Shown here: positions 1 through 58,439 of the stretch, in pieces
Numbering within the stretch: position 1 is the first letter of the stretch
Layout: the number at the start of each line of letters is the position of its first letter
Assembly (NCBI GenBank): GCA_013002175.1
Contig: JABDKP010000026.1
Coordinates: 1-58,439 of the forward strand
Direction of reading: 5' to 3'
Source of the DNA: Ilumatobacter sp.
GTDB lineage: Bacteria; Actinomycetota; Acidimicrobiia; Acidimicrobiales; Ilumatobacteraceae
DNA length: 58,439 bases
Position numbers and translations under genes: made by a program
The notes under the pieces: model-generated
What the model was told of the DNA's origin: nothing
The model's database searches: none
Seen by the model: only the letters and a program-made list of their open reading frames with translations

Positions 1-324
1 GACTGCCTGTTCGGTGGTCCGGCTCGCGGCGAACGCCTGGCGTGGGCGACGGCGACGACGACGGTCGGCGCCGACACGTGGACCTACGTCGTCGCGATCA
101 ACACCGCGACCCACCACGGGATGATCGCCGACACCTTGGCGCTCGTGGACGTCGGCATCGACGGCAACCGCCATGTGTACGACTGGCGGCACCGCGGCGG
201 CGTATCGCTCCGTGCGATCGACGTCGAGCTCGCGCCCCGCGACTGGGCCCTGTTCGTCGTCTGTCCCCAGGGGTCGACCGAGGTGGGCGACGTGACCAAG
301 TACGTCACGATGCCGGCAACCTGA
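1..324 (+). CDS. C-terminal part of an unidentified protein (5' end outside window)
   Basis: An open frame runs from the first base of the window to a TGA at 322-324, giving the last 107 residues of a protein whose start lies upstream. It has no cysteine-rich, membrane or signal segment. It ends in alternating hydrophobic strands (TWTYVVAINTATHHG, then DWALFVVCPQG), which looks like a beta-sandwich end domain such as those closing many glycoside hydrolases. That resemblance is only an impression; I do not recognise the family. The next gene starts 269 bases later on the same strand after a structured leader, so I do not infer an operon. Confidence 0.6.
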   Translation, partial: DCLFGGPARGERLAWATATTTVGADTWTYVVAINTATHHGMIADTLALVDVGIDGNRHVYDWRHRGGVSLRAIDVELAPRDWALFVVCPQGSTEVGDVTKYVTMPAT

Positions 325-502
325 CCGGCCGAAACCTCAGCCGTACACGGGCTCGGAAGGCGCCGGTTCGAGGCTGAGGCGCGCGGGGCTGCTCGCCGAT
401 CGCCGGCGACCCAGGGCTGCGTCCCGAGAACGCAGGTGAACGACGTCGCCGAACGCGTCGCGCTGGTAGATTTCGTCCCGTCAAGACGCTGAGCGCGGTC
501 CG

Positions 503-570
503 CCCGGAACACGATCCGGGCAGGCAACCGCAGCGTGAGCCCGCCCTGCTCAGGTCTTGCTGGACAGGGC
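503..570 (+). promoter_or_regulatory. Two hairpins in the leader of the tryptophanase gene
   Basis: Two perfect stems lie just upstream of the tryptophanase start: CCCGGA (503-508) with TCCGGG (515-520), and GCCCTG (543-548) with CAGGGC (565-570). A Shine-Dalgarno AGGAG at 579-583 follows, ten bases before the ATG. Stacked hairpins ahead of a ribosome site are compatible with transcript-level control, but I see no TnaC-like peptide with a key Trp codon and no known riboswitch consensus. They may simply be structure in GC-rich DNA. Confidence 0.3.
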
Positions 571-593
571 ACCGAACCAGGAGTCCTGACCTG

Positions 594-1961
594 ATGAAGA
601 CGATCATCGAACCCTTCCGCATCAAGTCCGTCGAGCCGATCCGGTTCACGACCCGCCCCGAACGGGAACGGTTGTTGCGTGCCGCAAACTGGAACACGTT
701 CGCATTGCACGCCGACGACGTGATGATCGACCTCCTCACGGACTCGGGCACATCGGCGATGAGCGCGGCGCAGTGGGGGACGATGATGACCGGCGACGAG
801 AGCTACGCCGGCTCGCCCTCGTTCTGGCGGTTCGACGCCGCCGTGCGCGACCTGTTCGACTTCGTCCACATCATCCCGACGCACCAGGGTCGCGCCGCGG
901 AGGCAATCCTGTTCTCGATCCTCGGCGGCGCCGGCTGCAAGGTGCCGTCGAACACCCATTTCGACACGACCCGCGGCAACATCGAGGCGACCGGCGCAGA
1001 GGCGGTCGACCTGCTCGTGCCGGAAGGTCACGACCCGAACGACCTGTCCCCGTTCAAGGGCAACATCGACCTCGGCCGGCTCGAGCGGTTCATGGCCGAG
1101 TACGCCGACGACGTGCCGTGCGTGATGATCACGGTGACCAACAACGCCGGCGGCGGCCAGCCGGCGAGCCTCGAGAACATCCACGCAGCAGCCGACATCG
1201 CGCACGCCCACGGCAAACCGTTCATCATCGACGCGTGCCGGTTCGCCGAGAACGCACACTTCATCAAGCATCGCGAGCCGGGTCAGGAACACCGGTCGAT
1301 TCCCGACATCGTGCGCGACATGTTCTCGACGGCGGACGGGATGACGATGTCGGCGAAGAAGGACGCGCTCGTCAACATCGGTGGCTGGCTCGCGCTGAAC
1401 GACGCCGAACTGGCGATGAAGGCCCGCAACCGGCTGATCATGACCGAGGGCTTCCCGACATACGGCGGTCTCGCCGGGCGCGACCTCGACGCGATCGCCC
1501 AGGGTCTCGCCGAGGTCGTCGACGAGGACTACCTCCGCTACCGCGTTCGCACGAACGAGTACCTCGTCGAGCGGCTCGATGCGATGGGCGTGCCGGTGAT
1601 CAAGCCCGCCGGCGGGCACGCGGTGTTCGTCGACGCCCGTACCTGGCTGGCGCACGTCCCACCGCTGCAGTACCCGGGACACTCGCTGGCGTGCGCGCTC
1701 TACGAGGCGGGCGGGATCCGCACGACCGAGATCGGAACGGTGATGTTCGGCCGCCGGCCCGACGGCAGCGAGCAGCCCGCGGCGATGGACCTCGTGCGCC
1801 TCGCGATGCCGCGCCGGGTCTACACGCAGTCGCACGCCGACTACATCGTCGAGGTGTTCGACGAGCTGCGGGCCGGCGTCGCCGAGCTCCCGGGCTACCG
1901 GATCACCGAAGAGCCACCTGCGATGCGTCACTTCACGGCGAAGTTCGAACCCCTGACCTGA
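594..1961 (+). CDS. tnaA: Tryptophanase (tryptophan indole-lyase), PLP-dependent
   Basis: The 455-residue product belongs to the beta-eliminating lyase family (tryptophanase / tyrosine phenol-lyase), which splits L-Trp or L-Tyr into indole or phenol, pyruvate and ammonia. The PLP lysine is in MSAKKD near residue 257, followed by VNIGG and the EGFPTYGGLAGRD loop. Two family-discriminating positions point to tryptophanase: GIRTTEIG has Ile where tyrosine phenol-lyase has its substrate-binding Arg, and the C-terminal RHFTAK has His where tyrosine phenol-lyase has Phe. Length is normal for the family. The ATG at 594 has AGGAG ten bases upstream. It stands alone, with no tryptophan permease beside it. 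The cytosolic product could make indole, but the sequence cannot show substrate preference beyond these residues. Confidence 0.93.
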   Translation: MKTIIEPFRIKSVEPIRFTTRPERERLLRAANWNTFALHADDVMIDLLTDSGTSAMSAAQWGTMMTGDESYAGSPSFWRFDAAVRDLFDFVHIIPTHQGRAAEAILFSILGGAGCKVPSNTHFDTTRGNIEATGAEAVDLLVPEGHDPNDLSPFKGNIDLGRLERFMAEYADDVPCVMITVTNNAGGGQPASLENIHAAADIAHAHGKPFIIDACRFAENAHFIKHREPGQEHRSIPDIVRDMFSTADGMTMSAKKDALVNIGGWLALNDAELAMKARNRLIMTEGFPTYGGLAGRDLDAIAQGLAEVVDEDYLRYRVRTNEYLVERLDAMGVPVIKPAGGHAVFVDARTWLAHVPPLQYPGHSLACALYEAGGIRTTEIGTVMFGRRPDGSEQPAAMDLVRLAMPRRVYTQSHADYIVEVFDELRAGVAELPGYRITEEPPAMRHFTAKFEPLT

Positions 1962-1988
1962 ACGTCCGCGGGACCCCGGTGTTACATC

Positions 1989-2291
1989 TCAGGTGCGATC
2001 GGCGAACGTGACCCAGGCGGACTTCAGCGACAGCACCGAGCGCGCGGTGACACCTTCGAACCGCTCGAGCACGTCGTGACCCTGGCGCCGGCGCACTTCG
2101 ACGACGAACTCGAGGCCGTTCGTCATCGTCACGTACACCGAGTCGTCGTGGACGACGTCGAACCTGACCGGGGGAACGTCGTCGCCGGCAACGAGTGACC
2201 GGCCGAGCAGTGCAGCCCCAGCGCATCCGAGCGCCAGCGCGCCGAGGCCGCGGCGTGAGAGCGTCGGTTGCTGCACGCCTCCGTCGGTCAT
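1989..2291 (-). CDS. Small exported protein with Tat-like signal
   Basis: This 100-residue protein starts at ATG 2291 with a good ribosome site (GGGAGGG) just upstream. The N-terminus has a twin-arginine segment, LSRRGLGALALGCAGAALLG, then a hydrophobic stretch and a probable cleavage zone before AGDDVPP. The mature part, about 60 residues, is basic and strand-rich. I do not recognise the family. It is convergent with tryptophanase and divergent from the DUF6916 gene across a 149-base gap that must hold both promoters. A link to the neighbouring surface-protein locus is possible but unproven. Confidence 0.7.
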   Translation of the reverse strand: MTDGGVQQPTLSRRGLGALALGCAGAALLGRSLVAGDDVPPVRFDVVHDDSVYVTMTNGLEFVVEVRRRQGHDVLERFEGVTARSVLSLKSAWVTFADRT

Positions 2292-2440
2292 GGTCGCCCT
2301 CCCAGTGCGCTGCCGTCCCCGGGGATCCTAGGTGATCCACGAGTGCACCTCCGGACCGAGCAGCTCCGCGCGGCTCGACCGCTCGCGGCGGCGTGCGTTG
2401 CCGGACGGTACGATCGACGACACCGCCGAGGAGGGATGTC

Positions 2441-2773
2441 ATGCCAGATCAGTCGTTCGAGATCGCCGATCTCGATCTCGCCGCCGCGACCGCGCGCATC
2501 GGCGACTCGTTCCACCTCACGCTGGACGACACGCGCCTCCTCCACTTCGAACTCGTCGAGGCGACGCCGCTGACGTCGAGCCCCGACGCGGACACGGGGG
2601 CGGCCAACCGCAGCTTCTCGATGCTCTTCCGCGGTCCGGCCGAGCCGCTGCTGAACCAGGGGACCGTGCCGATGCGCAACGACACGTGGGGCACGTGTCA
2701 CCTGTTCGTCGTGCCGGTCGACCAGGACGGCGAGGCGACGTACTACGAGGCGATCGTCAACCGGCCGAGCTGA
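2441..2773 (+). CDS. DUF6916 family protein
   Basis: The 110-residue product matches, from memory, the DUF6916 pattern: an N-terminal strand (F-ELVEATPL), the central FSMLFRGPAEPLLNQGT block and an end close to HLFVVPVDQD-YYEAIVN. ATG 2441 is chosen over an upstream in-frame ATG at 2393 because GAGGAGGG lies immediately before it. It has no signal peptide or membrane segment. Its last 17 bases overlap the convergent end of the GNAT gene of the tail-collar locus. I recall DUF6916 genes occurring beside tail-collar/MdpB-like genes in many bacteria, which supports a shared but unknown job. Function is unknown. Confidence 0.8.
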   Translation: MPDQSFEIADLDLAAATARIGDSFHLTLDDTRLLHFELVEATPLTSSPDADTGAANRSFSMLFRGPAEPLLNQGTVPMRNDTWGTCHLFVVPVDQDGEATYYEAIVNRPS

Positions 2774-3275
2774 GCGGCGCCTCCGGCGTGACGGGCGCCA
2801 ACTCCATCAGCACGTACATCCCGAAGTCCTCGATCACGACGAACCCGAGCCGGCGGTAGAACCGCAGCGCGTCGGCGTTGTCGACGAAGACCGAGTGGCG
2901 CAGCGGCACGCCGGCGCGGCCGGCCTCGGCAATCAGCCGCCCGATCAGTTCGCTGCCCGTACCGCGATTGCGGTGCGCGGCCAGCAGCGCGACGTCGAGC
3001 AGCCGGATCTCGTCGGGCCGGCGGTCGACCCAGATCCGCCCCACCGGACGGTCGTCGACGAGCACGATCGAATGCTCCGCGGCAGCGAACCGCTGGGCGT
3101 AGTCGGCGGCCTGGGCCCGGAACTGCGCGTCGACGAACTCGTCCTTCTGGGCGTCGGCCCACGGGAGTGCGGCAACGTCGTCGCGGGTGTCGCGGTAGAT
3201 GCGCCGGAGCAGATCGGTGTCTGCGTCGACGACCGGCCGCAGAGCGACCGTGGACGGTGCGTCCGACGGGCTCAA
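2757..3275 (-). CDS. GNAT-family N-acetyltransferase of the tail-collar locus
   Basis: The 172-residue product has the acetyl-CoA-binding GNAT core: a strand RLLDVALLA followed by the pyrophosphate loop HRNRGTGSEL, then motif B NADALRFYRRLGF. The start is taken as TTG 3275, because it overlaps the stop of the upstream tail-collar gene in the form TTGA, and the nearby frame offers no ATG or GTG consistent with the fold. It is the last gene of the minus-strand locus and ends inside the convergent DUF6916 gene. The acceptor is unknown; the coupling suggests it may modify one of the collar proteins or the giant protein, which is inference. Confidence 0.83.
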   Translation of the reverse strand: MSPSDAPSTVALRPVVDADTDLLRRIYRDTRDDVAALPWADAQKDEFVDAQFRAQAADYAQRFAAAEHSIVLVDDRPVGRIWVDRRPDEIRLLDVALLAAHRNRGTGSELIGRLIAEAGRAGVPLRHSVFVDNADALRFYRRLGFVVIEDFGMYVLMELAPVTPEAPLSSAG

Positions 3276-3802
3276 CCCCGTGACGGGTACAACCCGACGA
3301 GGGCGATGATGAAGTTCAGCGTCAGGAACGGTTGCATGTTCGTGTGGGCCTGCGAGCCGCCGTTCTGGGCGATCGCCTGGGGCGCCATCGCCTGCTGTGC
3401 GCCGGCGTCGACGTAGGCGTTGCCGGTCTGCGGTCTGGCGAAGTAGTTGCCGGCCGGGCTGAGGTTGTCGCCGATCGTGAACTGGGAGGGCTGGACCGCC
3501 TCGACCCGGTGCTGATGGCTGGGCATCTGCTGCTCGGTCAAGGTGACGGTTTCGACACCCGTCTTCTCGCCCAGCCGGCGGGCGGTCAGGCCCGGTCCGC
3601 GTCCGGGGTGCATGGGCGCTCGCCCCTCGAGGTTCGGCAACTGGGTGGTCGTGCGGCCGTCGCCGCCGTAGGTCGTGCCGATCAGCGAGAACAGTGCGGT
3701 GTTCTGGGCGATCGGGAGCAACTGGCCGTTGCAGAACGCCCACCCTCGCGGCGCGAAGTTGCCGGCGAAGATCCTGATCTCGGCGAGGAATGGTTCGGAC
3801 AT
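3272..3802 (-). CDS. Phage-tail-collar (MdpB-like) protein 3
   Basis: This 176-residue tail-collar domain protein has the family's N-terminal block, GEIRIFAGNFAPRGWAFCNG or its close form, then IGTTYGGDGRTTTQLPNL and GRAPMH, and the typical end NMQPFLTLNFIIAL-LYPSRG. ATG 3802 follows AGGAAGGAAG. It is the third of three paralogues in a row and is translationally coupled to the GNAT gene. The fold is known from short tail fibres, where it forms a trimeric receptor-binding collar, and from the so-called microcystin-dependent protein MdpB. No baseplate, sheath or tube gene lies near, so it is not part of an obvious phage or contractile system. No signal peptide is visible. Confidence 0.9.
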   Translation of the reverse strand: MSEPFLAEIRIFAGNFAPRGWAFCNGQLLPIAQNTALFSLIGTTYGGDGRTTTQLPNLEGRAPMHPGRGPGLTARRLGEKTGVETVTLTEQQMPSHQHRVEAVQPSQFTIGDNLSPAGNYFARPQTGNAYVDAGAQQAMAPQAIAQNGGSQAHTNMQPFLTLNFIIALVGLYPSRG

Positions 3803-3814
3803 GGTGCTTCCTTC

Positions 3815-4342
3815 CTACTGCCGCGACGGGTAGATGCCGAACAAGGCGATGATGAAGTTGACGCAGAGTGCCGGCATCAGGTTGGTGTGACCACGCGACC
3901 CGCCTGCCGGCAACGCCGCGGTCGGGTCCAGGCTCACCAGCGGCAAGCCGTCAGCAGGCGTGCGGTAGGGGTTGCCGGCGGCGACGGGGGCAACCGTGTG
4001 CCCGAGGGGCACGTTGTCCGTGCCGGCTTCGCTGACGGCGTTGAACGTGTGCCGGTGCTGGCCGATCTGGGCGGAGGTGAGCGTCTCCTCTTCGCTTCCG
4101 AACTTGGCGCCGAGGCGGCGTGGCGACAGGCCGGGCCCGGTTCCGGCATGGATCGGGACGCGTCCCCGAAGCTCGGGCAGGCCGAACGTGGTTCGGCCGT
4201 CGCCACCGTAGATGGTGCCCAACAGCGAGAACAGGGCGTCGTTCTGGCTGACGGCGAGCAACTGCCCGTCGCAGAACGCCCATCCCCGTGGGGCGAAATT
4301 GCCGGCAAACATTCGGATTTCTCCGACGAATGGTTCAGACAT
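3815..4342 (-). CDS. Phage-tail-collar (MdpB-like) protein 2
   Basis: The second of three collar paralogues, 175 residues. It opens with MSEPFVGEIRMFAGNF, has GDGRTTFGLPELRGRVP in the middle and closes with NLMPALCVNFIIALFG-YPSRQ. ATG 4342 is preceded by a strong AGGAGGT. The loop between the second conserved block and the C-terminus differs in sequence from its two neighbours, while the N-terminal third and the C-terminal strand are nearly shared. That pattern fits three similar subunits with different exposed tips. It lies 12 bases upstream of the next collar gene in a single-strand run, so co-transcription is likely. Confidence 0.9.
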   Translation of the reverse strand: MSEPFVGEIRMFAGNFAPRGWAFCDGQLLAVSQNDALFSLLGTIYGGDGRTTFGLPELRGRVPIHAGTGPGLSPRRLGAKFGSEEETLTSAQIGQHRHTFNAVSEAGTDNVPLGHTVAPVAAGNPYRTPADGLPLVSLDPTAALPAGGSRGHTNLMPALCVNFIIALFGIYPSRQ

Positions 4343-4352
4343 TGCGCACCTC

Positions 4353-4862
4353 CTAGTTTCGGGACGGGAACAGGCCGCGGAGGGCGATGCAGAAGTTGAG
4401 CACGAGCGAGGGCTGCATGTTGTTGTGGGCCGTACCACCGATCTCGGTGACCGTGTTGGCATTCATCGGCGCCAGTGTTCCGACGCTGTGATACGGCAGC
4501 CCCGCGTTCATGCCGAGCAGTCGGCCGGTGGGGTCGTTGCTGTCGACCTGGGTGGCCGACCCCTGCGGCGTGTGCGTGTGCTGCGGCGTCTCGGCGATCG
4601 AGAGCGTCACCGTCTCCTCGCCGCCCTTGCTACCGAGTAGGTGGCTGGACCCGTTGCTGCTCCCGACGTGGATCGGCGTGCGACCACGCAGGTCGGGCAG
4701 CGCGAACGAGGTGCGTCCGTCGCCTCCGTAGGTGGTTCCGAGCAGCGAGTACAGCGACTGGTTCTGCGAGATCGGCAGGATCTGGCCGTCGCAGAACGCC
4801 CAGCCGCGTGGCGCGAAGTTGAACGCGACGATTCGGATCTCGGCGAGAAACGGTTCTGACAT
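4353..4862 (-). CDS. Phage-tail-collar (MdpB-like) protein 1
   Basis: The first of the three collar paralogues, 169 residues, starting at ATG 4862 behind GGAGGGAGGG. It shares MSEPFLAEIRI-FNFAPRGWAFCDG, YGGDGRTSFALPDLRGRTP and the ending NMQPSLVLNFCIALRGLFPSRN with the other two. The middle loop carries TPQHTHTPQGSATQVD, a His-rich segment of the kind collar proteins use for metal-assisted trimer packing; that use here is inference. It is separated by only 67 bases from the stop of the giant secreted protein, so the two are probably transcribed together. Confidence 0.9.
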   Translation of the reverse strand: MSEPFLAEIRIVAFNFAPRGWAFCDGQILPISQNQSLYSLLGTTYGGDGRTSFALPDLRGRTPIHVGSSNGSSHLLGSKGGEETVTLSIAETPQHTHTPQGSATQVDSNDPTGRLLGMNAGLPYHSVGTLAPMNANTVTEIGGTAHNNMQPSLVLNFCIALRGLFPSRN

Positions 4863-4929
4863 GGGGGCCCTCCCTCCTTCATGTCCTGGTGCGGTACCAG
4901 AACATTACCTCAAATGAATCCGTCGTGCA

Positions 4930-7900
4930 TCAGGGACTTTGCGGTGTGATGCACGCGCCGGGCGTGAATGATCCGGGTGTGCCGACGGCCGGGTTTGCGT
5001 AGGTGTCGACGGCGGCGATGTTGGCTTGGGCGTTGGTGATGTCGATCTCGACCTGATGGTTGTCGGGTGTGACATCGAACGGCGGGTTGGTGGTGACGGC
5101 GGTCTGCTGCACCTGGAACGTGAGCCCGACGTTGTTGTAGACGACGATGTCACCGTTCAGCGCTGGGTTCACCAGCATCGTGTTGCCGGAGATGTTCAGG
5201 CATTCCAGCGCGGCCGACGAGTTGTTGCGCGCCGACACACCGGTGTTGACGAAGTCGGCACCGAGGGTGGTGATCGTGTTGTTCACCACATGGAAGTGGC
5301 CCGCGCCGGTGTTGGTGCCCTGCACGTTGGCGATCACCCCGAACCCGTCATTGACCGTGATCGAGTTGTTCTCCACCCGGACCCGTGACTGACCGCCACC
5401 GTTGTTGGTCACCTCCACCCCGGCCACCGACGTCCCACCAGGCAACGCCGCCGTGTTGTTGGTGATCGAGTTCGTCAACGCCCCCGCCCCACCGATCGTG
5501 CCGTTGACATTGCCCGAACCCTGGTTCGCGTATGCGATCACCGCCGGACCGACCCCGGCCCCACCGTTGTTCGCGGTCAACGTGTTGCCGGTCACCGTGA
5601 AGAACAGATCGCCACTGCTGGTCGCCTGCCCCGACACCGCCCGGAACTGGTTCCCGGCACCATGGCCGATCGTGCTGCCGGTGATGTTCATCTGCAGATC
5701 ACCGCCATTCGCGTTCGACGCCACCCCCACCGACGAGTTGCCCGACATGTTCGTCGACGACACATCGACACGCAGGTTGCCGGTGCCCGCGGTGTCGGTG
5801 ATCGCCTGGATCCCACCGACGCCGGAGTTGTCGATCTGCGAGTTCTGCACCGTCAACCGGTCCGGGTTCGACGTGTTGCCGGCGTTCGTCGCGGTCGAGT
5901 TGTTGACCTGGAGCCCGTTGTCGCCCGCACCGGTGATCGTCACGTTGTCGAACACACTGTTCGCGGCCGCCGCCGTCCCAAGCAGGTTCACCACGAAGAT
6001 CGCGTTCTCATTGGCGCCGTTCCCGAGGTTCGTGAACGACGAATCCGCAATGTCCAGATTCGTCACCGTCTGACCGAACAACCCGTGCTCATCCGAACCC
6101 GACATCGCCATGTTGTCGATCGCCACGTTCGTCACCGTGTTGAACTCCACCGACGCAGTACACCCACCGAACGACGCCCCGGTACATGCCCCACCTGCCT
6201 CATCAGCGGCGTTCGTGACGTTCATGTTGTTCAACGTGATGTTGTTCGTGTTCTCGATCAACACCCCGTTCGCCGTCGTGTTCGCGATCGTCCCACCCGA
6301 CCCGTTGGTGGTCCCGACTCCGGTGACCGTGAAGAACCCGGCCGTCCCACCACCATCGATGTCGATCCCCACCGACCCTGCAGCCACGTTCACGTCCTGG
6401 AACGTGACGCCCGACGCCCCGAGGGTCGTGTTCTGGATGTTCACCGCCGTCGTCGACAACGCCGTCGAATTGCCGATCCGGTTCGTTCCGGTCGCCTGCA
6501 CGATTCCGCCGTTGACCGCCCGGAACGCGGTGCTCGCGCCGGTGTTCAGTGTCAGGCCACCGGAGAACGTGATGGTCGCGTTGCCACCCTGGTCGTTGTT
6601 GTCGAGGTTGATCCCGCTGCCCGAGTCGGTGATCGCGCCGGTGAACCCGATTGTGGACCCTCCCGCCCGGCCGGCGTTGGTCACCTCGACGGAGCGGCCG
6701 CCGCCACTCGTGCCGACCGTGGCGGCGATCGAGACGTCGCCGCCGACCGCGTTGAGATCGACTCCTCGGTTGGTGGCGGTTGCAATGCTCCCGCCGCCGA
6801 CCGTGAATCCGCCCGTGCCGGTCGTGCTGAGGTTGATGCCGATCGACCCGTCCGTGTCGACGCTGTCGAATGTGACTCCGCCGGCACCGATCGCCGTGTC
6901 GGTGATCGTGACGCCCGTGCCGGTGCCCGCGGTCGTGTCGATCGTCGTGGTGGTTCCGGTGGCGCTGACGGTGCCGCCGCCGGTGGCCCTGAAGCCGGTA
7001 TCGGTACCCGCGGTGTTGACGTCGATGTTGCCGGCGAAGGTGATCGTGGCGCCGGTGTTGGCGGTGAGCTCGATGCCATCGGACTCCTGGGTGGCGATGT
7101 CGGAGTCGTCGAGGTTGCCGTTGATGGTGACCGTGCCGCCGGACCGCCCGTTGACGCGCGCCGGGTGACCGGTGGCACCGTTCACGTCGGTGGCGATCGT
7201 GACGTTGCCGGTGCCCGTGCCGATGTCGATGCCGGCCGTCGTCGCACCGGTGATCGTGCCGCCGCCCGCAGTGAAGGCACCCCCGCCGGTGCCGGTGAGG
7301 ACGATGCCCTGTGTCGACCCACTGGTACTGACCGAGTCGAACGTCACGCCACCGGCGCCGATCGGGATGCCGATGTTGATTCCGGTACCGCTGCCGGCGG
7401 TGGTGTCGACCGTGGTGGTGGCGCCGGTGACGGTCACGGTGCCACCGGTGGTGGCACTGAACCCGGCCACGTCGGAGTTGATGTCGAGGTCGGCGGTGAA
7501 GTCGATCGTCGACGTGCCGTTGTTGTTGAGGAAGATGCCGTCGGACTCCTCGCCACCGGTGTCCGAGTCGTCGATGTTGCCGTCAAAGGTGATGCCGGCG
7601 CCGTTCGTGCCCTGGACGTCGACCGACCGGCCGTTGACGTTGGTGATCGGCGCGTTGAAGTCGAGCGAGCCCGACCCACCGTTCACCCGGACGCCGTGAC
7701 TGGTCGTGTCGTCGACCGAGCTCGTCGAGTCGATGGTGAACGTGCCGCCGAGGTTGGCGATGTCGATGCCGATGCCGCCCGCCGTGCCGATGTCGACGTT
7801 CGTGAACGTGGTGGTTCCGGTCGTGTTCGTGATGTCGATGCCGTCGCCGGTGGTTCCGGAGATGGCGACATTGGTGAGGGCGGTGTTCGCCGCGTTGAGC

Positions 7901-10900
7901 ACGATGCCGGCGGCGCCACACCCGGTGGCCGTCGTGTTGGTGATCGTCGTGCCGGACGACGGCGTGATCGAGATGCAGTGGCTGGAGGTGTCGCGAACGA
8001 TGACGTCGTCGATCAGGGTGTCGGTATGGGTGACCGCACCCGGTCCGGAGATGCCGATCGTGGCGGTCCCGGCGACGAGCGCATCGCCGTCGATCGTCAG
8101 CCCCTCGATCAGGTTGTCGGTGCCGGTGACGGTGTCGAGGGTGACGACGGGGCCGGGCGTGGTGTTGGTCAGCACCGGGTCGGTGCCGGCGGTGATCGTG
8201 AGTGTCTGCGTGGCGTCGTTCGGGTCGACCAGGCTGAGGCCCGCGCCCTCGCCGATCAGTTGCTGGTTGTCGAGCAGACCGATGCCGCCGTCGTAGGTGG
8301 CAGCGCCGGTGTGCACGAAGATCGTGTCGCCGGTTGCAGGGAGCGCAGACCCGTTGTAGTCGGTGCCGACGGTGCGGAACGGCTGGTGCGACCGGCCGGT
8401 GCCGCCGGTGCCGCCCGCGGTGTTGTCGATGAACCACACCATGGCGCCGATGGTGATGTTCACCGTTTCGGTGGCGCCCAGGTCCACAGCGTCCTCGAGG
8501 ACCTTGTACGTGAACGAGTCCGCGCCGGTCGCCCCGGCATTGGGCGTGTACAGGAACGTCCCGTCGCTGTTGAGGGCGACGCTCCCCTTCGTCGGCGCCA
8601 CAGTCACGGCTCCGGCCGTGATCGTCGAGTCGACGTCGGAGTTGTCCGCCATCGGGTGGGTGGGGGTCGCCTCGAGATAGGGCGTGATCGGCGTGCCCAC
8701 CGTCCCGCCGGGGTTGGCGTCGACCCGCAGCTGCGTGTTGCCGATCGTGCTGTAGCTGTCGGCGCCGATCGTCGGTGGGTCGTTGACCGGCACGACGTCG
8801 ACCGTGGTCGTCGTCGTGTTGCTGTTGACGGTGCCGTCGTTGACAACGATCGTGACCGCACGGTTGGGGAGGTCGGTCGGGTCCTGCGACGTGTTCTCGT
8901 AGGTGAGGTCGTCGAGGCACTGTTCGTAGGCGGCTTCGGTGGCGGAACCGGTGAGCGTGATGGTCTGGGTGCCGGTGCCGGCCAACGTGATGCCGGCACA
9001 CACACCGGTGCTGCTGTCCAACTTCTCCGCGGCGCCGTCCTGCGCGTTCGTCAGCGTGACGGTGGCCGACACGATGTTGTCGCCGTCCGCGTCGTCCACC
9101 GCGACGTCGGTGTCGGTGAGGTTCGCCGCCGCGCCGCCCTCGGTGAACGTCGTGGAGAAGTCGGGGCTGGTACCGCCGGAGTCGTCGGCGTCGAGGTCGA
9201 GGACCGGCGCGACGTTGTAGCTGTTGGTGAATGTGCAGGTGACGTGCTCGCCCGGATCGACCTCGATCGTCGCAGTCGCGCCGGCGTCGGTGGACGGCGT
9301 CGTCGACAGGCCGTCGTCGCAGGTGATGTCGGTGAGCGTCGCCGGTGACGGGTCGGACTCGGTGACGTCGTACGACCCGACGGCGAGATTCGAGAACGTC
9401 GTGCTGTTGGCGTACGTCGCGTTCTCGCCGACGGCACCGCTGTCGTCGTCGAGCGTGAACGCGCCGAGATCCCCGGTGAACGCGAAATCCTGCGCATCGT
9501 TCGGCACCGCATCCTTGACGATCGTGATCGACCCCCGCTTGGTGTTCGTGAACGTGCACGTCACGTCCTCGCCCGGATCGAGCGCGATCGCGGTCACCGG
9601 CGAACCGTCGGTACACGTCGCCGACGTCAGATCCCACCCCGCCGGCACCGTCTCCGCAACCGCATACGTGCCCGGCACCACATTCGAGAACACCACCGTG
9701 TTCGACAACGTGCCATCCGCATCGTCATCGAGCGAGAACGCGCCGAAATCCCCGGTGAACGCGAAGTCCTGCGCATCGTTCGGCACCGCATCCTTGACGA
9801 TCGTGATCGACCCCCGCTTCGTGTTCGTGAACGTGCACGTCACGTCCTCGCCCGGATCGAGCACGATCGCGGTCACCGGCGAACCGTCGGTACACGTCGC
9901 CGACGACAGGTCCCAGCCGGCCGGCACCACTTCGGTGACGGCGTAGGTGCCCGGCACGACATTCGAGAACACCTTCGTGTTCGACAACGTGCCGTCCGCG
10001 TCGTCATCCAGGGCGAACGCGTTCGGCGCCGCGATGTCATCGCTGAACCCGAAGTTCTGGGCATCGTTCGGCACCGCATCCTTGACGATCGTGACCGACC
10101 CCCGCTTCGTGTTCGTGAACGTGCACGTCACCGCCTCACCCGGATCGAGCACGATCGCGGTCACCGGCGAACCGTCGCTGCACGACGTCGTCAGATCCCA
10201 CCCCGCCGGCACCGTCTCGGTCACCGCGTACGTGCCCGGAACCACATTCGAGAACACCTTCGTGTTCGACAACGTGACATCGGCATCATCATCGAGGTCG
10301 AAGTCGCCCGACCCGTCGATGTCCTGGGAGAACGTGAAGTCCTGCGCATCGTCGGGGACCGCGTCCTTGACGATCGTGACCGACCCCCGCTTCGTGTTCA
10401 CGAACGTGCACGTCACGTCCTCACCCGGATCGAGCACGATCGCGGTGACCGGGGAACCGTCGGTACACGTCGCCGACGACAGGTCCCAGCCGGCCGGCAC
10501 CACTTCGGTGACGGCATAGGTGCCCGGCACGACATTCGAGAACACCTGCGTGTTCGACAACGTGCCATCCGCATCGTCATCGAGCGAGAACGCGCCGAAA
10601 TCCCCCGTGAACGCGAAGTCCTGCGCATCGTTCGGGACCGCGTCCTTGACGATCGTGACCGTCCCCCGCTTGGTGTTCGTGAATGTGCACGTCACCGCCT
10701 CATCCGGCGACACGACGATCGCGGTGACCGGCGAACCGTCCGAACAGGTCGCCGACGTCAGATCCCACCCTGCCGGCACCGTCTCCGCAACGGCGTAGGT
10801 GCCCGGCACCACGGCGGCGAAGACCTTCGTGTTCGACAACGTGCCATCCGCGTCGTCATCGAGGTCGAAGTCGCCCGACCCGTCGATGTCCTGGGAGAAC

Positions 10901-13900
10901 GTGAAGTCCTGCGGGTCGTCGGGTGATGCGTCCTTGACGATCGCGATCGTCCCCCGCTTGACGTTGGTGAACGTGCACGTCACGTCCTCGCCGACACTCA
11001 CGTCGATCGCAGTCACCGGTGACCCGTCGTCGCACGTCGCCGCCGTCTGGTCCCATCCGGCCGGCACCGCCTCCGCCACGGCGTAGGTGCCCGGCGCCAC
11101 GTCGGCAAACACCCTCGTGTTCGACAGTGTGCCATCGGCGTCGTCATCGAGGTCGAACGTGTTCGGCGCTGCGATGTCATCGGTGAACGTGAAGTCCTGG
11201 GCATCGTCGGGCACCGCGTCCTTCACGATCGTGATGCTGCTGTGCCGCGTGTTCAGGAACGTGCACGTCACGTCCTCGCCCGGATCGAGCACGATTGCCG
11301 ACACCGGCGATCCATCGCTACAGAGCGCGGACGTCAGATCCCACCCGGCCGGCACCGCTTCGGACACCGCATACGTGCCGGGCAGCACGTTGGCGAACAG
11401 CTTCGTGTTCGACAGCGTCGCATCAGCGTCGTCGTCGAGGTCGAATGTGTTCGGCGCGGCGATGTCGTCGGTGAACGAGAAGTCCTGGGCATTGTCGGGC
11501 ACCGCATCCTTGACGATCGTGATCGACCCGCGCTTCGTGTTCGTGAACGTACACGTCACGTCCTCGCCCGGATCGAGCACGATGGCGAGGATCGGGGACC
11601 CGTCGTCACACGTCGCGGACGTCAGGTCCCATCCCGTCGGCACCGTCTCGGTGACCGCGTAGGTGCCCGGCAGCACATTCGCGAACACGTTCGTGTTCGA
11701 CAGCGTGCCGTCCGCGTCGTCGTCGAGATCGAACGGGCCCGACCCGTCGATGTTCTGCGAGAACGTGAAGTCCTGCGGATCGTCCGGCACCGCGTCCTTC
11801 TCGATCGTGATCGACCCGCGCTTCGTGTTGACGAACGTACAGGTCACGCTCTCACCCGGATCGACGGCGATCGCCGACACCGGTGACCCGTCGTCGCACG
11901 TCGCCGACGTCAACACCCATCCCGCCGGCACCGTCTCCGCCACCGCATACGTGCCCGGCGCGAACTGCTCCGACGCCGTTCCACCGTCGCCGAGCGTCGC
12001 GACGATGTCGCCGGTGAAGTCGAACGTCTGCGGATCACCATTGGGCAGCGTCTGCTTCTCGATCGTGATCGACCCGTCCTTCGTGTTGACGAACGTGCAC
12101 GTCACGTCCTCGCCCGGGTTGACGAGGATCGCGTTGACAGGCGACCCGTCGTCACACGTCGCCGACGTCAGGGCCCACCCCGCCGGCACCGTCTCCGCCA
12201 CGGCGTACGTTCCAGGCGCCACGGTGGCGGACGCCGTGCCGCCGTCGCCGAGCGTCGCGACGATGTCGCCGGTGAAGCCGAACGTCGCCGGATCACCATT
12301 GGGCAGCGTCTGCTTCTCGATCGTGATCGACCCGTCCTTCGTGTTGACGAACGTGCACCGGACGATCTCGCCCTCCGCGACCACGAACGTCGCGGTCGAG
12401 GTGACGGTGTCGCCGGACGAGTCGGTGTCGTCGCAGACGATGCTGCTGAGCACCCACCCGGCCGGCACCGTTTCGGTCGATGTGTACGTGCCCGGCGCGA
12501 GGCCCGTGATCACGATCTCGCCGCCGTCGCCCAGGGTGCCGGCCGCGTCGCCGGTGAAGTCGAACGTCGCCGGGTCGCCGTCGGGCAGCGTCTGCTTCTC
12601 GACGATGATCGTCGTCTGCTTCGTGTTGGTGAACGTGCACGAGATCGTCTCACCCGGGTCGAGTGAGAGCTGCGCGGTCGACCCGGACGTGATGCTGCCG
12701 GCCGCGGCGGACTCGGTACACGCGATGCCGGTCACCGCCCAGCCCGGCGGCACGACCTCGGTCACGTCGTACGACCCGGGTGGCACGAACTCGAACAGCT
12801 TCGTGTTCGACAGCGTGGCGTCGGCGTCGTCGTCGAGCGTGAACGTGTTGGGTGTCAGGACGTCGTCGGTGAAGACGAAGTCCTGCGGGTCGTCCGGTAC
12901 GGCATCCTTGATGATCTCGATCGCGCCGCGCTGCTGATTGCGGAACGTACAACTGACGGTCTCGCCCGGAGCCACGACGATCGTCGCCGTGCGGGTCGGA
13001 ACGTCTCCGGTCGAGTCGGTGTCGGCGCACAGGATCGAGATGAGGTCCCACCCGGCGTCGGCACCTTCGGTGACCTGATGCGTCCCCGCCGGAACGCTGA
13101 AGATCTGGTGGAGGTTCGACGCGCTCAGATCGATGTCGAACGCAGTCAAGGACGGGGACGTGAAGCTGAATGTCTCGGTGGTGCTGACCGGGTCGGTCTC
13201 CTTGAACACCTGGATCAGCCCCCGGCGGGTGTTGGTGAACGTGCACGTCACCGTCTCACCCGGATCGACGCGGACCGTCGCGCTACGCCCTGCGACATCG
13301 GCGGTGCTGACCGCCGCGCTGGCTCCGTCGTCGCAGGCGATCGCGGTCAGGTCGAACCCCTGTGCCCCGGGGTCGCCCTCGCTGATCGTGTACGTGCCCG
13401 CCGCGATGTCGGTGAACGTGCGCGTCGCCGTGCCGGCCACTGTGGTCAGATCGAACGCGCCACCGAGCGGGTCACCCGCGCCGTCGTCGAAGCCGAACGT
13501 GCCGTCGCCGCCGGCTGTCGTCTTGACGATCGTGATCGTGCCCCCGGCCATGCTCGTGCTGACGCTGGCGACGTTGTTCGTCACGTCGGGGTCGATCAGG
13601 TCGGACATCACCGCGACGTCGTTCGTCAGCACACCGGACGCCCCCGCATCGACGGTCACGTCGATCGTGTACTGCGCTGACGCACCGGCGGCGATCGTGC
13701 CGAGCGTGCACGTGGGTACCCCACCCGGATCCTCGCCGCACCCGGTGGTGGACACGAACGTCACGCCGGCCGGCAGCACATCCATCACCGTCACGCCGGT
13801 CGCGGTCGCCGGCCCGGCATTGCTCACCACGACCGTGTAGGTCAGCGCCTGGCCGGGCGTCACCGAGGCCGCGCTCGCGGTCTTGGTCACCGACAGGTCC

Positions 13901-15270
13901 GCCTGATCGGGCGCGGCCGGCACGAACGCGAGGTAACCGACCGCGTCGACGACGAAGTCGATGTCGGTACTGACCGTCACGCAGACGTCGCCGCTGCCGT
14001 CGAGCATCACGATCAGCTCGTTACCACCGTCGACGCCGGTGACGTAGTTCAGCGACGAGGCGGTCGGCGGCGGCGTGACACACGGATGCACGACCAGGTT
14101 GCCCGCACCGGAGGGCTGCACCCCCGTCACGTTGAGCACACCGGCGGCAGCGTTCGAGGGGATGCCCGCCCGGCCGCCGACGCGGATCTTCTTCGTCTCG
14201 CCGGCCGTCATCCGGCCGAAGCCCTCGAACTGTCCGTCGACGGTCGTGTACTCCTCACGCGACTCGGAGAGGCGGGCCGGGGTGATGCTCTTCAGGTTGG
14301 TGCCGGGCAGCACGAACGCGACGACGTCGAGCACGAAGTCGACACTGTCGGGCGTCGTGATGCACACGTCGCCGTTGCCGTCGACATCGAGCAGGATCTC
14401 GTTGCCCCGGTCGACACCCGGCACGTAGTTGACGGTGGCGAACAACGGCACCGGGTTGAGACATGCATGAGCCTTGGCGTGGAACGTCGCTGTCGGACCC
14501 ACCGCAGTGAGATTGGCGACGACCGCATCCACCCCGGCCGGCACCTCGCCGCGACCACCGACACGGATCTTCGTGGTCGCGCCGGCTGCCGGTCGTCCGA
14601 ACGCCTCGTGCAACCCGTCGAACGTCTTCTCACCAGGGCGCGACTCCGCGTACCGAGCCGGCTCGATCGGGGTGATGTCGCTGGCGGCCGGGATGTACCC
14701 GACCACGTCCAGCACCAGATGCATGCTGCGCAACACGTAGATGCACAACGCGCCCGCCGCGGAGACACCTGCGACGATCTCGTTGCCGAGGTCGACACCG
14801 GTGCTGTAGTTGAGCGACGATGCCAGCGGGCGCGGCGCCGAGCAGTCCCACACGGTCAGGTAACCGATGTCGTCCGGGTCGACCGCTGTGACGTTCACGA
14901 CGACGCCGAGCGCGTTGGCCGGAACCGGGCCCCGTCCGTTGATCTGGACGACATGCACCGAGTTCGCCGCCAGCCGACCCGTCCCCTCGGACTGGCCGTC
15001 GAACGTGGACTCACCCGGTCGCGTCTCACCAAAGCGCAACGGAGCGATCGACACCAGCGTCTCCTGCGTCGTCAGGTGCGCGAACCTCGACAGCGCGTCG
15101 TCGGCGTCGGCCTGTCGCGGCAGCGCCGGAGACGCAACCGCGTCGGGCGCAGCCACAGCCGCTGCCTCGGCCACCAGCAACGTCCCGGCCATGGACATTG
15201 CGGCGAGCACCGAGAGCACGGACCGGGCGCGTCGGCGTCGTGACGTCGGTGAACGCTCGAACGTGCCCAT
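4930..15270 (-). CDS. Giant secreted repeat protein: DUF11 + 15 Ig/prealbumin-like repeats + parallel beta-helix
   Basis: About 3,446 residues from ATG 15270, which has GGAGGGG just upstream; an in-frame TTG lies at 15282. Order of parts, approximate residues: basic signal peptide with hydrophobic core LSVLAAMSMAGTLLVAEAAA (1-45); three ~125-residue repeats each containing a TFDG or TVDG turn, VGGRG and a Cys pair (70-450); a DUF11-type domain DLSVTKTA-TYTVVVSNAGP (455-575); fifteen tandem ~96-residue repeats (578-2017); a VCBS/cadherin-like part with VNDPPTIGADSY and SFTYKV (2020-2270); and a long Asn/Thr/Gly-rich right-handed beta-helix to the end (2280-3440). No LPXTG, sorting helix or C-terminal membrane segment is present, so attachment to the cell is unclear. 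It heads a minus-strand run with three collar genes and a GNAT. Adhesin, sheath or matrix roles are plausible inferences. Confidence 0.93.
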   Translation of the reverse strand: MGTFERSPTSRRRRARSVLSVLAAMSMAGTLLVAEAAAVAAPDAVASPALPRQADADDALSRFAHLTTQETLVSIAPLRFGETRPGESTFDGQSEGTGRLAANSVHVVQINGRGPVPANALGVVVNVTAVDPDDIGYLTVWDCSAPRPLASSLNYSTGVDLGNEIVAGVSAAGALCIYVLRSMHLVLDVVGYIPAASDITPIEPARYAESRPGEKTFDGLHEAFGRPAAGATTKIRVGGRGEVPAGVDAVVANLTAVGPTATFHAKAHACLNPVPLFATVNYVPGVDRGNEILLDVDGNGDVCITTPDSVDFVLDVVAFVLPGTNLKSITPARLSESREEYTTVDGQFEGFGRMTAGETKKIRVGGRAGIPSNAAAGVLNVTGVQPSGAGNLVVHPCVTPPPTASSLNYVTGVDGGNELIVMLDGSGDVCVTVSTDIDFVVDAVGYLAFVPAAPDQADLSVTKTASAASVTPGQALTYTVVVSNAGPATATGVTVMDVLPAGVTFVSTTGCGEDPGGVPTCTLGTIAAGASAQYTIDVTVDAGASGVLTNDVAVMSDLIDPDVTNNVASVSTSMAGGTITIVKTTAGGDGTFGFDDGAGDPLGGAFDLTTVAGTATRTFTDIAAGTYTISEGDPGAQGFDLTAIACDDGASAAVSTADVAGRSATVRVDPGETVTCTFTNTRRGLIQVFKETDPVSTTETFSFTSPSLTAFDIDLSASNLHQIFSVPAGTHQVTEGADAGWDLISILCADTDSTGDVPTRTATIVVAPGETVSCTFRNQQRGAIEIIKDAVPDDPQDFVFTDDVLTPNTFTLDDDADATLSNTKLFEFVPPGSYDVTEVVPPGWAVTGIACTESAAAGSITSGSTAQLSLDPGETISCTFTNTKQTTIIVEKQTLPDGDPATFDFTGDAAGTLGDGGEIVITGLAPGTYTSTETVPAGWVLSSIVCDDTDSSGDTVTSTATFVVAEGEIVRCTFVNTKDGSITIEKQTLPNGDPATFGFTGDIVATLGDGGTASATVAPGTYAVAETVPAGWALTSATCDDGSPVNAILVNPGEDVTCTFVNTKDGSITIEKQTLPNGDPQTFDFTGDIVATLGDGGTASEQFAPGTYAVAETVPAGWVLTSATCDDGSPVSAIAVDPGESVTCTFVNTKRGSITIEKDAVPDDPQDFTFSQNIDGSGPFDLDDDADGTLSNTNVFANVLPGTYAVTETVPTGWDLTSATCDDGSPILAIVLDPGEDVTCTFTNTKRGSITIVKDAVPDNAQDFSFTDDIAAPNTFDLDDDADATLSNTKLFANVLPGTYAVSEAVPAGWDLTSALCSDGSPVSAIVLDPGEDVTCTFLNTRHSSITIVKDAVPDDAQDFTFTDDIAAPNTFDLDDDADGTLSNTRVFADVAPGTYAVAEAVPAGWDQTAATCDDGSPVTAIDVSVGEDVTCTFTNVKRGTIAIVKDASPDDPQDFTFSQDIDGSGDFDLDDDADGTLSNTKVFAAVVPGTYAVAETVPAGWDLTSATCSDGSPVTAIVVSPDEAVTCTFTNTKRGTVTIVKDAVPNDAQDFAFTGDFGAFSLDDDADGTLSNTQVFSNVVPGTYAVTEVVPAGWDLSSATCTDGSPVTAIVLDPGEDVTCTFVNTKRGSVTIVKDAVPDDAQDFTFSQDIDGSGDFDLDDDADVTLSNTKVFSNVVPGTYAVTETVPAGWDLTTSCSDGSPVTAIVLDPGEAVTCTFTNTKRGSVTIVKDAVPNDAQNFGFSDDIAAPNAFALDDDADGTLSNTKVFSNVVPGTYAVTEVVPAGWDLSSATCTDGSPVTAIVLDPGEDVTCTFTNTKRGSITIVKDAVPNDAQDFAFTGDFGAFSLDDDADGTLSNTVVFSNVVPGTYAVAETVPAGWDLTSATCTDGSPVTAIALDPGEDVTCTFTNTKRGSITIVKDAVPNDAQDFAFTGDLGAFTLDDDSGAVGENATYANSTTFSNLAVGSYDVTESDPSPATLTDITCDDGLSTTPSTDAGATATIEVDPGEHVTCTFTNSYNVAPVLDLDADDSGGTSPDFSTTFTEGGAAANLTDTDVAVDDADGDNIVSATVTLTNAQDGAAEKLDSSTGVCAGITLAGTGTQTITLTGSATEAAYEQCLDDLTYENTSQDPTDLPNRAVTIVVNDGTVNSNTTTTTVDVVPVNDPPTIGADSYSTIGNTQLRVDANPGGTVGTPITPYLEATPTHPMADNSDVDSTITAGAVTVAPTKGSVALNSDGTFLYTPNAGATGADSFTYKVLEDAVDLGATETVNITIGAMVWFIDNTAGGTGGTGRSHQPFRTVGTDYNGSALPATGDTIFVHTGAATYDGGIGLLDNQQLIGEGAGLSLVDPNDATQTLTITAGTDPVLTNTTPGPVVTLDTVTGTDNLIEGLTIDGDALVAGTATIGISGPGAVTHTDTLIDDVIVRDTSSHCISITPSSGTTITNTTATGCGAAGIVLNAANTALTNVAISGTTGDGIDITNTTGTTTFTNVDIGTAGGIGIDIANLGGTFTIDSTSSVDDTTSHGVRVNGGSGSLDFNAPITNVNGRSVDVQGTNGAGITFDGNIDDSDTGGEESDGIFLNNNGTSTIDFTADLDINSDVAGFSATTGGTVTVTGATTTVDTTAGSGTGINIGIPIGAGGVTFDSVSTSGSTQGIVLTGTGGGAFTAGGGTITGATTAGIDIGTGTGNVTIATDVNGATGHPARVNGRSGGTVTINGNLDDSDIATQESDGIELTANTGATITFAGNIDVNTAGTDTGFRATGGGTVSATGTTTTIDTTAGTGTGVTITDTAIGAGGVTFDSVDTDGSIGINLSTTGTGGFTVGGGSIATATNRGVDLNAVGGDVSIAATVGTSGGGRSVEVTNAGRAGGSTIGFTGAITDSGSGINLDNNDQGGNATITFSGGLTLNTGASTAFRAVNGGIVQATGTNRIGNSTALSTTAVNIQNTTLGASGVTFQDVNVAAGSVGIDIDGGGTAGFFTVTGVGTTNGSGGTIANTTANGVLIENTNNITLNNMNVTNAADEAGGACTGASFGGCTASVEFNTVTNVAIDNMAMSGSDEHGLFGQTVTNLDIADSSFTNLGNGANENAIFVVNLLGTAAAANSVFDNVTITGAGDNGLQVNNSTATNAGNTSNPDRLTVQNSQIDNSGVGGIQAITDTAGTGNLRVDVSSTNMSGNSSVGVASNANGGDLQMNITGSTIGHGAGNQFRAVSGQATSSGDLFFTVTGNTLTANNGGAGVGPAVIAYANQGSGNVNGTIGGAGALTNSITNNTAALPGGTSVAGVEVTNNGGGQSRVRVENNSITVNDGFGVIANVQGTNTGAGHFHVVNNTITTLGADFVNTGVSARNNSSAALECLNISGNTMLVNPALNGDIVVYNNVGLTFQVQQTAVTTNPPFDVTPDNHQVEIDITNAQANIAAVDTYANPAVGTPGSFTPGACITPQSP
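9224..13537 (-). repeat. Array of 15 tandem ~280-290 bp coding repeats
   Basis: Within the giant gene, fifteen units follow one another. Each begins SITIVKDAV or a variant and ends VTCTFTNTKRG or a variant. Most units carry two cysteines about 20 residues apart (one in TSATCDDGSP, one in DVTCTF), consistent with one disulfide per domain. Units toward the protein's C-terminal end of the array (roughly 9440-11700) are close to identical even in codon choice, whereas units nearer the N-terminus (12000-13500) have diverged. This gradient suggests recent expansion by unequal exchange. One unit (near 10190) has lost a residue before its first Cys (LTTSCSDG against LTSATCSDG). Confidence 0.9.
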
Positions 15271-15370
15271 CCACCCCTCCAAGGACTGCGGCTGACCCGA
15301 ACAACCCTGTCAGCTGCCGCTCACGCTGTCAACGCGAACCGAGCCGGCGAATCGAGCGTTGACCAGCAGG

Positions 15371-16693
15371 TCAGCCGGCGGTGACGGCGGTCTCGACGAT
15401 GTCGTACAGCTGGGTCGCGAGTTCGAGTCCGGTCACCGAATTCGCTTCGATCACGAGGTACGCGCCGTACCCCTCCTCCAGATCCAGCCACGGCACGCTG
15501 CCATACGCACCGGGGTCGGTGAGTCGTCCGCTCTCGCGATCGACCCACCACCCCATCCCGTACCCGGTACCCGGCGCAGCGTCGCCGTACACCGCGCCGA
15601 CCCGGTCGCCGTGCATCCGGTCGAGCGCATCCTGCGACAGCACCTGACTGTCGCCACACGTGCCGCCGCGCAGCTGCATCAGCAGCAGCTTGGCGTAGTC
15701 GGACGGGCTGGCATACGCACCACCTTCCATGTTCGGGTTGGCGGTGTCGATCAACGTCGCCGGGTCACCCGCAAAATCGACCGGGTACTCGAAACCCCCC
15801 GGGATCTGGGCGAAGTGGTTGTTGTAGCCGAGCGCGTCCAGCCCACACGGCTCGACGTAGATCTCCTCGATCAGCTCGTCCCACGACGTGCCCGAGGCTG
15901 CTTCGGCGACCGCCCCGGCGATCTGCCACTGGGCGCCGCCGTAACGGAACTCGGTGTCGGAGGCGACCAGGTCTGCGTCGTCGTCCGGGGTGGTGAAGAT
16001 CGTCTCCGCGCAGGCCTGCAGCGTGCCGGCCGCGAGGAACTGGCAGAGGTACGGCGCGTAGCCCGGCTCCGGTCCGAGGCCGACGAGGCCCGAGCTGTTC
16101 GACAGCAACTGTGCGGCGGTGATGTCGGGGTTGGCGATGCCCCACTCGACGACGTCGGCGATGGGGGCGTCGATGTCGAGCAGGCCGTCATCGTGCAAAC
16201 GCAGCAGGACACCAGCGGTGATCATCTTCGACGACGAGGCGATCAACGAGATCCGGTCGGGCGTGAACTCTCCCCACTGCTCCTCGTACACGACGCCGTC
16301 GTCGCGATCGACGATGATCAGACCGGCGCCGTTCAGGCCACGTTCGTCGACGAACGCTTCGACGACCGGGGCGACCGCCGTGAAGTCGTACTCCTGCGCC
16401 GGTTCGGACGTCGGCGGTTCGGTGGTCGGCACCGTGGTCGGCGCCGGATCCTCGTCGAACACCCGACCGTTCTCGGCGCTGTCGGTCGACGGCGGTTCTG
16501 GCGGCACGGTCGTCGGCGGCTCGACCGTCGTCGTCACCTCGCCGCCACCCTCGTCCTCGAACTGCAGCGGGCTGGTCGTGCTGGACCCGACGACGACACC
16601 GGTCGCCGACGGGCGCTCGCCTTCGGCGCACGCGGTGATCGCGAGCAGCCCGGCGAGCGTGCAACCGAGAATTGCGTTCGCTCCAACCGTCAT
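15371..16693 (-). CDS. Lipoprotein serine hydrolase, beta-lactamase / class C PBP family
   Basis: 440 residues from ATG 16693. The N-terminus is a lipoprotein signal, LAGLLAITAC, with the lipobox Cys near residue 22. A ~100-residue Pro/Thr/Glu-rich linker follows, then a beta-lactamase-type domain. The nucleophile motif SxxK is in IASSSKMITAG, the second motif is RYGGAQ (Tyr-x-Gly), and a GYGMGWWV strand fits the third motif region. Four cysteines sit in the catalytic domain. It is probably anchored outside the cell and hydrolyses an ester or D-amino-acid substrate; the sequence does not identify which. It lies 80 bases from the divergent alkylsulfatase gene and shares that promoter region. 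Confidence 0.85.
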   Translation of the reverse strand: MTVGANAILGCTLAGLLAITACAEGERPSATGVVVGSSTTSPLQFEDEGGGEVTTTVEPPTTVPPEPPSTDSAENGRVFDEDPAPTTVPTTEPPTSEPAQEYDFTAVAPVVEAFVDERGLNGAGLIIVDRDDGVVYEEQWGEFTPDRISLIASSSKMITAGVLLRLHDDGLLDIDAPIADVVEWGIANPDITAAQLLSNSSGLVGLGPEPGYAPYLCQFLAAGTLQACAETIFTTPDDDADLVASDTEFRYGGAQWQIAGAVAEAASGTSWDELIEEIYVEPCGLDALGYNNHFAQIPGGFEYPVDFAGDPATLIDTANPNMEGGAYASPSDYAKLLLMQLRGGTCGDSQVLSQDALDRMHGDRVGAVYGDAAPGTGYGMGWWVDRESGRLTDPGAYGSVPWLDLEEGYGAYLVIEANSVTGLELATQLYDIVETAVTAG

Positions 16694-16773
16694 CGCCGCG
16701 ACGCTAGTTGAGGCCCTGGCAGCATCGTCGGTCGGCTGGCGATCCCAGCGGGGGGAGCTGTCACAATGCTCGG

Positions 16774-18669
16774 ATGCCCGCGACGCCGAAACCACCCACC
16801 GAGCACACCCGGGCCCTCCTCGCCGCAGCCGGAGCGTCGTTCGTCGCCGACCCGGCCGACACCGACCGTGCGAGCCGCGGCCTGATCTCGACGCACGCCA
16901 CCGGGTTGATCGAGGACGGCGGGCGGGCGGTCTGGGACGTCTCTCGCCACGACTTCGTGCGCGACTCGGTCGAGGCGCCCGATTCGGTCAACCCGAGCCT
17001 GTGGCACCAGGCCCGGCTGAACGCAGTCCATGGCCTGTTCGAGGTGGCACCGGGCCTGTGGCAGGCACGCGGGTACGACATCTCCAACATCAGCTTCCTC
17101 GCCGGTGACACCGGTTGGGTGATCATCGACCCACTGACCAGCGAGGCGTGCGCGAAGGCGTGCCTCGACCTCGCCAACGCCCAGCTCGGCGAGCGACCGG
17201 TGCGAGCCGTGATCTACACCCACAGCCACGCCGACCACTTCGGCGGCGTGCGCGGCGTGACCACCGACGAGGCGGTCGCAGCCGGCGACGTGCGGATCAT
17301 CGCCCCCGAGCACTTCCTCCGCGAAGCGGTGTTCGAGAACGTGATCGCCGGGCCGGCGATGCTGCGGCGCGCCACCTATCAGTTCGGGCCGCTGCTGCCG
17401 GCCGGCCCGCGCCAACACGTCGACTGCGGCCTCGGCAAGGCCGTCCCGATGGCCCAGGCCGGGCTGATCGCCCCGACCGAGGAAATCACCGCGACCGGCC
17501 AGGAACTCGTCGTCGACGGGATCCGCATCGTGTTCCAACTCACGCCCGAGGCCGAGGCGCCCGCGGAGATGAACTTCTTCTTCCCCGACACCGGCTGGCT
17601 GTGCATGGCGGAGAACTGCTCGCACAACATGCACAACCTGCTCCCGCTCCGCGGCGCGCAGGCCCGCGACTCGCTCGGGTGGTCGAAGTACATCAACGAG
17701 GCGATCGAGCTGTTCGGTGCGTCGACCGAGTTGATGTTCGCCAGCCACCACTGGCCGCAATGGGGCCGCGGCGACGTCGACACGTTCCTCCGCAAGCAGC
17801 GCGACCTGTATCGCTGGATGCACGACCAGACGATGCGCCTCGCGAACCACGGCCTCACGCCGACCGAGATCTCCGAGCAGCTCACCCTGCCGCCCGCATT
17901 CACCGACCAGATCCACACCCGCGGCTACTACGGCGCGCTCGTCCACAACGCCAAAGCGATCTACCAGCGCTACCTCGGCTGGTATGACGGCAACCCCGCC
18001 CGGCTGTGGGCGTTGCCGCCGACCGAGGCCGGGCAGCGCTACGTCGAGCTGGCCGGCGGCGCCGACGCGCTGCTCGCCCACGCCCGCCAGAAATTCGACG
18101 AGGGCGACTACCGCTGGGTCGCCGAGGTGGTCAACCACCTCGTGTTCGCGGAGCCGTCGAACCAGGCGGCGCGCGACCTCCAGGCCGACGCACTCGAGCA
18201 GCTCGGCTACCAGGCCGAGTCGGCGACGTGGCGCAACGCATATCTCACCGGCGCCCAGGAACTGCGCGACGGACCGCCGTCCCAGCGGACCGCCCAGGGC
18301 GGCGGACGGTTCATGTCTGCGCTCACCGTCGACATGGTGTTCGACGCCATCGCGATCCGCCTCAAGTCCGAGGACGTCGCCGGCGAGCACGCCGTCACGA
18401 ACTGGACCTTCACCGATGTCGACGAACAGTGGGTGCTGTCCTTGGAGAACCAGGCGCTGCACCACGTCCGCGGACGCCACGACCCCGACGCCGCAGTCAC
18501 GGTGACGCTGACGAAAGACCTCCTCGGCCGGCTGCTGTCCGGCGCCACGACATTCGCGGACGCCGCCGGCGCAGGCGAGATCCGGCTCGACGGCGATGTC
18601 GACGAACTGCTGACGATCTTCGGCAACCTCGACGCATTCCAGAGCAACTTCGCGATCGTCGAGCCGTAG
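16774..18669 (+). CDS. Alkyl sulfatase, metallo-beta-lactamase type (SdsA1-like)
   Basis: 631 residues from ATG 16774. The class III alkylsulfatase plan is clear: a metal site THSHADHFGG near residues 149-158, AENCSHNMHNL, RDSLGWSKYINEA, the conserved SHHWPQWG near residue 323, a middle dimerisation part, and an SCP2-like C-terminal domain (about 515-631, ending LDAFQSNFAIVEP). These enzymes hydrolyse primary or secondary alkyl sulfates to alcohol and sulfate. No signal peptide is visible, unlike secreted SdsA1, so it probably acts inside the cell. The glutamine synthetase-like gene starts on the base after its stop, so the two are co-expressed. Confidence 0.92.
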   Translation: MPATPKPPTEHTRALLAAAGASFVADPADTDRASRGLISTHATGLIEDGGRAVWDVSRHDFVRDSVEAPDSVNPSLWHQARLNAVHGLFEVAPGLWQARGYDISNISFLAGDTGWVIIDPLTSEACAKACLDLANAQLGERPVRAVIYTHSHADHFGGVRGVTTDEAVAAGDVRIIAPEHFLREAVFENVIAGPAMLRRATYQFGPLLPAGPRQHVDCGLGKAVPMAQAGLIAPTEEITATGQELVVDGIRIVFQLTPEAEAPAEMNFFFPDTGWLCMAENCSHNMHNLLPLRGAQARDSLGWSKYINEAIELFGASTELMFASHHWPQWGRGDVDTFLRKQRDLYRWMHDQTMRLANHGLTPTEISEQLTLPPAFTDQIHTRGYYGALVHNAKAIYQRYLGWYDGNPARLWALPPTEAGQRYVELAGGADALLAHARQKFDEGDYRWVAEVVNHLVFAEPSNQAARDLQADALEQLGYQAESATWRNAYLTGAQELRDGPPSQRTAQGGGRFMSALTVDMVFDAIAIRLKSEDVAGEHAVTNWTFTDVDEQWVLSLENQALHHVRGRHDPDAAVTVTLTKDLLGRLLSGATTFADAAGAGEIRLDGDVDELLTIFGNLDAFQSNFAIVEP

Positions 18670-20088
18670 ATGTCGCCCGACGAACTGCGCGCCGAGATCG
18701 AGGGCGGCACGATCGACACCGTCGTGCTCGCATTCCCCGACCACGTCGGACGGCTGATGGGCAAGCGACTCGACGGTCGGTTCTTCCTCGACTCCGGGCT
18801 GAGGGCCGGCACGCATGCCTGCGACTACCTGTTCACGGTCGACATGGAGATGGAACCGGTCGAGGGGTACGCGTACGCCAACTGGGAACGCGGGTACGGC
18901 GACTTCCACATGGCACCCGACCTCGCCACGATCCGCCGCTGCGGGTGGACCGAGGGTGCCGCGATCATGCTGTGCGACGCGCACGACAACTCGACGCACG
19001 AGCCCGTCGCGATCGCACCGCGTTCGATCCTCGCGCGCGAGACCGCAGCCGCCGCCGAACTCGGGCTCACCGCGATGGGCGCGAGCGAGCTGGAGTTCTT
19101 CATCTATCGCGACAGCTACCGGGCGGCGCATGCGAAGGGATACCGCGACCTCGAGTCGGCCGGCTGGTACGTCGAGGACTACCACCTGTTCCAGGGCGCG
19201 CGCGTCGAGGACTATGTGGGCGAGGCGCGGCGGACGCTCGACCGCTCGGAGATCCCCGTCGAGAGCTCGAAGGGTGAGGCGGCGATCGGCCAGCACGAGA
19301 TCAATGTTCGCTACGCCGAGGTGCTCGACATGGCCGACCGGCACGTGGTGATGAAAGAGGCGATGAAGGAGTTGGCCGAGGCCCAGGGCGTCAGCGTCTC
19401 GTTCATGGCCAAGCCGGACGCCACCCAGCCCGGCAGCAGCTGCCATCTGCACATCAGCCTCTCGCATTCCCCGAAATCTGGCGATGTCGGCCCGCGGAGC
19501 GGGCCGAGTGCGTCAGATTTCGGGGAGCGGGGCGGCGCGAGCGTGTTCGTCAGCGCGTTCGTCGACGGCGACGGCCGGCCGACCGACGAGTTCCGGTGGT
19601 TCCTCGGCGGCTGGATGCATCACGTGCCGCACCTGATGCCGCTGTATGCGCCGACGATCAACAGCTACAAGCGGTACCGGCATCAGTCGTGGGCGCCGAC
19701 CGGGCTGGCATGGTCGCACGACAACCGCACCACCGGGTTCCGGATCGTCGGGAGCGGGCAGAGCCTGCGCATCGAGTGCCGCCTGCCCGGTGCCGACACC
19801 AACCCCTATCTCGCGTTCGCGGCGGCGCTGGCGAGCGGGCTCGACGGCATCCGCAACGAGATCGAGCCGCCGCCCGAACACGTCGGCGACGGCTACGCCG
19901 CGGGCGTCCCGCCGCTGCCGACGACGTTGGCCGCCGCGACCGACACGTTCGCCGACAGCGCAGATGCTCGGCGTCTGCTCGGTGACGACGTCGTCGACCA
20001 CTACGCGCACTTCTTCTCGACCGAGTGCACGGCGTACGACGCGGCGGTCACCGACTGGGAGCGCCGGCGCTACTTCGAGCGCATCTGA
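18670..20088 (+). CDS. Glutamine synthetase family protein with palindrome-encoded insertion
   Basis: 472 residues. It has the glutamine synthetase fold: an N-terminal beta-grasp part, the Glu site ASELEFF near 140, GQHEIN, HLHIS, and RIECRLPGADTNPY. Lineages of this kind often act as gamma-glutamyl-amine ligases rather than true glutamine synthetases; which applies here is not decided by the sequence. Between HLHISLS and ASVFVSAF, about 20 extra residues (roughly 267-286) are encoded by a near-perfect palindrome at 19468-19526 in the loop after the HLHIS strand. The frame is kept and the downstream catalytic motifs are intact, so the protein should still fold. It lies between the alkylsulfatase and a dienelactone hydrolase in one operon. 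Confidence 0.88.
   Translation: MSPDELRAEIEGGTIDTVVLAFPDHVGRLMGKRLDGRFFLDSGLRAGTHACDYLFTVDMEMEPVEGYAYANWERGYGDFHMAPDLATIRRCGWTEGAAIMLCDAHDNSTHEPVAIAPRSILARETAAAAELGLTAMGASELEFFIYRDSYRAAHAKGYRDLESAGWYVEDYHLFQGARVEDYVGEARRTLDRSEIPVESSKGEAAIGQHEINVRYAEVLDMADRHVVMKEAMKELAEAQGVSVSFMAKPDATQPGSSCHLHISLSHSPKSGDVGPRSGPSASDFGERGGASVFVSAFVDGDGRPTDEFRWFLGGWMHHVPHLMPLYAPTINSYKRYRHQSWAPTGLAWSHDNRTTGFRIVGSGQSLRIECRLPGADTNPYLAFAAALASGLDGIRNEIEPPPEHVGDGYAAGVPPLPTTLAAATDTFADSADARRLLGDDVVDHYAHFFSTECTAYDAAVTDWERRRYFERI
19468..19526. repeat. REP-like palindrome inside the glutamine synthetase coding sequence
   Basis: Two perfect 13-base arms, TCCCCGAAATCTG at 19468-19480 and its complement at 19514-19526, enclose a second perfect 8-bp stem, CGGCCCGC at 19488-19495 with GCGGGCCG at 19499-19506, around a 3-base loop. 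The A/T-containing arms stand out from the surrounding GC-rich coding sequence. It is read through in frame and adds a Ser/Gly/Asp-rich loop. No second copy is present in this window. Confidence 0.85.
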
Positions 20089-20110
20089 TCAGGCGTCGTA
20101 GATTCCGGAG

Positions 20111-20848
20111 ATGGACCTCAGCGAAGAGATCATCGACGCACCGACCGGCAACGGCGAGATGGCCGTGCTCGTCAAGCAACCCGCCGAATCCGTAGACCGG
20201 CCGACCGTCGTCATCTTCCACGACGGTCCCGGCATCCGCACCGCGACGCACGACTTCATGCGCAAGCTCGCCGGAGCCGGCTACCGGGTGATCACGCCGG
20301 ACCTGTACCACCGTCAGGGTCGCCTGCTCGGCGTCGAGCCCGAACAGATGGCCGCCGACCGGGACACGTACGGCCCGATGATGATGGGGTGGCTGCGTTC
20401 GGTCACCGACGCCGGGATCCAGCAGGACGTCGACGACGCGCTCGCCGCGGTCGGTGTCGGCGACGACACGAAGGTCGGCGTGATCGGTTTCTGCATGGGA
20501 GCGCGGGCGGTGGCGCGGGCGATGGTCCGGCTGCCGGATCGCATCGCGGCCGGTGCGATGTGGCACCCGTCGTTCCTCGCGGACGACGCGCCGGACTCGC
20601 CGCACCGTTCGGCGAGCGAGATCACGTCGCCGCTGTACATCGGCATCGGCGAGGCCGACCAGGTGCAGTCGATCGCGATGCACCGGCCCTTCTTCGACGC
20701 GGTGGCGCCGCTCGACCACGTCGAGATCGAGACGTTCCCCGGCGCCGACCACGGCTACACGTGGCCCGGCGCGCCCGCGTACCACCAGGTCGCGTCCGAC
20801 ACCAGCTGGGACAAGACGATCGCCCTGTTCGAACGCACCCTGCGCTGA
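20111..20848 (+). CDS. Dienelactone hydrolase family protein
   Basis: 245-residue alpha/beta hydrolase. The nucleophile is Cys in GFCMGAR, the acid is Asp in GIGEADQV and the base is His in GADHGYTWPG, the Cys-Asp-His triad typical of dienelactone hydrolases. Such enzymes open lactone rings such as dienelactone in chlorocatechol breakdown, but many family members act on other esters. It starts 22 bases after the glutamine synthetase-like gene, so it is likely the third gene of that operon. The stop falls inside a palindrome shared with the convergent SARP-type gene. Confidence 0.88.
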   Translation: MDLSEEIIDAPTGNGEMAVLVKQPAESVDRPTVVIFHDGPGIRTATHDFMRKLAGAGYRVITPDLYHRQGRLLGVEPEQMAADRDTYGPMMMGWLRSVTDAGIQQDVDDALAAVGVGDDTKVGVIGFCMGARAVARAMVRLPDRIAAGAMWHPSFLADDAPDSPHRSASEITSPLYIGIGEADQVQSIAMHRPFFDAVAPLDHVEIETFPGADHGYTWPGAPAYHQVASDTSWDKTIALFERTLR

Positions 20849-20883
20849 CGTCACATCCGGTGCCTGGCACCAGATGTGACGTC
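20847..20883. repeat. Palindromic repeat, GGTGCC-T-GGCACC family, copy 1
   Basis: A near-perfect 37-base palindrome (GACGTCACATC arms around GGTGCCTGGCACC, one mismatched pair) sits at the junction of two convergent genes. It begins inside the stop of the dienelactone hydrolase gene and encodes the stop and last seven or so residues (SGARHRM) of the minus-strand SARP gene. It is a plausible bidirectional terminator, although no T-run follows. A second copy lies at 22551-22585. Confidence 0.8.
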
Positions 20884-21624
20884 GCCGTCGAGGATGCGGT
20901 GCTCGAGCGCGCTGACGTCGTCGCACACGTCGATGCCGACGTCGCGCAGGATCGTGCGCAGCCGGGCGACCGCGCGCAGCGCCTCCACGCGACGGTCGTC
21001 GAGGGCGAGCGCTTCGATCAGCAGCAGCCACAGTCGCTCGCGATACGGATGCTCCTCGACCGCGCTTTCCAATTCGCCGACCACCAGTTCGTGCCGTCCG
21101 AGCGCGAGATCGGCCTCGAGCATCAGCTCCATCGCGGCGAGGCGCAGCTCGTCCAACCGGTAGGCCTCGAGGTGGAATGCCTCAGCGTCGGCGAGGTCAC
21201 CGAACGGACGGCCCCGCCACAGGCGCAGGGCCTCGCGGCTGAGCCGGTGCGACGTCGCCGGATCGTCGCGCGCCTCCGTAGCGCGCGCGAGCAGTTCCTC
21301 GAATCGCACCGCGTCGATCTCCACCTCCTCGACGTCGAGTTCGTAGGAGTGATCAGTGCGCACGATCACGCCCGGACCCAACACGTGCCGCAGCCCGGAG
21401 ATGTACGACTGCAGCGTGTTGTCCGCTGAGGGCGGCGGGTCGTCACCCCACAGCACGGCGCAGAGGTGGTCGGTCGGGACGGCGTGCCCTGCCGACATCA
21501 CGAGTGCACCCAACAACGAGCGCGATTGCTTCCCGCCGACCGATGCGCTGCCGCACGGCGTCACCACATCGATCGGGCCCAGCACGCGTACCGATCTGGT
21601 CGTGTCGTCCATCGCCCTGTCCAT
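20851..21624 (-). CDS. Stand-alone SARP/BTAD-domain transcriptional regulator
   Basis: About 257 residues from ATG 21624; ATG 21612 is an alternative, and neither has a strong ribosome site. Residues ~5-95 are an OmpR-type winged helix (VRVLGPIDVV, SLLGALVMSAG, DHLCAVLWG, LQSYISGLRHVLG). Residues ~100-245 are the all-helical bacterial transcriptional activation domain (EALRLWRGRPFGDLA, YRERLWLLLIEAL). It has no ATPase or TPR part, so it is a small SARP. It faces away from a membrane-protein gene 170 bases off, which it may control. Its last residues and stop come from the 20847-20883 palindrome. Confidence 0.85.
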   Translation of the reverse strand: MDRAMDDTTRSVRVLGPIDVVTPCGSASVGGKQSRSLLGALVMSAGHAVPTDHLCAVLWGDDPPPSADNTLQSYISGLRHVLGPGVIVRTDHSYELDVEEVEIDAVRFEELLARATEARDDPATSHRLSREALRLWRGRPFGDLADAEAFHLEAYRLDELRLAAMELMLEADLALGRHELVVGELESAVEEHPYRERLWLLLIEALALDDRRVEALRAVARLRTILRDVGIDVCDDVSALEHRILDGDVTSGARHRM

Positions 21625-21794
21625 TGAGTCGACGTCTCGTCTCTGCTTCCAGTGTCCTCCACGCGGCGTCCACGTCCAGAGCAGGAGGTCCCTGATCATC
21701 GGCCATGGAGACCCCACCGGCCGTCGCGGCGCCGCCCACCGGTGCGGGAGGACGATGGAGTCGCAAGAGAGAGCGAGAGAGAAAGGAGCACATC

Positions 21795-22418
21795 ATGTCG
21801 AAGCTGCTCGACCGACTGCACATCCCCCACGAGGGTTCCGAGCGCGTACACGAGGTTCCGGAATCGCACGAGGTCCGAGAGCACCATCGTCGCACGACCG
21901 AGACTCCCAGGGCAGCGAGCGGGATCCGCTGGCTGCGTTGGCTCGGAGCGTTCGCCCTGATCGCCGGCGGCGGGGTCCTCGGCTACACGATGTTCGTGTA
22001 TGACGAGGGCACCGACGTCGCCACCCAGGACGTCAGCTCGCAGCAGCTGGTGCAGGAGTCCATCGACGAGGCACTCGCGGCCAACCAGCCCGACACCCTC
22101 GGCCGGGCTGTCCTCGACCTGGAGGCGAACGCCCCCACGCCGGCCAGCTCGTACCAGCTGGTCCAGGACGCGATCGACCAGGCGCTGGCCGCCAACCAGC
22201 CGTTCACACCGTGGCTGACACCCACGGCGGGACCGGGATCCAACACCTTGGCTCCCGTAGCGGCGCTGACGCCGGTTGCGACCGGCTCGGTCGGCACCGG
22301 TCAGATTCCACAGCCGGGTCTGCCGGACGGCTACTGGCAGGCGACTGACGCCGCGACGCCGAGCGACGACGGCAGAGTCCTCCAGCCGGGTCTGCCGGAC
22401 GGCTACTACCAGGGGTGA
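21795..22418 (+). CDS. Single-pass membrane protein with internal short repeats
   Basis: 207 residues from ATG 21795, which has AAGGAG seven bases upstream. A His/Glu/Arg-rich N-terminal cytosolic part is followed by a membrane helix, LRWLGAFALIAGGGVLGYTM (about 50-70). The outer part carries two 20-residue repeats (QLVQESIDEALAANQP and QLVQDAIDQALAANQP) and two copies of QPGLPDGYxQ near the end. The family is unknown to me. The paired amphipathic helices look like interaction modules. It is divergent from the SARP gene and ends at a strong hairpin at 22497-22526. Confidence 0.78.
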   Translation: MSKLLDRLHIPHEGSERVHEVPESHEVREHHRRTTETPRAASGIRWLRWLGAFALIAGGGVLGYTMFVYDEGTDVATQDVSSQQLVQESIDEALAANQPDTLGRAVLDLEANAPTPASSYQLVQDAIDQALAANQPFTPWLTPTAGPGSNTLAPVAALTPVATGSVGTGQIPQPGLPDGYWQATDAATPSDDGRVLQPGLPDGYYQG

Positions 22419-22429
22419 GTGACAACCTC

Positions 22430-22443
22430 GGTGCCCTGGCACC
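22430..22443. repeat. Short palindrome of the GGTGCC/GGCACC family
   Basis: GGTGCC (22430-22435) and GGCACC (22438-22443) are separated by CT. It is the bare core of the longer palindromes at 20847 and 22551, lying just after the membrane-protein stop. Confidence 0.55.
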
Positions 22444-22496
22444 CGGTGCGGCCGGATTGTTGCGGCCGTGCTGACCAGGCCACATGCCCCGTGAAT

Positions 22497-22526
22497 GGAC
22501 CCGATCGGCACGGGCCGATCGGGTCC
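22497..22526 (+). terminator. Strong hairpin, probable terminator of the membrane-protein gene
   Basis: A perfect 13-bp stem (GGACCCGATCGGC at 22497-22509 with its complement at 22514-22526) closes a 4-base loop ACGG, 79 bases after the stop of the membrane-protein gene. There is no T-tract, as is common in GC-rich actinobacteria. It could also serve the convergent reductase gene. Confidence 0.6.
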
Positions 22527-22550
22527 GTCGCGTGCCCGCCGATCGTTGAA

Positions 22551-22585
22551 GCGTCACACCCGGTGCCTGGCACCGGGTGTAACGC
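22551..22585. repeat. Palindromic repeat, GGTGCC-T-GGCACC family, copy 2
   Basis: Two 17-base arms (GCGTCACACCCGGTGCC and its complement with one mismatch) around a single T. It starts directly after the stop of the minus-strand reductase, whose last codons AAC GCG TGA abut it. Same core as copy 1 at 20847-20883. Confidence 0.8.
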
Positions 22586-23590
22586 TCACGCGTTGGGGTC
22601 CACGACGACCCGGCCCCGGACCTGACCGGCCATGATCGCCGGGCCGCGCTCGAGGATCTCGCTCATCGGCACGATCTCGGTCATCTCGTCGAGCAGGCCC
22701 GGGGGGAGGTCGGTCGTGAGCCTGGCCCATGCCGCGTCCCGTGCCGCGATCGGCGCCATCACCGAGTCGATGCCCTGCAATCGCACCCCGCGCAGGATGA
22801 ACGGCATCACGGTGCTCGGCAGGTCGACGCCGCCGGCCAGCCCGCACGCCGTGACGACACCCAGGTACTTCGTCTGCGCGAGCACCTTGGCGAGCATCGT
22901 CGACCCGACGGTGTCGACCGCTCCGGCCCACGTCTCGGATTCGAGCGGCTTCGGTGGTTCGCTCATCTCCTCGCGGCTGCGGAAGTCGGTCGCACCGAGC
23001 GAGCGCAGGTACTCGTGTTGCTCCGCCCGACCGGTCACCGCCGTCACTTCAAAGCCGAGCGTCGACAGGATCGCCACCGCGACACTGCCGACGCCGCCGG
23101 CCGCACCGGTCACCACGACCGGCCCGCTCTCCGGCGTGACGCCGCCCTCCTCCAGGCCGATCACGCACATCATCGCCGTCAGCCCGGCGGTGCCGATCCC
23201 CATCGCCTGGAGGCTGGACATGCCGTCCGGGCGACGGACCAGCCACTCGGACCGGACCCGCTGTCGCTGGGCGTAGCCGCCCCAGTACCGCTCGCCGACA
23301 CCCCAGCCCGTGAGGATCACCGGGTCGCCCGCGCCGAAGCGATCGGACTCGGACGACACGACGCTGCCCGCGAAGTCCACGCCGGGCACCATCGGGAACG
23401 ACCGGATGATGCGGCCCTTCCCGGTCAGCGCCATGCCGTCCTTGTAGTTCAACGACGAGTAGTCGATGTCGACGACGACATCGCCGTCGGGGAGATCGGC
23501 GTCGGTCAACTCCTCGATCGCAGCGGCTTGCCCCTTCCGCTCACCCTCGTCGGTCTCGCGGACGACCAGCGCCCTGTACGTGTCAGCCAT
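22586..23590 (-). CDS. acuI: Acrylyl-CoA reductase family (YhdH/YhfP, AcuI-like) oxidoreductase
   Basis: 334-residue medium-chain dehydrogenase without zinc ligands. It has the YhdH/AcuI features: YSSLNYKDGMALTGKG near the N-terminus, PMVPGVDFAGSV, GTAGLTAM, the nucleotide-binding VVVTGAAGGVGSVAV near 165-180, and LPSTVMPFILRGV. Known members reduce toxic acryloyl-CoA to propionyl-CoA with NADPH, including during DMSP breakdown in marine bacteria. Close relatives reduce other enoyl compounds, so the exact substrate is inferred. The product ends Asn-Ala-stop, the same end as two other genes here that run into palindromic repeats. Confidence 0.85.
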   Translation of the reverse strand: MADTYRALVVRETDEGERKGQAAAIEELTDADLPDGDVVVDIDYSSLNYKDGMALTGKGRIIRSFPMVPGVDFAGSVVSSESDRFGAGDPVILTGWGVGERYWGGYAQRQRVRSEWLVRRPDGMSSLQAMGIGTAGLTAMMCVIGLEEGGVTPESGPVVVTGAAGGVGSVAVAILSTLGFEVTAVTGRAEQHEYLRSLGATDFRSREEMSEPPKPLESETWAGAVDTVGSTMLAKVLAQTKYLGVVTACGLAGGVDLPSTVMPFILRGVRLQGIDSVMAPIAARDAAWARLTTDLPPGLLDEMTEIVPMSEILERGPAIMAGQVRGRVVVDPNA

Positions 23591-23632
23591 CGGAGCAGTC
23601 TGGCAGTCAGGGAGATGGAGGCGGAAGGCGAG

Positions 23633-24472
23633 TCAGGTGGAGACCGACGCCTCGATCTCGTCGATCGCCGGCCGCACGATCATCGTGTACGTGTCCGCGA
23701 TCGCCGCCTCGCGATGCTGTTGCTGGGCGGCGAGGCGGTCGGGGTCGGCGACCACCGCCATGAACGACTGCTTGCTGGGGAACTCGTTGAACCGCACCTG
23801 ATGCCACACGCGGCCATCGCCGACGATCGTGCCCTCGACCGCGAACCAGCCGGCGACACGCGCGCCGTGCTTCACGGCGACGACCGCCGCGGCGCGGCTG
23901 TAGTCGTCCATGTCCTCGGGGCTGATCGCCGCGTCGTCGGCGTCGACGAAACTCAGGACGTGGACCACCATCACCGGGCCGTCCTCGGGTGTCGAGGGGT
24001 GGGGCACGTCCGCCCGATCGACCGGCTCGAAGCCGGCCGGCGCGTCGACGTGCGGCATCGGTTGGCAGCCCATCACGATCGTCTGCTCCATCCCGGCGTC
24101 CTTGTGATGGTGCGCCGTCTGGAAATCGGGACGCTGCTGCATCTCGATGAATGAGCGCCGCGTCGGGTACTTGACGACGGCGACGCGGTCCCAGATCGGG
24201 GCCGCGCCGAGCAACTGTTGCTCGACCTCACCGGCGAACACGATGTCGGCACCGATCGCACCGAGCGATTCGAGCGGGGTGTACAGGTCGTCGGCCTCTT
24301 GCCCGCTGATCGCCGCGTCGCGCCCGTCGGCGTAGTCCGCGACGTCCCGATACTTCATCAGGTTGACCATCCACACCGGTCCGTCGTCGTCGGGCGAGGC
24401 CGTTGCGAGCCGCATCGCGTACTCACGGTCGACGGTGCCGTAGCGGGGATGGATCGAATCGGTCTCGCTCAT
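23633..24472 (-). CDS. Protein with two DUF1330-like alpha/beta-barrel halves
   Basis: 279 residues from ATG 24472; an in-frame ATG at 24514 exists, but the extra residues look non-conserved. Both halves resemble ferredoxin-like dimeric alpha/beta barrels: VWMVNLMKYR-DYADGRDA with VVKYPTRRSFIEMQQRPDFQ in the first half, and VMVVHVLSF with VRFNEFPSKQSFMAVVADPD in the second. The residues NLMKYRD and the FP/YP-x-x-x-SF turn are usual in DUF1330. Function is unknown. It lies 42 bases upstream of the AcuI-like gene and downstream of a zinc dehydrogenase, all on one strand. Confidence 0.75.
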   Translation of the reverse strand: MSETDSIHPRYGTVDREYAMRLATASPDDDGPVWMVNLMKYRDVADYADGRDAAISGQEADDLYTPLESLGAIGADIVFAGEVEQQLLGAAPIWDRVAVVKYPTRRSFIEMQQRPDFQTAHHHKDAGMEQTIVMGCQPMPHVDAPAGFEPVDRADVPHPSTPEDGPVMVVHVLSFVDADDAAISPEDMDDYSRAAAVVAVKHGARVAGWFAVEGTIVGDGRVWHQVRFNEFPSKQSFMAVVADPDRLAAQQQHREAAIADTYTMIVRPAIDEIEASVST

Positions 24473-24520
24473 CTGCCCATCGTACTCGCCGCCGCCGAAC
24501 ATTTGCGAGTCCAACTAGCA

Positions 24521-24550
24521 GTAGGGGTCAGACACCTGCCTGACCCCTGC
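24521..24550. repeat. Hairpin with direct TGCCTGAC repeats
   Basis: AGGGGTCAG at 24523-24531 pairs perfectly with CTGACCCCT at 24540-24548 across an 8-base loop, and TGCCTGAC is repeated just after. It lies in the 91-base gap downstream of the alcohol dehydrogenase stop. It probably works as a terminator or is another mobile palindrome, related in style (GTC/GAC arms) to the GGTGCC family. Confidence 0.55.
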
Positions 24551-24563
24551 CTGACACCGTCAC

Positions 24564-25655
24564 TCAGTCGAAGATCACGACGCTGCGAGCGACGGTGCCC
24601 GACTGCATGTCGTCGAAGCCGTCGTTGATCTGTTCGAGGGAGATCGTCTTCGACACCATCTCGTCGAGCTTCAAGCGTCCGTCGAGGTACATCTCGACGA
24701 ACCGCGGCATGTCGGTACGGAACTGGTTCGAGCCCATGTTCGAACCGGTGAGCTTCTTCTCGTTCACCAACTCGACGCCGTGGACCTCGACCTTCGTGCC
24801 GACCGGGATGAGCCCGATCACCGTCGCCTGGCCGCCGTTGCGCAACATCGCAAACGCGTCTTCGGCCGTCTGCTTCATCCCGACCGCCTCGAACGAATGA
24901 TGCACACCACCACCGGTCAGCTCGCGCACCGCCGCGATCGAGTCGGTCGCGCCCGCGTCGACGACGTGCGTCGCGCCGAGCTCCTGCGCGAGCTCGAGCT
25001 TCGACCCGACCACGTCGACGGCGATCACCTTGTTGGCGCCGGCGATCCGCGCACCCTGGATCGCCGACAGGCCGATACCACCGCACCCGATCACGGCCAC
25101 CGACTCGCCGGGGGCGACCCGCGCCGTGCGGAACACGGCACCCAGCCCGGTCGTAACACCGCAGCCGATCAGCGCAGCCCGGTCGAGCGGCATGTCCTTC
25201 TCGATCTTCACGATCGCCTGCTCGTGGACCAGCATCTGCTCGGCGAACGACGACAGGTGGAGGAACTGGTTGACCGGCTCGCCGTCGCCGCGGCTGAGGC
25301 GCGGTGGCTCGCCAGGTTGCCGGACCAACTCGGTCGCCTTGTTCTCGCACCGCGTCAGATGCCCGTCGGTGCACTGGGAACAGTGGCCGCAGAACGCCGA
25401 CAGGCAGGTGATCACGTGGTCGCCCGGTTGGACGTAGTGGACCATCGAGCCGACGGCCTCGACGACACCGGCGGACTCGTGGCCGAGCACCGCCGGGCAC
25501 GGCTGCGGATACGAGCCCTCCATGAACCGCAGGTCGCTGTGGCAGATGCCCGCCGCCGCCGTGCGGATCAGCACCTCGCGCGGGCCGGGCTCGCCGATGG
25601 CGATTTCCTCGATGTCGAGTTGGCCCGGGACGGAGTTGAGAACGGCGGCCTTCAT
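24564..25655 (-). CDS. Zinc-dependent alcohol dehydrogenase, class III-like MDR family
   Basis: 363 residues. Catalytic zinc ligands are seen in GICHSD (Cys), GHESAG (His-Glu) and IGCGVTTG (Cys). The four structural-zinc cysteines are in FCGHCSQCTDGHLTRC. The NAD-binding loop is GCGGIGLSAIQG. This layout is that of class III alcohol / formaldehyde or NDMA-linked aryl-alcohol dehydrogenases of actinobacteria. ATG 25655 is preceded by GGAG six bases upstream. It is the first gene of a three-gene minus-strand run with the DUF1330-like protein and the AcuI-like reductase. The substrate cannot be read from the sequence. Confidence 0.9.
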   Translation of the reverse strand: MKAAVLNSVPGQLDIEEIAIGEPGPREVLIRTAAAGICHSDLRFMEGSYPQPCPAVLGHESAGVVEAVGSMVHYVQPGDHVITCLSAFCGHCSQCTDGHLTRCENKATELVRQPGEPPRLSRGDGEPVNQFLHLSSFAEQMLVHEQAIVKIEKDMPLDRAALIGCGVTTGLGAVFRTARVAPGESVAVIGCGGIGLSAIQGARIAGANKVIAVDVVGSKLELAQELGATHVVDAGATDSIAAVRELTGGGVHHSFEAVGMKQTAEDAFAMLRNGGQATVIGLIPVGTKVEVHGVELVNEKKLTGSNMGSNQFRTDMPRFVEMYLDGRLKLDEMVSKTISLEQINDGFDDMQSGTVARSVVIFD

Positions 25656-25800
25656 GCGGAGCTCCAGTTTGTCGATGCGGTCCGTGGATGCGTGGTGTAG
25701 TTGTAGCCGAGCCGCGACGCCGCCGAGAACGGCGGCTCCGCCACACCTGCCGGCGGGGCGAGTGTCGCGATGCCGGCCGGCGCACAGCTAGACAAGTGGG

Positions 25801-26190
25801 ATGGGGCAGCAGCCACTCGAGATGATCCTCGCCCGCCAGCTCGCGGAACACCTTGCATTTCCGGTCGTGCTGATCGACGCCGACGGAAGCCTCGCGTTCT
25901 ACAACGAACCGGCCGAGCAGGTGATCGGCGTGCGTTTCGAGGAGTTCGGTGCACTGCCCTACGACGACTGGTCGCAGCGGGTACAGCCGGTCGACGCCGA
26001 CGGCCGGCCGCTCGCCGCCGAGGAACGGCCACTGCTGATCGCGGTCAGGGAACGGCGGCCGAGCCACGCCCGGCTGCGGCTGGCGGCACTGGGCGACGGA
26101 CGCGAGGTGGAGATCACCGCCATCCCGTTGCTGAGTCAGAGCGGCGAGTTCCAGGGCATCTTCGCGATCTTCTGGGAGCAACCCGGGTGA
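25801..26190 (+). CDS. Single PAS-domain protein
   Basis: 129 residues forming one PAS fold: FPVVLIDADGSLAFYNEPAEQVIGV at the start, an LPYDDWSQRVQPVDADGRP middle, and the C-terminal sheet EVEITAIPLLSQSGEFQGIFAIFWE. It has no kinase, cyclase or DNA-binding part. The stop TGA overlaps the GTG start of the next gene (GTGA), so the two are translationally coupled and the PAS protein probably senses a ligand or redox state for its partner. The ligand is unknown; a flavin or heme cannot be judged here. Confidence 0.82.
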   Translation: MGQQPLEMILARQLAEHLAFPVVLIDADGSLAFYNEPAEQVIGVRFEEFGALPYDDWSQRVQPVDADGRPLAAEERPLLIAVRERRPSHARLRLAALGDGREVEITAIPLLSQSGEFQGIFAIFWEQPG

Positions 26191-27032
26191 TCGTGCAGTT
26201 CTGGGGTACCCGGGGTTCGATCGCCACGCCGGGCCCGGCGACGATGCGATACGGCGGTGACACGTCGTGCGTCGAGGTGCGCGCCGGTGACGGTGACCCC
26301 GAGCACATCGTCGTCCTGGACGCCGGCACCGGCATCCGCCGCTTCGGCGGCTCGATCGACGCGGCAACGCGACGGGTCGACATCATGTTGAGCCATCTCC
26401 ACATGGACCACATCCAGGGTCTCGGGTTCTGCGGTGCGCTGTTCCGGCCCGGCCTGGAGGTCCACCTGTGGGGGCCGTCGACGGTCCGCCAGAGCTTGCG
26501 CCAGCGGTTGCAGCGCTACCTGTCGCCACCGCTGTTCCCGGTTCGTCTCCACGAGCTGCCATGCGACCTCCACCTGCACGACGTCGCCAACGCTTCGTTC
26601 GACGTGCCCGGCATCCACGTCGACTGCGAGTTCGTCTGCCACCCGGGCCTCACGGTCGGCTACCGCCTGACCGACCGCGCATCGACGCTCACCTACCTGT
26701 CTGATCACGACCCGGCACTCGGTCACCAGGTGTTTCCGCCCGACCCGACGTGGACGTCGGGATTCCGCCTCGCACGCGATGCCGATTTGTTGATCCACGA
26801 CGCCCAGTTCACCCGCGACCAGTACCTCACGCGAGCCGGTTGGGGCCACGCGACACTCGACCACGCGTGCGAGTTCGCGCTCCACGTGGGTGCCCGTCGC
26901 CTCGCGGCGTTTCACCACGATCCGCTGAACGACGACGACACGATCGACGAGTTGCTCGTCGCGGCGATCGACCGCTACGCCCCCGACCTCGACGTGTTCG
27001 GCGCCCGCGACGACCTCGTCGTCTCCGTGTGA
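26187..27032 (+). CDS. Metallo-beta-lactamase fold hydrolase coupled to a PAS protein
   Basis: 281 residues from GTG 26187, which overlaps the PAS stop. It opens with VQFWGTRGSIATPGPATMRYGGDTSCVEV, typical of a subgroup related to cyclic-nucleotide phosphodiesterases and RNase Z. Metal ligands are in LSHLHMDHIQG (HxHxDH), YLSDHDP, and the late His of AAFHHDPLND. The protein is soluble. The class includes enzymes that cut cyclic nucleotides or other phosphodiesters, and proteins of two-component-like PAS systems. A PAS-controlled phosphodiesterase is a reasonable inference. Confidence 0.85.
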   Translation: MIVQFWGTRGSIATPGPATMRYGGDTSCVEVRAGDGDPEHIVVLDAGTGIRRFGGSIDAATRRVDIMLSHLHMDHIQGLGFCGALFRPGLEVHLWGPSTVRQSLRQRLQRYLSPPLFPVRLHELPCDLHLHDVANASFDVPGIHVDCEFVCHPGLTVGYRLTDRASTLTYLSDHDPALGHQVFPPDPTWTSGFRLARDADLLIHDAQFTRDQYLTRAGWGHATLDHACEFALHVGARRLAAFHHDPLNDDDTIDELLVAAIDRYAPDLDVFGARDDLVVSV

Positions 27033-27067
27033 CCGACCCGGCCCCCACCGCCGTCCCCGCCCCCGGC

Positions 27068-27114
27068 AACGCGTGAGGAAATTGCGCACCCGATGCGCAA
27101 CAACCTCACGCGTT
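27068..27114. repeat. Two-stem palindrome CGCGTGAGG...CCTCACGCG, copy 1
   Basis: Outer arms AACGCGTGAGG (27068-27078) and CCTCACGCGTT (27104-27114) flank a 3x3 internal loop, then an inner stem TTGCGCA/TGCGCAA (27082-27088/27094-27100) with a 5-base loop. On the minus strand it supplies the end of the sulfatase-PfpI gene: AAC GCG TGA reads Asn-Ala-stop. It separates that gene from the convergent metallo-hydrolase gene. Confidence 0.88.
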
Positions 27115-29679
27115 CGACTGGGTGAGCAGTTGCAGCATCTCGCGGGCGACCATCGGGGCCGCATTCTGGTTCTGACCGGTGACGAGATTGCCGTCGACGA
27201 CCCAGTGATTGGCGAGCGGATCGCGGAACTTCGTGGCACTCTCGAACTGTGCACCCATCGCGCGCAGCTCGGTCTCGGGATGGTGCGGGGTCGAGTCGCC
27301 GATGCCGAGTTCGGAGACCTGCTTGTCGGTGACGGCAGAGATCTTGCGGCCGGCGACGAGCGGCGCGCCGTCGGCCGCCTTCGCGTTGCGCAGGCCGAGC
27401 GGGCCGTGGCACACCCCACCGATGATCTTGCCCGCCGCATTCGCCTCGGTCATCTTGTCGGCGAGGTCGTCCGAGAAGCCGAAGTCGAATGCTGCCCCCC
27501 AGCCGCCGGCGAGGAACACGATGTCGTAGTCCGCCATGTCCAGGTCGGCGATCGCGAGCGAGTCGGTGACCTTGGCCTGCAGCTCGTCGTCGGCGAGGAA
27601 CCGGTCGTCGTCAGCTGACCGGATCACCGGCTTCAGCGATTGCGGGTCGACCGGGATGACACCGCCGAGCGGGCTGGCGACGTCGACGTCCATCCCGGCG
27701 TCGAGGAACGCGTAGTACGGCACCGTCATCTCGCTGGCGAAGACCCCGGTCGGCTTCCCGATGGCGAGCACGGCGGTGTTGGTGGCGACGACGAGCGCGC
27801 GCCGGCCGGTGAGGTCGAACTCGGTGGCGTCCGGATCCCCGGGATGCATCCCGAGCTTCTGCAGTGCCTTGCGCAGCAGACGCGCGGGTGGTGGGGGTTG
27901 CTTCGTCACGGGGCCTCCTCTCGGCCGGTGGGTGGCGTACGGCCACGGATTGTTGCGTTCGGGTACCGACCGGGAGCGCTCATCCTTCAGCACCCCACGC
28001 AGGTGCTCGAGGACGCCGGCCGCGGCGGGGTCGTGCCAGCGGTTGGCAGCTTCGATCGAATCGGCGTCGAGGTCGTACAGCTCCCACTGGTCGGGCAGGG
28101 CGGTGCTGCGGTACTCGTTGCCGGCCGGGCCGTTGGCGGCAAGGTGGCGGACGCCCGGCTCGGTCCAGGTGGCGGGGTCGTCGAACGTGCGGACCAACTT
28201 CCACAGGTGATCCCCGCCGCCGTCGGCCGCCGCAACACGTGTCACGACGCCCTCGAAGTTGGCTGCCACATGGGCCGGCAACTGGATGCGCAGGGGCGCC
28301 GGCGGTGGCGACGTCCTGCCGAGCCGGCGTGCCATGCCGGACGCCGCGGTGTCGCCCTCGAGCATGTTGTCGCGGGTCATCAGGTACACCGCACGATCGC
28401 GGTCGGCGGCGGCTGCGTCGTCGACGACCGGCATCAGGTTCGTCCCCGGTAGCGGGTGGACCTCGGTGAACGACTCCGCAAGCGTGGTCGCAGTCGCCGT
28501 TTCGTCGATCCCGGCGGCCGCGAGCAACGTCGGCACGATGTCGACGTGCGATGTCGGTGCGTCGTCGACCGTCGTGCCCGACGTGGCCGCCGGCCCGACC
28601 CGGGCGATCGAGAACGGCACCCGAGTCGCCTCGTCGTACAGCGTGAACCACTTCTGGTGCAGCCCGCCGTGCGCGCCGAGGAGGTCGCCGTGATCGGACG
28701 TCCTGACGATCACGGCATGGTCGGACCCTCCGTCGGTGACGGCCCGCCGCACCTGGTCGAGCGGCCCGTCGACTTCGGCGTGCAGCCGGTAGTAGAGGTC
28801 GCGGTACTCCTGCGACTTCTTGCCGTACACCGCGCCGACGCCGGGCCCGTAGGCGGTCGGATACGACGTGCGGTACGCGATCTGTGCGGCGGGCTTGGAC
28901 GCAAGGTCCTCGTCGGCGGTCGGCGCCGCGGCGACCGGTGGCGGATCGAGCGGCGACGGGCGCTCGAACGGCATGCCGCGTCGGGCCCACAGCGGAAAGA
29001 GCACGATGTCGTGCGGGTTGACGAAGCTCGCAACGAGCAGGAACGGGCGCAGCGCATCGTCGTCACCCGCCCGGCGCCGGGCGTAGCGGTCCTCCAGCCA
29101 CGCGGTCACGCGAGCTGCGATGAGCGGGTCGCGCCGCACGCCCGCGTCGGCGAGTGCGCCGCCGTGCGGCTCGGGGCCGACCCAGCCGGAGAATCCGTAC
29201 GGGGCGAGGGGGTCGGCGGCGAGGTACTGCGCGACGGCGTCCGCGTCGACGACACCGGCGCTGTCGTTTGTGGTGATCCGGCGACCCTCGTCGTCGTGGA
29301 GGTCGGCATGGGAGATGTGCCACTTCCCGTCGTAGTGCGTGTCGTACCCGGCGGCGCTGAACCAGTTGCCGAGCGTCGGCACCTCGCCAGAGGGCAACCA
29401 CCGCATGCGGCTGTCGTCGGCCATCTTGCCGAGGCCGTCGGTCTGGGTGACCCCGTGCACGTCGGGATACTGGCCGGTGAAGAGCGTCGGACGACTCGGC
29501 ACGCACGCGAGCGATCCCGTGTAGTGGCGACGGAAGTTGATCGCGTGATCGTCGAACCAGGCGGCACCGGGCAGCGTCGATCGACGCCACTCGGTGAGCT
29601 CCGCCGACTCGTACGGCGGCGCCGCGCGTTCCTCGTCGGTCATCAAGATGATCACGTCGGGGCGGTGGGTACTGGTCAT
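27106..29679 (-). CDS. Type I sulfatase fused in frame to a DJ-1/PfpI domain
   Basis: 857 residues from ATG 29679. Residues 1-590 are a type I sulfatase: metal site IILMTDEER, the formylglycine signature CVPSRPTLFTGQ near residue 59, KWHIS, and SDHGDLLGAHG. Residues ~591-857 are a DJ-1/PfpI (Hsp31/glyoxalase III-like) domain with the nucleophile Cys in VCHGPLGL and the partner Glu in FASEMTVPYYAF. No stop separates them, but an in-frame GTG at 27909 directly follows GAGAGGAGG with a 4-base spacing. The PfpI part may therefore also be made alone (267 residues). It is the last gene of the TetR-headed operon and overlaps the SRPBCC stop as ATGA. The end Asn-Ala-stop comes from the palindrome at 27068-27114. 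Confidence 0.87.
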   Translation of the reverse strand: MTSTHRPDVIILMTDEERAAPPYESAELTEWRRSTLPGAAWFDDHAINFRRHYTGSLACVPSRPTLFTGQYPDVHGVTQTDGLGKMADDSRMRWLPSGEVPTLGNWFSAAGYDTHYDGKWHISHADLHDDEGRRITTNDSAGVVDADAVAQYLAADPLAPYGFSGWVGPEPHGGALADAGVRRDPLIAARVTAWLEDRYARRRAGDDDALRPFLLVASFVNPHDIVLFPLWARRGMPFERPSPLDPPPVAAAPTADEDLASKPAAQIAYRTSYPTAYGPGVGAVYGKKSQEYRDLYYRLHAEVDGPLDQVRRAVTDGGSDHAVIVRTSDHGDLLGAHGGLHQKWFTLYDEATRVPFSIARVGPAATSGTTVDDAPTSHVDIVPTLLAAAGIDETATATTLAESFTEVHPLPGTNLMPVVDDAAAADRDRAVYLMTRDNMLEGDTAASGMARRLGRTSPPPAPLRIQLPAHVAANFEGVVTRVAAADGGGDHLWKLVRTFDDPATWTEPGVRHLAANGPAGNEYRSTALPDQWELYDLDADSIEAANRWHDPAAAGVLEHLRGVLKDERSRSVPERNNPWPYATHRPRGGPVTKQPPPPARLLRKALQKLGMHPGDPDATEFDLTGRRALVVATNTAVLAIGKPTGVFASEMTVPYYAFLDAGMDVDVASPLGGVIPVDPQSLKPVIRSADDDRFLADDELQAKVTDSLAIADLDMADYDIVFLAGGWGAAFDFGFSDDLADKMTEANAAGKIIGGVCHGPLGLRNAKAADGAPLVAGRKISAVTDKQVSELGIGDSTPHHPETELRAMGAQFESATKFRDPLANHWVVDGNLVTGQNQNAAPMVAREMLQLLTQSNA

Positions 29680-30200
29680 GGCGTTGTCTCCTCCTCGTTC
29701 CCGGACGAACGCGTGAGGTTGTTGCGCTCTTGGTGCGCAGTTTCCTCACGCGTTGCGGGGGAGCGGTCGAAGTCGAGGTGGGTGGCGAGGCCGGCGAGCA
29801 TCTCGTCGGCCGCCTCGGCCAGCTTGCGCCCGGCAATCTTGGCGATCAGCCGTTGGGGCGGGCGCGGGCCGGCGTCGATGGCGCTCGTCAGCGTGACGAT
29901 CGAGCCAGCGTCGTCCGGCACGATGCGCCAGGTGCTGACGACCGATCGCACGACCTTCGGCAGCCCGGTGATCTCGTAGCTCAGCTCCTCGTCCGGCACC
30001 CACGAACGGACGGTCTCGACGAGTGCTGTGCGACCCGACTGGATGCGCCGCACCGCGCCGACGCCGGACTCCTGGTCGGTCAGCAGGCACGAGTGGTCGA
30101 CGTTCGAGGCCCAGGCGACGATGCCGCCGTAGTCGGCCAGCAGCGTCCAGACCGCTCCGGGTGACGCGGCGACGGTTCGGCGCCGTTCGACTTCTGTCAT
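29676..30200 (-). CDS. SRPBCC-family lipid/hydrophobic-ligand-binding protein
   Basis: 174 residues from ATG 30200, which overlaps the upstream stop as ATGA. It has the START/Bet v1-like pattern: VAASPGAVWTLLADYGGIVAWASNV, RRIQSGRTALVETVRSW, WRIVPDDAGSIVTLTSAID and a C-terminal helix. Such proteins hold hydrophobic small molecules or act as polyketide cyclase relatives. The last ~26 residues (from PATREETAHQ) are encoded largely by palindrome copy 2 at 29708-29754 and are unlike the rest of the fold. It probably serves the same pathway as its operon neighbours; the ligand is unknown. Confidence 0.8.
   Translation of the reverse strand: MTEVERRRTVAASPGAVWTLLADYGGIVAWASNVDHSCLLTDQESGVGAVRRIQSGRTALVETVRSWVPDEELSYEITGLPKVVRSVVSTWRIVPDDAGSIVTLTSAIDAGPRPPQRLIAKIAGRKLAEAADEMLAGLATHLDFDRSPATREETAHQERNNLTRSSGNEEETTP
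29708..29754. repeat. Two-stem palindrome CGCGTGAGG...CCTCACGCG, copy 2
   Basis: Outer arms AACGCGTGAGG (29708-29718) and CCTCACGCGTT (29744-29754), with an inner TGCGC/GCGCA stem, as in copy 1. Here it lies inside the SRPBCC gene and is read without a stop, adding a tail ending near ERNNLTRSSG before the real stop overlapping the next ATG. Confidence 0.85.
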
Positions 30201-31063
30201 CGGACCCTCCGTTCGCGTCCCGCGGGCATCCAGTTCGGTCCCGCAGTCTCGTCGATGCGGGCGATGAGTCGCTCACCGAACGGCTCGACGAGATCGAGGA
30301 ACTCCTGGGTGCGTCGTTCGCCGAGTGATCGCCACGCGACGGCCGACAGCTCGTCGAGGCGATCTTCGAGGCCCTGCCGATAAGCGATACCCCGCTCGTC
30401 GACGGCACCACCGGTGGCGAGCCCGCGTCGTTCCAGCTCGGCGTAGCCCGCGGCGAGCGCCTCGTCGTCGGCACCGCGGCTGCGCGGCAGCCAGTCGTCG
30501 TCGTAGTTGCGCCACGCTCCGTCGAGGATGCCGCATGCCACCTGGCCGACGTCCTCGGCGAGATGGATCGCCCAGTGGGTGTCACCGCGCCACTCACGGA
30601 TGCAGTCGACGGCGTGCCATGCCGACAGCAGCGGATCGTCGGGACGCGGCCAGTTGCGTACCGTCGCGAAGAACACCCGGCCGCTGACCGGCAGCGAGTC
30701 GGCGGCGGCCCACAGCGGCTCGGCGAGTTCGGCCAGCCCGTCGCAGATCTCCGGGACGTACTGCCGCAGACCGGCGACGACGCCCGCATCGCGTGCCGCT
30801 GCCGCCGCCTCGAAGGTGGTCGCAGCGCGGCAGTTGTCGAGGCTCATCGCGATGAAGTCGGCGTTGATCGAATAGAACGCGGCGATGACGGCATCGTTGC
30901 CTGCGCCGGCGAGCGGTGCGCCGCGCGTGGCGACGTAGTAGCCGAACGCGTCGGGGCCGAGCGCGGTGTAGTGCTCGATCGCGACCGGATCCCAGTAGAT
31001 CCACCCCACGAGACGGTGGGACGCGACGCCGGCCCGCCGCGACAGATCGAGCCAGTCGGTCAC
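30197..31063 (-). CDS. SCO6745 family protein
   Basis: 288 residues from GTG 31063. All-helical, beginning WLDLSRRAGVASHRLVGWIYW, with AWHAVDCIREWRGDTHWAIHLAEDV and LRQYVPEICDGLAEL, which I associate with the actinobacterial SCO6745 (SalK-like) family. Function is unknown in general, although members occur beside small-molecule enzymes. The start lies 4 bases after the dehalogenase stop and the stop overlaps the SRPBCC start, so it is made together with both. Confidence 0.78.
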   Translation of the reverse strand: MTDWLDLSRRAGVASHRLVGWIYWDPVAIEHYTALGPDAFGYYVATRGAPLAGAGNDAVIAAFYSINADFIAMSLDNCRAATTFEAAAAARDAGVVAGLRQYVPEICDGLAELAEPLWAAADSLPVSGRVFFATVRNWPRPDDPLLSAWHAVDCIREWRGDTHWAIHLAEDVGQVACGILDGAWRNYDDDWLPRSRGADDEALAAGYAELERRGLATGGAVDERGIAYRQGLEDRLDELSAVAWRSLGERRTQEFLDLVEPFGERLIARIDETAGPNWMPAGRERRVR

Positions 31064-31067
31064 GACA

Positions 31068-31970
31068 TCAGCCGATCACGTCGATGAGGAGCTGGGCCAG
31101 TTGTGGCGCCGCGTCCTCCTGGAAGAAGTGCGCGGCGCCCTCGATCGTCACGTGCGGTTGGCCCTGTGCGCCGGGGACGAGCGCGAGGAACGGGGCGTCG
31201 CCGCCGGCGGTGACGGGGTCGCTGTCGCTGAAGCAGCAGACGAACGGCTTCTCCCACTGCTTGAAGACGTCCCATGCGGCGCGGTTGGCGTCGCTCGCCG
31301 GATCGTCGGCGCGGGTCGGCACGAGGGCCGGGAAGATCCTGGCGCCGGCCTTGTACGTGTCGTCTGGGAACGGCGCGTCGTATGCGGCGACCTCGCCCTC
31401 CGACAACTCGGTGGTCGTCGCGCTCTGGATCAGGAAGCCGACGTCGAACACCGGCGTCTCCTGGCTGAACTTCTGCCACGCCATGAATGCGTCGCTCGGC
31501 GTGCCGGCGCCGGTGGGCAACCCGGTGTTGCCGACGACGACGCGGGCAAATCGGTCGGGGTGGTCGGCGACGACGCGCAGGCCGACGAGGCCGCCCCAGT
31601 CCTGCCCGAAGAACGTCGCATCGGTCAGGTCCAAATGCTCGACGAGCAACTCGGACATCCACGCGACGTGGCGGGCATAGGTGTAGTCGGACTGCTCGGT
31701 CGGCTTGTCGCTCTTGCCGAACCCGACGACGTCGGGGACGACGCACCGGTGCCCGGCCGTGACCAGCGCAGGGATCATCTTGCGGTACAGGTAGCTCCAC
31801 GACGGCTCGCCGTGCAGCAGCACGATCGGCGCGGCGTCGGCCGGTCCCTCGTCGAGGTAGTGGACACGCATGGTGCCGCCCTCCTGATCGGAGATCTCCG
31901 CGTAGTGCGGCGCGAACGGGTAGTCGGGCAGGTCGGCGAACCGCTCGTCCGGTGTGCGCAGTGTCTGCAT
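31068..31970 (-). CDS. Haloalkane dehalogenase (HLD-I type)
   Basis: 300 residues from ATG 31970 (GGAAG five bases upstream). Catalytic features of a class I haloalkane dehalogenase: oxyanion loop HGEPSWSYLYRK, nucleophile Asp with the halide-binding Trp in FFGQDWGGLVGL near residue 123, the acid in SDSDPVT and the base His in GAAHFFQED. It cleaves a carbon-halogen bond to an alcohol and halide; the alkyl substrate is not predictable. The start lies one base after the metallo-hydrolase stop. Being coupled to sulfatases suggests a substrate that may be both halogenated and sulfated, which is inference. Confidence 0.9.
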   Translation of the reverse strand: MQTLRTPDERFADLPDYPFAPHYAEISDQEGGTMRVHYLDEGPADAAPIVLLHGEPSWSYLYRKMIPALVTAGHRCVVPDVVGFGKSDKPTEQSDYTYARHVAWMSELLVEHLDLTDATFFGQDWGGLVGLRVVADHPDRFARVVVGNTGLPTGAGTPSDAFMAWQKFSQETPVFDVGFLIQSATTTELSEGEVAAYDAPFPDDTYKAGARIFPALVPTRADDPASDANRAAWDVFKQWEKPFVCCFSDSDPVTAGGDAPFLALVPGAQGQPHVTIEGAAHFFQEDAAPQLAQLLIDVIG

Positions 31971-31971
31971 G

Positions 31972-32823
31972 TCAGCTTCCTTTGACTTCGATGCGGTGGA
32001 GGTCGTCGCCGAGCTCGATCGTGCCGGCGAAGTGTTCGGCGCCGAGCGCCTTCCAGTCGGCGCCGTCGCCGCCGGTGGGGATCGGGGGGACGTAGTGGGT
32101 GTACACCAGCGTGTCGACACCGCCGCGGGTTGCGGTCTGCGCCGCTTCCTCGGGCGACGAGTGGTAGTCGAGCGTGTCCTGCAGCCGTTGCATCGGCACG
32201 TTGGCGATGATGTCCTTGCGGATCACGGTGTGCACCAACGCGTTCGCGCCGGCACAGAGGTCGTCGAGGCCGGCGCACGGAACCGTGTCGCCGGCGGCGA
32301 CGATCGATGCGCCGCCATGGTCGAACCGGAACGCGACCGTCGGATGAACTGGCTTGTGATCGGTCGGTGCGCAGCTGACCTTCACCGCGCCCCCGAGGTC
32401 GATCTCGCCCGTCTCCACCTCGATGACGTCGATGTTCGTGAACCCGTAGGCCAGATCTTCGTGATGGTCGATGCGGTAGCCGATGTCCGGTTCCAGCGAC
32501 GCGACGATGTGGTCGACGACCTGGCGTGTGCCGACGGGACCGACGATCGTGAGCGGCGTCGGCTCGAACGTCATCACCCAGCGGGTGGTGATCACGTCGT
32601 TGAGGTCGGTGATGTGATCGCTGTGGAGGTGCGTCAGCAGCACGGCGGAAAGGTTGGGCGCGCCGAGGCCGACCGCCGCGAGCCGCATCAGCACGCCGCG
32701 ACCGGCGTCGACGAGGTAGTGCTCGGCGGCCGCTCCTTCGCCCGCCGAGATCAGCGTGGCGGGGCCGGCCCGATCCGGGCTCGGCATCGGGCTGCCGGTG
32801 CCGAGGAGCGTGATCGTGATCAC
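31972..32823 (-). CDS. Metallo-beta-lactamase fold hydrolase (RNase Z-like subgroup)
   Basis: 283 residues from GTG 32823, overlapping the sulfatase stop as GTGA. It begins ITITLLGTGSPMPSPDRAGP and has LLTHLHSDHITDL (HxHxDH, near residue 65), SCAPTDHKP, VAAGDTVPC and YTHYVPP, the pattern of small-molecule hydrolases such as arylsulfatase-type or cyclic-phosphodiesterase members of this fold. It has no signal peptide. Its place between a sulfatase and a dehalogenase suggests a step on a released ester or lactone. The exact reaction is unknown. Confidence 0.85.
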   Translation of the reverse strand: MITITLLGTGSPMPSPDRAGPATLISAGEGAAAEHYLVDAGRGVLMRLAAVGLGAPNLSAVLLTHLHSDHITDLNDVITTRWVMTFEPTPLTIVGPVGTRQVVDHIVASLEPDIGYRIDHHEDLAYGFTNIDVIEVETGEIDLGGAVKVSCAPTDHKPVHPTVAFRFDHGGASIVAAGDTVPCAGLDDLCAGANALVHTVIRKDIIANVPMQRLQDTLDYHSSPEEAAQTATRGGVDTLVYTHYVPPIPTGGDGADWKALGAEHFAGTIELGDDLHRIEVKGS

Positions 32824-35096
32824 TGTCGGCTCATCTCGGTTGCGGCCTCCGCCTCGAGGGCGTCGACGTCCTGCTTGCTGAGGAGTTGGATGACGACCTC
32901 GTGGAGCGTGCCGACGAACGGGAACGGCGCGTCGTACCGGTTCGAGACCGGCGAGCCGTGGTCGAAGCCGACACTCGGGCCGACCGAGGACATCATCCGC
33001 ATGAACAGCGGGAGGTCGACCGCGCCGGCGGGCCGACCATCGACCTCGACCGACATCGACCCGGCCATGCCGGCGCCACGGCGGAACTTCGCCACCAGCG
33101 TTGCATCGCCGGATGGAACCTCGACGTCGGATTCGAGGATCACGTGCTCGTCGAATGCGTTGTAGTCCACGACCAACCGGTCGTTCTGGACGAAGACGGA
33201 CACACCCGAGTTCTCGGTGCCAGTGGCATAGAGCACGCCGTCGTCGCCCGCCGCACGCGTGACTCGCGCCGTCAGGTCGAACGCCCGGCCGCCGATCGCA
33301 GCGGACGCCTGGCCCGGCATCGGTGACATCGGCGGTCGGTAGACGTAGCGCCGGTCGGGCGGGTGCGGCGAGTTCGGGCGGAAGTGGGCCCCGAACAGCT
33401 CGACCATCCGGTCGTCCAGTGGGAGCACGCCGTGGCGCTCGGCTTCCTGCCACCAGAGGTCGATCAGCTCGGCGAGCTTGTCGGGCTGCTGATCGGCGAG
33501 GTCGTTGCACTCGGACCAGTCGTCGGTGAGGTGGTACAGCTCCCACGGCTCGGTGTCGTAGTCGGCGCCCTGGGTGTGCTTGCACACCGCCTTCCACAAC
33601 GACGACCGGTCGCCGGCGACGAGCGCTCGGCTGCCCGCCATCTCGAAGTACTGCAACGTGTTCGCGGCCGGTGCAGCCGCGTCACCGAGGATGTCGGCGA
33701 ACGAGTGCCCGGTGACGGGGAGTTGGTCGATGCCGCGGTACTGATCGGGCGGCGCGATGCCGACGAGGTCGTAGATCGTCGGGACGATGTCGGCGACATT
33801 GACGAACTGGTCGCGCATCGTGCCCGCCTGCTCGGCAGCGATGCGGCCGGGCGCGTGGACGACCATCGGGACGTGGACGCCACCCTCGTGGGTGTTCTGC
33901 TTGTACCACTTGAACGGGGAGTTGCCGCACTGCGCCCACCCCCACGGGTAGTTGGTGTGGCTGTGCGGCCCGCCGATGTCGTCGATCTTGGCGATCGCCT
34001 CGTCCGGCGTCTCGAAGATCCCGTTGAAGAACTTCATCTCGTGCATCACGCCGAACGGACCGCCCTCCTGGGACGCGCCGTTGTCCGCCAGCACGATCAC
34101 GACGGTGTCGTCGAGGTGGCCCATGTCGCGCAAGCCGTCGACCAACCGGCCGATCTGGTCGTCGGTGTGATCGAGGAACGCCGCGAACGCCTCCTGCAGG
34201 CGGCACGCGAGCGCTTGCTGGTTGTCGGGAAGGTCGTCCCAGGCATCGACACCGGGGTTGCGCGGCGCGAGCTGCGTGCCCTCGGGGATGACGCCCAGTT
34301 CGAGCTGGCGTTCGAACCACCGTCGGCGCACGACGTCCCATCCCTCGTCGTACTTCCCGCGGTACTTCTCCAGGTAGGCCGCCGGCGCCTGGTGGGGTGC
34401 ATGCGTCGCCCCGAACGGCACGTAGGCGAAGAACGGACGGTCGGGACGGACCCCCTTCGAGTCGGAGACCATCTTCAGGAGCTGGTCGATGAGGTCCTCG
34501 GACACGTGGTAGCCGTCGTCGGGGCCGGCGGGTGGTTCGATCGGGTGGTTGTCACACACCAACTCGGGATGGAACTGGTCGGTCTCGCCCTCGAGGAAGC
34601 CGTAGAAGCGGTCGAAGCCGCGGGCGAGCGGCCACTGGTCGAACGGACCCGCGGCCGAGCACTGCTCCATCGGCGCAAGGTGCCACTTGCCGACACAGAA
34701 CGTCGCGTAGCCCTCCTCGCGCAGCACCTCGGCGACGGTTGCCGCGTGGTTGCTGATGTGACCGAGCTGGTTCGGGAAGCCGGTGCGGAAGTTCGACACG
34801 GCGCGCATCCCCACGGCGTGCTGCGAACGACCGGTCAGCAGCGACGCCCGGGTCGGCGAGCACAGCGGCGTCACGTGGAAGTTGGTGAACTGGACGCCGC
34901 CGGCGGCGAGCGCGTCGACGTTCGGCGTGTCGATGTCCGAGCCGTAGCAGCCGAACTGTGCGAACCCGGTGTCGTCGAGGAGTACGACGACGACGTTCGG
35001 GGCATCGGCACCGGGATGCGGTGGCTCGTCGAACCAGGCCGCGGAGTCGGCGACCGTGCGGCCGATCGTGCCGTCGAATCGGGATGGTCGGGTCAT
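32820..35096 (-). CDS. Type I sulfatase with C-terminal beta-sandwich (AtsD-like)
   Basis: 758 residues from ATG 35096, preceded by GGAGGAA six bases upstream. Metal site VVVVLLDDTGFAQFGCYGSD, formylglycine signature PLCSPTRASLLTGR near residue 80, KWHLAPME, SHTNYPWGW and a KWYKQNTHEGG loop place it with long actinobacterial arylsulfatases. The last ~160 residues (ATVLVAKFRRG-like, VEVDGRPAG) form an added beta-rich domain. No signal peptide, so it probably acts in the cytosol. Activity needs formylglycine conversion of the Cys by a maturase not seen in this window. It starts within the stop of the TetR gene. Confidence 0.9.
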   Translation of the reverse strand: MTRPSRFDGTIGRTVADSAAWFDEPPHPGADAPNVVVVLLDDTGFAQFGCYGSDIDTPNVDALAAGGVQFTNFHVTPLCSPTRASLLTGRSQHAVGMRAVSNFRTGFPNQLGHISNHAATVAEVLREEGYATFCVGKWHLAPMEQCSAAGPFDQWPLARGFDRFYGFLEGETDQFHPELVCDNHPIEPPAGPDDGYHVSEDLIDQLLKMVSDSKGVRPDRPFFAYVPFGATHAPHQAPAAYLEKYRGKYDEGWDVVRRRWFERQLELGVIPEGTQLAPRNPGVDAWDDLPDNQQALACRLQEAFAAFLDHTDDQIGRLVDGLRDMGHLDDTVVIVLADNGASQEGGPFGVMHEMKFFNGIFETPDEAIAKIDDIGGPHSHTNYPWGWAQCGNSPFKWYKQNTHEGGVHVPMVVHAPGRIAAEQAGTMRDQFVNVADIVPTIYDLVGIAPPDQYRGIDQLPVTGHSFADILGDAAAPAANTLQYFEMAGSRALVAGDRSSLWKAVCKHTQGADYDTEPWELYHLTDDWSECNDLADQQPDKLAELIDLWWQEAERHGVLPLDDRMVELFGAHFRPNSPHPPDRRYVYRPPMSPMPGQASAAIGGRAFDLTARVTRAAGDDGVLYATGTENSGVSVFVQNDRLVVDYNAFDEHVILESDVEVPSGDATLVAKFRRGAGMAGSMSVEVDGRPAGAVDLPLFMRMMSSVGPSVGFDHGSPVSNRYDAPFPFVGTLHEVVIQLLSKQDVDALEAEAATEMSRQ

Positions 35097-35743
35097 CGGG
35101 GTTCCTCCGTCGTGGGGGTCCGGTCGGCGAGCAGCGCCGCGATCGCGGCGGACCACGTCCGGGCGATCTGACGCGATGTACGACCGTGCGTGGCGCCCAT
35201 CACCTCGAACGCCTCCGGCGACGTCGTCGCATCGAGCAGCGCCACGAGGTTGGCCGCTCCTGCCGGTGTCAAGGCACGGACTTCGGGCTCGAACGCGTGC
35301 CGGGTCTGGTCCGCCAACCGCGAGCGCATCCGCCCCACACCGTCGGCCATCGGCTGATAGTCGAGGGCACGCTGGCGCGCGATGTGCATCAGCGGGCCCG
35401 CGGCGACGTACAACTCGATGCGGGCCTTCACCAGTTCGCTGATGCGGTCGGCACGGGGGTCGTGTGGGTCGACGGTCACCTGCAGGAGGTGCCGGTAGCG
35501 GTGCTGGAAGGTGTCGAACGCCTGCCGTTGCATGTCGGGCAGGCCGTCGAAGTTGCGGAAGATCGACGAGACGGACACGCCGGCCCGGGCGGCGACGTCC
35601 TCGACTGTCGGTGGCACCTTGCCGTCGTTGACGACATCGAAGACCGCGTCGATCACCGCGGCGCGGCTGCGCTCGCGCCGTGCCCGACGCCCGTCGGTCG
35701 GCGCATCGTCGACGGAGTCGATGGTCGAGTCATCGGTCGGCAT
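35093..35743 (-). CDS. TetR-family transcriptional regulator
   Basis: 216 residues from ATG 35743. The N-terminal helix-turn-helix is VEDVAARAGVSVSSIFRNFDG, in the TetR position and with the family's spacing; the rest is the variable ligand-binding helical part. It is the promoter-proximal gene of the seven-gene sulfatase/dehalogenase operon and overlaps the sulfatase start as ATGA, so it probably represses its own operon. The inducer is unknown; a halogenated or sulfated compound is a guess from context. The gap before the next gene (35744-35835) must hold the promoter. Confidence 0.87.
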   Translation of the reverse strand: MPTDDSTIDSVDDAPTDGRRARRERSRAAVIDAVFDVVNDGKVPPTVEDVAARAGVSVSSIFRNFDGLPDMQRQAFDTFQHRYRHLLQVTVDPHDPRADRISELVKARIELYVAAGPLMHIARQRALDYQPMADGVGRMRSRLADQTRHAFEPEVRALTPAGAANLVALLDATTSPEAFEVMGATHGRTSRQIARTWSAAIAALLADRTPTTEEPR

Positions 35744-35835
35744 GCGCTCACCGTAGCGAGGCATCCGCAACAACTGCGAGTCAGACTCCCAAAAACCTGT
35801 TTGGTCTGCTCAGGCGCCGGACGGCGCGGCCGCGA

Positions 35836-36627
35836 TCAGCGCTGGACAGCGAGCGCCGGCTCGAAGAGCGACCGCTCGACACCGCCGCCGGTCCACTCGG
35901 GGCGGATCCGCCGCAACCGTTCGGTGGCGAGGAACTCGCGCCGCAGTTCAGCGCCCATGACCTCGTACGGCGACGTCTGCGAGGCGTGGATGGCAATGGC
36001 CTGCTCGCGCACGTCGAGCAGGTCGGAGGTGTCGATGACCGTGGTGATGTCGGCGTTGGGCGTGCCGAGCTCGCCGAGCGCGAGGTGCGCCGCATCGGGC
36101 TGCTTCGCCTGCAACTCGCAAACCCACTGACGCATCAACTGCTGGGGCAGACAGTGGAGGTAGAAGCGCTCGGTCCGCCACCGTGACCAGCGCACGGCGA
36201 AGTCGGTCGCGTCGCGGATCTGAGCGTGGTCGCGATGGCCGTCGCTGCCGTCGAGGGTGACGACGACGTGCGGGCGGAAGTCCTCGATGATGCCGATCAG
36301 ATCGACGGTGACGTCCTCGACATCGGCCGCGGCGAGGGTGCCCGGCGCCGGCTCGCCATCCATCCCCGAATCGGTGTACCCGAGTAGCCGGACCCGGTCG
36401 ACGCCGAGCAGTGCTGCGGCCTCGCGGAGCTCGACCTCGCGGACGACGGCGAGGTCGACGTCGAGCTGGGTCCCGGGTGCCGGTGAGCCGGCCTCGCCGC
36501 GGGTGGCGCAGACGACCATCGTCTGGACGCCGTGCGCTGCGGCGTGCGCGAGGAGCGACCCGCATCCGAATGTCTCGTCATCCGGGTGCGCCACGGTGAC
36601 CAGCATCCGTGTCGTCTCTGACTGCAT
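35836..36627 (-). CDS. PIG-L (LmbE) family deacetylase
   Basis: 263 residues from ATG 36627 with GGGAGGAA four bases upstream. The zinc site is AHPDDETFGCGSLLAHAAAHG near residue 15 and the third ligand is in GHRDHAQIRD. The family removes N-acetyl groups from sugars, including the mycothiol precursor (MshB) and its conjugates (Mca); this one lacks enough specific residues to choose. It diverges from the PadR gene across a 119-base gap with two inverted repeats, which suggests that PadR controls it. Confidence 0.85.
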   Translation of the reverse strand: MQSETTRMLVTVAHPDDETFGCGSLLAHAAAHGVQTMVVCATRGEAGSPAPGTQLDVDLAVVREVELREAAALLGVDRVRLLGYTDSGMDGEPAPGTLAAADVEDVTVDLIGIIEDFRPHVVVTLDGSDGHRDHAQIRDATDFAVRWSRWRTERFYLHCLPQQLMRQWVCELQAKQPDAAHLALGELGTPNADITTVIDTSDLLDVREQAIAIHASQTSPYEVMGAELRREFLATERLRRIRPEWTGGGVERSLFEPALAVQR

Positions 36628-36715
36628 CCATTCCTCCCGCAGTGTCGGGTGGCCACGCTCGCAACCGGCGTCCAGGCGCGTCCGCTGTCGGCGTGGCATC
36701 TGCGTCAGCTTAGGC

Positions 36716-36740
36716 ACTGCCATTGGCAGTATGTCAACAT
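36716..36740. promoter_or_regulatory. Candidate PadR operator in a divergent promoter region
   Basis: Two inverted repeats lie side by side ahead of the PadR start: ACTGCC-ATT-GGCAGT (36716-36730) and ATGT-CA-ACAT (36731-36740). ATGT/ACAT half-sites are usual for PadR repressors. The location between PIG-L and PadR fits autoregulation and control of the deacetylase gene. Confidence 0.5.
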
Positions 36741-36746
36741 TATCCG

Positions 36747-37343
36747 GTGAGCGCACTCAGTGGGACAGGCTATGCCGTGATCGGCCTGCTGTCGGTGCGG
36801 TCGTGGAGCACGTACGAACTCGCCCAGCAGGTGCAGCGCAGCCTCGGCTGGTTCTGGCCCCGCACGGAGCGCAAGATCTACGACGAGGCCCGGCGGCTCG
36901 TCGAGCGGGGGTACGCCTCGTCGGCCAATGAGATGGTCGGGCGGCGACGGCGCACGATGTACAGCATCACGCCTGCCGGCCGTACCGCCCTCGCCGAATG
37001 GCTCGGCGCGGATTCGGCACCGATGAAGCTGGAGTCCGAAGCCCTCGTCCGGGTGTTCTTCGCCGACGGTGGATCGCTCGACGACCTGCTCGCCACGCTC
37101 GAGGGGATGCGCGCCGAGGCCGAGGAGAAACTCACGGTGCTGTGGGGCATGGCTGAAGCCCTCGACGAGCCGGCCTACGAGTTCTCCCGCCGACTTCAGA
37201 TCAACGCGCTCGGACTGCGCTTTCAACTGGACCACCACCGGATGGTCGCGGAGTGGGCGACGTGGGCATACGAGCAGGCCGCAGGGTGGAACTCGACGAT
37301 CGATCTCGGCGGCTGGGACTGGCGCAACGCGCTGCGTTCCTGA
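36747..37343 (+). CDS. PadR-family transcriptional regulator
   Basis: 198 residues from GTG 36747; an in-frame TTG at 36723 would add eight residues. The winged helix is YAVIGLLSVRSWSTYELAQQ, then WPRTERKIYDEARRLVERGY and MYSITPAGRTALAEWL. A long C-terminal helical Vir-type part with EEKLTVLWGMAEAL serves for dimerisation. Such regulators respond to phenolic acids or other small ligands; the ligand here is unknown. It ends just before palindrome copy 3 and is convergent with the cyclase gene. Confidence 0.85.
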   Translation: MSALSGTGYAVIGLLSVRSWSTYELAQQVQRSLGWFWPRTERKIYDEARRLVERGYASSANEMVGRRRRTMYSITPAGRTALAEWLGADSAPMKLESEALVRVFFADGGSLDDLLATLEGMRAEAEEKLTVLWGMAEALDEPAYEFSRRLQINALGLRFQLDHHRMVAEWATWAYEQAAGWNSTIDLGGWDWRNALRS

Positions 37344-37375
37344 CGCTCGTCCGTCCCGCCGATGCAGCTCCCGAT

Positions 37376-37418
37376 CGCGTGAGGATGTTGCGCACGTGGT
37401 GCGCAATGACCTCACGCG
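37376..37418. repeat. Two-stem palindrome CGCGTGAGG...CCTCACGCG, copy 3
   Basis: Outer arms CGCGTGAGG (37376-37384) and CCTCACGCG (37110+300 form, at 37410-37418), inner TTGCGCA/TGCGCAA (37388-37394/37400-37406). It lies between convergent genes. On the minus strand it gives the cyclase gene its end AAC GCG TGA, the same Asn-Ala-stop as copy 1. One outer arm has the variant ATCGCG instead of AACGCG. Confidence 0.85.
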
Positions 37419-38569
37419 TTGGTCGTGGTCCAGGCGGGGCCGGGGCGGAGGCGGTACACCCGGACGTCGCCGATGTGGCGCAGCCGACGTTCGCCGAGGC
37501 TGCGCAGTGAGAACCGCGGGTCCGCCGCAATCGCGTCACGCAGGCTCTGGCTGACGTTGACCGCACCGGCCCGTCCGATCGTGCCGAGCCGGCTGGCGAC
37601 GTTGACGACCGGGCCGTAGAGATCGCCGTCACGCGCGAGCGCGGGCCCGCTCGCCATCCCGATCCGCAGCCCGCCCATCTGCTCGTCGCGGGCGACGGCC
37701 TCGGACAATTCCAGCGCCACGAGCCCGGCCTGCACCGGACCGACGACCGCGAACATCGCCGCGTCGCCGATCATCTTCACGATCCGCCCGCCCTGTCCGA
37801 CGACGACGGCATTGACCAGTCGGTCGAAGCGGCCGACCAACTCGTTGAGTTCGTGGTCGTCGAGTTGCAGGCTCAGCTCGGTGAAGCGGACGAGGTCGGC
37901 GAATCCGACGACCTGCGTCTCACCGCCTTCGGAGTCCGCGAGCACCACCCGCCGGCGCGCGGCGGCACGGAGGTGGCGGCGGAACGAGTAGTCGATGACA
38001 TCGGTCATGAACGGCAGCAGGTCGCCCGCACGAACCGCCAGTGAACCCGCGTCGTATTCCGCGATCGCTGATGCGTCGCCGCCCGCGGCGATCTCGCGAC
38101 GTTGTCCGGCACGGTCCGCTCCGGCGTCCATCACTGCGGTGGCGACCTGGGCCATCGACAGGCCGACGACCCGCGCCACCTGGAGTGCGACGTCGTGGTT
38201 GACGATGCCGCTCGCCGTGAGTTCCACGAGCGACTTCAGAATCGCGACGTCACGCTTGTTGAACGAGCGTTCGCCGTCGACGGCGTCGACGAAGCCGAGG
38301 GCGCGCCAGAAGGCCTGGATGACCGCAACGTCGGCGTCGACCTTGTCGGCGAGTTCCTCGAGCGTGAACTTGCCCCGCTCGGGCAGGACGACGGCGTCGA
38401 TCGCCAGGAGTTCATCGGTCCCCGCCCGCTCCGCTTCCTCGATCGCCTCGGCGGACAGCCCGAGCCCGTTCAGCACGTCGCGCACGGTGCGCGGCTTTCG
38501 ACGACGGATCACGGCCACCCGGACGAGCGTACGGCGCTGCCCCGCATCGGAGGCAGCGAGCGCCTTCAC
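37412..38569 (-). CDS. Class III adenylate/guanylate cyclase with N-terminal regulatory domain
   Basis: 385 residues. The C-terminal half is a class III cyclase domain: metal-binding Asp in VVGFADLVRFT, second metal Asp in VKMIGDAAMF, and the transition-state stretch VVNVASRLG. The N-terminal ~190 residues have ERGKFTLEELADKVD and GFVDAVDGERSFNKRDVAILK, resembling the helix-turn-helix-like regulatory domain common to actinobacterial soluble cyclases. No membrane segment. It probably makes cAMP, but substrate choice is not certain. The last residues and stop come from palindrome copy 3. Upstream is the 38631 inverted repeat. Confidence 0.88.
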   Translation of the reverse strand: MKALAASDAGQRRTLVRVAVIRRRKPRTVRDVLNGLGLSAEAIEEAERAGTDELLAIDAVVLPERGKFTLEELADKVDADVAVIQAFWRALGFVDAVDGERSFNKRDVAILKSLVELTASGIVNHDVALQVARVVGLSMAQVATAVMDAGADRAGQRREIAAGGDASAIAEYDAGSLAVRAGDLLPFMTDVIDYSFRRHLRAAARRRVVLADSEGGETQVVGFADLVRFTELSLQLDDHELNELVGRFDRLVNAVVVGQGGRIVKMIGDAAMFAVVGPVQAGLVALELSEAVARDEQMGGLRIGMASGPALARDGDLYGPVVNVASRLGTIGRAGAVNVSQSLRDAIAADPRFSLRSLGERRLRHIGDVRVYRLRPGPAWTTTNA

Positions 38570-38630
38570 CAGGGCGAAGGTGACCTAAGTCCCTAACCGT
38601 CGACGGCGATCAGGCAGATGATGGTGACGA

Positions 38631-38652
38631 GTTCGTGAAACGAATCACGAAC
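38631..38652. promoter_or_regulatory. Perfect inverted repeat GTTCGTGA-N6-TCACGAAC, candidate operator
   Basis: An 8-bp perfect inverted repeat (38631-38638 and 38645-38652) with a 6-base spacer lies between the divergent cyclase gene and the membrane-protein gene, 28 bases before that gene's start. The GTGA/TCAC half-sites with a 6-base spacer recall CRP/FNR-type sites, interesting beside a cyclase gene, but this is only a visual match. Confidence 0.5.
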
Positions 38653-38679
38653 GATAGAACTCTCGGAAAGGGGGTTGTC

Positions 38680-39462
38680 ATGTTGAAGAAGCCACTCGGA
38701 ATGCTGGGCGTGTTCCTGATCGTCGTCGGCCTTGGATACTTCGTCGGCGCAGGGGTTGCATACAGCAAGGTGCAGAGCGGGTACGGCTCGCTCCAGGCCT
38801 TCAGCGAAGCCCAGAACGTCACGCTGAACTACAACGAGGACGGCCAGCTGGTCGACCGGGGTACCGTCGAAGGTGCCCAGGCGATCATGTCGTTGCTCGA
38901 AAATGACTGGAACTTCCCGGTCGTCGATTCGGATCTCGATCCGAACGACCCACTGGTCAACAGCGCCAGCGAGTACATGTTCCAGATGGCGACGATCGTC
39001 TTCCACGTGTTGCACGGTGAACAGGCCGTGACGCTGACCGCTGATGACATCGCGGCCGGTATCGCGTCGGAGAAGCTCGCCGCCGACGGCACCTATGAAG
39101 GTGTGGTCGAGGCCTACCAGGGTCAAGTGCTCGAGCCCGGAACGTACATGGTCCCGGTCGACGGCCGCTACTGGACCGGCTTCGCCCGGACCGACATCCT
39201 CGACGGGCCCGCCCGTGAGGGTGCCTGGAGCGGAACCGCCCACGCACTGGTCGGTGAGCTGGGTGTCGGTGCGGCAACGCACAGCACGCTGCAGCTCGCT
39301 CTCGGAGTCGCCGCCCTGCTCGCCGGGCTGGGCGTCGTCTGCACCGCAATGGGTGTGGCGTTCATCTGGCACACCAAGAAGGACGGCGAGGTCTCCGCAC
39401 CGGACAGGATCCCCGAAGCGATGCTTCAGGACCGCCCCGACGTGGCGACCGAGAACGTCTGA
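38680..39462 (+). CDS. Membrane protein with two terminal membrane helices
   Basis: 260 residues from ATG 38680, behind GAAAGGGGG. An N-terminal membrane helix (GMLGVFLIVVGLGYFVGAGV, about 7-26) and a C-terminal one (QLALGVAALLAGLGVVCTAM, about 205-228) enclose a ~175-residue loop, probably extracytoplasmic, with acidic helices. The family is not known to me. A Lys-rich C-terminus (HTKKDGEVS) points into the cytosol. It is preceded by the GTTCGTGA inverted repeat, which may regulate it. Confidence 0.75.
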   Translation: MLKKPLGMLGVFLIVVGLGYFVGAGVAYSKVQSGYGSLQAFSEAQNVTLNYNEDGQLVDRGTVEGAQAIMSLLENDWNFPVVDSDLDPNDPLVNSASEYMFQMATIVFHVLHGEQAVTLTADDIAAGIASEKLAADGTYEGVVEAYQGQVLEPGTYMVPVDGRYWTGFARTDILDGPAREGAWSGTAHALVGELGVGAATHSTLQLALGVAALLAGLGVVCTAMGVAFIWHTKKDGEVSAPDRIPEAMLQDRPDVATENV

Positions 39463-39604
39463 CCCCCGGTTGGTCGGCCTCGACCCCCGACCCACCTTCC
39501 GCATCGGGCCCCTCTCCGGAGGGGCCCGGTGCGCGTCCGGGCCGAGTGCGAAACTTTGTGGAACGCGCCGAGTTGCCGAACCCTTCGGCCACCATGATGT
39601 GGCG

Positions 39605-40414
39605 GTGATCGACCGACGCCGCTCCGCTGCCGCCGCCCTCGCGGTGGTCGTGATGCTGCTCGCGGCATGCGGCGAGACGGCGACGCCTGCGGCCGACACA
39701 GCAGGCGTGACTCCCGCGCCGGAACCGACATCGACCGATGCCGCGGTGGCCGAGCCCGCCGCCGACCCGTCTGCCGATACCGCTTCGCAACCGGCGGTGA
39801 CCGAGCCGGTCGTTGCCGAGCCGGACGTGACCGACCCCGCAGTGACCGCAGCCGCAGCAACTGACCCTCCGGTGACACCCGCGTCGACCGACCCCCCGGT
39901 GACCGAGCCGGCGGTGACCGAGCCACCGCCGGCTCCACCGGCGGCCGTCATCGGCGGGCGAGAGTTGGCGGAGGCGCTCGCGGCACCCTCGGACATCGCG
40001 ACGAACGTGCTGCCCGATCTCGTCGTCGACGACGTGCGGCGCGAGACCAGGGTCAACCTGCGCAACGTCTTCCCGGCCGACCGGCCCGTGCTGATCTGGA
40101 TGTGGGCACCGCATTGACCGACGTGCCGTCGGGAGGCTCCCGACGTCGAGCAGTTCGCTCGTGATCATCTCCAGGAGGTCGAAGTGATCGGCCTCGGCAC
40201 GCAGGACAGCCTCGGGCAGGCCGAGGACTTCGTCGAGAAGTACGGCACCGAGTCGTTCACGATGCTGTGGGACGGCTCGTACCAGTCGTGGCAGGTGCTC
40301 GGCGTGTCCGGCCAACCGGCGGCGATCCTGTTCCAGTCGGACGGCACGCCGATCACCGGCTGGTACGGCGCGTTCCCCGAGACCGACGTCCTCGAACTCT
40401 CCGCCGCCACCTGA
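39605..40414 (+). CDS. Probable selenoprotein: TlpA/thioredoxin-like lipoprotein with UxxC active site
   Basis: 269 residues if TGA 40115-40117 is read as selenocysteine (residue 171). GTG 39605 starts a lipoprotein signal VVVMLLAACGET (Cys near 22), then a ~95-residue Thr/Pro/Glu-rich linker of PAVTEP-type repeats, then a thioredoxin fold. The strand before the site is PVLIWMWAPH, the site is U-Pro-Thr-Cys, and the same frame runs on through RREAPDVEQF, a cis-Pro loop SGQPAAIL and to a stop at 40412-40414. The TGA stands exactly at the first Cys of a CxxC, and a stem-loop follows. It is probably a membrane-anchored thiol-disulfide reductase. If not selenocysteine, the gene would be a truncated pseudogene; the intact 100-residue extension argues against that. 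Confidence 0.83.
40118..40150 (+). promoter_or_regulatory. Candidate bacterial SECIS hairpin after TGA of the TlpA-like gene
   Basis: Right after the TGA, CGTCGGGA (40127-40134) and TCCCGACG (40138-40145) form a perfect 8-bp stem with loop GGC. The loop guanines lie about 18-19 bases after the TGA, in the range of known bacterial SECIS elements, which have a conserved G in the apical loop. It is inside the coding sequence, as such elements are in bacteria. Confidence 0.65.
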
Positions 40415-40435
40415 CCGGCGCGCGAGACTGCGGGC

Positions 40436-40945
40436 ATGGGTTCCGGTGTCGATGTGGTCGATCAGCGGCGAGTGGTCGTCGCGGCGCTCCCGCTGACGCC
40501 GGCCGCCCGGGCCCGGCTGGGGTCACAGCTCACCGGCGCCCGCGTCGTCGACATCCGTGAGCAGGTCGAGCGCGCTGATCTCGTGCTCGCGCCGTCGTGC
40601 AGCCCGCAGACGATACGCGCCTTGAAGGAGGCGTACCCGGACGCCCGTCTGGTCGTCGTCGAGATCGAGGACTGGGAGTTCGACATCGATCTCCCCGGCC
40701 CGGTGAAGCGGCTGTTCGCCGCCGGCGCGGACGGCTACGTCACCGTCGACAGCATCGCCGAGCTCGCGGCGCACCTCGCGCCGAGCCGAGCCGCCACCGA
40801 TCTTCCGGACGCCGCCCACGCCGAGTTGTCGGCGCTGCCGGGCACGTCGCTCGACGAGATCATCATGTCGACGCTGGCTGACCGCATCCGCAGCGACCAT
40901 CCGTCGGCGCGACGCAAACGTTCGGGGACGCGCGATGGGAGTTGA
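40436..40945 (+). CDS. Hypothetical protein, Rossmann-like N-terminal half
   Basis: 169 residues from ATG 40436, 21 bases after the TlpA-like gene. VVVAALPLTPAARARLGS, ADLVLAPSCSPQTIRAL and ARLVVVEIEDWEF suggest a small alternating alpha/beta domain like a response-regulator receiver, but no clear phospho-acceptor site is seen. The last ~50 residues are charged and helical. I do not recognise the family. Close spacing suggests co-transcription with the selenoprotein gene. Confidence 0.6.
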   Translation: MGSGVDVVDQRRVVVAALPLTPAARARLGSQLTGARVVDIREQVERADLVLAPSCSPQTIRALKEAYPDARLVVVEIEDWEFDIDLPGPVKRLFAAGADGYVTVDSIAELAAHLAPSRAATDLPDAAHAELSALPGTSLDEIIMSTLADRIRSDHPSARRKRSGTRDGS

Positions 40946-41195
40946 CGGCTTCGACGCGGCCTCACCGCCGTGCTTTCCAAGGCGGCGACTTCCTTCGTTC
41001 GCCAGCAGGGTGGAAGCGTCGTGGAGGTCCAGCGTCGTGCGCCGCACAAGCCGATGATGAGACGCTCCGTCACCGGCCCGTCGGACTGAGCCGTCGGCGA
41101 CGCCCCCACCCACCGTTCACCCGCCCGAGGTCGGGTTGCCTCGCAGCGATTCAGCTCGTGGCAAGGACCTGGTGTCGGGAGTGGGCGCGTCGCGG
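40946..41195. other. Intergenic stretch with no recognised gene
   Basis: About 250 bases between a plus-strand gene end and the minus-strand dodecin gene. No RNA gene, repeat or convincing reading frame was seen in it. Confidence 0.5.
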
Positions 41196-41402
41196 TCAAT
41201 CGCCGACGTTGTCGACCAGGAAGGAGATGCGTACGAGCGCACCCCACTCGTCGAGGTTGTCGCCTCGCAGGCCGATCGACACGACGTCGAGCGCCTTCAC
41301 ATCGCGCAGATTCCTGCCTGCCTCAGCGAGCGCGTTCTTGACAGCAGCGTCAGAACTCTCCGATGACCGGCCGACGACCTCGATGATCTTGGTGACACTC
41401 AT
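41196..41402 (-). CDS. Dodecin (flavin-binding storage protein)
   Basis: 68 residues, the usual dodecin length, beginning VTKIIEVVGRSSESSDAAVKN and continuing ALAEAGRNLRDVKALDVVS. These small proteins form hollow dodecamers that bind and shelter flavins such as FMN or riboflavin. The conserved flavin-packing Trp region is shifted (DEWGALVRISFLV carries the Trp). ATG 41402; it is a lone gene with no flavin pathway beside it. Confidence 0.9.
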   Translation of the reverse strand: MSVTKIIEVVGRSSESSDAAVKNALAEAGRNLRDVKALDVVSIGLRGDNLDEWGALVRISFLVDNVGD

Positions 41403-41549
41403 TGTGGACTCCTCGTTGGGATGGGCTTCTCGCCATCATGGCATCGCCGCGACGCCGCGCCACGGCCGGACGGGATCCGGAAGCTTGTGCTCCGAGCAAG
41501 TCACGATCACCAGACCTGCTGGTGGAGGATCTCTTGTCGGAACGACTGA

Positions 41550-43451
41550 TCAGCCGATGATCCCCCGCATCCGCAGAGCTTCGACCACTGCTTCGGCGGC
41601 CCCCTCGGCCGACATCACCGACGTATTGACACGGACCTCGGGCGCCTCCGGCGGCTCGTACGGCGAGTCGATCCCCGTGAAGTTCGCCAGCTCGCCCGCC
41701 CGCGCCTTGGCGTACAGGCCCTTCGGGTCACGCTCCTCGGCCACCTCGAGTGGGGTGTCGACGTGCACCTCGATGAACTCGCCGTCCTCGACGCGGTCCC
41801 GCGCCAGCTGCCGCTCGGCCCGGAACGGCGAGATGAACGACACGACCACGACGATGCCGGCATCGACCATCAGCGCCGACACCTCGGCAATCCGGCGGAT
41901 GTTCTCGACGCGGTCGGCGTCGGTGAACCCGAGGTCGCGGTTCAGGCCGTGGCGGACGTTGTCGCCGTCGAGGAGGTAGGTGCGCACGCCGTCGGCATGC
42001 AACTTCGCCTCGACGATGTCGGCGATCGTCGACTTGCCCGATCCGGACAGGCCGGTGAACCACACGACGCCGGGCTGCTGCCCGTTCAGCTCGGCGCGGG
42101 CGCCCTTGTCGACGCGCACGTCCTGCCAGTGGATGTTGTGCGACCGCCGCAGTGCGAAGTGCAGCAGGCCGGCGCCGACGGTGTTCTGCGTCAGCTTGTC
42201 GATGATGACGAACCCACCGGTGTCGCGATTGGTGGAATACGGGTCGAACGGGATCGCCCGGTCGAGGCTGAGGTTGCAGACCCCGATCTCGTTGAGCGCG
42301 AGCGTGTGCGCGGCGAGGTGGTCGAGCGTGTTCACGTCGACGCGGTACTTCGGATGGGCGATCGTGACACCGACGGTGCGCGTCCCGATCTTCATCAGGT
42401 ACGGGCGGCCCGGCAGCATCTCGTCCTCGTGCATCCACACGACGTGCGCCTCGAACTGATCGGCGACCTCGGCCGGCGAATCGGCCGCGCAGATCAGGTC
42501 GCCACGACTCGCATCGATCTCGTCGGACAGGGTGAGCGTGACCGACTGGCCGGCGACTGCCTCGTGGAGATCGCCGTCCATCGTGACGATGCGCTCGACC
42601 GTGCTCGTCGTGCCCGCCGGGAGCACTCGCACCGGGTCGCCCGGCTTGACGGTGCCACCGACGACGCGCCCCGAGAACCCTCGGAAGTCGTGACTGGGAC
42701 GGTTGACCCACTGCACCGGCATCCGGAACGGCGACGACGTCGCCTCGTCGTCGACCGGGACGGTCTCGAGATGGCCCATCAGCGTCGGCCCGTGGTACCA
42801 CGGCGTGTGCCCGCTCGGTTCGGTGATGTTGTCGCCCTTCAGCGCCGACACGGGGATGAACGTCACGTGGTCGATCCCGATGCGGCCGGCGAAGTCGAGG
42901 AACTCGGCACAGATCGCGTCGTAGATCTCGTGCGAATAGTCGACCAGGTCCATCTTGTTGACCGCGACCGCAACGTGCTTGATGCCGAGCAGCGACACGA
43001 GGTAGCTGTGGCGACGCGTCTGGGTCAGAACACCCTTGCGCGCATCGACCATCAGCACCGCGGCGTCGGCCGTCGACGCACCGGTGACCATGTTGCGCGT
43101 GTACTGCTCGTGACCGGGCGTGTCGGCAACGATGAACTTGCGCCGCTCGGTCGAGAAGAAGCGATAGGCGACGTCGATCGTGATGCCCTGCTCGCGCTCG
43201 GCGGTGAGACCGTCGAGGAGGAGGGCGAAGTCGAGGTCGGTGCCCTGGGTGCCGACCTTGGCCGAGTCGGCGGCGAGCTGCGCCAGGTGGTCTTCGAAAA
43301 CGAGATGCGATTCGTACAGCAGCCGTCCGATCAACGTGCTCTTGCCGTCGTCGACGCTGCCGCACGTGATGAACCGCAGCAGGCTCTTGTACTGATGCGA
43401 CGTCAGGTACTCGTCGATGTCGGTGGCAATCAAATCTGAAGCGTGGGCCAT
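41550..43451 (-). CDS. cysNC: Bifunctional sulfate adenylyltransferase subunit 1 / APS kinase (CysNC)
   Basis: 633 residues from ATG 43451, overlapping the CysD stop as TGATG. The first ~440 residues are the GTPase Cys[15 protein letters not shown] (P-loop), [15 protein letters not shown] and an EF-Tu-like C-terminal barrel. The last ~190 are the APS kinase Cys[13 protein letters not shown] (P-loop), [15 protein letters not shown]. The fused enzyme with CysD makes APS from sulfate and ATP and then PAPS. It is the second gene of the cysD-cysNC operon, under a candidate Rrf2 operator. It fits a sulfur theme with the window's sulfatases. Confidence 0.96.
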
Positions 43452-44371
43452 CAGAAGTAGCCCTCCTGCTTCTTCTTCTCCATCGAGCCCGACGCGTCGA
43501 AGTCGATGATCCGGCCCTGCCGCTCGGACGTCGTCGCGAGCAGCATCTCCTGGATGATCCCGGTCAGCGTGTCCGCCTCGCTCTCGATCGCCCCCGACAG
43601 TGGGTAGCAACCGAGCGTGCGGAACCGCACCGACCTGTGCTCGGGCACTTCGCCGTCGTTGAGCTGGAACCGGTCGTCGTCGACCATGATCAGCGTGCCG
43701 TCCCGTTCGACGACCGGGCGCGAGGCCGCGAAGTACAGCGGCACGATCGGGATCTGCTCGAGGTGGATGTACTGCCACACGTCGAGCTCGGTCCAGTTCG
43801 AGATCGGGAACACCCGCAGCGTCTCGCCGTTGCTGCGGCGGGCGTTGTAGAGCTGCCACAGCTCGGGCCGCTGACGCTTCGGGTCCCACTGATGCTGTGC
43901 GGATCGCACCGAGAAGACGCGCTCTTTGGCGCGGGACTTCTCCTCGTCTCGGCGGGCGCCGCCGAAACACAGGTCGAACCGATGCTCGTCGATGACCTGC
44001 TTCAACCCGTCGGTCTTCCACATGTCGGTGTGCATCGCCGAGCCGTGATCGAACGGATTGATCCCGCGCGCCACGCAGTCGGGGTTCTGGTGGACGACGA
44101 GATCGAGACCGTGCTCGGCGGCGGTCTTGTCGCGGAACTCGTACATGTCCGAGAACTTCCACGTCGTGTCGACGTGGACCAGCGGGAACGGCGGCGTCGA
44201 TGGATGGAACGCCTTGCGGGCGAGGTGCAGCATGCACGAGCTGTCCTTGCCGATGCTGTACAGCATCGCCGGGCGCTCGCTCTCTGCAACCGCCTCGCGC
44301 ATGATCTGAATCGCCTCGGCCTCGAGTCGTTGGAGATGGGTGAGGCGTCCGGCGTCGAGTGTCGTCGTCAC
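43451..44371 (-). CDS. cysD: Sulfate adenylyltransferase subunit 2
   Basis: 306 residues from GTG 44371. PP-loop ATP pyrophosphatase fold with [18 protein letters not shown] near residue 40, [20 protein letters not shown] and [16 protein letters not shown]. With CysN it makes adenosine phosphosulfate from sulfate. Stop overlaps the CysNC start. A candidate promoter and operator lie 40-75 bases upstream (44410-44448), next to the Rrf2 regulator gene. Confidence 0.95.
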
Positions 44372-44409
44372 GTGATGGTCCTGGCTGTCCGATGATTGTC
44401 TACTAAGTC

Positions 44410-44448
44410 TACCGACAATATGGTAAACAGATGTCTCGATTGTCTCAA
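44410..44448 (-). promoter_or_regulatory. Candidate cysD promoter with Rrf2 operator
   Basis: On the minus strand a -35-like TTGAGA (44443-44448) and a -10-like TACCAT (44420-44425) are 17 bases apart. The -10 overlaps an inverted repeat TACC-N8-GGTA (44410-44425) in an unusually AT-rich stretch for this genome. The adjacent Rrf2-type regulator is the obvious candidate to bind it and block transcription of cysD-cysNC. Confidence 0.55.
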
Positions 44449-44520
44449 GAGGTTCATCGGCACGAGTGCGGTCGAACACGAGCGCGCTGCCCGAGACGAG
44501 TGGCCGTGCGTGCGTGCAGC

Positions 44521-45021
44521 TCAGCGCGGGTGGCGGGCCTCGGTCGTCACCTCGTACTGGTGGGCCAGCTCGGCGACGTCGGCGGGCAGCGACCCGGCGA
44601 CGAGATCGGCGAGCGAGACCGTCTCGAGCACGCGTCGCAGACTGCCGCGAATCGCCATCCAGACCTGCGGCAACGCGCTGGCCGGTGCGGGGTAGCGGAG
44701 CCCACGCAGGCTCTCATCGTGCACGTCGGCGAGCGGGCCGTCGACCGCACGGAACACATCGGCGAGCGAGATCTCGCCGGCGGGTCGCGACAGCGAGAAC
44801 CCGCCGTCCGGCCCCCGCTTCGACCGGACCAGTTCCGCCCGCTTGAGGTCGCGCATGATGTCCAGCAGATACTTCAGAGAGATGTCCTGGCGCGTCGCGA
44901 TCGCCTCGGCCTTGATCGTCACGCTGACGGCCGATGTCGGCTTGGGCGCTTCCGCCAACTCGCCCGACGCCAATTCCGCCATCGCCCGAACTGCGTTGTC
45001 GACCCGTTCGGAGATCCGCAT
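44521..45021 (-). CDS. Rrf2-family regulator, probable control of sulfate assimilation
   Basis: 166 residues from ATG 45021. Typical start [18 protein letters not shown], helix-turn-helix [24 protein letters not shown] and wing [11 protein letters not shown]. The three Fe-S cysteines of IscR/NsrR-type members are missing, so it resembles the CymR type, which senses cysteine synthesis through a partner. It lies immediately upstream of cysD on the same strand. An inserted stretch of ~14 residues ([14 protein letters not shown]) precedes the recognition helix region. Confidence 0.88.
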
Positions 45022-45063
45022 CGCCCGCCGACGCTAGTGCAGCGGCGCGATGCGCGGCAGTGG

Positions 45064-45903
45064 TCAGTCGCGGGCCCGGCGCAGCAACACTTCCTGGGCG
45101 ATCGTCGCCACGTGCGTGCCGTCGATCGACAGCACGTCGCCCGTCACGAGGCCGCGAGCGCCGGCCAGCCCGTGCGAACGGGTGTCGAACCAGTGCCACT
45201 CGTCGGCGCGACAGGGCCGGTGGAACCACACTGCATGATCGAGACTGGCGCCCTGGAACCGGCCGCGGTCGGCGACGTCGTTGTCGAAGTCCGGGTGCGG
45301 AGACCGCGCCGACCTCGACGGCGCGGCGTCGGACATGAACGCCAGCGCGCAGGCGTGCTCCACCGGGTCGTCGTCGAGGTCGGCGCGGAGCCGGATCCAG
45401 TAGCCCAGGCGATTCGGGGGCCCGTCGTTCGGCACGCCGGCGAGGTCGACCGCTCGACGATCGATCATCGCGCCCCACGAATAGTCGCTCAGCGACGGGT
45501 CGTCGGGCAGCGGCAGGTCCGGTGGGAACGCGGCGAGCTGAGCGTCGGCCTCGTCCTCGACGATCTGGAATGACACCGAGAGGTTGAGGATCGCCCCGCC
45601 TGACTGGCGGGCGACGACCTGACGCGTCGAGAACGAACGGCCGTCGCGCAACCGCTCGACCTCGAACCGGATCGGTTCGGTGGTCGAGCCGGGGCGGATG
45701 AAGTAGGAGTGGAGCGAGTGGGCGAACCGGTCGGGTTCGACGGTGGCGGCCGCCGCCTTCAGCGCCTGGGCGACGACCTGCCCGCCGAACAGGCGGTTGC
45801 CCCACGGGTAGCGCGCGACGATCGCGACGAAGGTGTCCGGTCCATGCGGCTCGAGACGGAGCAGGTCGCCGAAGTCGACGTCACGGATGCGCGGGGTGTT
45901 CAT
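45064..45903 (-). CDS. tesB: Acyl-CoA thioesterase II (TesB-like)
   Basis: 279 residues, two hotdog domains. First: RLFGGQVVAQALKAAAATV, LHSYFIRPGSTTEPI, RSFSTRQVVARQSGG. Second: ASLDHAVWFHRPCRADEWHWFDT and GARGLVTGDVLSIDGT. These are TesB signature parts; the reaction is hydrolysis of medium- or long-chain acyl-CoA. ATG 45903. It is the last gene before the Rrf2 gene on the same strand, with a 42-base gap. Confidence 0.9.
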   Translation of the reverse strand: MNTPRIRDVDFGDLLRLEPHGPDTFVAIVARYPWGNRLFGGQVVAQALKAAAATVEPDRFAHSLHSYFIRPGSTTEPIRFEVERLRDGRSFSTRQVVARQSGGAILNLSVSFQIVEDEADAQLAAFPPDLPLPDDPSLSDYSWGAMIDRRAVDLAGVPNDGPPNRLGYWIRLRADLDDDPVEHACALAFMSDAAPSRSARSPHPDFDNDVADRGRFQGASLDHAVWFHRPCRADEWHWFDTRSHGLAGARGLVTGDVLSIDGTHVATIAQEVLLRRARD

Positions 45904-45927
45904 CGGTGCAGTCTCGCCGACGCGTCG

Positions 45928-46884
45928 TCAACCGACCTCGTTGGCGAGCGGCTCGTCCGCGACCCACCGGGCGAGGTTGGCCAGAAACGCTTCGGCGGCG
46001 CGGCGGCCCGTCCCGTCGGTGCTGCCCGAATTGTGGGGCGTGATGATCACGTTCGGCAGCGTCCACAGGGGATCGTCAGGTGGCAGAGGCTCGGGCGTGG
46101 TGACGTCCAACCCCGCCCCGCCGAGACGCGCGGCCGCGAGGGCAGCGGTCAATGCGTCCTGATCGACCAGCTCGCCCCGTCCCACGTTGACGAAGAATGC
46201 ATGCGGCGGCATCGCGCCGATCAGCTCCGCCGACACGATGCCGCGGGTGTCGTCGTTGAGTGGCAGCGCGACGACGACTGCGTCCGCACCGGCGACGACG
46301 TCGTGCAACTCGCCGAGCACACGTGTCTCACACGGCTCGTCGCCGCGGATCTGGCGGCGCACGATCACCGGGTCCATTCCGAAGCACGACGCGAGCCGGA
46401 CCACTTCCCTGCCGATCGGCCCATACCCGACGACGACGAGCCGTCGGCCCTCCAGCTCGTCCCACCGCTCCCAACCCCATCGACCGTCCGCTTGATCGCG
46501 AATCCGTTCGGGCAGCTTCCGGGCCAACGCCAGCAGGTACATCATCACGGTGCGGGCGATCGGCGGCGCGCTCGCACCAGACGACGTGGTCAGCCGGACC
46601 CCGTCGTCGACCATCCGCCCGAAGACCGGGCTGTCCACGCCGGCGGACATCGTGTGGAACCACGCAAGCTGCGGGCACTGCAGGGCGGCGCCGACGAAGG
46701 CGCGGGCCCGGTCCGGCCATGCATCGTGGGAGAAGAAGGCGAGCGTGATCCGCGCCAGGTCCTCGTCCGCGACGCGGTCGTCACCGGTCAGCACCACGAC
46801 GTCCAGCTCAGGGGCGGCCGCGCGGACCGCGGTGCCATGTTCGTCCCAGAAGTCGTCGGTACACAGCAGCACGTCGGAACCCAT
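45928..46884 (-). CDS. D-2-hydroxyacid dehydrogenase family protein
   Basis: 318 residues from ATG 46884. NAD-binding loop VVVGYGPIGREV, catalytic Arg in NVGRGELVDQDAL, Glu in GLDVTTPEPLP and His in ITPHNSG, in the order and spacing of NAD-dependent D-isomer 2-hydroxyacid dehydrogenases. Substrate is not predictable. It has no ACT or other regulatory part. Only 73 bases separate it from the divergent redoxin gene, so both promoters are in that gap. Confidence 0.88.
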   Translation of the reverse strand: MGSDVLLCTDDFWDEHGTAVRAAAPELDVVVLTGDDRVADEDLARITLAFFSHDAWPDRARAFVGAALQCPQLAWFHTMSAGVDSPVFGRMVDDGVRLTTSSGASAPPIARTVMMYLLALARKLPERIRDQADGRWGWERWDELEGRRLVVVGYGPIGREVVRLASCFGMDPVIVRRQIRGDEPCETRVLGELHDVVAGADAVVVALPLNDDTRGIVSAELIGAMPPHAFFVNVGRGELVDQDALTAALAAARLGGAGLDVTTPEPLPPDDPLWTLPNVIITPHNSGSTDGTGRRAAEAFLANLARWVADEPLANEVG

Positions 46885-46957
46885 CCGGAGTTCGTAGCAA
46901 GCGAGAACACATCCGGACGAACCGATGTCCCGGCGACGATGTCCGTACGATGCGGAG

Positions 46958-47509
46958 ATGACCGAGCGATCCGCAGTCGGCACGTTGCGCGTGGGCGACG
47001 GCCTTCCGTCGTTCCGGTTCGCCGACGGCCTGGGCGGAACGTGGTCGAGCGATGCCCACCGCGCGACCGGGGTACCGCTGGTACTGATCCTGCACCGACA
47101 TCTCGCTTGACTGCCGTGCCAGGAGCACGTGCTCGCCGTGAGCGAGCGCAGCGAGGAGTTCGGTGACACCGAGGTCGCCGTCGTCACGTTCACCGACCCG
47201 CGTCACCTCGATGCGTACCGGGCCCACCTCGGTGTGTCGTTCCCGGTTGTCGCCGACGTCGACCGTGCGCTGTACCGCGCCCTCGGACTCGAACGGGGCA
47301 CGTGGCGCCAGGTCTGGTCGATCGGCACACTCAAGCTGTACGCGCGCCTGCTGCGGCGGGGTCGGCGTCTCCGTCGCTCGACCGAGGACCTTCGCCAGCT
47401 CGGCGCCGATGTCGTCGTCGACGCCGACGGCACGATCGTCCGACTCTTCCGGCCGGCCAGTCCGGATGCCCGCCCCACGGTCGACGACCTGCTCGCGGCG
47501 CTGCGCTGA
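46958..47509 (+). CDS. Probable selenoprotein: AhpC/TSA peroxiredoxin-like protein with UxxC
   Basis: 183 residues if TGA 47108-47110 is read as selenocysteine (residue 51). From ATG 46958: GDGLPSFRFADGLGG is the usual redoxin lead-in, VPLVLILHRHLA the strand before the active site, then U-Leu-Pro-Cys, QEHVLAVSE, VAVVTFTDP, FPVVADVDRALYRALGL and VVVDADGTIVRLFRPAS. Both halves are in one frame and match the peroxiredoxin-like AhpC-TSA_2 type, in which this position is the first Cys of a CxxC. It is the second case in this window. A pseudogene would not keep such an exact frame and fold. Confidence 0.83.
47111..47134 (+). promoter_or_regulatory. Candidate bacterial SECIS hairpin after TGA of the peroxiredoxin-like gene
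   Basis: CGTGC (47115-47119) and GCACG (47125-47129) form a 5-bp stem with loop CAGGA, whose two guanines lie 12-13 bases after the TGA. It is shorter than the hairpin after the TlpA-like gene but has the same GG in the apical loop. Confidence is lower because a 5-bp stem is not rare in GC-rich DNA. Confidence 0.5.
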
Positions 47510-47514
47510 CCGTC

Positions 47515-48882
47515 TCAGCGGCTGTTGCCGGAGGGCAGCAGTGTCGCGACCGGCGCGCCGTCACGGAACACGGTGACGTCGCCGTCCTCGGACACCTTGA
47601 GCACCACCAGCGCGGCCTGCGACAGCGACCGCGCCGCCGCGGTACGAGCCCCTTCGTGCTCGCTGTCCGAGCTGCTGATGATCGCCCCGTACGCCAGCAA
47701 CCTGCCGTCGCGGTCGAGCACCGTCGCACCGTCGAGTTCGCCGAGCCGCGCCAGCGTCTGCACGTCGAGATCCGCCGCCTCGATCAGGTGGTGGAGCCGC
47801 GTCTCCGGTCGCATCGCAGCGACGTCGAACTCGTTCCGGAGGTCGTAGCGGTCCTTGCGGGCGACGATGTCGTCGACGTCGGCGGCGTCCGCGACGATCG
47901 CGAAGATCGCGCCACCGGACTTCACCGACACGATCAGCGCGGCACCGACGATCAGGTCGACCGCCGCGCCGCCGCCGATCGTGTCACCGATCGAACGGGC
48001 CAACCACAGCGGGAACGCCGTCCAGTGCTCGCTGCGCCGGATGACGAGCGGCTGGCCGTCGACGAACGCCCAGATGCTGCGGTCCTCGCGCAGAAAGAAG
48101 CCGATCCCGCCGAGCTGACGCGTGGCGAGGGCGACCAGCGATCCGCTGTCGACGAACTCGCGCTCGACTGCCTCCAGTGGAAGCGCGTCCGGATGCAGGC
48201 GGTCGAGGTGGTGGGCCTGCACCTCCGTGCGCGCTCGTCCGTCCTGGTCGACGACGAGGACGGACCGGCGACCGTCGAAGAGCAGTGGGCTGCGCTTCGC
48301 GTCGCGGAGGCCGGACGGATACGGCACGGTCAGCCGCGGCTCGTTCGTCAGCGCATCGGTGATCAGCACACCGTGCGTCAGGTTGTGCGATTCGACCCGC
48401 GTGCCGCTCAACTCGATGAGGTACTCCAGCGTGGCAGCCAGCAGCTCGCTGGGTGCACACTCGCGATCGGTCCAACCCTGGTGATGGCTGAGCAGCTCGA
48501 CGATCACCGTGTCGCGCAGCGCCCGCTCGACCGCCGGGCCGAGGCGGCCGTCGACGCGGCGCATCGGCCCGAATCGACCGGCCGCCCGCAGCGCGGCATC
48601 CGGCAACGACAGCAGCGCGTCGGGAACTGCGGCGACGTGAGCCGCCGAGCGCACGCCGAACCCGATCGACAACGTCGTCGTCCACCCGTCGACCAGCACG
48701 GCGGACGCCGAGACGACCACCGGTCCGACAAACGTCGACGGCGGGTCCGACGGGCTCGACGCATCGACTGGCGTGTATCGCAGGTCGACCTCGGCGTTGC
48801 CGAGCAACTCACGAACGAAGTCGGCGACCACTTCGCCGACGGGGTCGTCGGGCGGCTGCGATGGGACGACGGCCTGGCTCAC
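47515..48882 (-). CDS. Protein with C-terminal DAC/DisA_N-like domain
   Basis: 455 residues from GTG 48882. The N-terminal ~200 residues are of unknown type, then a region with FFLREDRSIWAFVDGQP. The C-terminal ~70 residues show the DAC signature of diadenylate cyclases: LGELDGATVLDRDGRLLAYGAI (DGA motif), then GARTAAARSLSQAALVVLKVSE where RHR would normally stand. The loss of the RHR suggests a nucleotide-binding or sensing role rather than cyclic-di-AMP synthesis. It is a single gene, convergent with the peroxiredoxin-like gene. Confidence 0.7.
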   Translation of the reverse strand: MSQAVVPSQPPDDPVGEVVADFVRELLGNAEVDLRYTPVDASSPSDPPSTFVGPVVVSASAVLVDGWTTTLSIGFGVRSAAHVAAVPDALLSLPDAALRAAGRFGPMRRVDGRLGPAVERALRDTVIVELLSHHQGWTDRECAPSELLAATLEYLIELSGTRVESHNLTHGVLITDALTNEPRLTVPYPSGLRDAKRSPLLFDGRRSVLVVDQDGRARTEVQAHHLDRLHPDALPLEAVEREFVDSGSLVALATRQLGGIGFFLREDRSIWAFVDGQPLVIRRSEHWTAFPLWLARSIGDTIGGGAAVDLIVGAALIVSVKSGGAIFAIVADAADVDDIVARKDRYDLRNEFDVAAMRPETRLHHLIEAADLDVQTLARLGELDGATVLDRDGRLLAYGAIISSSDSEHEGARTAAARSLSQAALVVLKVSEDGDVTVFRDGAPVATLLPSGNSR

Positions 48883-48976
48883 GGTCGCAGTCTCGCATGC
48901 GACCGTGCCGGACCCGAGCCGACGTTCACACCGGTGAGATGTCGCTTTTCTCGGCGAAGTCCGGCACCGTGTTCGC

Positions 48977-50200
48977 GTGAGATCCGACACCTACGACATC
49001 GCGGTCATCGGCGGCGGGCCGGCCGGCACCGCGGCCGCGATTCGCGCCGCTCGCGCGGGGCTGCGGGTCGTCGTCTTCGAGAAGGGCAAGCACGGACGCG
49101 ACAAGGTCTGCGGTGACGGTCTCACGCCCCGCGCGGTCGGCGCGTTGCACGACCTCGACATCGACCTCGACGACGCCCATCTCATCCAGGGGCTGCGGAT
49201 GATCGCCGGACGGACGACACGCGAGCTCGACTGGCCGACGACCGACCGCTTCCCCGACCATGGTGCGGTCTGGCCGCGGCGCAGGTTGGACACGGCACTG
49301 ATGGACGCCGCCGCGAACGCCGGGGCCGAGATGGTCTACGAAACCGAGGCCCTGCCGGTGCTCACCGGCAACCGGGTGACCGGGGTGGCCGCGGGCGGGC
49401 GCACGGTCAGCGCCGGGTTGACGATCGTCGCCGCGGGCGCCCAGGGCGCAGTCGCCAAGATGCTCGGCGCCACCCGCGTCGCGGACGAGCCGTTCGGCCT
49501 CGCCATCCGTACGTACGCGGAGACGCCACGGCACGCCGACGCCCATCTCGAAGCGTGCCTCTCGCTGCGCGACGCCAGCGGCACGGCGGTACCCGGGTAC
49601 GGCTGGATGTTCCCGGCCGGCGACGGCACGGTCAACATCGGCTGCGGCGCGCTCTCCACCATGAAGGGCTTCAAGAAGCTCAATCTCAACACGCTGCTCG
49701 ACACGTATCGCGCGCAGGTTCAGGACGACTGGGAGCTCGGGCCCAACCTCGAACGGGCGCGGGCGTGGCGGCTACCGATGTCTGCCCAACGGCGTCACGG
49801 CGAGGGGTGGGTCGCGATCGGCGACGCGGCGGGCCTCGTCAACCCGATGAACGGCGAGGGCATCGACTACGGGCTCGAGTCCGGGATGCTGGCGGTCGAC
49901 CTGTTCGTCGAGGACCCCGCAACCGCCCCGCAGCGCTACGACGAACTCGTCGGCGAGCGGTTCGACGCGTTCCTCCGCACCGGTCGGCGCTTCTCGTTCC
50001 TGATCGGTCACCCGCTGATCCTCAAGACCGGCCTCGCGCTGTCGGTCAGCACCGACGCGATCGCCAGGATCACCCTCGCGGTCATGGGCAACCTGATCGA
50101 CAACACCACGCCCGGCGCTGCCGGCAAGGTGATGTGGATGGCGGACAAGACGCTCGCCCTCGCCGACCCACTCCTGCGCCGGACACGGGCCGCAGCCTGA
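48977..50200 (+). CDS. Geranylgeranyl reductase family flavoprotein
   Basis: 407 residues from GTG 48977. FAD-binding start IAVIGGGPAGTAAAIRAARAG, VVFEKGKHGRDKVCGDGLTPRA and the later GEGWVAIGDAAGLVNPMNGEG are typical of the geranylgeranyl-reductase / menaquinone-reductase (MenJ-like) group, which saturates isoprenoid double bonds. A C-terminal hydrophobic stretch follows. Actinobacteria use such enzymes on menaquinone or lipid side chains. The exact substrate is not decided here. Confidence 0.88.
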   Translation: MRSDTYDIAVIGGGPAGTAAAIRAARAGLRVVVFEKGKHGRDKVCGDGLTPRAVGALHDLDIDLDDAHLIQGLRMIAGRTTRELDWPTTDRFPDHGAVWPRRRLDTALMDAAANAGAEMVYETEALPVLTGNRVTGVAAGGRTVSAGLTIVAAGAQGAVAKMLGATRVADEPFGLAIRTYAETPRHADAHLEACLSLRDASGTAVPGYGWMFPAGDGTVNIGCGALSTMKGFKKLNLNTLLDTYRAQVQDDWELGPNLERARAWRLPMSAQRRHGEGWVAIGDAAGLVNPMNGEGIDYGLESGMLAVDLFVEDPATAPQRYDELVGERFDAFLRTGRRFSFLIGHPLILKTGLALSVSTDAIARITLAVMGNLIDNTTPGAAGKVMWMADKTLALADPLLRRTRAAA

Positions 50201-50209
50201 GAGCATGCG

Positions 50210-51541
50210 ATGGTTCAGCGACGCCGGCTCCGGCTCCTGATCCCCGATCGGGAACGACAATCGATCCTGACGTCCGCGGGCGAGCTGCCGTCGCTCGACG
50301 TCGACTTGTCCGAGCGGGAGACAACCACGGCGGCGGCGTGGCGCGTGCTGCCGAGCGTGGGGTTGTCGGGGCCGGTGCTCGACTGCTTCGTGGACCAGTC
50401 GCGAGCGTCCGTCGACGACGACGTCGAGGTCCACGCGGCACTTGTCGAACTCGACGGACCACCCGACGGATGGGTCGCCCCCGGCGGATGGGAGTGGGCT
50501 CCGCTGCGGGGGCCCGCACCGCGCGTCGACCCCGGCCTCGAAAGCGGGTTCAACGAACGGATCGCCGAGCTGCGCGGCGATCGACCCGTCCCCGAACTGC
50601 GCGTCCCGTGGGGCCGCGAGGGCTGGTACGAGCGGGCGAGCGACTGGATCGCCACCGTGCTCCGCGCCGAGGGACGACCCGCGCCCACCGAGATCGTGCA
50701 GGTCCGCCATTGGGGCATCTCGGCGGTGATGCGCGTCGACACGGCCGCAGACCGGTACTGGTTCAAAGCGTCCTTCGGCCCCTTCCGGCGTGAGGCGGCG
50801 ATCACCGCCGCGCTCGATCGTGCCGCCCCCGGCGAGATCACCCGGGTCGTCGCCGCCGACGAGGAGCGCGGGTGGTTGCTGCTCGAGGACATCGACGGGG
50901 TGGTCGTCGGCGAGGATCCCGCACCGACCCGCGCCGCGTTCGACCATCTCGTCGACGTGCAGCTCGCGCTCGCCGGCCGGGAGGAGGAGTTGCGCGCCGC
51001 AGGGTGTCCTCGCCGGCCGATCTCCGAGCTGCCCGACCTCCTGCGAGTCGCGCTCGACACGCCGCTGTTGCGCGCCCTCGACTTCACACCGCGACGCATC
51101 GAGCAACTGATCGCGCGGCTGACCGAGGCGGTCGACGCGGTCCAGGCGGTCGGCGTCCCCGACACGTTCGTGCACGGCGACTTCCATCCGGGCAACGCGA
51201 TGGCGACACCCGACGGGATCCGCATCTTCGACTGGTCCGATGCCGCGTACACCAATCCCCTCGTCGACGTCGCCACGTGGGCGTCGTGGTTCCACGACGA
51301 CCAGCCACGTGTCGAATCGATCTACCGCACGTTTCACGACGCTCGCGCCGAGAAGCTCGGAGACCCGCCGGGCACCGGGCTCGACCGGCTCGACCGGGGC
51401 ACACTCGAGGCAGTTGCCGGCGCGTACCACACGCTGAGCTACGTCGGGATCCTCGGGGCCCTCGAACCCCACCGGCGCGCCGAGCACGCCGAAGGGATCA
51501 ACGAGTTCTTCACGTTGCTCGACTCGGCCACACCGCCGTGA
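50210..51541 (+). CDS. Phosphotransferase (APH-fold) with an extra N-terminal domain
   Basis: 443 residues from ATG 50210, nine bases after the flavoprotein stop. The kinase-like part (about 150-440) has the aminoglycoside phosphotransferase signatures VHGDFHPGNAM (catalytic loop) and RIFDWSDAAY (metal-binding Asp). The first ~130 residues (RLRLLIPDRERQSIL, VHAALVELDGPP) form a separate part that I do not recognise; a Nudix-like shape is possible. It is probably a small-molecule kinase; no evidence for antibiotic resistance. It ends near the dioxygenase start, with overlapping reading only at a few bases. Confidence 0.82.
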   Translation: MVQRRRLRLLIPDRERQSILTSAGELPSLDVDLSERETTTAAAWRVLPSVGLSGPVLDCFVDQSRASVDDDVEVHAALVELDGPPDGWVAPGGWEWAPLRGPAPRVDPGLESGFNERIAELRGDRPVPELRVPWGREGWYERASDWIATVLRAEGRPAPTEIVQVRHWGISAVMRVDTAADRYWFKASFGPFRREAAITAALDRAAPGEITRVVAADEERGWLLLEDIDGVVVGEDPAPTRAAFDHLVDVQLALAGREEELRAAGCPRRPISELPDLLRVALDTPLLRALDFTPRRIEQLIARLTEAVDAVQAVGVPDTFVHGDFHPGNAMATPDGIRIFDWSDAAYTNPLVDVATWASWFHDDQPRVESIYRTFHDARAEKLGDPPGTGLDRLDRGTLEAVAGAYHTLSYVGILGALEPHRRAEHAEGINEFFTLLDSATPP

Positions 51542-51559
51542 GTGGGTAGCGTCGCGGCG

Positions 51560-52423
51560 ATGGACGTCACCCATCTGCCGGCGACCGCTGACGACCAGAC
51601 GATCCACGACGTACTGCTGCGCGACGGTGCCGTCATCGTCGACGAGTTGGCGAGCACCGACGTGATCGACTCGATCGCCGCCGAGATGCAGCCCTTCATC
51701 GATGCCACACCCTGGGGCGGCGACGACTTCACCGGCCGCACCACCCGCCGCACCGGCGCCCTCGTCGCCCGGTCGGTCGCGAGCCACCAACTCGTCCAGC
51801 ACGCGACGATCCTGGGCGTCGCGGCACGGCTGCTGCACCGCGCGAAGAGCTACCAGTTGCACCTGACGCAGACGATCGCGATCGGGCCTGGCTCGCCGGC
51901 GCAGGCAATCCACCGCGACGAATGGGCGTTCGACTTCTTCGAGTTCCCGGCGGACTACCACGTGCAGTGCAACACGATCTGGGCGATGACCGACTTCTCC
52001 GAGCGCAACGGCGCGACGCGCCTGATCCCCGGCAGCCAGGCCGATCCCTCGTCGTTCCACCGTGGGCGGGACGACGACGGCGCCGACGAAACCGTCCCCG
52101 CCGAGATGGCGAAGGGGTCGTGTCTGCTCTACACCGGCAAGGTGTACCACGGCGGCGGAGCGAACGAATCGGACGACACCAGAACCGGGTTGAACATCAC
52201 CTACAACGTGGGCTGGCTGCGCCAGGAGGAGAACCAGTACCTCTCCGTGCCGCCCGACGTCGCGGCCACACTGCCTGACGACCTGCTCCGGTTGATGGGG
52301 TACCGCATCGGCGCCTACGCGCTGGGGTACATCGACGACGTCCGCGATCCCCTCGAAGCGGTCAGGGGTCGCGGGGCCGCCGACCCGCAGGCGTTCGGCG
52401 AACAGCCGGTCCCGCCCGGCTGA
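51560..52423 (+). CDS. Phytanoyl-CoA dioxygenase family protein
   Basis: 287 residues from ATG 51560; an in-frame GTG at 51542 could add six residues. Fe(II)/2-oxoglutarate oxygenase fold with first ligands in IHRDEWAFDFFEF (HxD) and the distal His in YTGKVYHGGGANES. The double-stranded helix and the loop TRLIPGSQ are typical. These enzymes hydroxylate unactivated carbons in branched lipids or secondary metabolites. Substrate is unknown. The close spacing after the APH-fold gene suggests one transcript. Confidence 0.88.
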   Translation: MDVTHLPATADDQTIHDVLLRDGAVIVDELASTDVIDSIAAEMQPFIDATPWGGDDFTGRTTRRTGALVARSVASHQLVQHATILGVAARLLHRAKSYQLHLTQTIAIGPGSPAQAIHRDEWAFDFFEFPADYHVQCNTIWAMTDFSERNGATRLIPGSQADPSSFHRGRDDDGADETVPAEMAKGSCLLYTGKVYHGGGANESDDTRTGLNITYNVGWLRQEENQYLSVPPDVAATLPDDLLRLMGYRIGAYALGYIDDVRDPLEAVRGRGAADPQAFGEQPVPPG

Positions 52424-52426
52424 GCG

Positions 52427-53065
52427 TCACCCGACGGGCGCGAGGTCTGCGGCGGCGAACGCGACGCCGAACCGGACGCACCAGATGACGACCGTGTCGA
52501 ACTCTGCGAGGTCGACGTCGGCCGGGATCTCGTAGTTCTGGGGGCCGATGTTGCCCTTGAGGTCGCCGAGGTCGTGGAACTCTCCGGACGCTCCGAAGTC
52601 GTCGGCGTCGGCGTCGGCGTCGGCGGTCGTCAGGTAGACGTTGAGGTCCGGCCCATTGTCGGTCTCGAAGTCCTCGAACCGCAGGAACCGCTGAGTGGAT
52701 CCGTCGTTGAGCACCTTCGCGAGTCCGCGGCCGGGGTGGCTACGCGGCCCGAACATCCCCTCGTACACGGTGACGATCTCGGCTGCCGCCATGTCCGGCA
52801 TCGGCTCGGCGACGGTCGCCGCGGCATCGATGCCCTCATCGGCCATCACCTCGTTCATCGCGTCCGTCGTCGCGTCGTCGACCGCATCCGACGCGAGGCC
52901 CGACGCGTTCGCACCGGAGGCGAACACCGGCACGTCCTCGTTCACCTTGTCGTCGATGAAGAGCGTGTGGATGCCGAACACACCGAACGCCAGGTAGCCG
53001 ACCACGACCGCTCCGACCAGCGCGATCGGGGCGACGATCTTGAGGTTGTCGCGGACCCAGCGCAT
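52427..53065 (-). CDS. Membrane-anchored DM13-domain protein
   Basis: 212 residues from ATG 53065. An N-terminal membrane helix (KIVAPIALVGAVVVGYLAFGV, about 8-28) is followed by an acidic stalk and a C-terminal DM13-type domain (about 105-212) with DLNVYLTTADA and the closing VVIWCVRFGVAFAAADL. The conserved Cys in IWCVRF fits the proposed redox role of DM13 domains; that role is inferred from the family. It is convergent with the dioxygenase gene. Confidence 0.85.
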   Translation of the reverse strand: MRWVRDNLKIVAPIALVGAVVVGYLAFGVFGIHTLFIDDKVNEDVPVFASGANASGLASDAVDDATTDAMNEVMADEGIDAAATVAEPMPDMAAAEIVTVYEGMFGPRSHPGRGLAKVLNDGSTQRFLRFEDFETDNGPDLNVYLTTADADADADDFGASGEFHDLGDLKGNIGPQNYEIPADVDLAEFDTVVIWCVRFGVAFAAADLAPVG

Positions 53066-53097
53066 GCCCACCACGCTACGTGATCACCGGCCCCGTG

Positions 53098-53697
53098 TCA
53101 GCCGGACAGGTGCGTACGGACGAGCGACCGGAGCAGGTCGAGGCCGACGCCCTTCGTCGCGCTGACCCAGACGACGTCGCCCCGGTCGAGCCGGCAGCCC
53201 GCGGCGAGCTCCTTCTTGCGCGTCTCCCGCTTCGCCGATTTCACCTTGTCGTGCTTCGTCGCGACGACCGTGTGCGGGACCTCGTGATAGCGCAGCCAGT
53301 CCAGCATCTGGACATCCAGCTTCGTCGGGCCGATCTCGCCGTCGACGAGGGCGAACACCATCACGAGATGATCGCGCTCCAGCAGGTACCCCTCGATCAT
53401 CTCCGGCCAGTCGCGGCGGACCGACTTCGCGGCCTTGGCGTAGCCGTAGCCGGGCAGATCCACGATCGTGCCGAGACCGTCACCCTCCTCGGACCGGAAC
53501 AGGTTGATCAGCTGCGTCCGGCCGGGCGTGTTCGACACCCGCGCCAGCTGCTTCTGGTTCGCGAGTGCGTTGATCAGCGACGACTTGCCGACGTTGGAGC
53601 GGCCGACGAAAGCGACCTCTGCGACGGCCGCCGGCAACGTGTCGACCCGCGACGCCGACTCGACGAACGAGATCCGGAGGGGTCCGCCACTGCTCAC
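53098..53697 (-). CDS. engB: Ribosome biogenesis GTPase EngB (YsxC/YihA)
   Basis: 199 residues from GTG 53697. G1 FVGRSNVGKSSLINAL, G3 DLPGYGYAKA, G4 ATKHDKVKSAKR and G5 VSATKG are those of EngB, a GTPase needed for assembly of the large ribosomal subunit. The switch region VSNTPGRTQLINLF is conserved. Length is normal. It stands between unrelated genes and is usually essential. Confidence 0.94.
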   Translation of the reverse strand: MSSGGPLRISFVESASRVDTLPAAVAEVAFVGRSNVGKSSLINALANQKQLARVSNTPGRTQLINLFRSEEGDGLGTIVDLPGYGYAKAAKSVRRDWPEMIEGYLLERDHLVMVFALVDGEIGPTKLDVQMLDWLRYHEVPHTVVATKHDKVKSAKRETRKKELAAGCRLDRGDVVWVSATKGVGLDLLRSLVRTHLSG

Positions 53698-53789
53698 GTG
53701 ACCAATCTCGCAGGATTCGCGGTCGATCGGACGCTCCGGTTGCGCGAAGATTGATGACCGCGGCGCAACGCCGCCCGGAGGAGGGCACC

Positions 53790-54440
53790 ATGATCGTCAC
53801 ACTGTTCCGCACCAACGGCCATCGGCCGCGGGCCGCGACCGCTGTTGCAGCGCTCGCGCTCCTCGCAGCGAGTGGCTGCGGCAAGGCTGCCGAAAATCTC
53901 GCCGAGCGGGGCATCGAGGAGGCGATCGAGCGGGAGAGTGGCGGTGAGGTCGACGTCGACCTCGGCGGCGGAGGCTTCAATGTCGAAACCGACGAGGGCA
54001 GCATCCGTGTCGGCGACGACGGCTCGTTCGTCGTCGAAGGTCAGGACGGCGAGGTGATCACCGGCGGCGCCGACGACGACGGATTCAACTTCCAGTCCGA
54101 GGATGGCGACAACGTCTTCCGCGCCGGCGACGGCATCCCGTCCGAGTGGCCATCCGACATCCCGCGGCCTGACGGGCTGACGACCGTCCAGGGCACCTAC
54201 ACCAGCTCCGACGGCTTTGCGCAGACCACGGTCGTGGGGACGCCGTCGGGTACCGCGGCCGACTACCTCCAGGCCTACGCCGCGTCGCTCGAAGGCCTCG
54301 GCTACGAGCGGACGTCGCTCTTCGAGGGCAACGGCAACTCCCAGTACACGTTCGAGGGCCCGACGTACATCGTGACGCTGTTCGGCAACGACAACGGGGC
54401 CCCGACCGTGACCGTCGGCGTGTCTCCGAGCCAACAGTGA
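53790..54440 (+). CDS. Secreted lipoprotein of unknown function
   Basis: 216 residues from ATG 53790, behind CGGAGGAGGG. A signal with hydrophobic core AVAALALLAASGC and a lipobox-like Cys near 30, then an acidic Gly/Asp-rich zone (GEVDVDLGGGGFNVE, two GD-like repeats), then a folded C-terminal part from RPDGLTTVQG to VTVGVSPSQ. I do not recognise the family. The acidic repeats may bind calcium or other cations, which is a guess from composition. Confidence 0.75.
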   Translation: MIVTLFRTNGHRPRAATAVAALALLAASGCGKAAENLAERGIEEAIERESGGEVDVDLGGGGFNVETDEGSIRVGDDGSFVVEGQDGEVITGGADDDGFNFQSEDGDNVFRAGDGIPSEWPSDIPRPDGLTTVQGTYTSSDGFAQTTVVGTPSGTAADYLQAYAASLEGLGYERTSLFEGNGNSQYTFEGPTYIVTLFGNDNGAPTVTVGVSPSQQ

Positions 54441-54449
54441 CGCGCCGGG

Positions 54450-54659
54450 TCAGCCGCTGACCAGCGACGCGAGCGCCCACAGCGCGGCGACGAGGCCGAT
54501 CCCGGCATAGAGCAGGCTGCGCGCGACCGGCGCCTGCTCGAGATTGCCGTCGTCGAGTTGCCGCTCGGGCGGCCGGACGACAGCGAGGAAATTGCCGACG
54601 CACAGGGCCGCGCCGAATGCGAGCACGAGGTACGCGAGGAGGTCCTCTCCGAGGAACAT
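54450..54659 (-). CDS. Small protein with two membrane helices
   Basis: 69 residues from ATG 54659 (or 73 from ATG 54671). Two membrane helices, LLAYLVLAFGAALCVGNFLAV and LLYAGIGLVAALWALASLV, are joined by a basic/acidic loop VRPPERQLDDGNLEQAPVARS. I recall similar small proteins in other actinobacteria but give no name. It is convergent with the lipoprotein gene, ending 9 bases apart. Confidence 0.75.
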   Translation of the reverse strand: MFLGEDLLAYLVLAFGAALCVGNFLAVVRPPERQLDDGNLEQAPVARSLLYAGIGLVAALWALASLVSG

Positions 54660-54661
54660 GA

Positions 54662-54925
54662 CCACCAGCATGCCCGCCGCGTCGTCTGGCCGACGGTATC
54701 GATCGGGTCCCGGTGCTGGCGCAGCTGGTTGGTCGACACCCCGCTGGGTGACACCACCTCCACCGCGAGTACAACGTGACGATGGAGTGCATCAAGTCCG
54801 AACACGACGTCTTCACCCGCGCCGGGAGTGCACTCGTGCTCGGAGCGAACGACCTGATCGCCGTCGCCGACCGCCGCGTCGACATCACCCGCTCCGCACG
54901 AGCTGCGTGTGTGAGTGCACGATGA
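54662..54925 (+). pseudogene. Possible small ORF or gene remnant upstream of the aminotransferase
   Basis: A frame with protein-like sequence (RLADGIDRVPVLAQLVG, TGA at 54749-54751, then HREYNVTMECIKSEHDVFTR) ends with TGA 54923-54925, which overlaps the aminotransferase ATG as ATGA. The second part can start at ATG 54782 (47 residues). The overlap suggests it is or was translated. It could be a small gene, the remains of a longer one, or chance. I do not recognise the family. Confidence 0.3.
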
Positions 54926-56217
54926 CCCTCGACGACCGCGTCGCAGCAGCCCGCGCCGCCTACGCGAGGGCGCGACCGCAGAGCGCCCGGCTCGGCGACC
55001 GGGCGCGGGTCGTGATGCCGGGTGGCAACACCCGCTCGGTGCTGCATTTCGATCCCTTCCCGTTCCGAGTCGAGCGCGCCGAGTCGAAGTACCTGTGGGA
55101 CGTCGACGGACACCGGCTCGTCGACCTGCTCGGCAACTACACCGCCGGCCTGCTCGGCCACTCCCCCGAGCCGGTCCTCGCGGCTGCGCGGGACGCGCTC
55201 GACGGCGGATGGTCGCTGGGTGCCGTGCACGCCAACGAGGTGCGGCTCGCCGAACTGATCGTCGGGCGATTCGCCTCGATCGAGCAGGTGCGGTTCACCA
55301 ACTCGGGGACCGAGGCCAACCTGATGGCGCTCGCGCTCGCGACGCATCACACCGACCGGCGCACAATCGTCGTCTTCCGCCACGGTTATCACGGCGGCGT
55401 GCTCACGTTCGGGGACGAGGTCGGAGCCGTCACGGTGCCGCACGACTGGCTGCTGCTCGACTTCAACGACGTGGACGCGCTCGTCGAGGCATTCGCGGCC
55501 CACGGCGGCGAGATCGCGGCGGTCCTGGTCGAGCCGATGCAGGGTTCTGCCGGGTGCCTCCCCCCGGCGCCAGGATTCCTGGAGGCGATCCGCGAGCAGA
55601 CCCGTGATCACGGGGCGCTGCTGGTCTTCGACGAGGTGATGACGTCGCGCTTCGCGGTCGGCGGTGCGCAACAGCGCTTCGGCGTGAGCCCGGACATCAC
55701 CACCCTCGGGAAATACCTCGCCGGTGGGCTGACGTTCGGCGCGTTCGGTGGTCGGCACGAGCTGATGCGAGCGTTCGATCCGGCATCGCCGCCCGGCGGG
55801 CGCCGGCCGCTCGGTCATGCCGGCACGTTCAACAACAACGTCGCGTCGATGGCTGCCGGGGTCGCCGCGCTGACCGAGGTGTTGACGCCCGAGCAATTGG
55901 ACGCAACGAATGCTCGGGGCGACCGGTTGCGCGTCGCGCTGGACGCCGTGTTCCGCACCCGCCGACTGCCGCTGTGTGTCACCGGCATCGGCTCGCTGAT
56001 GAACGTCCACGGCACCGCCGGACCGGTGCGCTCGGCGGCGGACCTCGCGACGGCCGACAGCAGGCTGAAGGAGCTGCTCTTCTTCGCGCTGCTCGATGCG
56101 GGGTACTACCTCGCGCCCCGCGGTTTCATCGCGCTGTCGCTCGAGATCACCGACGACGACGTCGATGGTGTCATCGCCGCCGTCGATGCGTGGGCCGCGC
56201 ACGAGTCGACGACCTGA
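54922..56217 (+). CDS. Class III aminotransferase, glutamate-1-semialdehyde-aminomutase-like
   Basis: 431 residues from ATG 54922. PLP fold with FTNSGTEANLMALALA, GYHGGVLTFG, LVFDEVMTSR (PLP Asp) and the PLP Lys in TTLGKYLAGGLTFGAFGG near residue 265. The order and lengths are those of the GSA aminomutase subgroup. No heme-pathway gene is nearby, so it may instead transfer amino groups in another pathway. GTFNNN near 300 is conserved in this subgroup. Confidence 0.9.
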   Translation: MTLDDRVAAARAAYARARPQSARLGDRARVVMPGGNTRSVLHFDPFPFRVERAESKYLWDVDGHRLVDLLGNYTAGLLGHSPEPVLAAARDALDGGWSLGAVHANEVRLAELIVGRFASIEQVRFTNSGTEANLMALALATHHTDRRTIVVFRHGYHGGVLTFGDEVGAVTVPHDWLLLDFNDVDALVEAFAAHGGEIAAVLVEPMQGSAGCLPPAPGFLEAIREQTRDHGALLVFDEVMTSRFAVGGAQQRFGVSPDITTLGKYLAGGLTFGAFGGRHELMRAFDPASPPGGRRPLGHAGTFNNNVASMAAGVAALTEVLTPEQLDATNARGDRLRVALDAVFRTRRLPLCVTGIGSLMNVHGTAGPVRSAADLATADSRLKELLFFALLDAGYYLAPRGFIALSLEITDDDVDGVIAAVDAWAAHESTT

Positions 56218-56226
56218 CGACGCTCG

Positions 56227-56982
56227 TCAGGCGTCGCGACGGTTGTTCACCGCGATACCGATCACCGTGATCAGCAGCGCGAACATCCCGAAGTAGACCC
56301 CGCCGTAGATCCGCCCACCGGGGGCATCCGACGGGTTCGGAATCACCAGTGCGAAGGCCGACGTGTACGGCAACAGGCGCGTCGGCTCGTCGACGCCGGC
56401 GACGCTGAGCACACCATTGAGAATCGATTCGAGCAGCAGCGGCCAGAGGATGATCAGCGACACGGCAGCCGGAGAGTTGCGCAACAGCAGGCCGAGCCCG
56501 TACCCGAAGAGCGCCAGGAGCGCACAGAGGATCGGCACACCGAGGAAGGCCGCCAAGGAACCGTCGTCTCCGGACAACCCGACCGACGCCCCCCGCGCGG
56601 ACAGCAGCAAGCTCCCCAACAGATACGCGGCCACGACAGCGACGGCGCCGACCACGAGACCGTAGACGGTGGAGAGCACCGCCTTCGCGACGAACACGGT
56701 GGTTCGCTGCGGGGTCGCAGCGAGCGTCGGGCGGATCGTGTTGTGGGAGAACTCCGACGTGATCCCCAATGCGGCGAGCACCCCGACGGTCATCGCGATC
56801 AGCACGGAGAACCCGCCGATCAACGACATCAGGTCGTCAGGGCGGGTGCGGCGCGGTTCGCTGCTGAGCATGCCGACCAGGCCGACGACGACCAGCAGCA
56901 GGCCGACCGCGCCGATCGTCAGCCAGACGTGGAGCCTGACGGTGCGGAACTTCAGGACTTCGGAGCGCAGGAGGTTGATCAC
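56227..56982 (-). CDS. ABC-2-type transporter permease
   Basis: 251 residues from GTG 56982, overlapping the ATPase stop as GTGA. Six membrane segments are seen, including LTIGAVGLLLVVVGLVGML, FSVLIAMTVGVLAALGI, YGLVVGAVAVVAAYLLGSLL and the last FALLITVIGIAVN. The TSEFSHNTIRPTLAATP segment is usual in ABC-2 permeases of the bacitracin/antibiotic type. With the ATPase it forms an exporter; substrate is unknown. Confidence 0.88.
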   Translation of the reverse strand: MINLLRSEVLKFRTVRLHVWLTIGAVGLLLVVVGLVGMLSSEPRRTRPDDLMSLIGGFSVLIAMTVGVLAALGITSEFSHNTIRPTLAATPQRTTVFVAKAVLSTVYGLVVGAVAVVAAYLLGSLLLSARGASVGLSGDDGSLAAFLGVPILCALLALFGYGLGLLLRNSPAAVSLIILWPLLLESILNGVLSVAGVDEPTRLLPYTSAFALVIPNPSDAPGGRIYGGVYFGMFALLITVIGIAVNNRRDA

Positions 56983-57953
56983 CGGCCACCTCCGCCCGGG
57001 CGGTCGACGATCGGTGGCGGCAGCGGCGCCGACGACGCGACCGGAGACGGCGCCTCCGATGCGAACTCCTGCGCGCCGGCGGTCGCCCGGAGGAACGCGT
57101 CCTCCAGCGACTCGGACCTCGTCGTCAGCTCGTGCAACACGATCGCGTCGCGGGCTGCGATCTCGCCGACCGCGGCGGCAGTGATGCCGTGGATGTCCGC
57201 GACCTGACCATCGACGCGTTCGACGCGCGCGCCGACCGCGGTGGCTGCGACCGCGATGGCGTCGAGTTGGGGACTGCCCACGCGCACCCACTTCGTGGAG
57301 TGGCGGTCGACGAATTCGTCGACCGAGCACTGTTCGATCAATCTGCCCCGGCCGATGACGACCAGATCGTCCGCCATCAACGCGATCTCCGCCAGCAGGT
57401 GGCTGCTGACGAGCACCGTCCGACCGCCGCGTGCGAGGTGGGTGAGCACATCGCGGATCCAGCGGATGCCCTCCGGGTCGAGCCCGTTCGCCGGCTCGTC
57501 GAGGACGACCGTGCCCGGGTCGCCCAACAGCACGCCGGCAAGACCGAGACGTTGCCGCATGCCGAGCGAATACGCCTTGACACGGCGGTCGGCAGCGTCG
57601 GTCAGCCCGACCAGCTCGAGCGTCTCGTCGACCCGCGACGCCGCGATACCGTTCGACATCGCCATCCACCGCAGGTGATTCCGACCGCTCCGGCCGGGGT
57701 GCACGAACCCTGCGTCGAGCAGCGACCCGACCTCGAAGAGCGGGTTGACGATCGACGTGTACGACCGGCCGGCGAACGACGCGCTGCCGGCGTTCGCCCG
57801 GTCGAGGCCGAGCATGCACCGCATCGTCGTGCTCTTGCCGGAACCGTTCGGACCGAGGAACCCCGTGACGCGGCCGGGCCGGGCGTCGAAGCTGAGATCG
57901 TCGACCGCAACGACCGAGCCGAACCGCTTGGTGACGTTGCGTACCTCGATCAC
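56979..57953 (-). CDS. ABC transporter ATP-binding protein
   Basis: 324 residues from GTG 57953. Walker A GPNGSGKSTTMRC, signature YSLGMRQRLGLAGVLL, Walker B VVLDEPANGLDPEG and the H-loop VSSHLL are complete. The C-terminal ~110 residues are an extension with a short Pro-rich tail. This type pairs with ABC-2 permeases in bacteriocin/lantibiotic immunity or drug export. Partner permease is translationally coupled. Target unknown. Confidence 0.93.
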   Translation of the reverse strand: MIEVRNVTKRFGSVVAVDDLSFDARPGRVTGFLGPNGSGKSTTMRCMLGLDRANAGSASFAGRSYTSIVNPLFEVGSLLDAGFVHPGRSGRNHLRWMAMSNGIAASRVDETLELVGLTDAADRRVKAYSLGMRQRLGLAGVLLGDPGTVVLDEPANGLDPEGIRWIRDVLTHLARGGRTVLVSSHLLAEIALMADDLVVIGRGRLIEQCSVDEFVDRHSTKWVRVGSPQLDAIAVAATAVGARVERVDGQVADIHGITAAAVGEIAARDAIVLHELTTRSESLEDAFLRATAGAQEFASEAPSPVASSAPLPPPIVDRPGGGGR

Positions 57954-58010
57954 CCGGACACCGTACGTGACCTCGTCACGGCGGCGCGTGACAGCGACCG
58001 TGCGCGGTGT

Positions 58011-58439
58011 TCAGCTCGGCTGAGCGAACACCTGCACCCAGTACGCCGAACCGTCGGCGGACGACCGGGTCAGCGACACGCCGAGGTGGGTCATCCGGGG
58101 GTTGAGGATGTTGGCACGATGGCCGGGCGACGCCATCCACGCGGCGACGACCGCTTCGGCGGTCTCGAAGTTGCACGCGATGTTCTCGGCCCAGGTGCGC
58201 ACCCTCAGCCCCGTCCGGGCGATGCGGTCACCGGTGTTCGATCCGTCCGTGCCGGTATGGGACAACGAGCCATTGCCGCACGGCTTGTGGCGCTGGTCGA
58301 GGCCGTGCATCTCCGCCGCCGCGGCGAGGTCGGGATGGTACGCAAGCGGCGCGAGGCTCCGCTGGGACCGTTCGGCATTCGTGCGATCGAGCACGGCCTG
58401 CTCGGCCGCCGTCGGCGCGGGGGTCGGCGCGGTCGTCGG
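58011..58439 (-). CDS. CAP/SCP-domain secreted protein (5' end outside window)
   Basis: The last 142 residues are visible, the frame being open to the window edge at 58439. A Pro/Thr/Ala-rich linker (TTAPTPAPTAAEQ) leads into a CAP domain: LDRTNAERSQRSLAPLAYHPDL, AAEMHGLDQ, GSLSHTGTDG, WAENIACNFETAEAVVAAWMASPGHRANILNP and THLGVSLTR. The conserved His pair and Glu of bacterial CAP proteins are present (SHTG, AENI, PGHR). It is probably exported, the signal lying upstream. Function in bacteria is unclear. Confidence 0.88.
   Translation of the reverse strand, partial: PTTAPTPAPTAAEQAVLDRTNAERSQRSLAPLAYHPDLAAAAEMHGLDQRHKPCGNGSLSHTGTDGSNTGDRIARTGLRVRTWAENIACNFETAEAVVAAWMASPGHRANILNPRMTHLGVSLTRSSADGSAYWVQVFAQPS

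Follow-up and report, generated by a model that had tools for sequence, protein, structure and literature searches.

The gene at 39605-40414 (forward strand) of the 58,439-nucleotide stretch of Ilumatobacter sp. DNA analysed here, referred to throughout as the window, very probably encodes a selenoprotein in which the in-frame TGA at 40115-40117 is decoded as selenocysteine (Sec). The basis for this reading is a conserved TGA with coding sequence beyond it, a full Sec machinery, RNA elements confined to TGA-containing genes, and an association of these genes with selB. The product is most likely an extracytoplasmic, membrane-tethered TlpA/DsbE-like thiol-disulfide oxidoreductase that would use Sec as its attacking residue. 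Because the isolated RNA fold is no better than shuffled controls (the 56 nt from the UGA are no more stable than shuffles, z = -0.72), the case for Sec rests on comparison among genes and genomes, and it is from such comparison that we infer actual Sec insertion at 40115-40117.

Gene and protein architecture

The reading frame opens at GTG 39605 and its sole internal stop is the TGA at 40115-40117, as an earlier note on this DNA had described; a second TGA at 40412-40414 is the terminal stop, and with the first read as Sec the product has 269 residues with Sec at residue 171. All features of the gene lie on the forward strand. Sequence and family pattern indicate a signal peptide (39605-39670) with the lipobox LLAAC, found in the context VVVMLLAAC and ending in the Cys encoded at 39668-39670; the lipobox pattern is present in 10 of 13 family sequences, including that of the window gene, and the remaining three have similar AAC motifs by eye. 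The Pro/Thr/Ala-rich linker that follows (39671-39964, approximately 98 residues), delimited from the sequence and by comparison with the family, is probably a tether between the membrane and the redox domain.

The C-terminal TlpA/DsbE-like domain (39965-40411) has the thioredoxin fold by Pfam, profile and alignment matches, with a UPTC active site and a cis-Pro loop, GQP. The Sec-translated protein passes the Pfam cut-offs for both Redoxin (PF08534, 38.3 bits) and AhpC-TSA (PF00578, 38.0 bits), and the TGA occupies the first position of the redox motif, where the earlier note had placed it. In a 12-row alignment (A2) positions W45, P49, U51, C54 and Q117-P118 show little or no variation, the resolving Cys of UPTC (40124-40126) and the Gln-cisPro pair Q117 P118 (40313-40318) being among the invariant ones. 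A single-sequence AlphaFold model of the protein was poor (mean pLDDT 40.8).

Selenocysteine machinery

The assembly to which the window belongs (3.33 Mb in 191 contigs, 89% complete, 3% contamination) holds SelA, SelB, SelD and tRNA-Sec. The selB gene scores 266.9 bits against a cut-off of 242.25 on contig C21, where selA (397 bits) lies directly upstream of it; the Pfam SelA domain was confirmed, and the C-terminus of SelB has a SelB-wing_3 domain. The tRNA-Sec scores 65.1 bits and has the anticodon TCA, and selD scores 376 bits with a TGA in its own active site (SHGAGUGCK). Searches for these four genes found none in the window and all of them on other contigs, so that the absence of selA, selB and selC from the window, noted previously, holds, and the genome-wide search then proposed has yielded the full set. 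A WhiB gene follows selB, and its position beside selAB supports an actinobacterial host. Each of four relatives assembled as single contigs (G111, G109, G102 and G519) has tRNA-Sec, selA and selB together with a TGA gene, and mis-binning is therefore not the explanation of the association.

RNA hairpins downstream of the TGA

Two adjacent hairpins follow the active-site codons. H1 (40127-40145; 8 bp, loop GGC, loop start 17 nt past the TGA) is the stem-loop with GG in its loop that the earlier note had seen and had taken for a bacterial SECIS, and H2 (40147-40161; CGAGC-AGUUC-GCUCG, loop start 34 nt past the TGA) is the probable SelB-binding SECIS core. Applied by hand, the bSECIS limits given in the available text of PMC13188914 (loop of 3-9 nt, G in the first two loop positions, stem of 4-16 bp, spacing of 16-37 nt, MFE at most -7.5) accommodate both hairpins, which resemble the published consensus in having a small apical loop with a G at 16-37 nt past the UGA; that model, as far as the available text describes it, has one hairpin, whereas the Sec subfamily to which the window gene belongs (subfamily 1) has two, both under selection. 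From +4 to +55 the window RNA reaches -20.3 kcal/mol with H1 and H2 both formed, and when folding starts at the UGA its minimum-energy structure has H1 without H2. A search of 39950-40450 against Rfam gave two matches, both far below their gathering scores.

The comparative signal is strongest over H2. All five pairs are kept in 54 of 55 subfamily-1 Sec genes and four in the other, while the 17 Cys genes keep between zero and three; the full hairpin is in the lowest-energy fold of 49 of the 55 Sec genes and is not full in six. Compensatory changes on both sides occur at three of the five pairs; one of the loci with such changes, L149, also differs in its protein motif (VAQFVQ versus VEQFAR). 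Compared for stability with synonymous recodings, H2 ranks in the top 5% in 54/55 Sec genes and 0/17 Cys genes. Codons over H2 are nearly frozen in the first 27 sequences (GTC 26/27, GAG 27/27, GCT 26/27), GCT elsewhere in the same genes making up 10% of Ala codons, and CGA is used over H2 in 20 of 26 cases against a background of 13%. Where the codon before the TGA (40112-40114 in the window, and its counterparts in homologues) encodes His, CAT is used in all 25 of 25 sequences, and two more sequences have TAT; CAC is preferred for His elsewhere, as judged from only nine background His codons.

H1 is, on the same comparative evidence, under selection, its stability ranking in the top 5% of synonymous recodings in 41/55 Sec genes and 1/17 Cys genes. 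Held in fixed register it is broken in many homologues, and at one pair 16 sequences have changes on both sides. That stability, and its agreement with the bSECIS limits in the available text of PMC13188914 (a 3-nt loop with G, a spacing of 17 nt), would also suit a reading in which Sec is real but H1 serves as the SECIS by itself, H2 being conserved through some other RNA or codon constraint. Such a reading is unlikely: pairs in fixed register are kept in 67.5% of cells for H1 against 99.6% for H2, the loop of H2 carries a G-U, and a second Sec subfamily has a single hairpin and, by eye, no H1. The near invariance of H2 and its G-U loop favour it as the SelB-binding core, and we regard H2 as probably the SECIS proper and H1 as an auxiliary element; of the original proposal, the selection on H1 and its fit to the published limits stand, but H1 accounts for only half of the RNA signal and is the less conserved of the two hairpins.

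The second Sec subfamily comprises 12 genes, including one on contig C179 of the window's own genome. Its hairpin has the loop GGUC in 12/12 genes, which we take to be the loop of the Escherichia coli fdhF SECIS, and compensated pairs in two. In none of the 12 genes does it rank in the top 5% for stability among synonymous recodings, and three of its four pairs are also kept in 6/17 Cys genes; because the stability test is negative, the case for this hairpin rests on the loop and the compensated pairs.

UGA-Sec decoding generally competes with termination, and the stem of H1 begins only 9 nt past the UGA, a placement that would also suit a regulated truncation in which the UGA mostly terminates, a short lipoprotein is the main product, and the Sec form appears only with selenium. 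It is very unlikely that the gene works chiefly in this way, as the N-terminal part alone shows no sign of being conserved, and among the 13 sequences viewed the linkers differ widely while the thioredoxin domain is conserved.

Distribution of the Sec and Cys forms

In a family sample of 221 genomes, every one of the 26 matches at or above a threshold of 96 bits, the window gene included, has the TGA, and these matches are spread over 20 genomes. The G120 match among them is split, contains a TAG in addition, and is probably decayed. A selB gene scores over the cut-off in 150 of the 221 genomes and in 19 of the 20 with a TGA gene, the exception being G114 (69% complete). In a class sample of 395 genomes, a threshold of E 1e-16 leaves 91 matches, spread over 67 genomes: 80 have one TGA, 10 are stop-free and the last is the second fragment of the gene that is split in G120. 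The TGA form is thus the common form among class-sample matches of the window protein. Collected homologues number 84, 67 with TGA and 17 with Cys; as the alignment suggested in the earlier note was expected to reveal, Cys lies exactly at the TGA column in 17/17 stop-free homologues read.

A nonsense mutation, or a misread TGC or TGT, would require but one base to turn the Cys codon into TGA, the assembly is in 191 contigs, and decayed-looking copies do exist elsewhere (locus L061, whose match is split and contains a TAG, and a second copy in genome G106). A pseudogene or sequencing error can nevertheless be given almost no credence here, given the same TGA in all close matches across 20 genomes and a single TGA in 80 of 91 class-wide, the coding conservation past it, and RNA elements that are present in TGA genes and not in Cys genes. 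Over codons +1 to +96 past the TGA, the window gene and locus L044 have 61 identical, 16 synonymous and 19 non-synonymous codons.

Presence of selB follows the form of the gene. It was tested in 42 of the 67 matching class genomes, and selB is over the cut-off in 31 of 33 TGA carriers versus one of nine Cys carriers (Fisher p = 3e-6); the column was read in fetched loci, and eight of the 33 TGA carriers are known only as one-TGA matches. The two TGA carriers without selB over the cut-off are G394 (79% complete) and G571 (82% complete), the sole Cys carrier with it is G391, and completeness is at least 92% in every one of the remaining eight Cys carriers. General readthrough or reassignment, with TGA standing for Trp, Gly or another standard residue throughout the lineage, would account for a frame open across the TGA but is scarcely tenable when 12 of 12 picked window ORFs (the window gene, CysNC and ten more) end in TGA, the aligned residue is Cys in every stop-free homologue read, and selB tracks TGA.

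In a quick tree of the 84 homologues the Sec/Cys label requires seven changes against a shuffled mean of 15.8, and the starred branches force three. Locus L136 (genome G298), a 45%-identical homologue with the motif WAPHCPAC whose genome has no selB over the cut-off, sits together with the f8 Cys group within a Sec-rich clade, a placement with modest support from few columns. The natural reading is that Sec was lost after loss of selB, although the tree alone cannot separate gain from loss. A search of genome contigs with the full protein gave 15 loci, mostly drawn by the Pro/Thr linker, and only a Massilia protein (Cys, 28%) matched the thioredoxin domain. Phages searched with the window protein gave no match.

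Proposed function and relatives

On the Sec reading, a ribosome reaching the UGA at 40115 would meet a SelB-GTP-Sec-tRNASec complex held by the downstream mRNA hairpins, which would decode the UGA as selenocysteine, and translation would continue as far as the second UGA at 40412 and end there. The product would be exported and then acylated at the lipobox Cys, so that the TlpA/ResA/DsbE-like thioredoxin domain would face outward on its long flexible linker. The selenolate of U171 is predicted to attack, and C174 to resolve the selenylsulfide; at the cell surface the enzyme may reduce, oxidise or isomerise disulfides, or remove oxidised sulfur species.

Membership of the TlpA/ResA/DsbE-like group is indicated by a thioredoxin domain with C/U-x-x-C and cis-Pro, by sequence only. 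The best solved relatives by profile are DsbF (PDB 3ios, E 4e-29) and MPT53 (PDB 1lu4, E 3e-25), which we take to be secreted thioredoxins of actinobacteria, presumably with Cys where the window protein has Sec. The DsbE/ResA/TlpA models (TIGR00385, NF002854, NF047696), which describe the fold of membrane-anchored or exported enzymes, were matched at E 4e-10 to 6e-4, but with scores far below the curated cut-offs, and no link to cytochrome maturation was seen. With Sec entered as Cys, none of the NCBIfam cut-offs for DsbE, ResA, TlpA, WAxxUGC and SaoT was reached, the best score being 39.7 of 123.15 bits. The WAxxUGC ResA-like family (NF041054), Sec-containing by name, matched weakly (24 bits, cut-off 300), and its motif is UGC whereas that of the window protein is UxxC.

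For a DsbD/CcdA or VKOR partner, the 89%-complete genome of the window gave no match to PF02683 or PF07884. In genome G193 a DsbD_TM gene lies approximately 6 kb from the Sec copy, and a similar gene is found in the G205 neighbourhood; in the same two genomes the Sec-TlpA gene adjoins a Cys-TlpA gene (L117 in G193, L118 in G205). A hydrolase-OsmC fusion lies within a few kb of Sec-TlpA in G193, with similar ORFs in G205. Among 21 neighbourhoods no stable operon surrounds the Sec gene, and context is shared by a few close genomes only. Pfam gave no match at E 0.001 for the window ORFs at 38635-39462 and 40436-40945. At 41550-44479 (reverse strand) the window has CysNC-like sulfate adenylyltransferase/APS kinase and CysD-like genes, identified by eye; against the selB model the CysNC-like gene reaches 108.5 bits through its EF-Tu-like part, far short of the cut-off.

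Relation to known selenoproteins and significance

Thioredoxin-fold selenoproteins with UxxC are known, and what is new is a Sec-dominant lipoprotein family of this lineage with a tandem-hairpin SECIS. In the available part of PMC13188914, Table 1 gives UxxC selenoproteins under cd02966 (thiol-disulfide isomerase-like), PF08534 (Redoxin) and PF00578, and the Sargasso Sea study (PMC1088965, likewise in its available part) describes a thiol-disulfide isomerase-like selenoprotein family with UXXC. The cd02966 and PF08534 entries, like the window protein, have a thioredoxin/TlpA-like domain with Sec first in UxxC, a likeness of description only, each entry having one representative and no host lineage in the table as available; by domain and motif only, a PF08534 score over the cut-off together with UxxC fits the Redoxin entry. 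Unlike those entries as they are described there, the window family is an actinobacterial-lineage lipoprotein with tandem hairpins. Actinobacteria already stand among the selenoprotein-containing phyla in the available text of PMC1794560, and Sec in actinobacteria as such is therefore not new. In open-access literature, mostly judged by title and with subscription journals mostly outside it, no paper was found on the window family, on Acidimicrobiia or Ilumatobacter selenoproteins, or on tandem SECIS hairpins.

A broader joint reading is offered tentatively, as possible rather than probable. H1 and H2 would together form a two-part SECIS, the entry-proximal H1 folding out approximately 20 nt, bringing H2 to SelB distance and perhaps slowing the ribosome at the UGA, and this would constitute a distinct bacterial SECIS class in a selenoprotein-rich actinobacterial lineage in which the surface-tethered Sec thioredoxin is ancestral and Cys versions arose after selB loss. 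Across the 67 Sec and 17 Cys homologues the two hairpins come and go with the Sec codon, which allows a bacterial SECIS to be tested by covariation, and the eight genomes that carry a Cys form and have no selB over the cut-off are natural material on what Sec adds. A gene caller treating UGA as a stop cuts the window protein off inside its active site; for this reason, and with no NCBIfam model reaching its cut-off, annotations probably truncate or miss the family.

Other candidate selenoproteins

At least seven TGA genes in the window's own genome look like Sec genes, where the available text of PMC5029168 sets the threshold for 'selenoprotein-rich' at six or more. They are the window gene, a 63%-identical paralogue on contig C139, the C179 gene (WAPTUSTC), selD, candidates on C73 (SSWUGC) and C49 (GDWUPFC), and a second gene in the window. 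These counts are lower bounds, because a PF00578 search of the genome missed the window gene itself. The earlier note had considered a selenoprotein of this type notable in such an actinobacterium; the selenoprotein reading is supported, but the gene is not isolated, given its paralogue, five or more further likely Sec genes, and the prevalence of TGA among class-wide matches.

The second likely selenoprotein gene in the window (46958-47509, forward strand) belongs to the AhpC-TSA_2 family and has its TGA at 47108-47110, in HLAULPCQEH; a homologue in G205, 61% identical, has a TGA at the same place. Tandem Sec-TlpA copies are found in three genomes of one genus (L106, at G109:C1:2920000-2936000, L107 and L108), with a spacing of approximately 1.7 kb in G109. 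The second G106 copy looks decayed, with the loop AAUUC and EACG for EAPD. Locus L112:1643 (G107) reads WAPWUPFURREAP, with TGA at both UxxC positions, and is possibly a UxxU protein.
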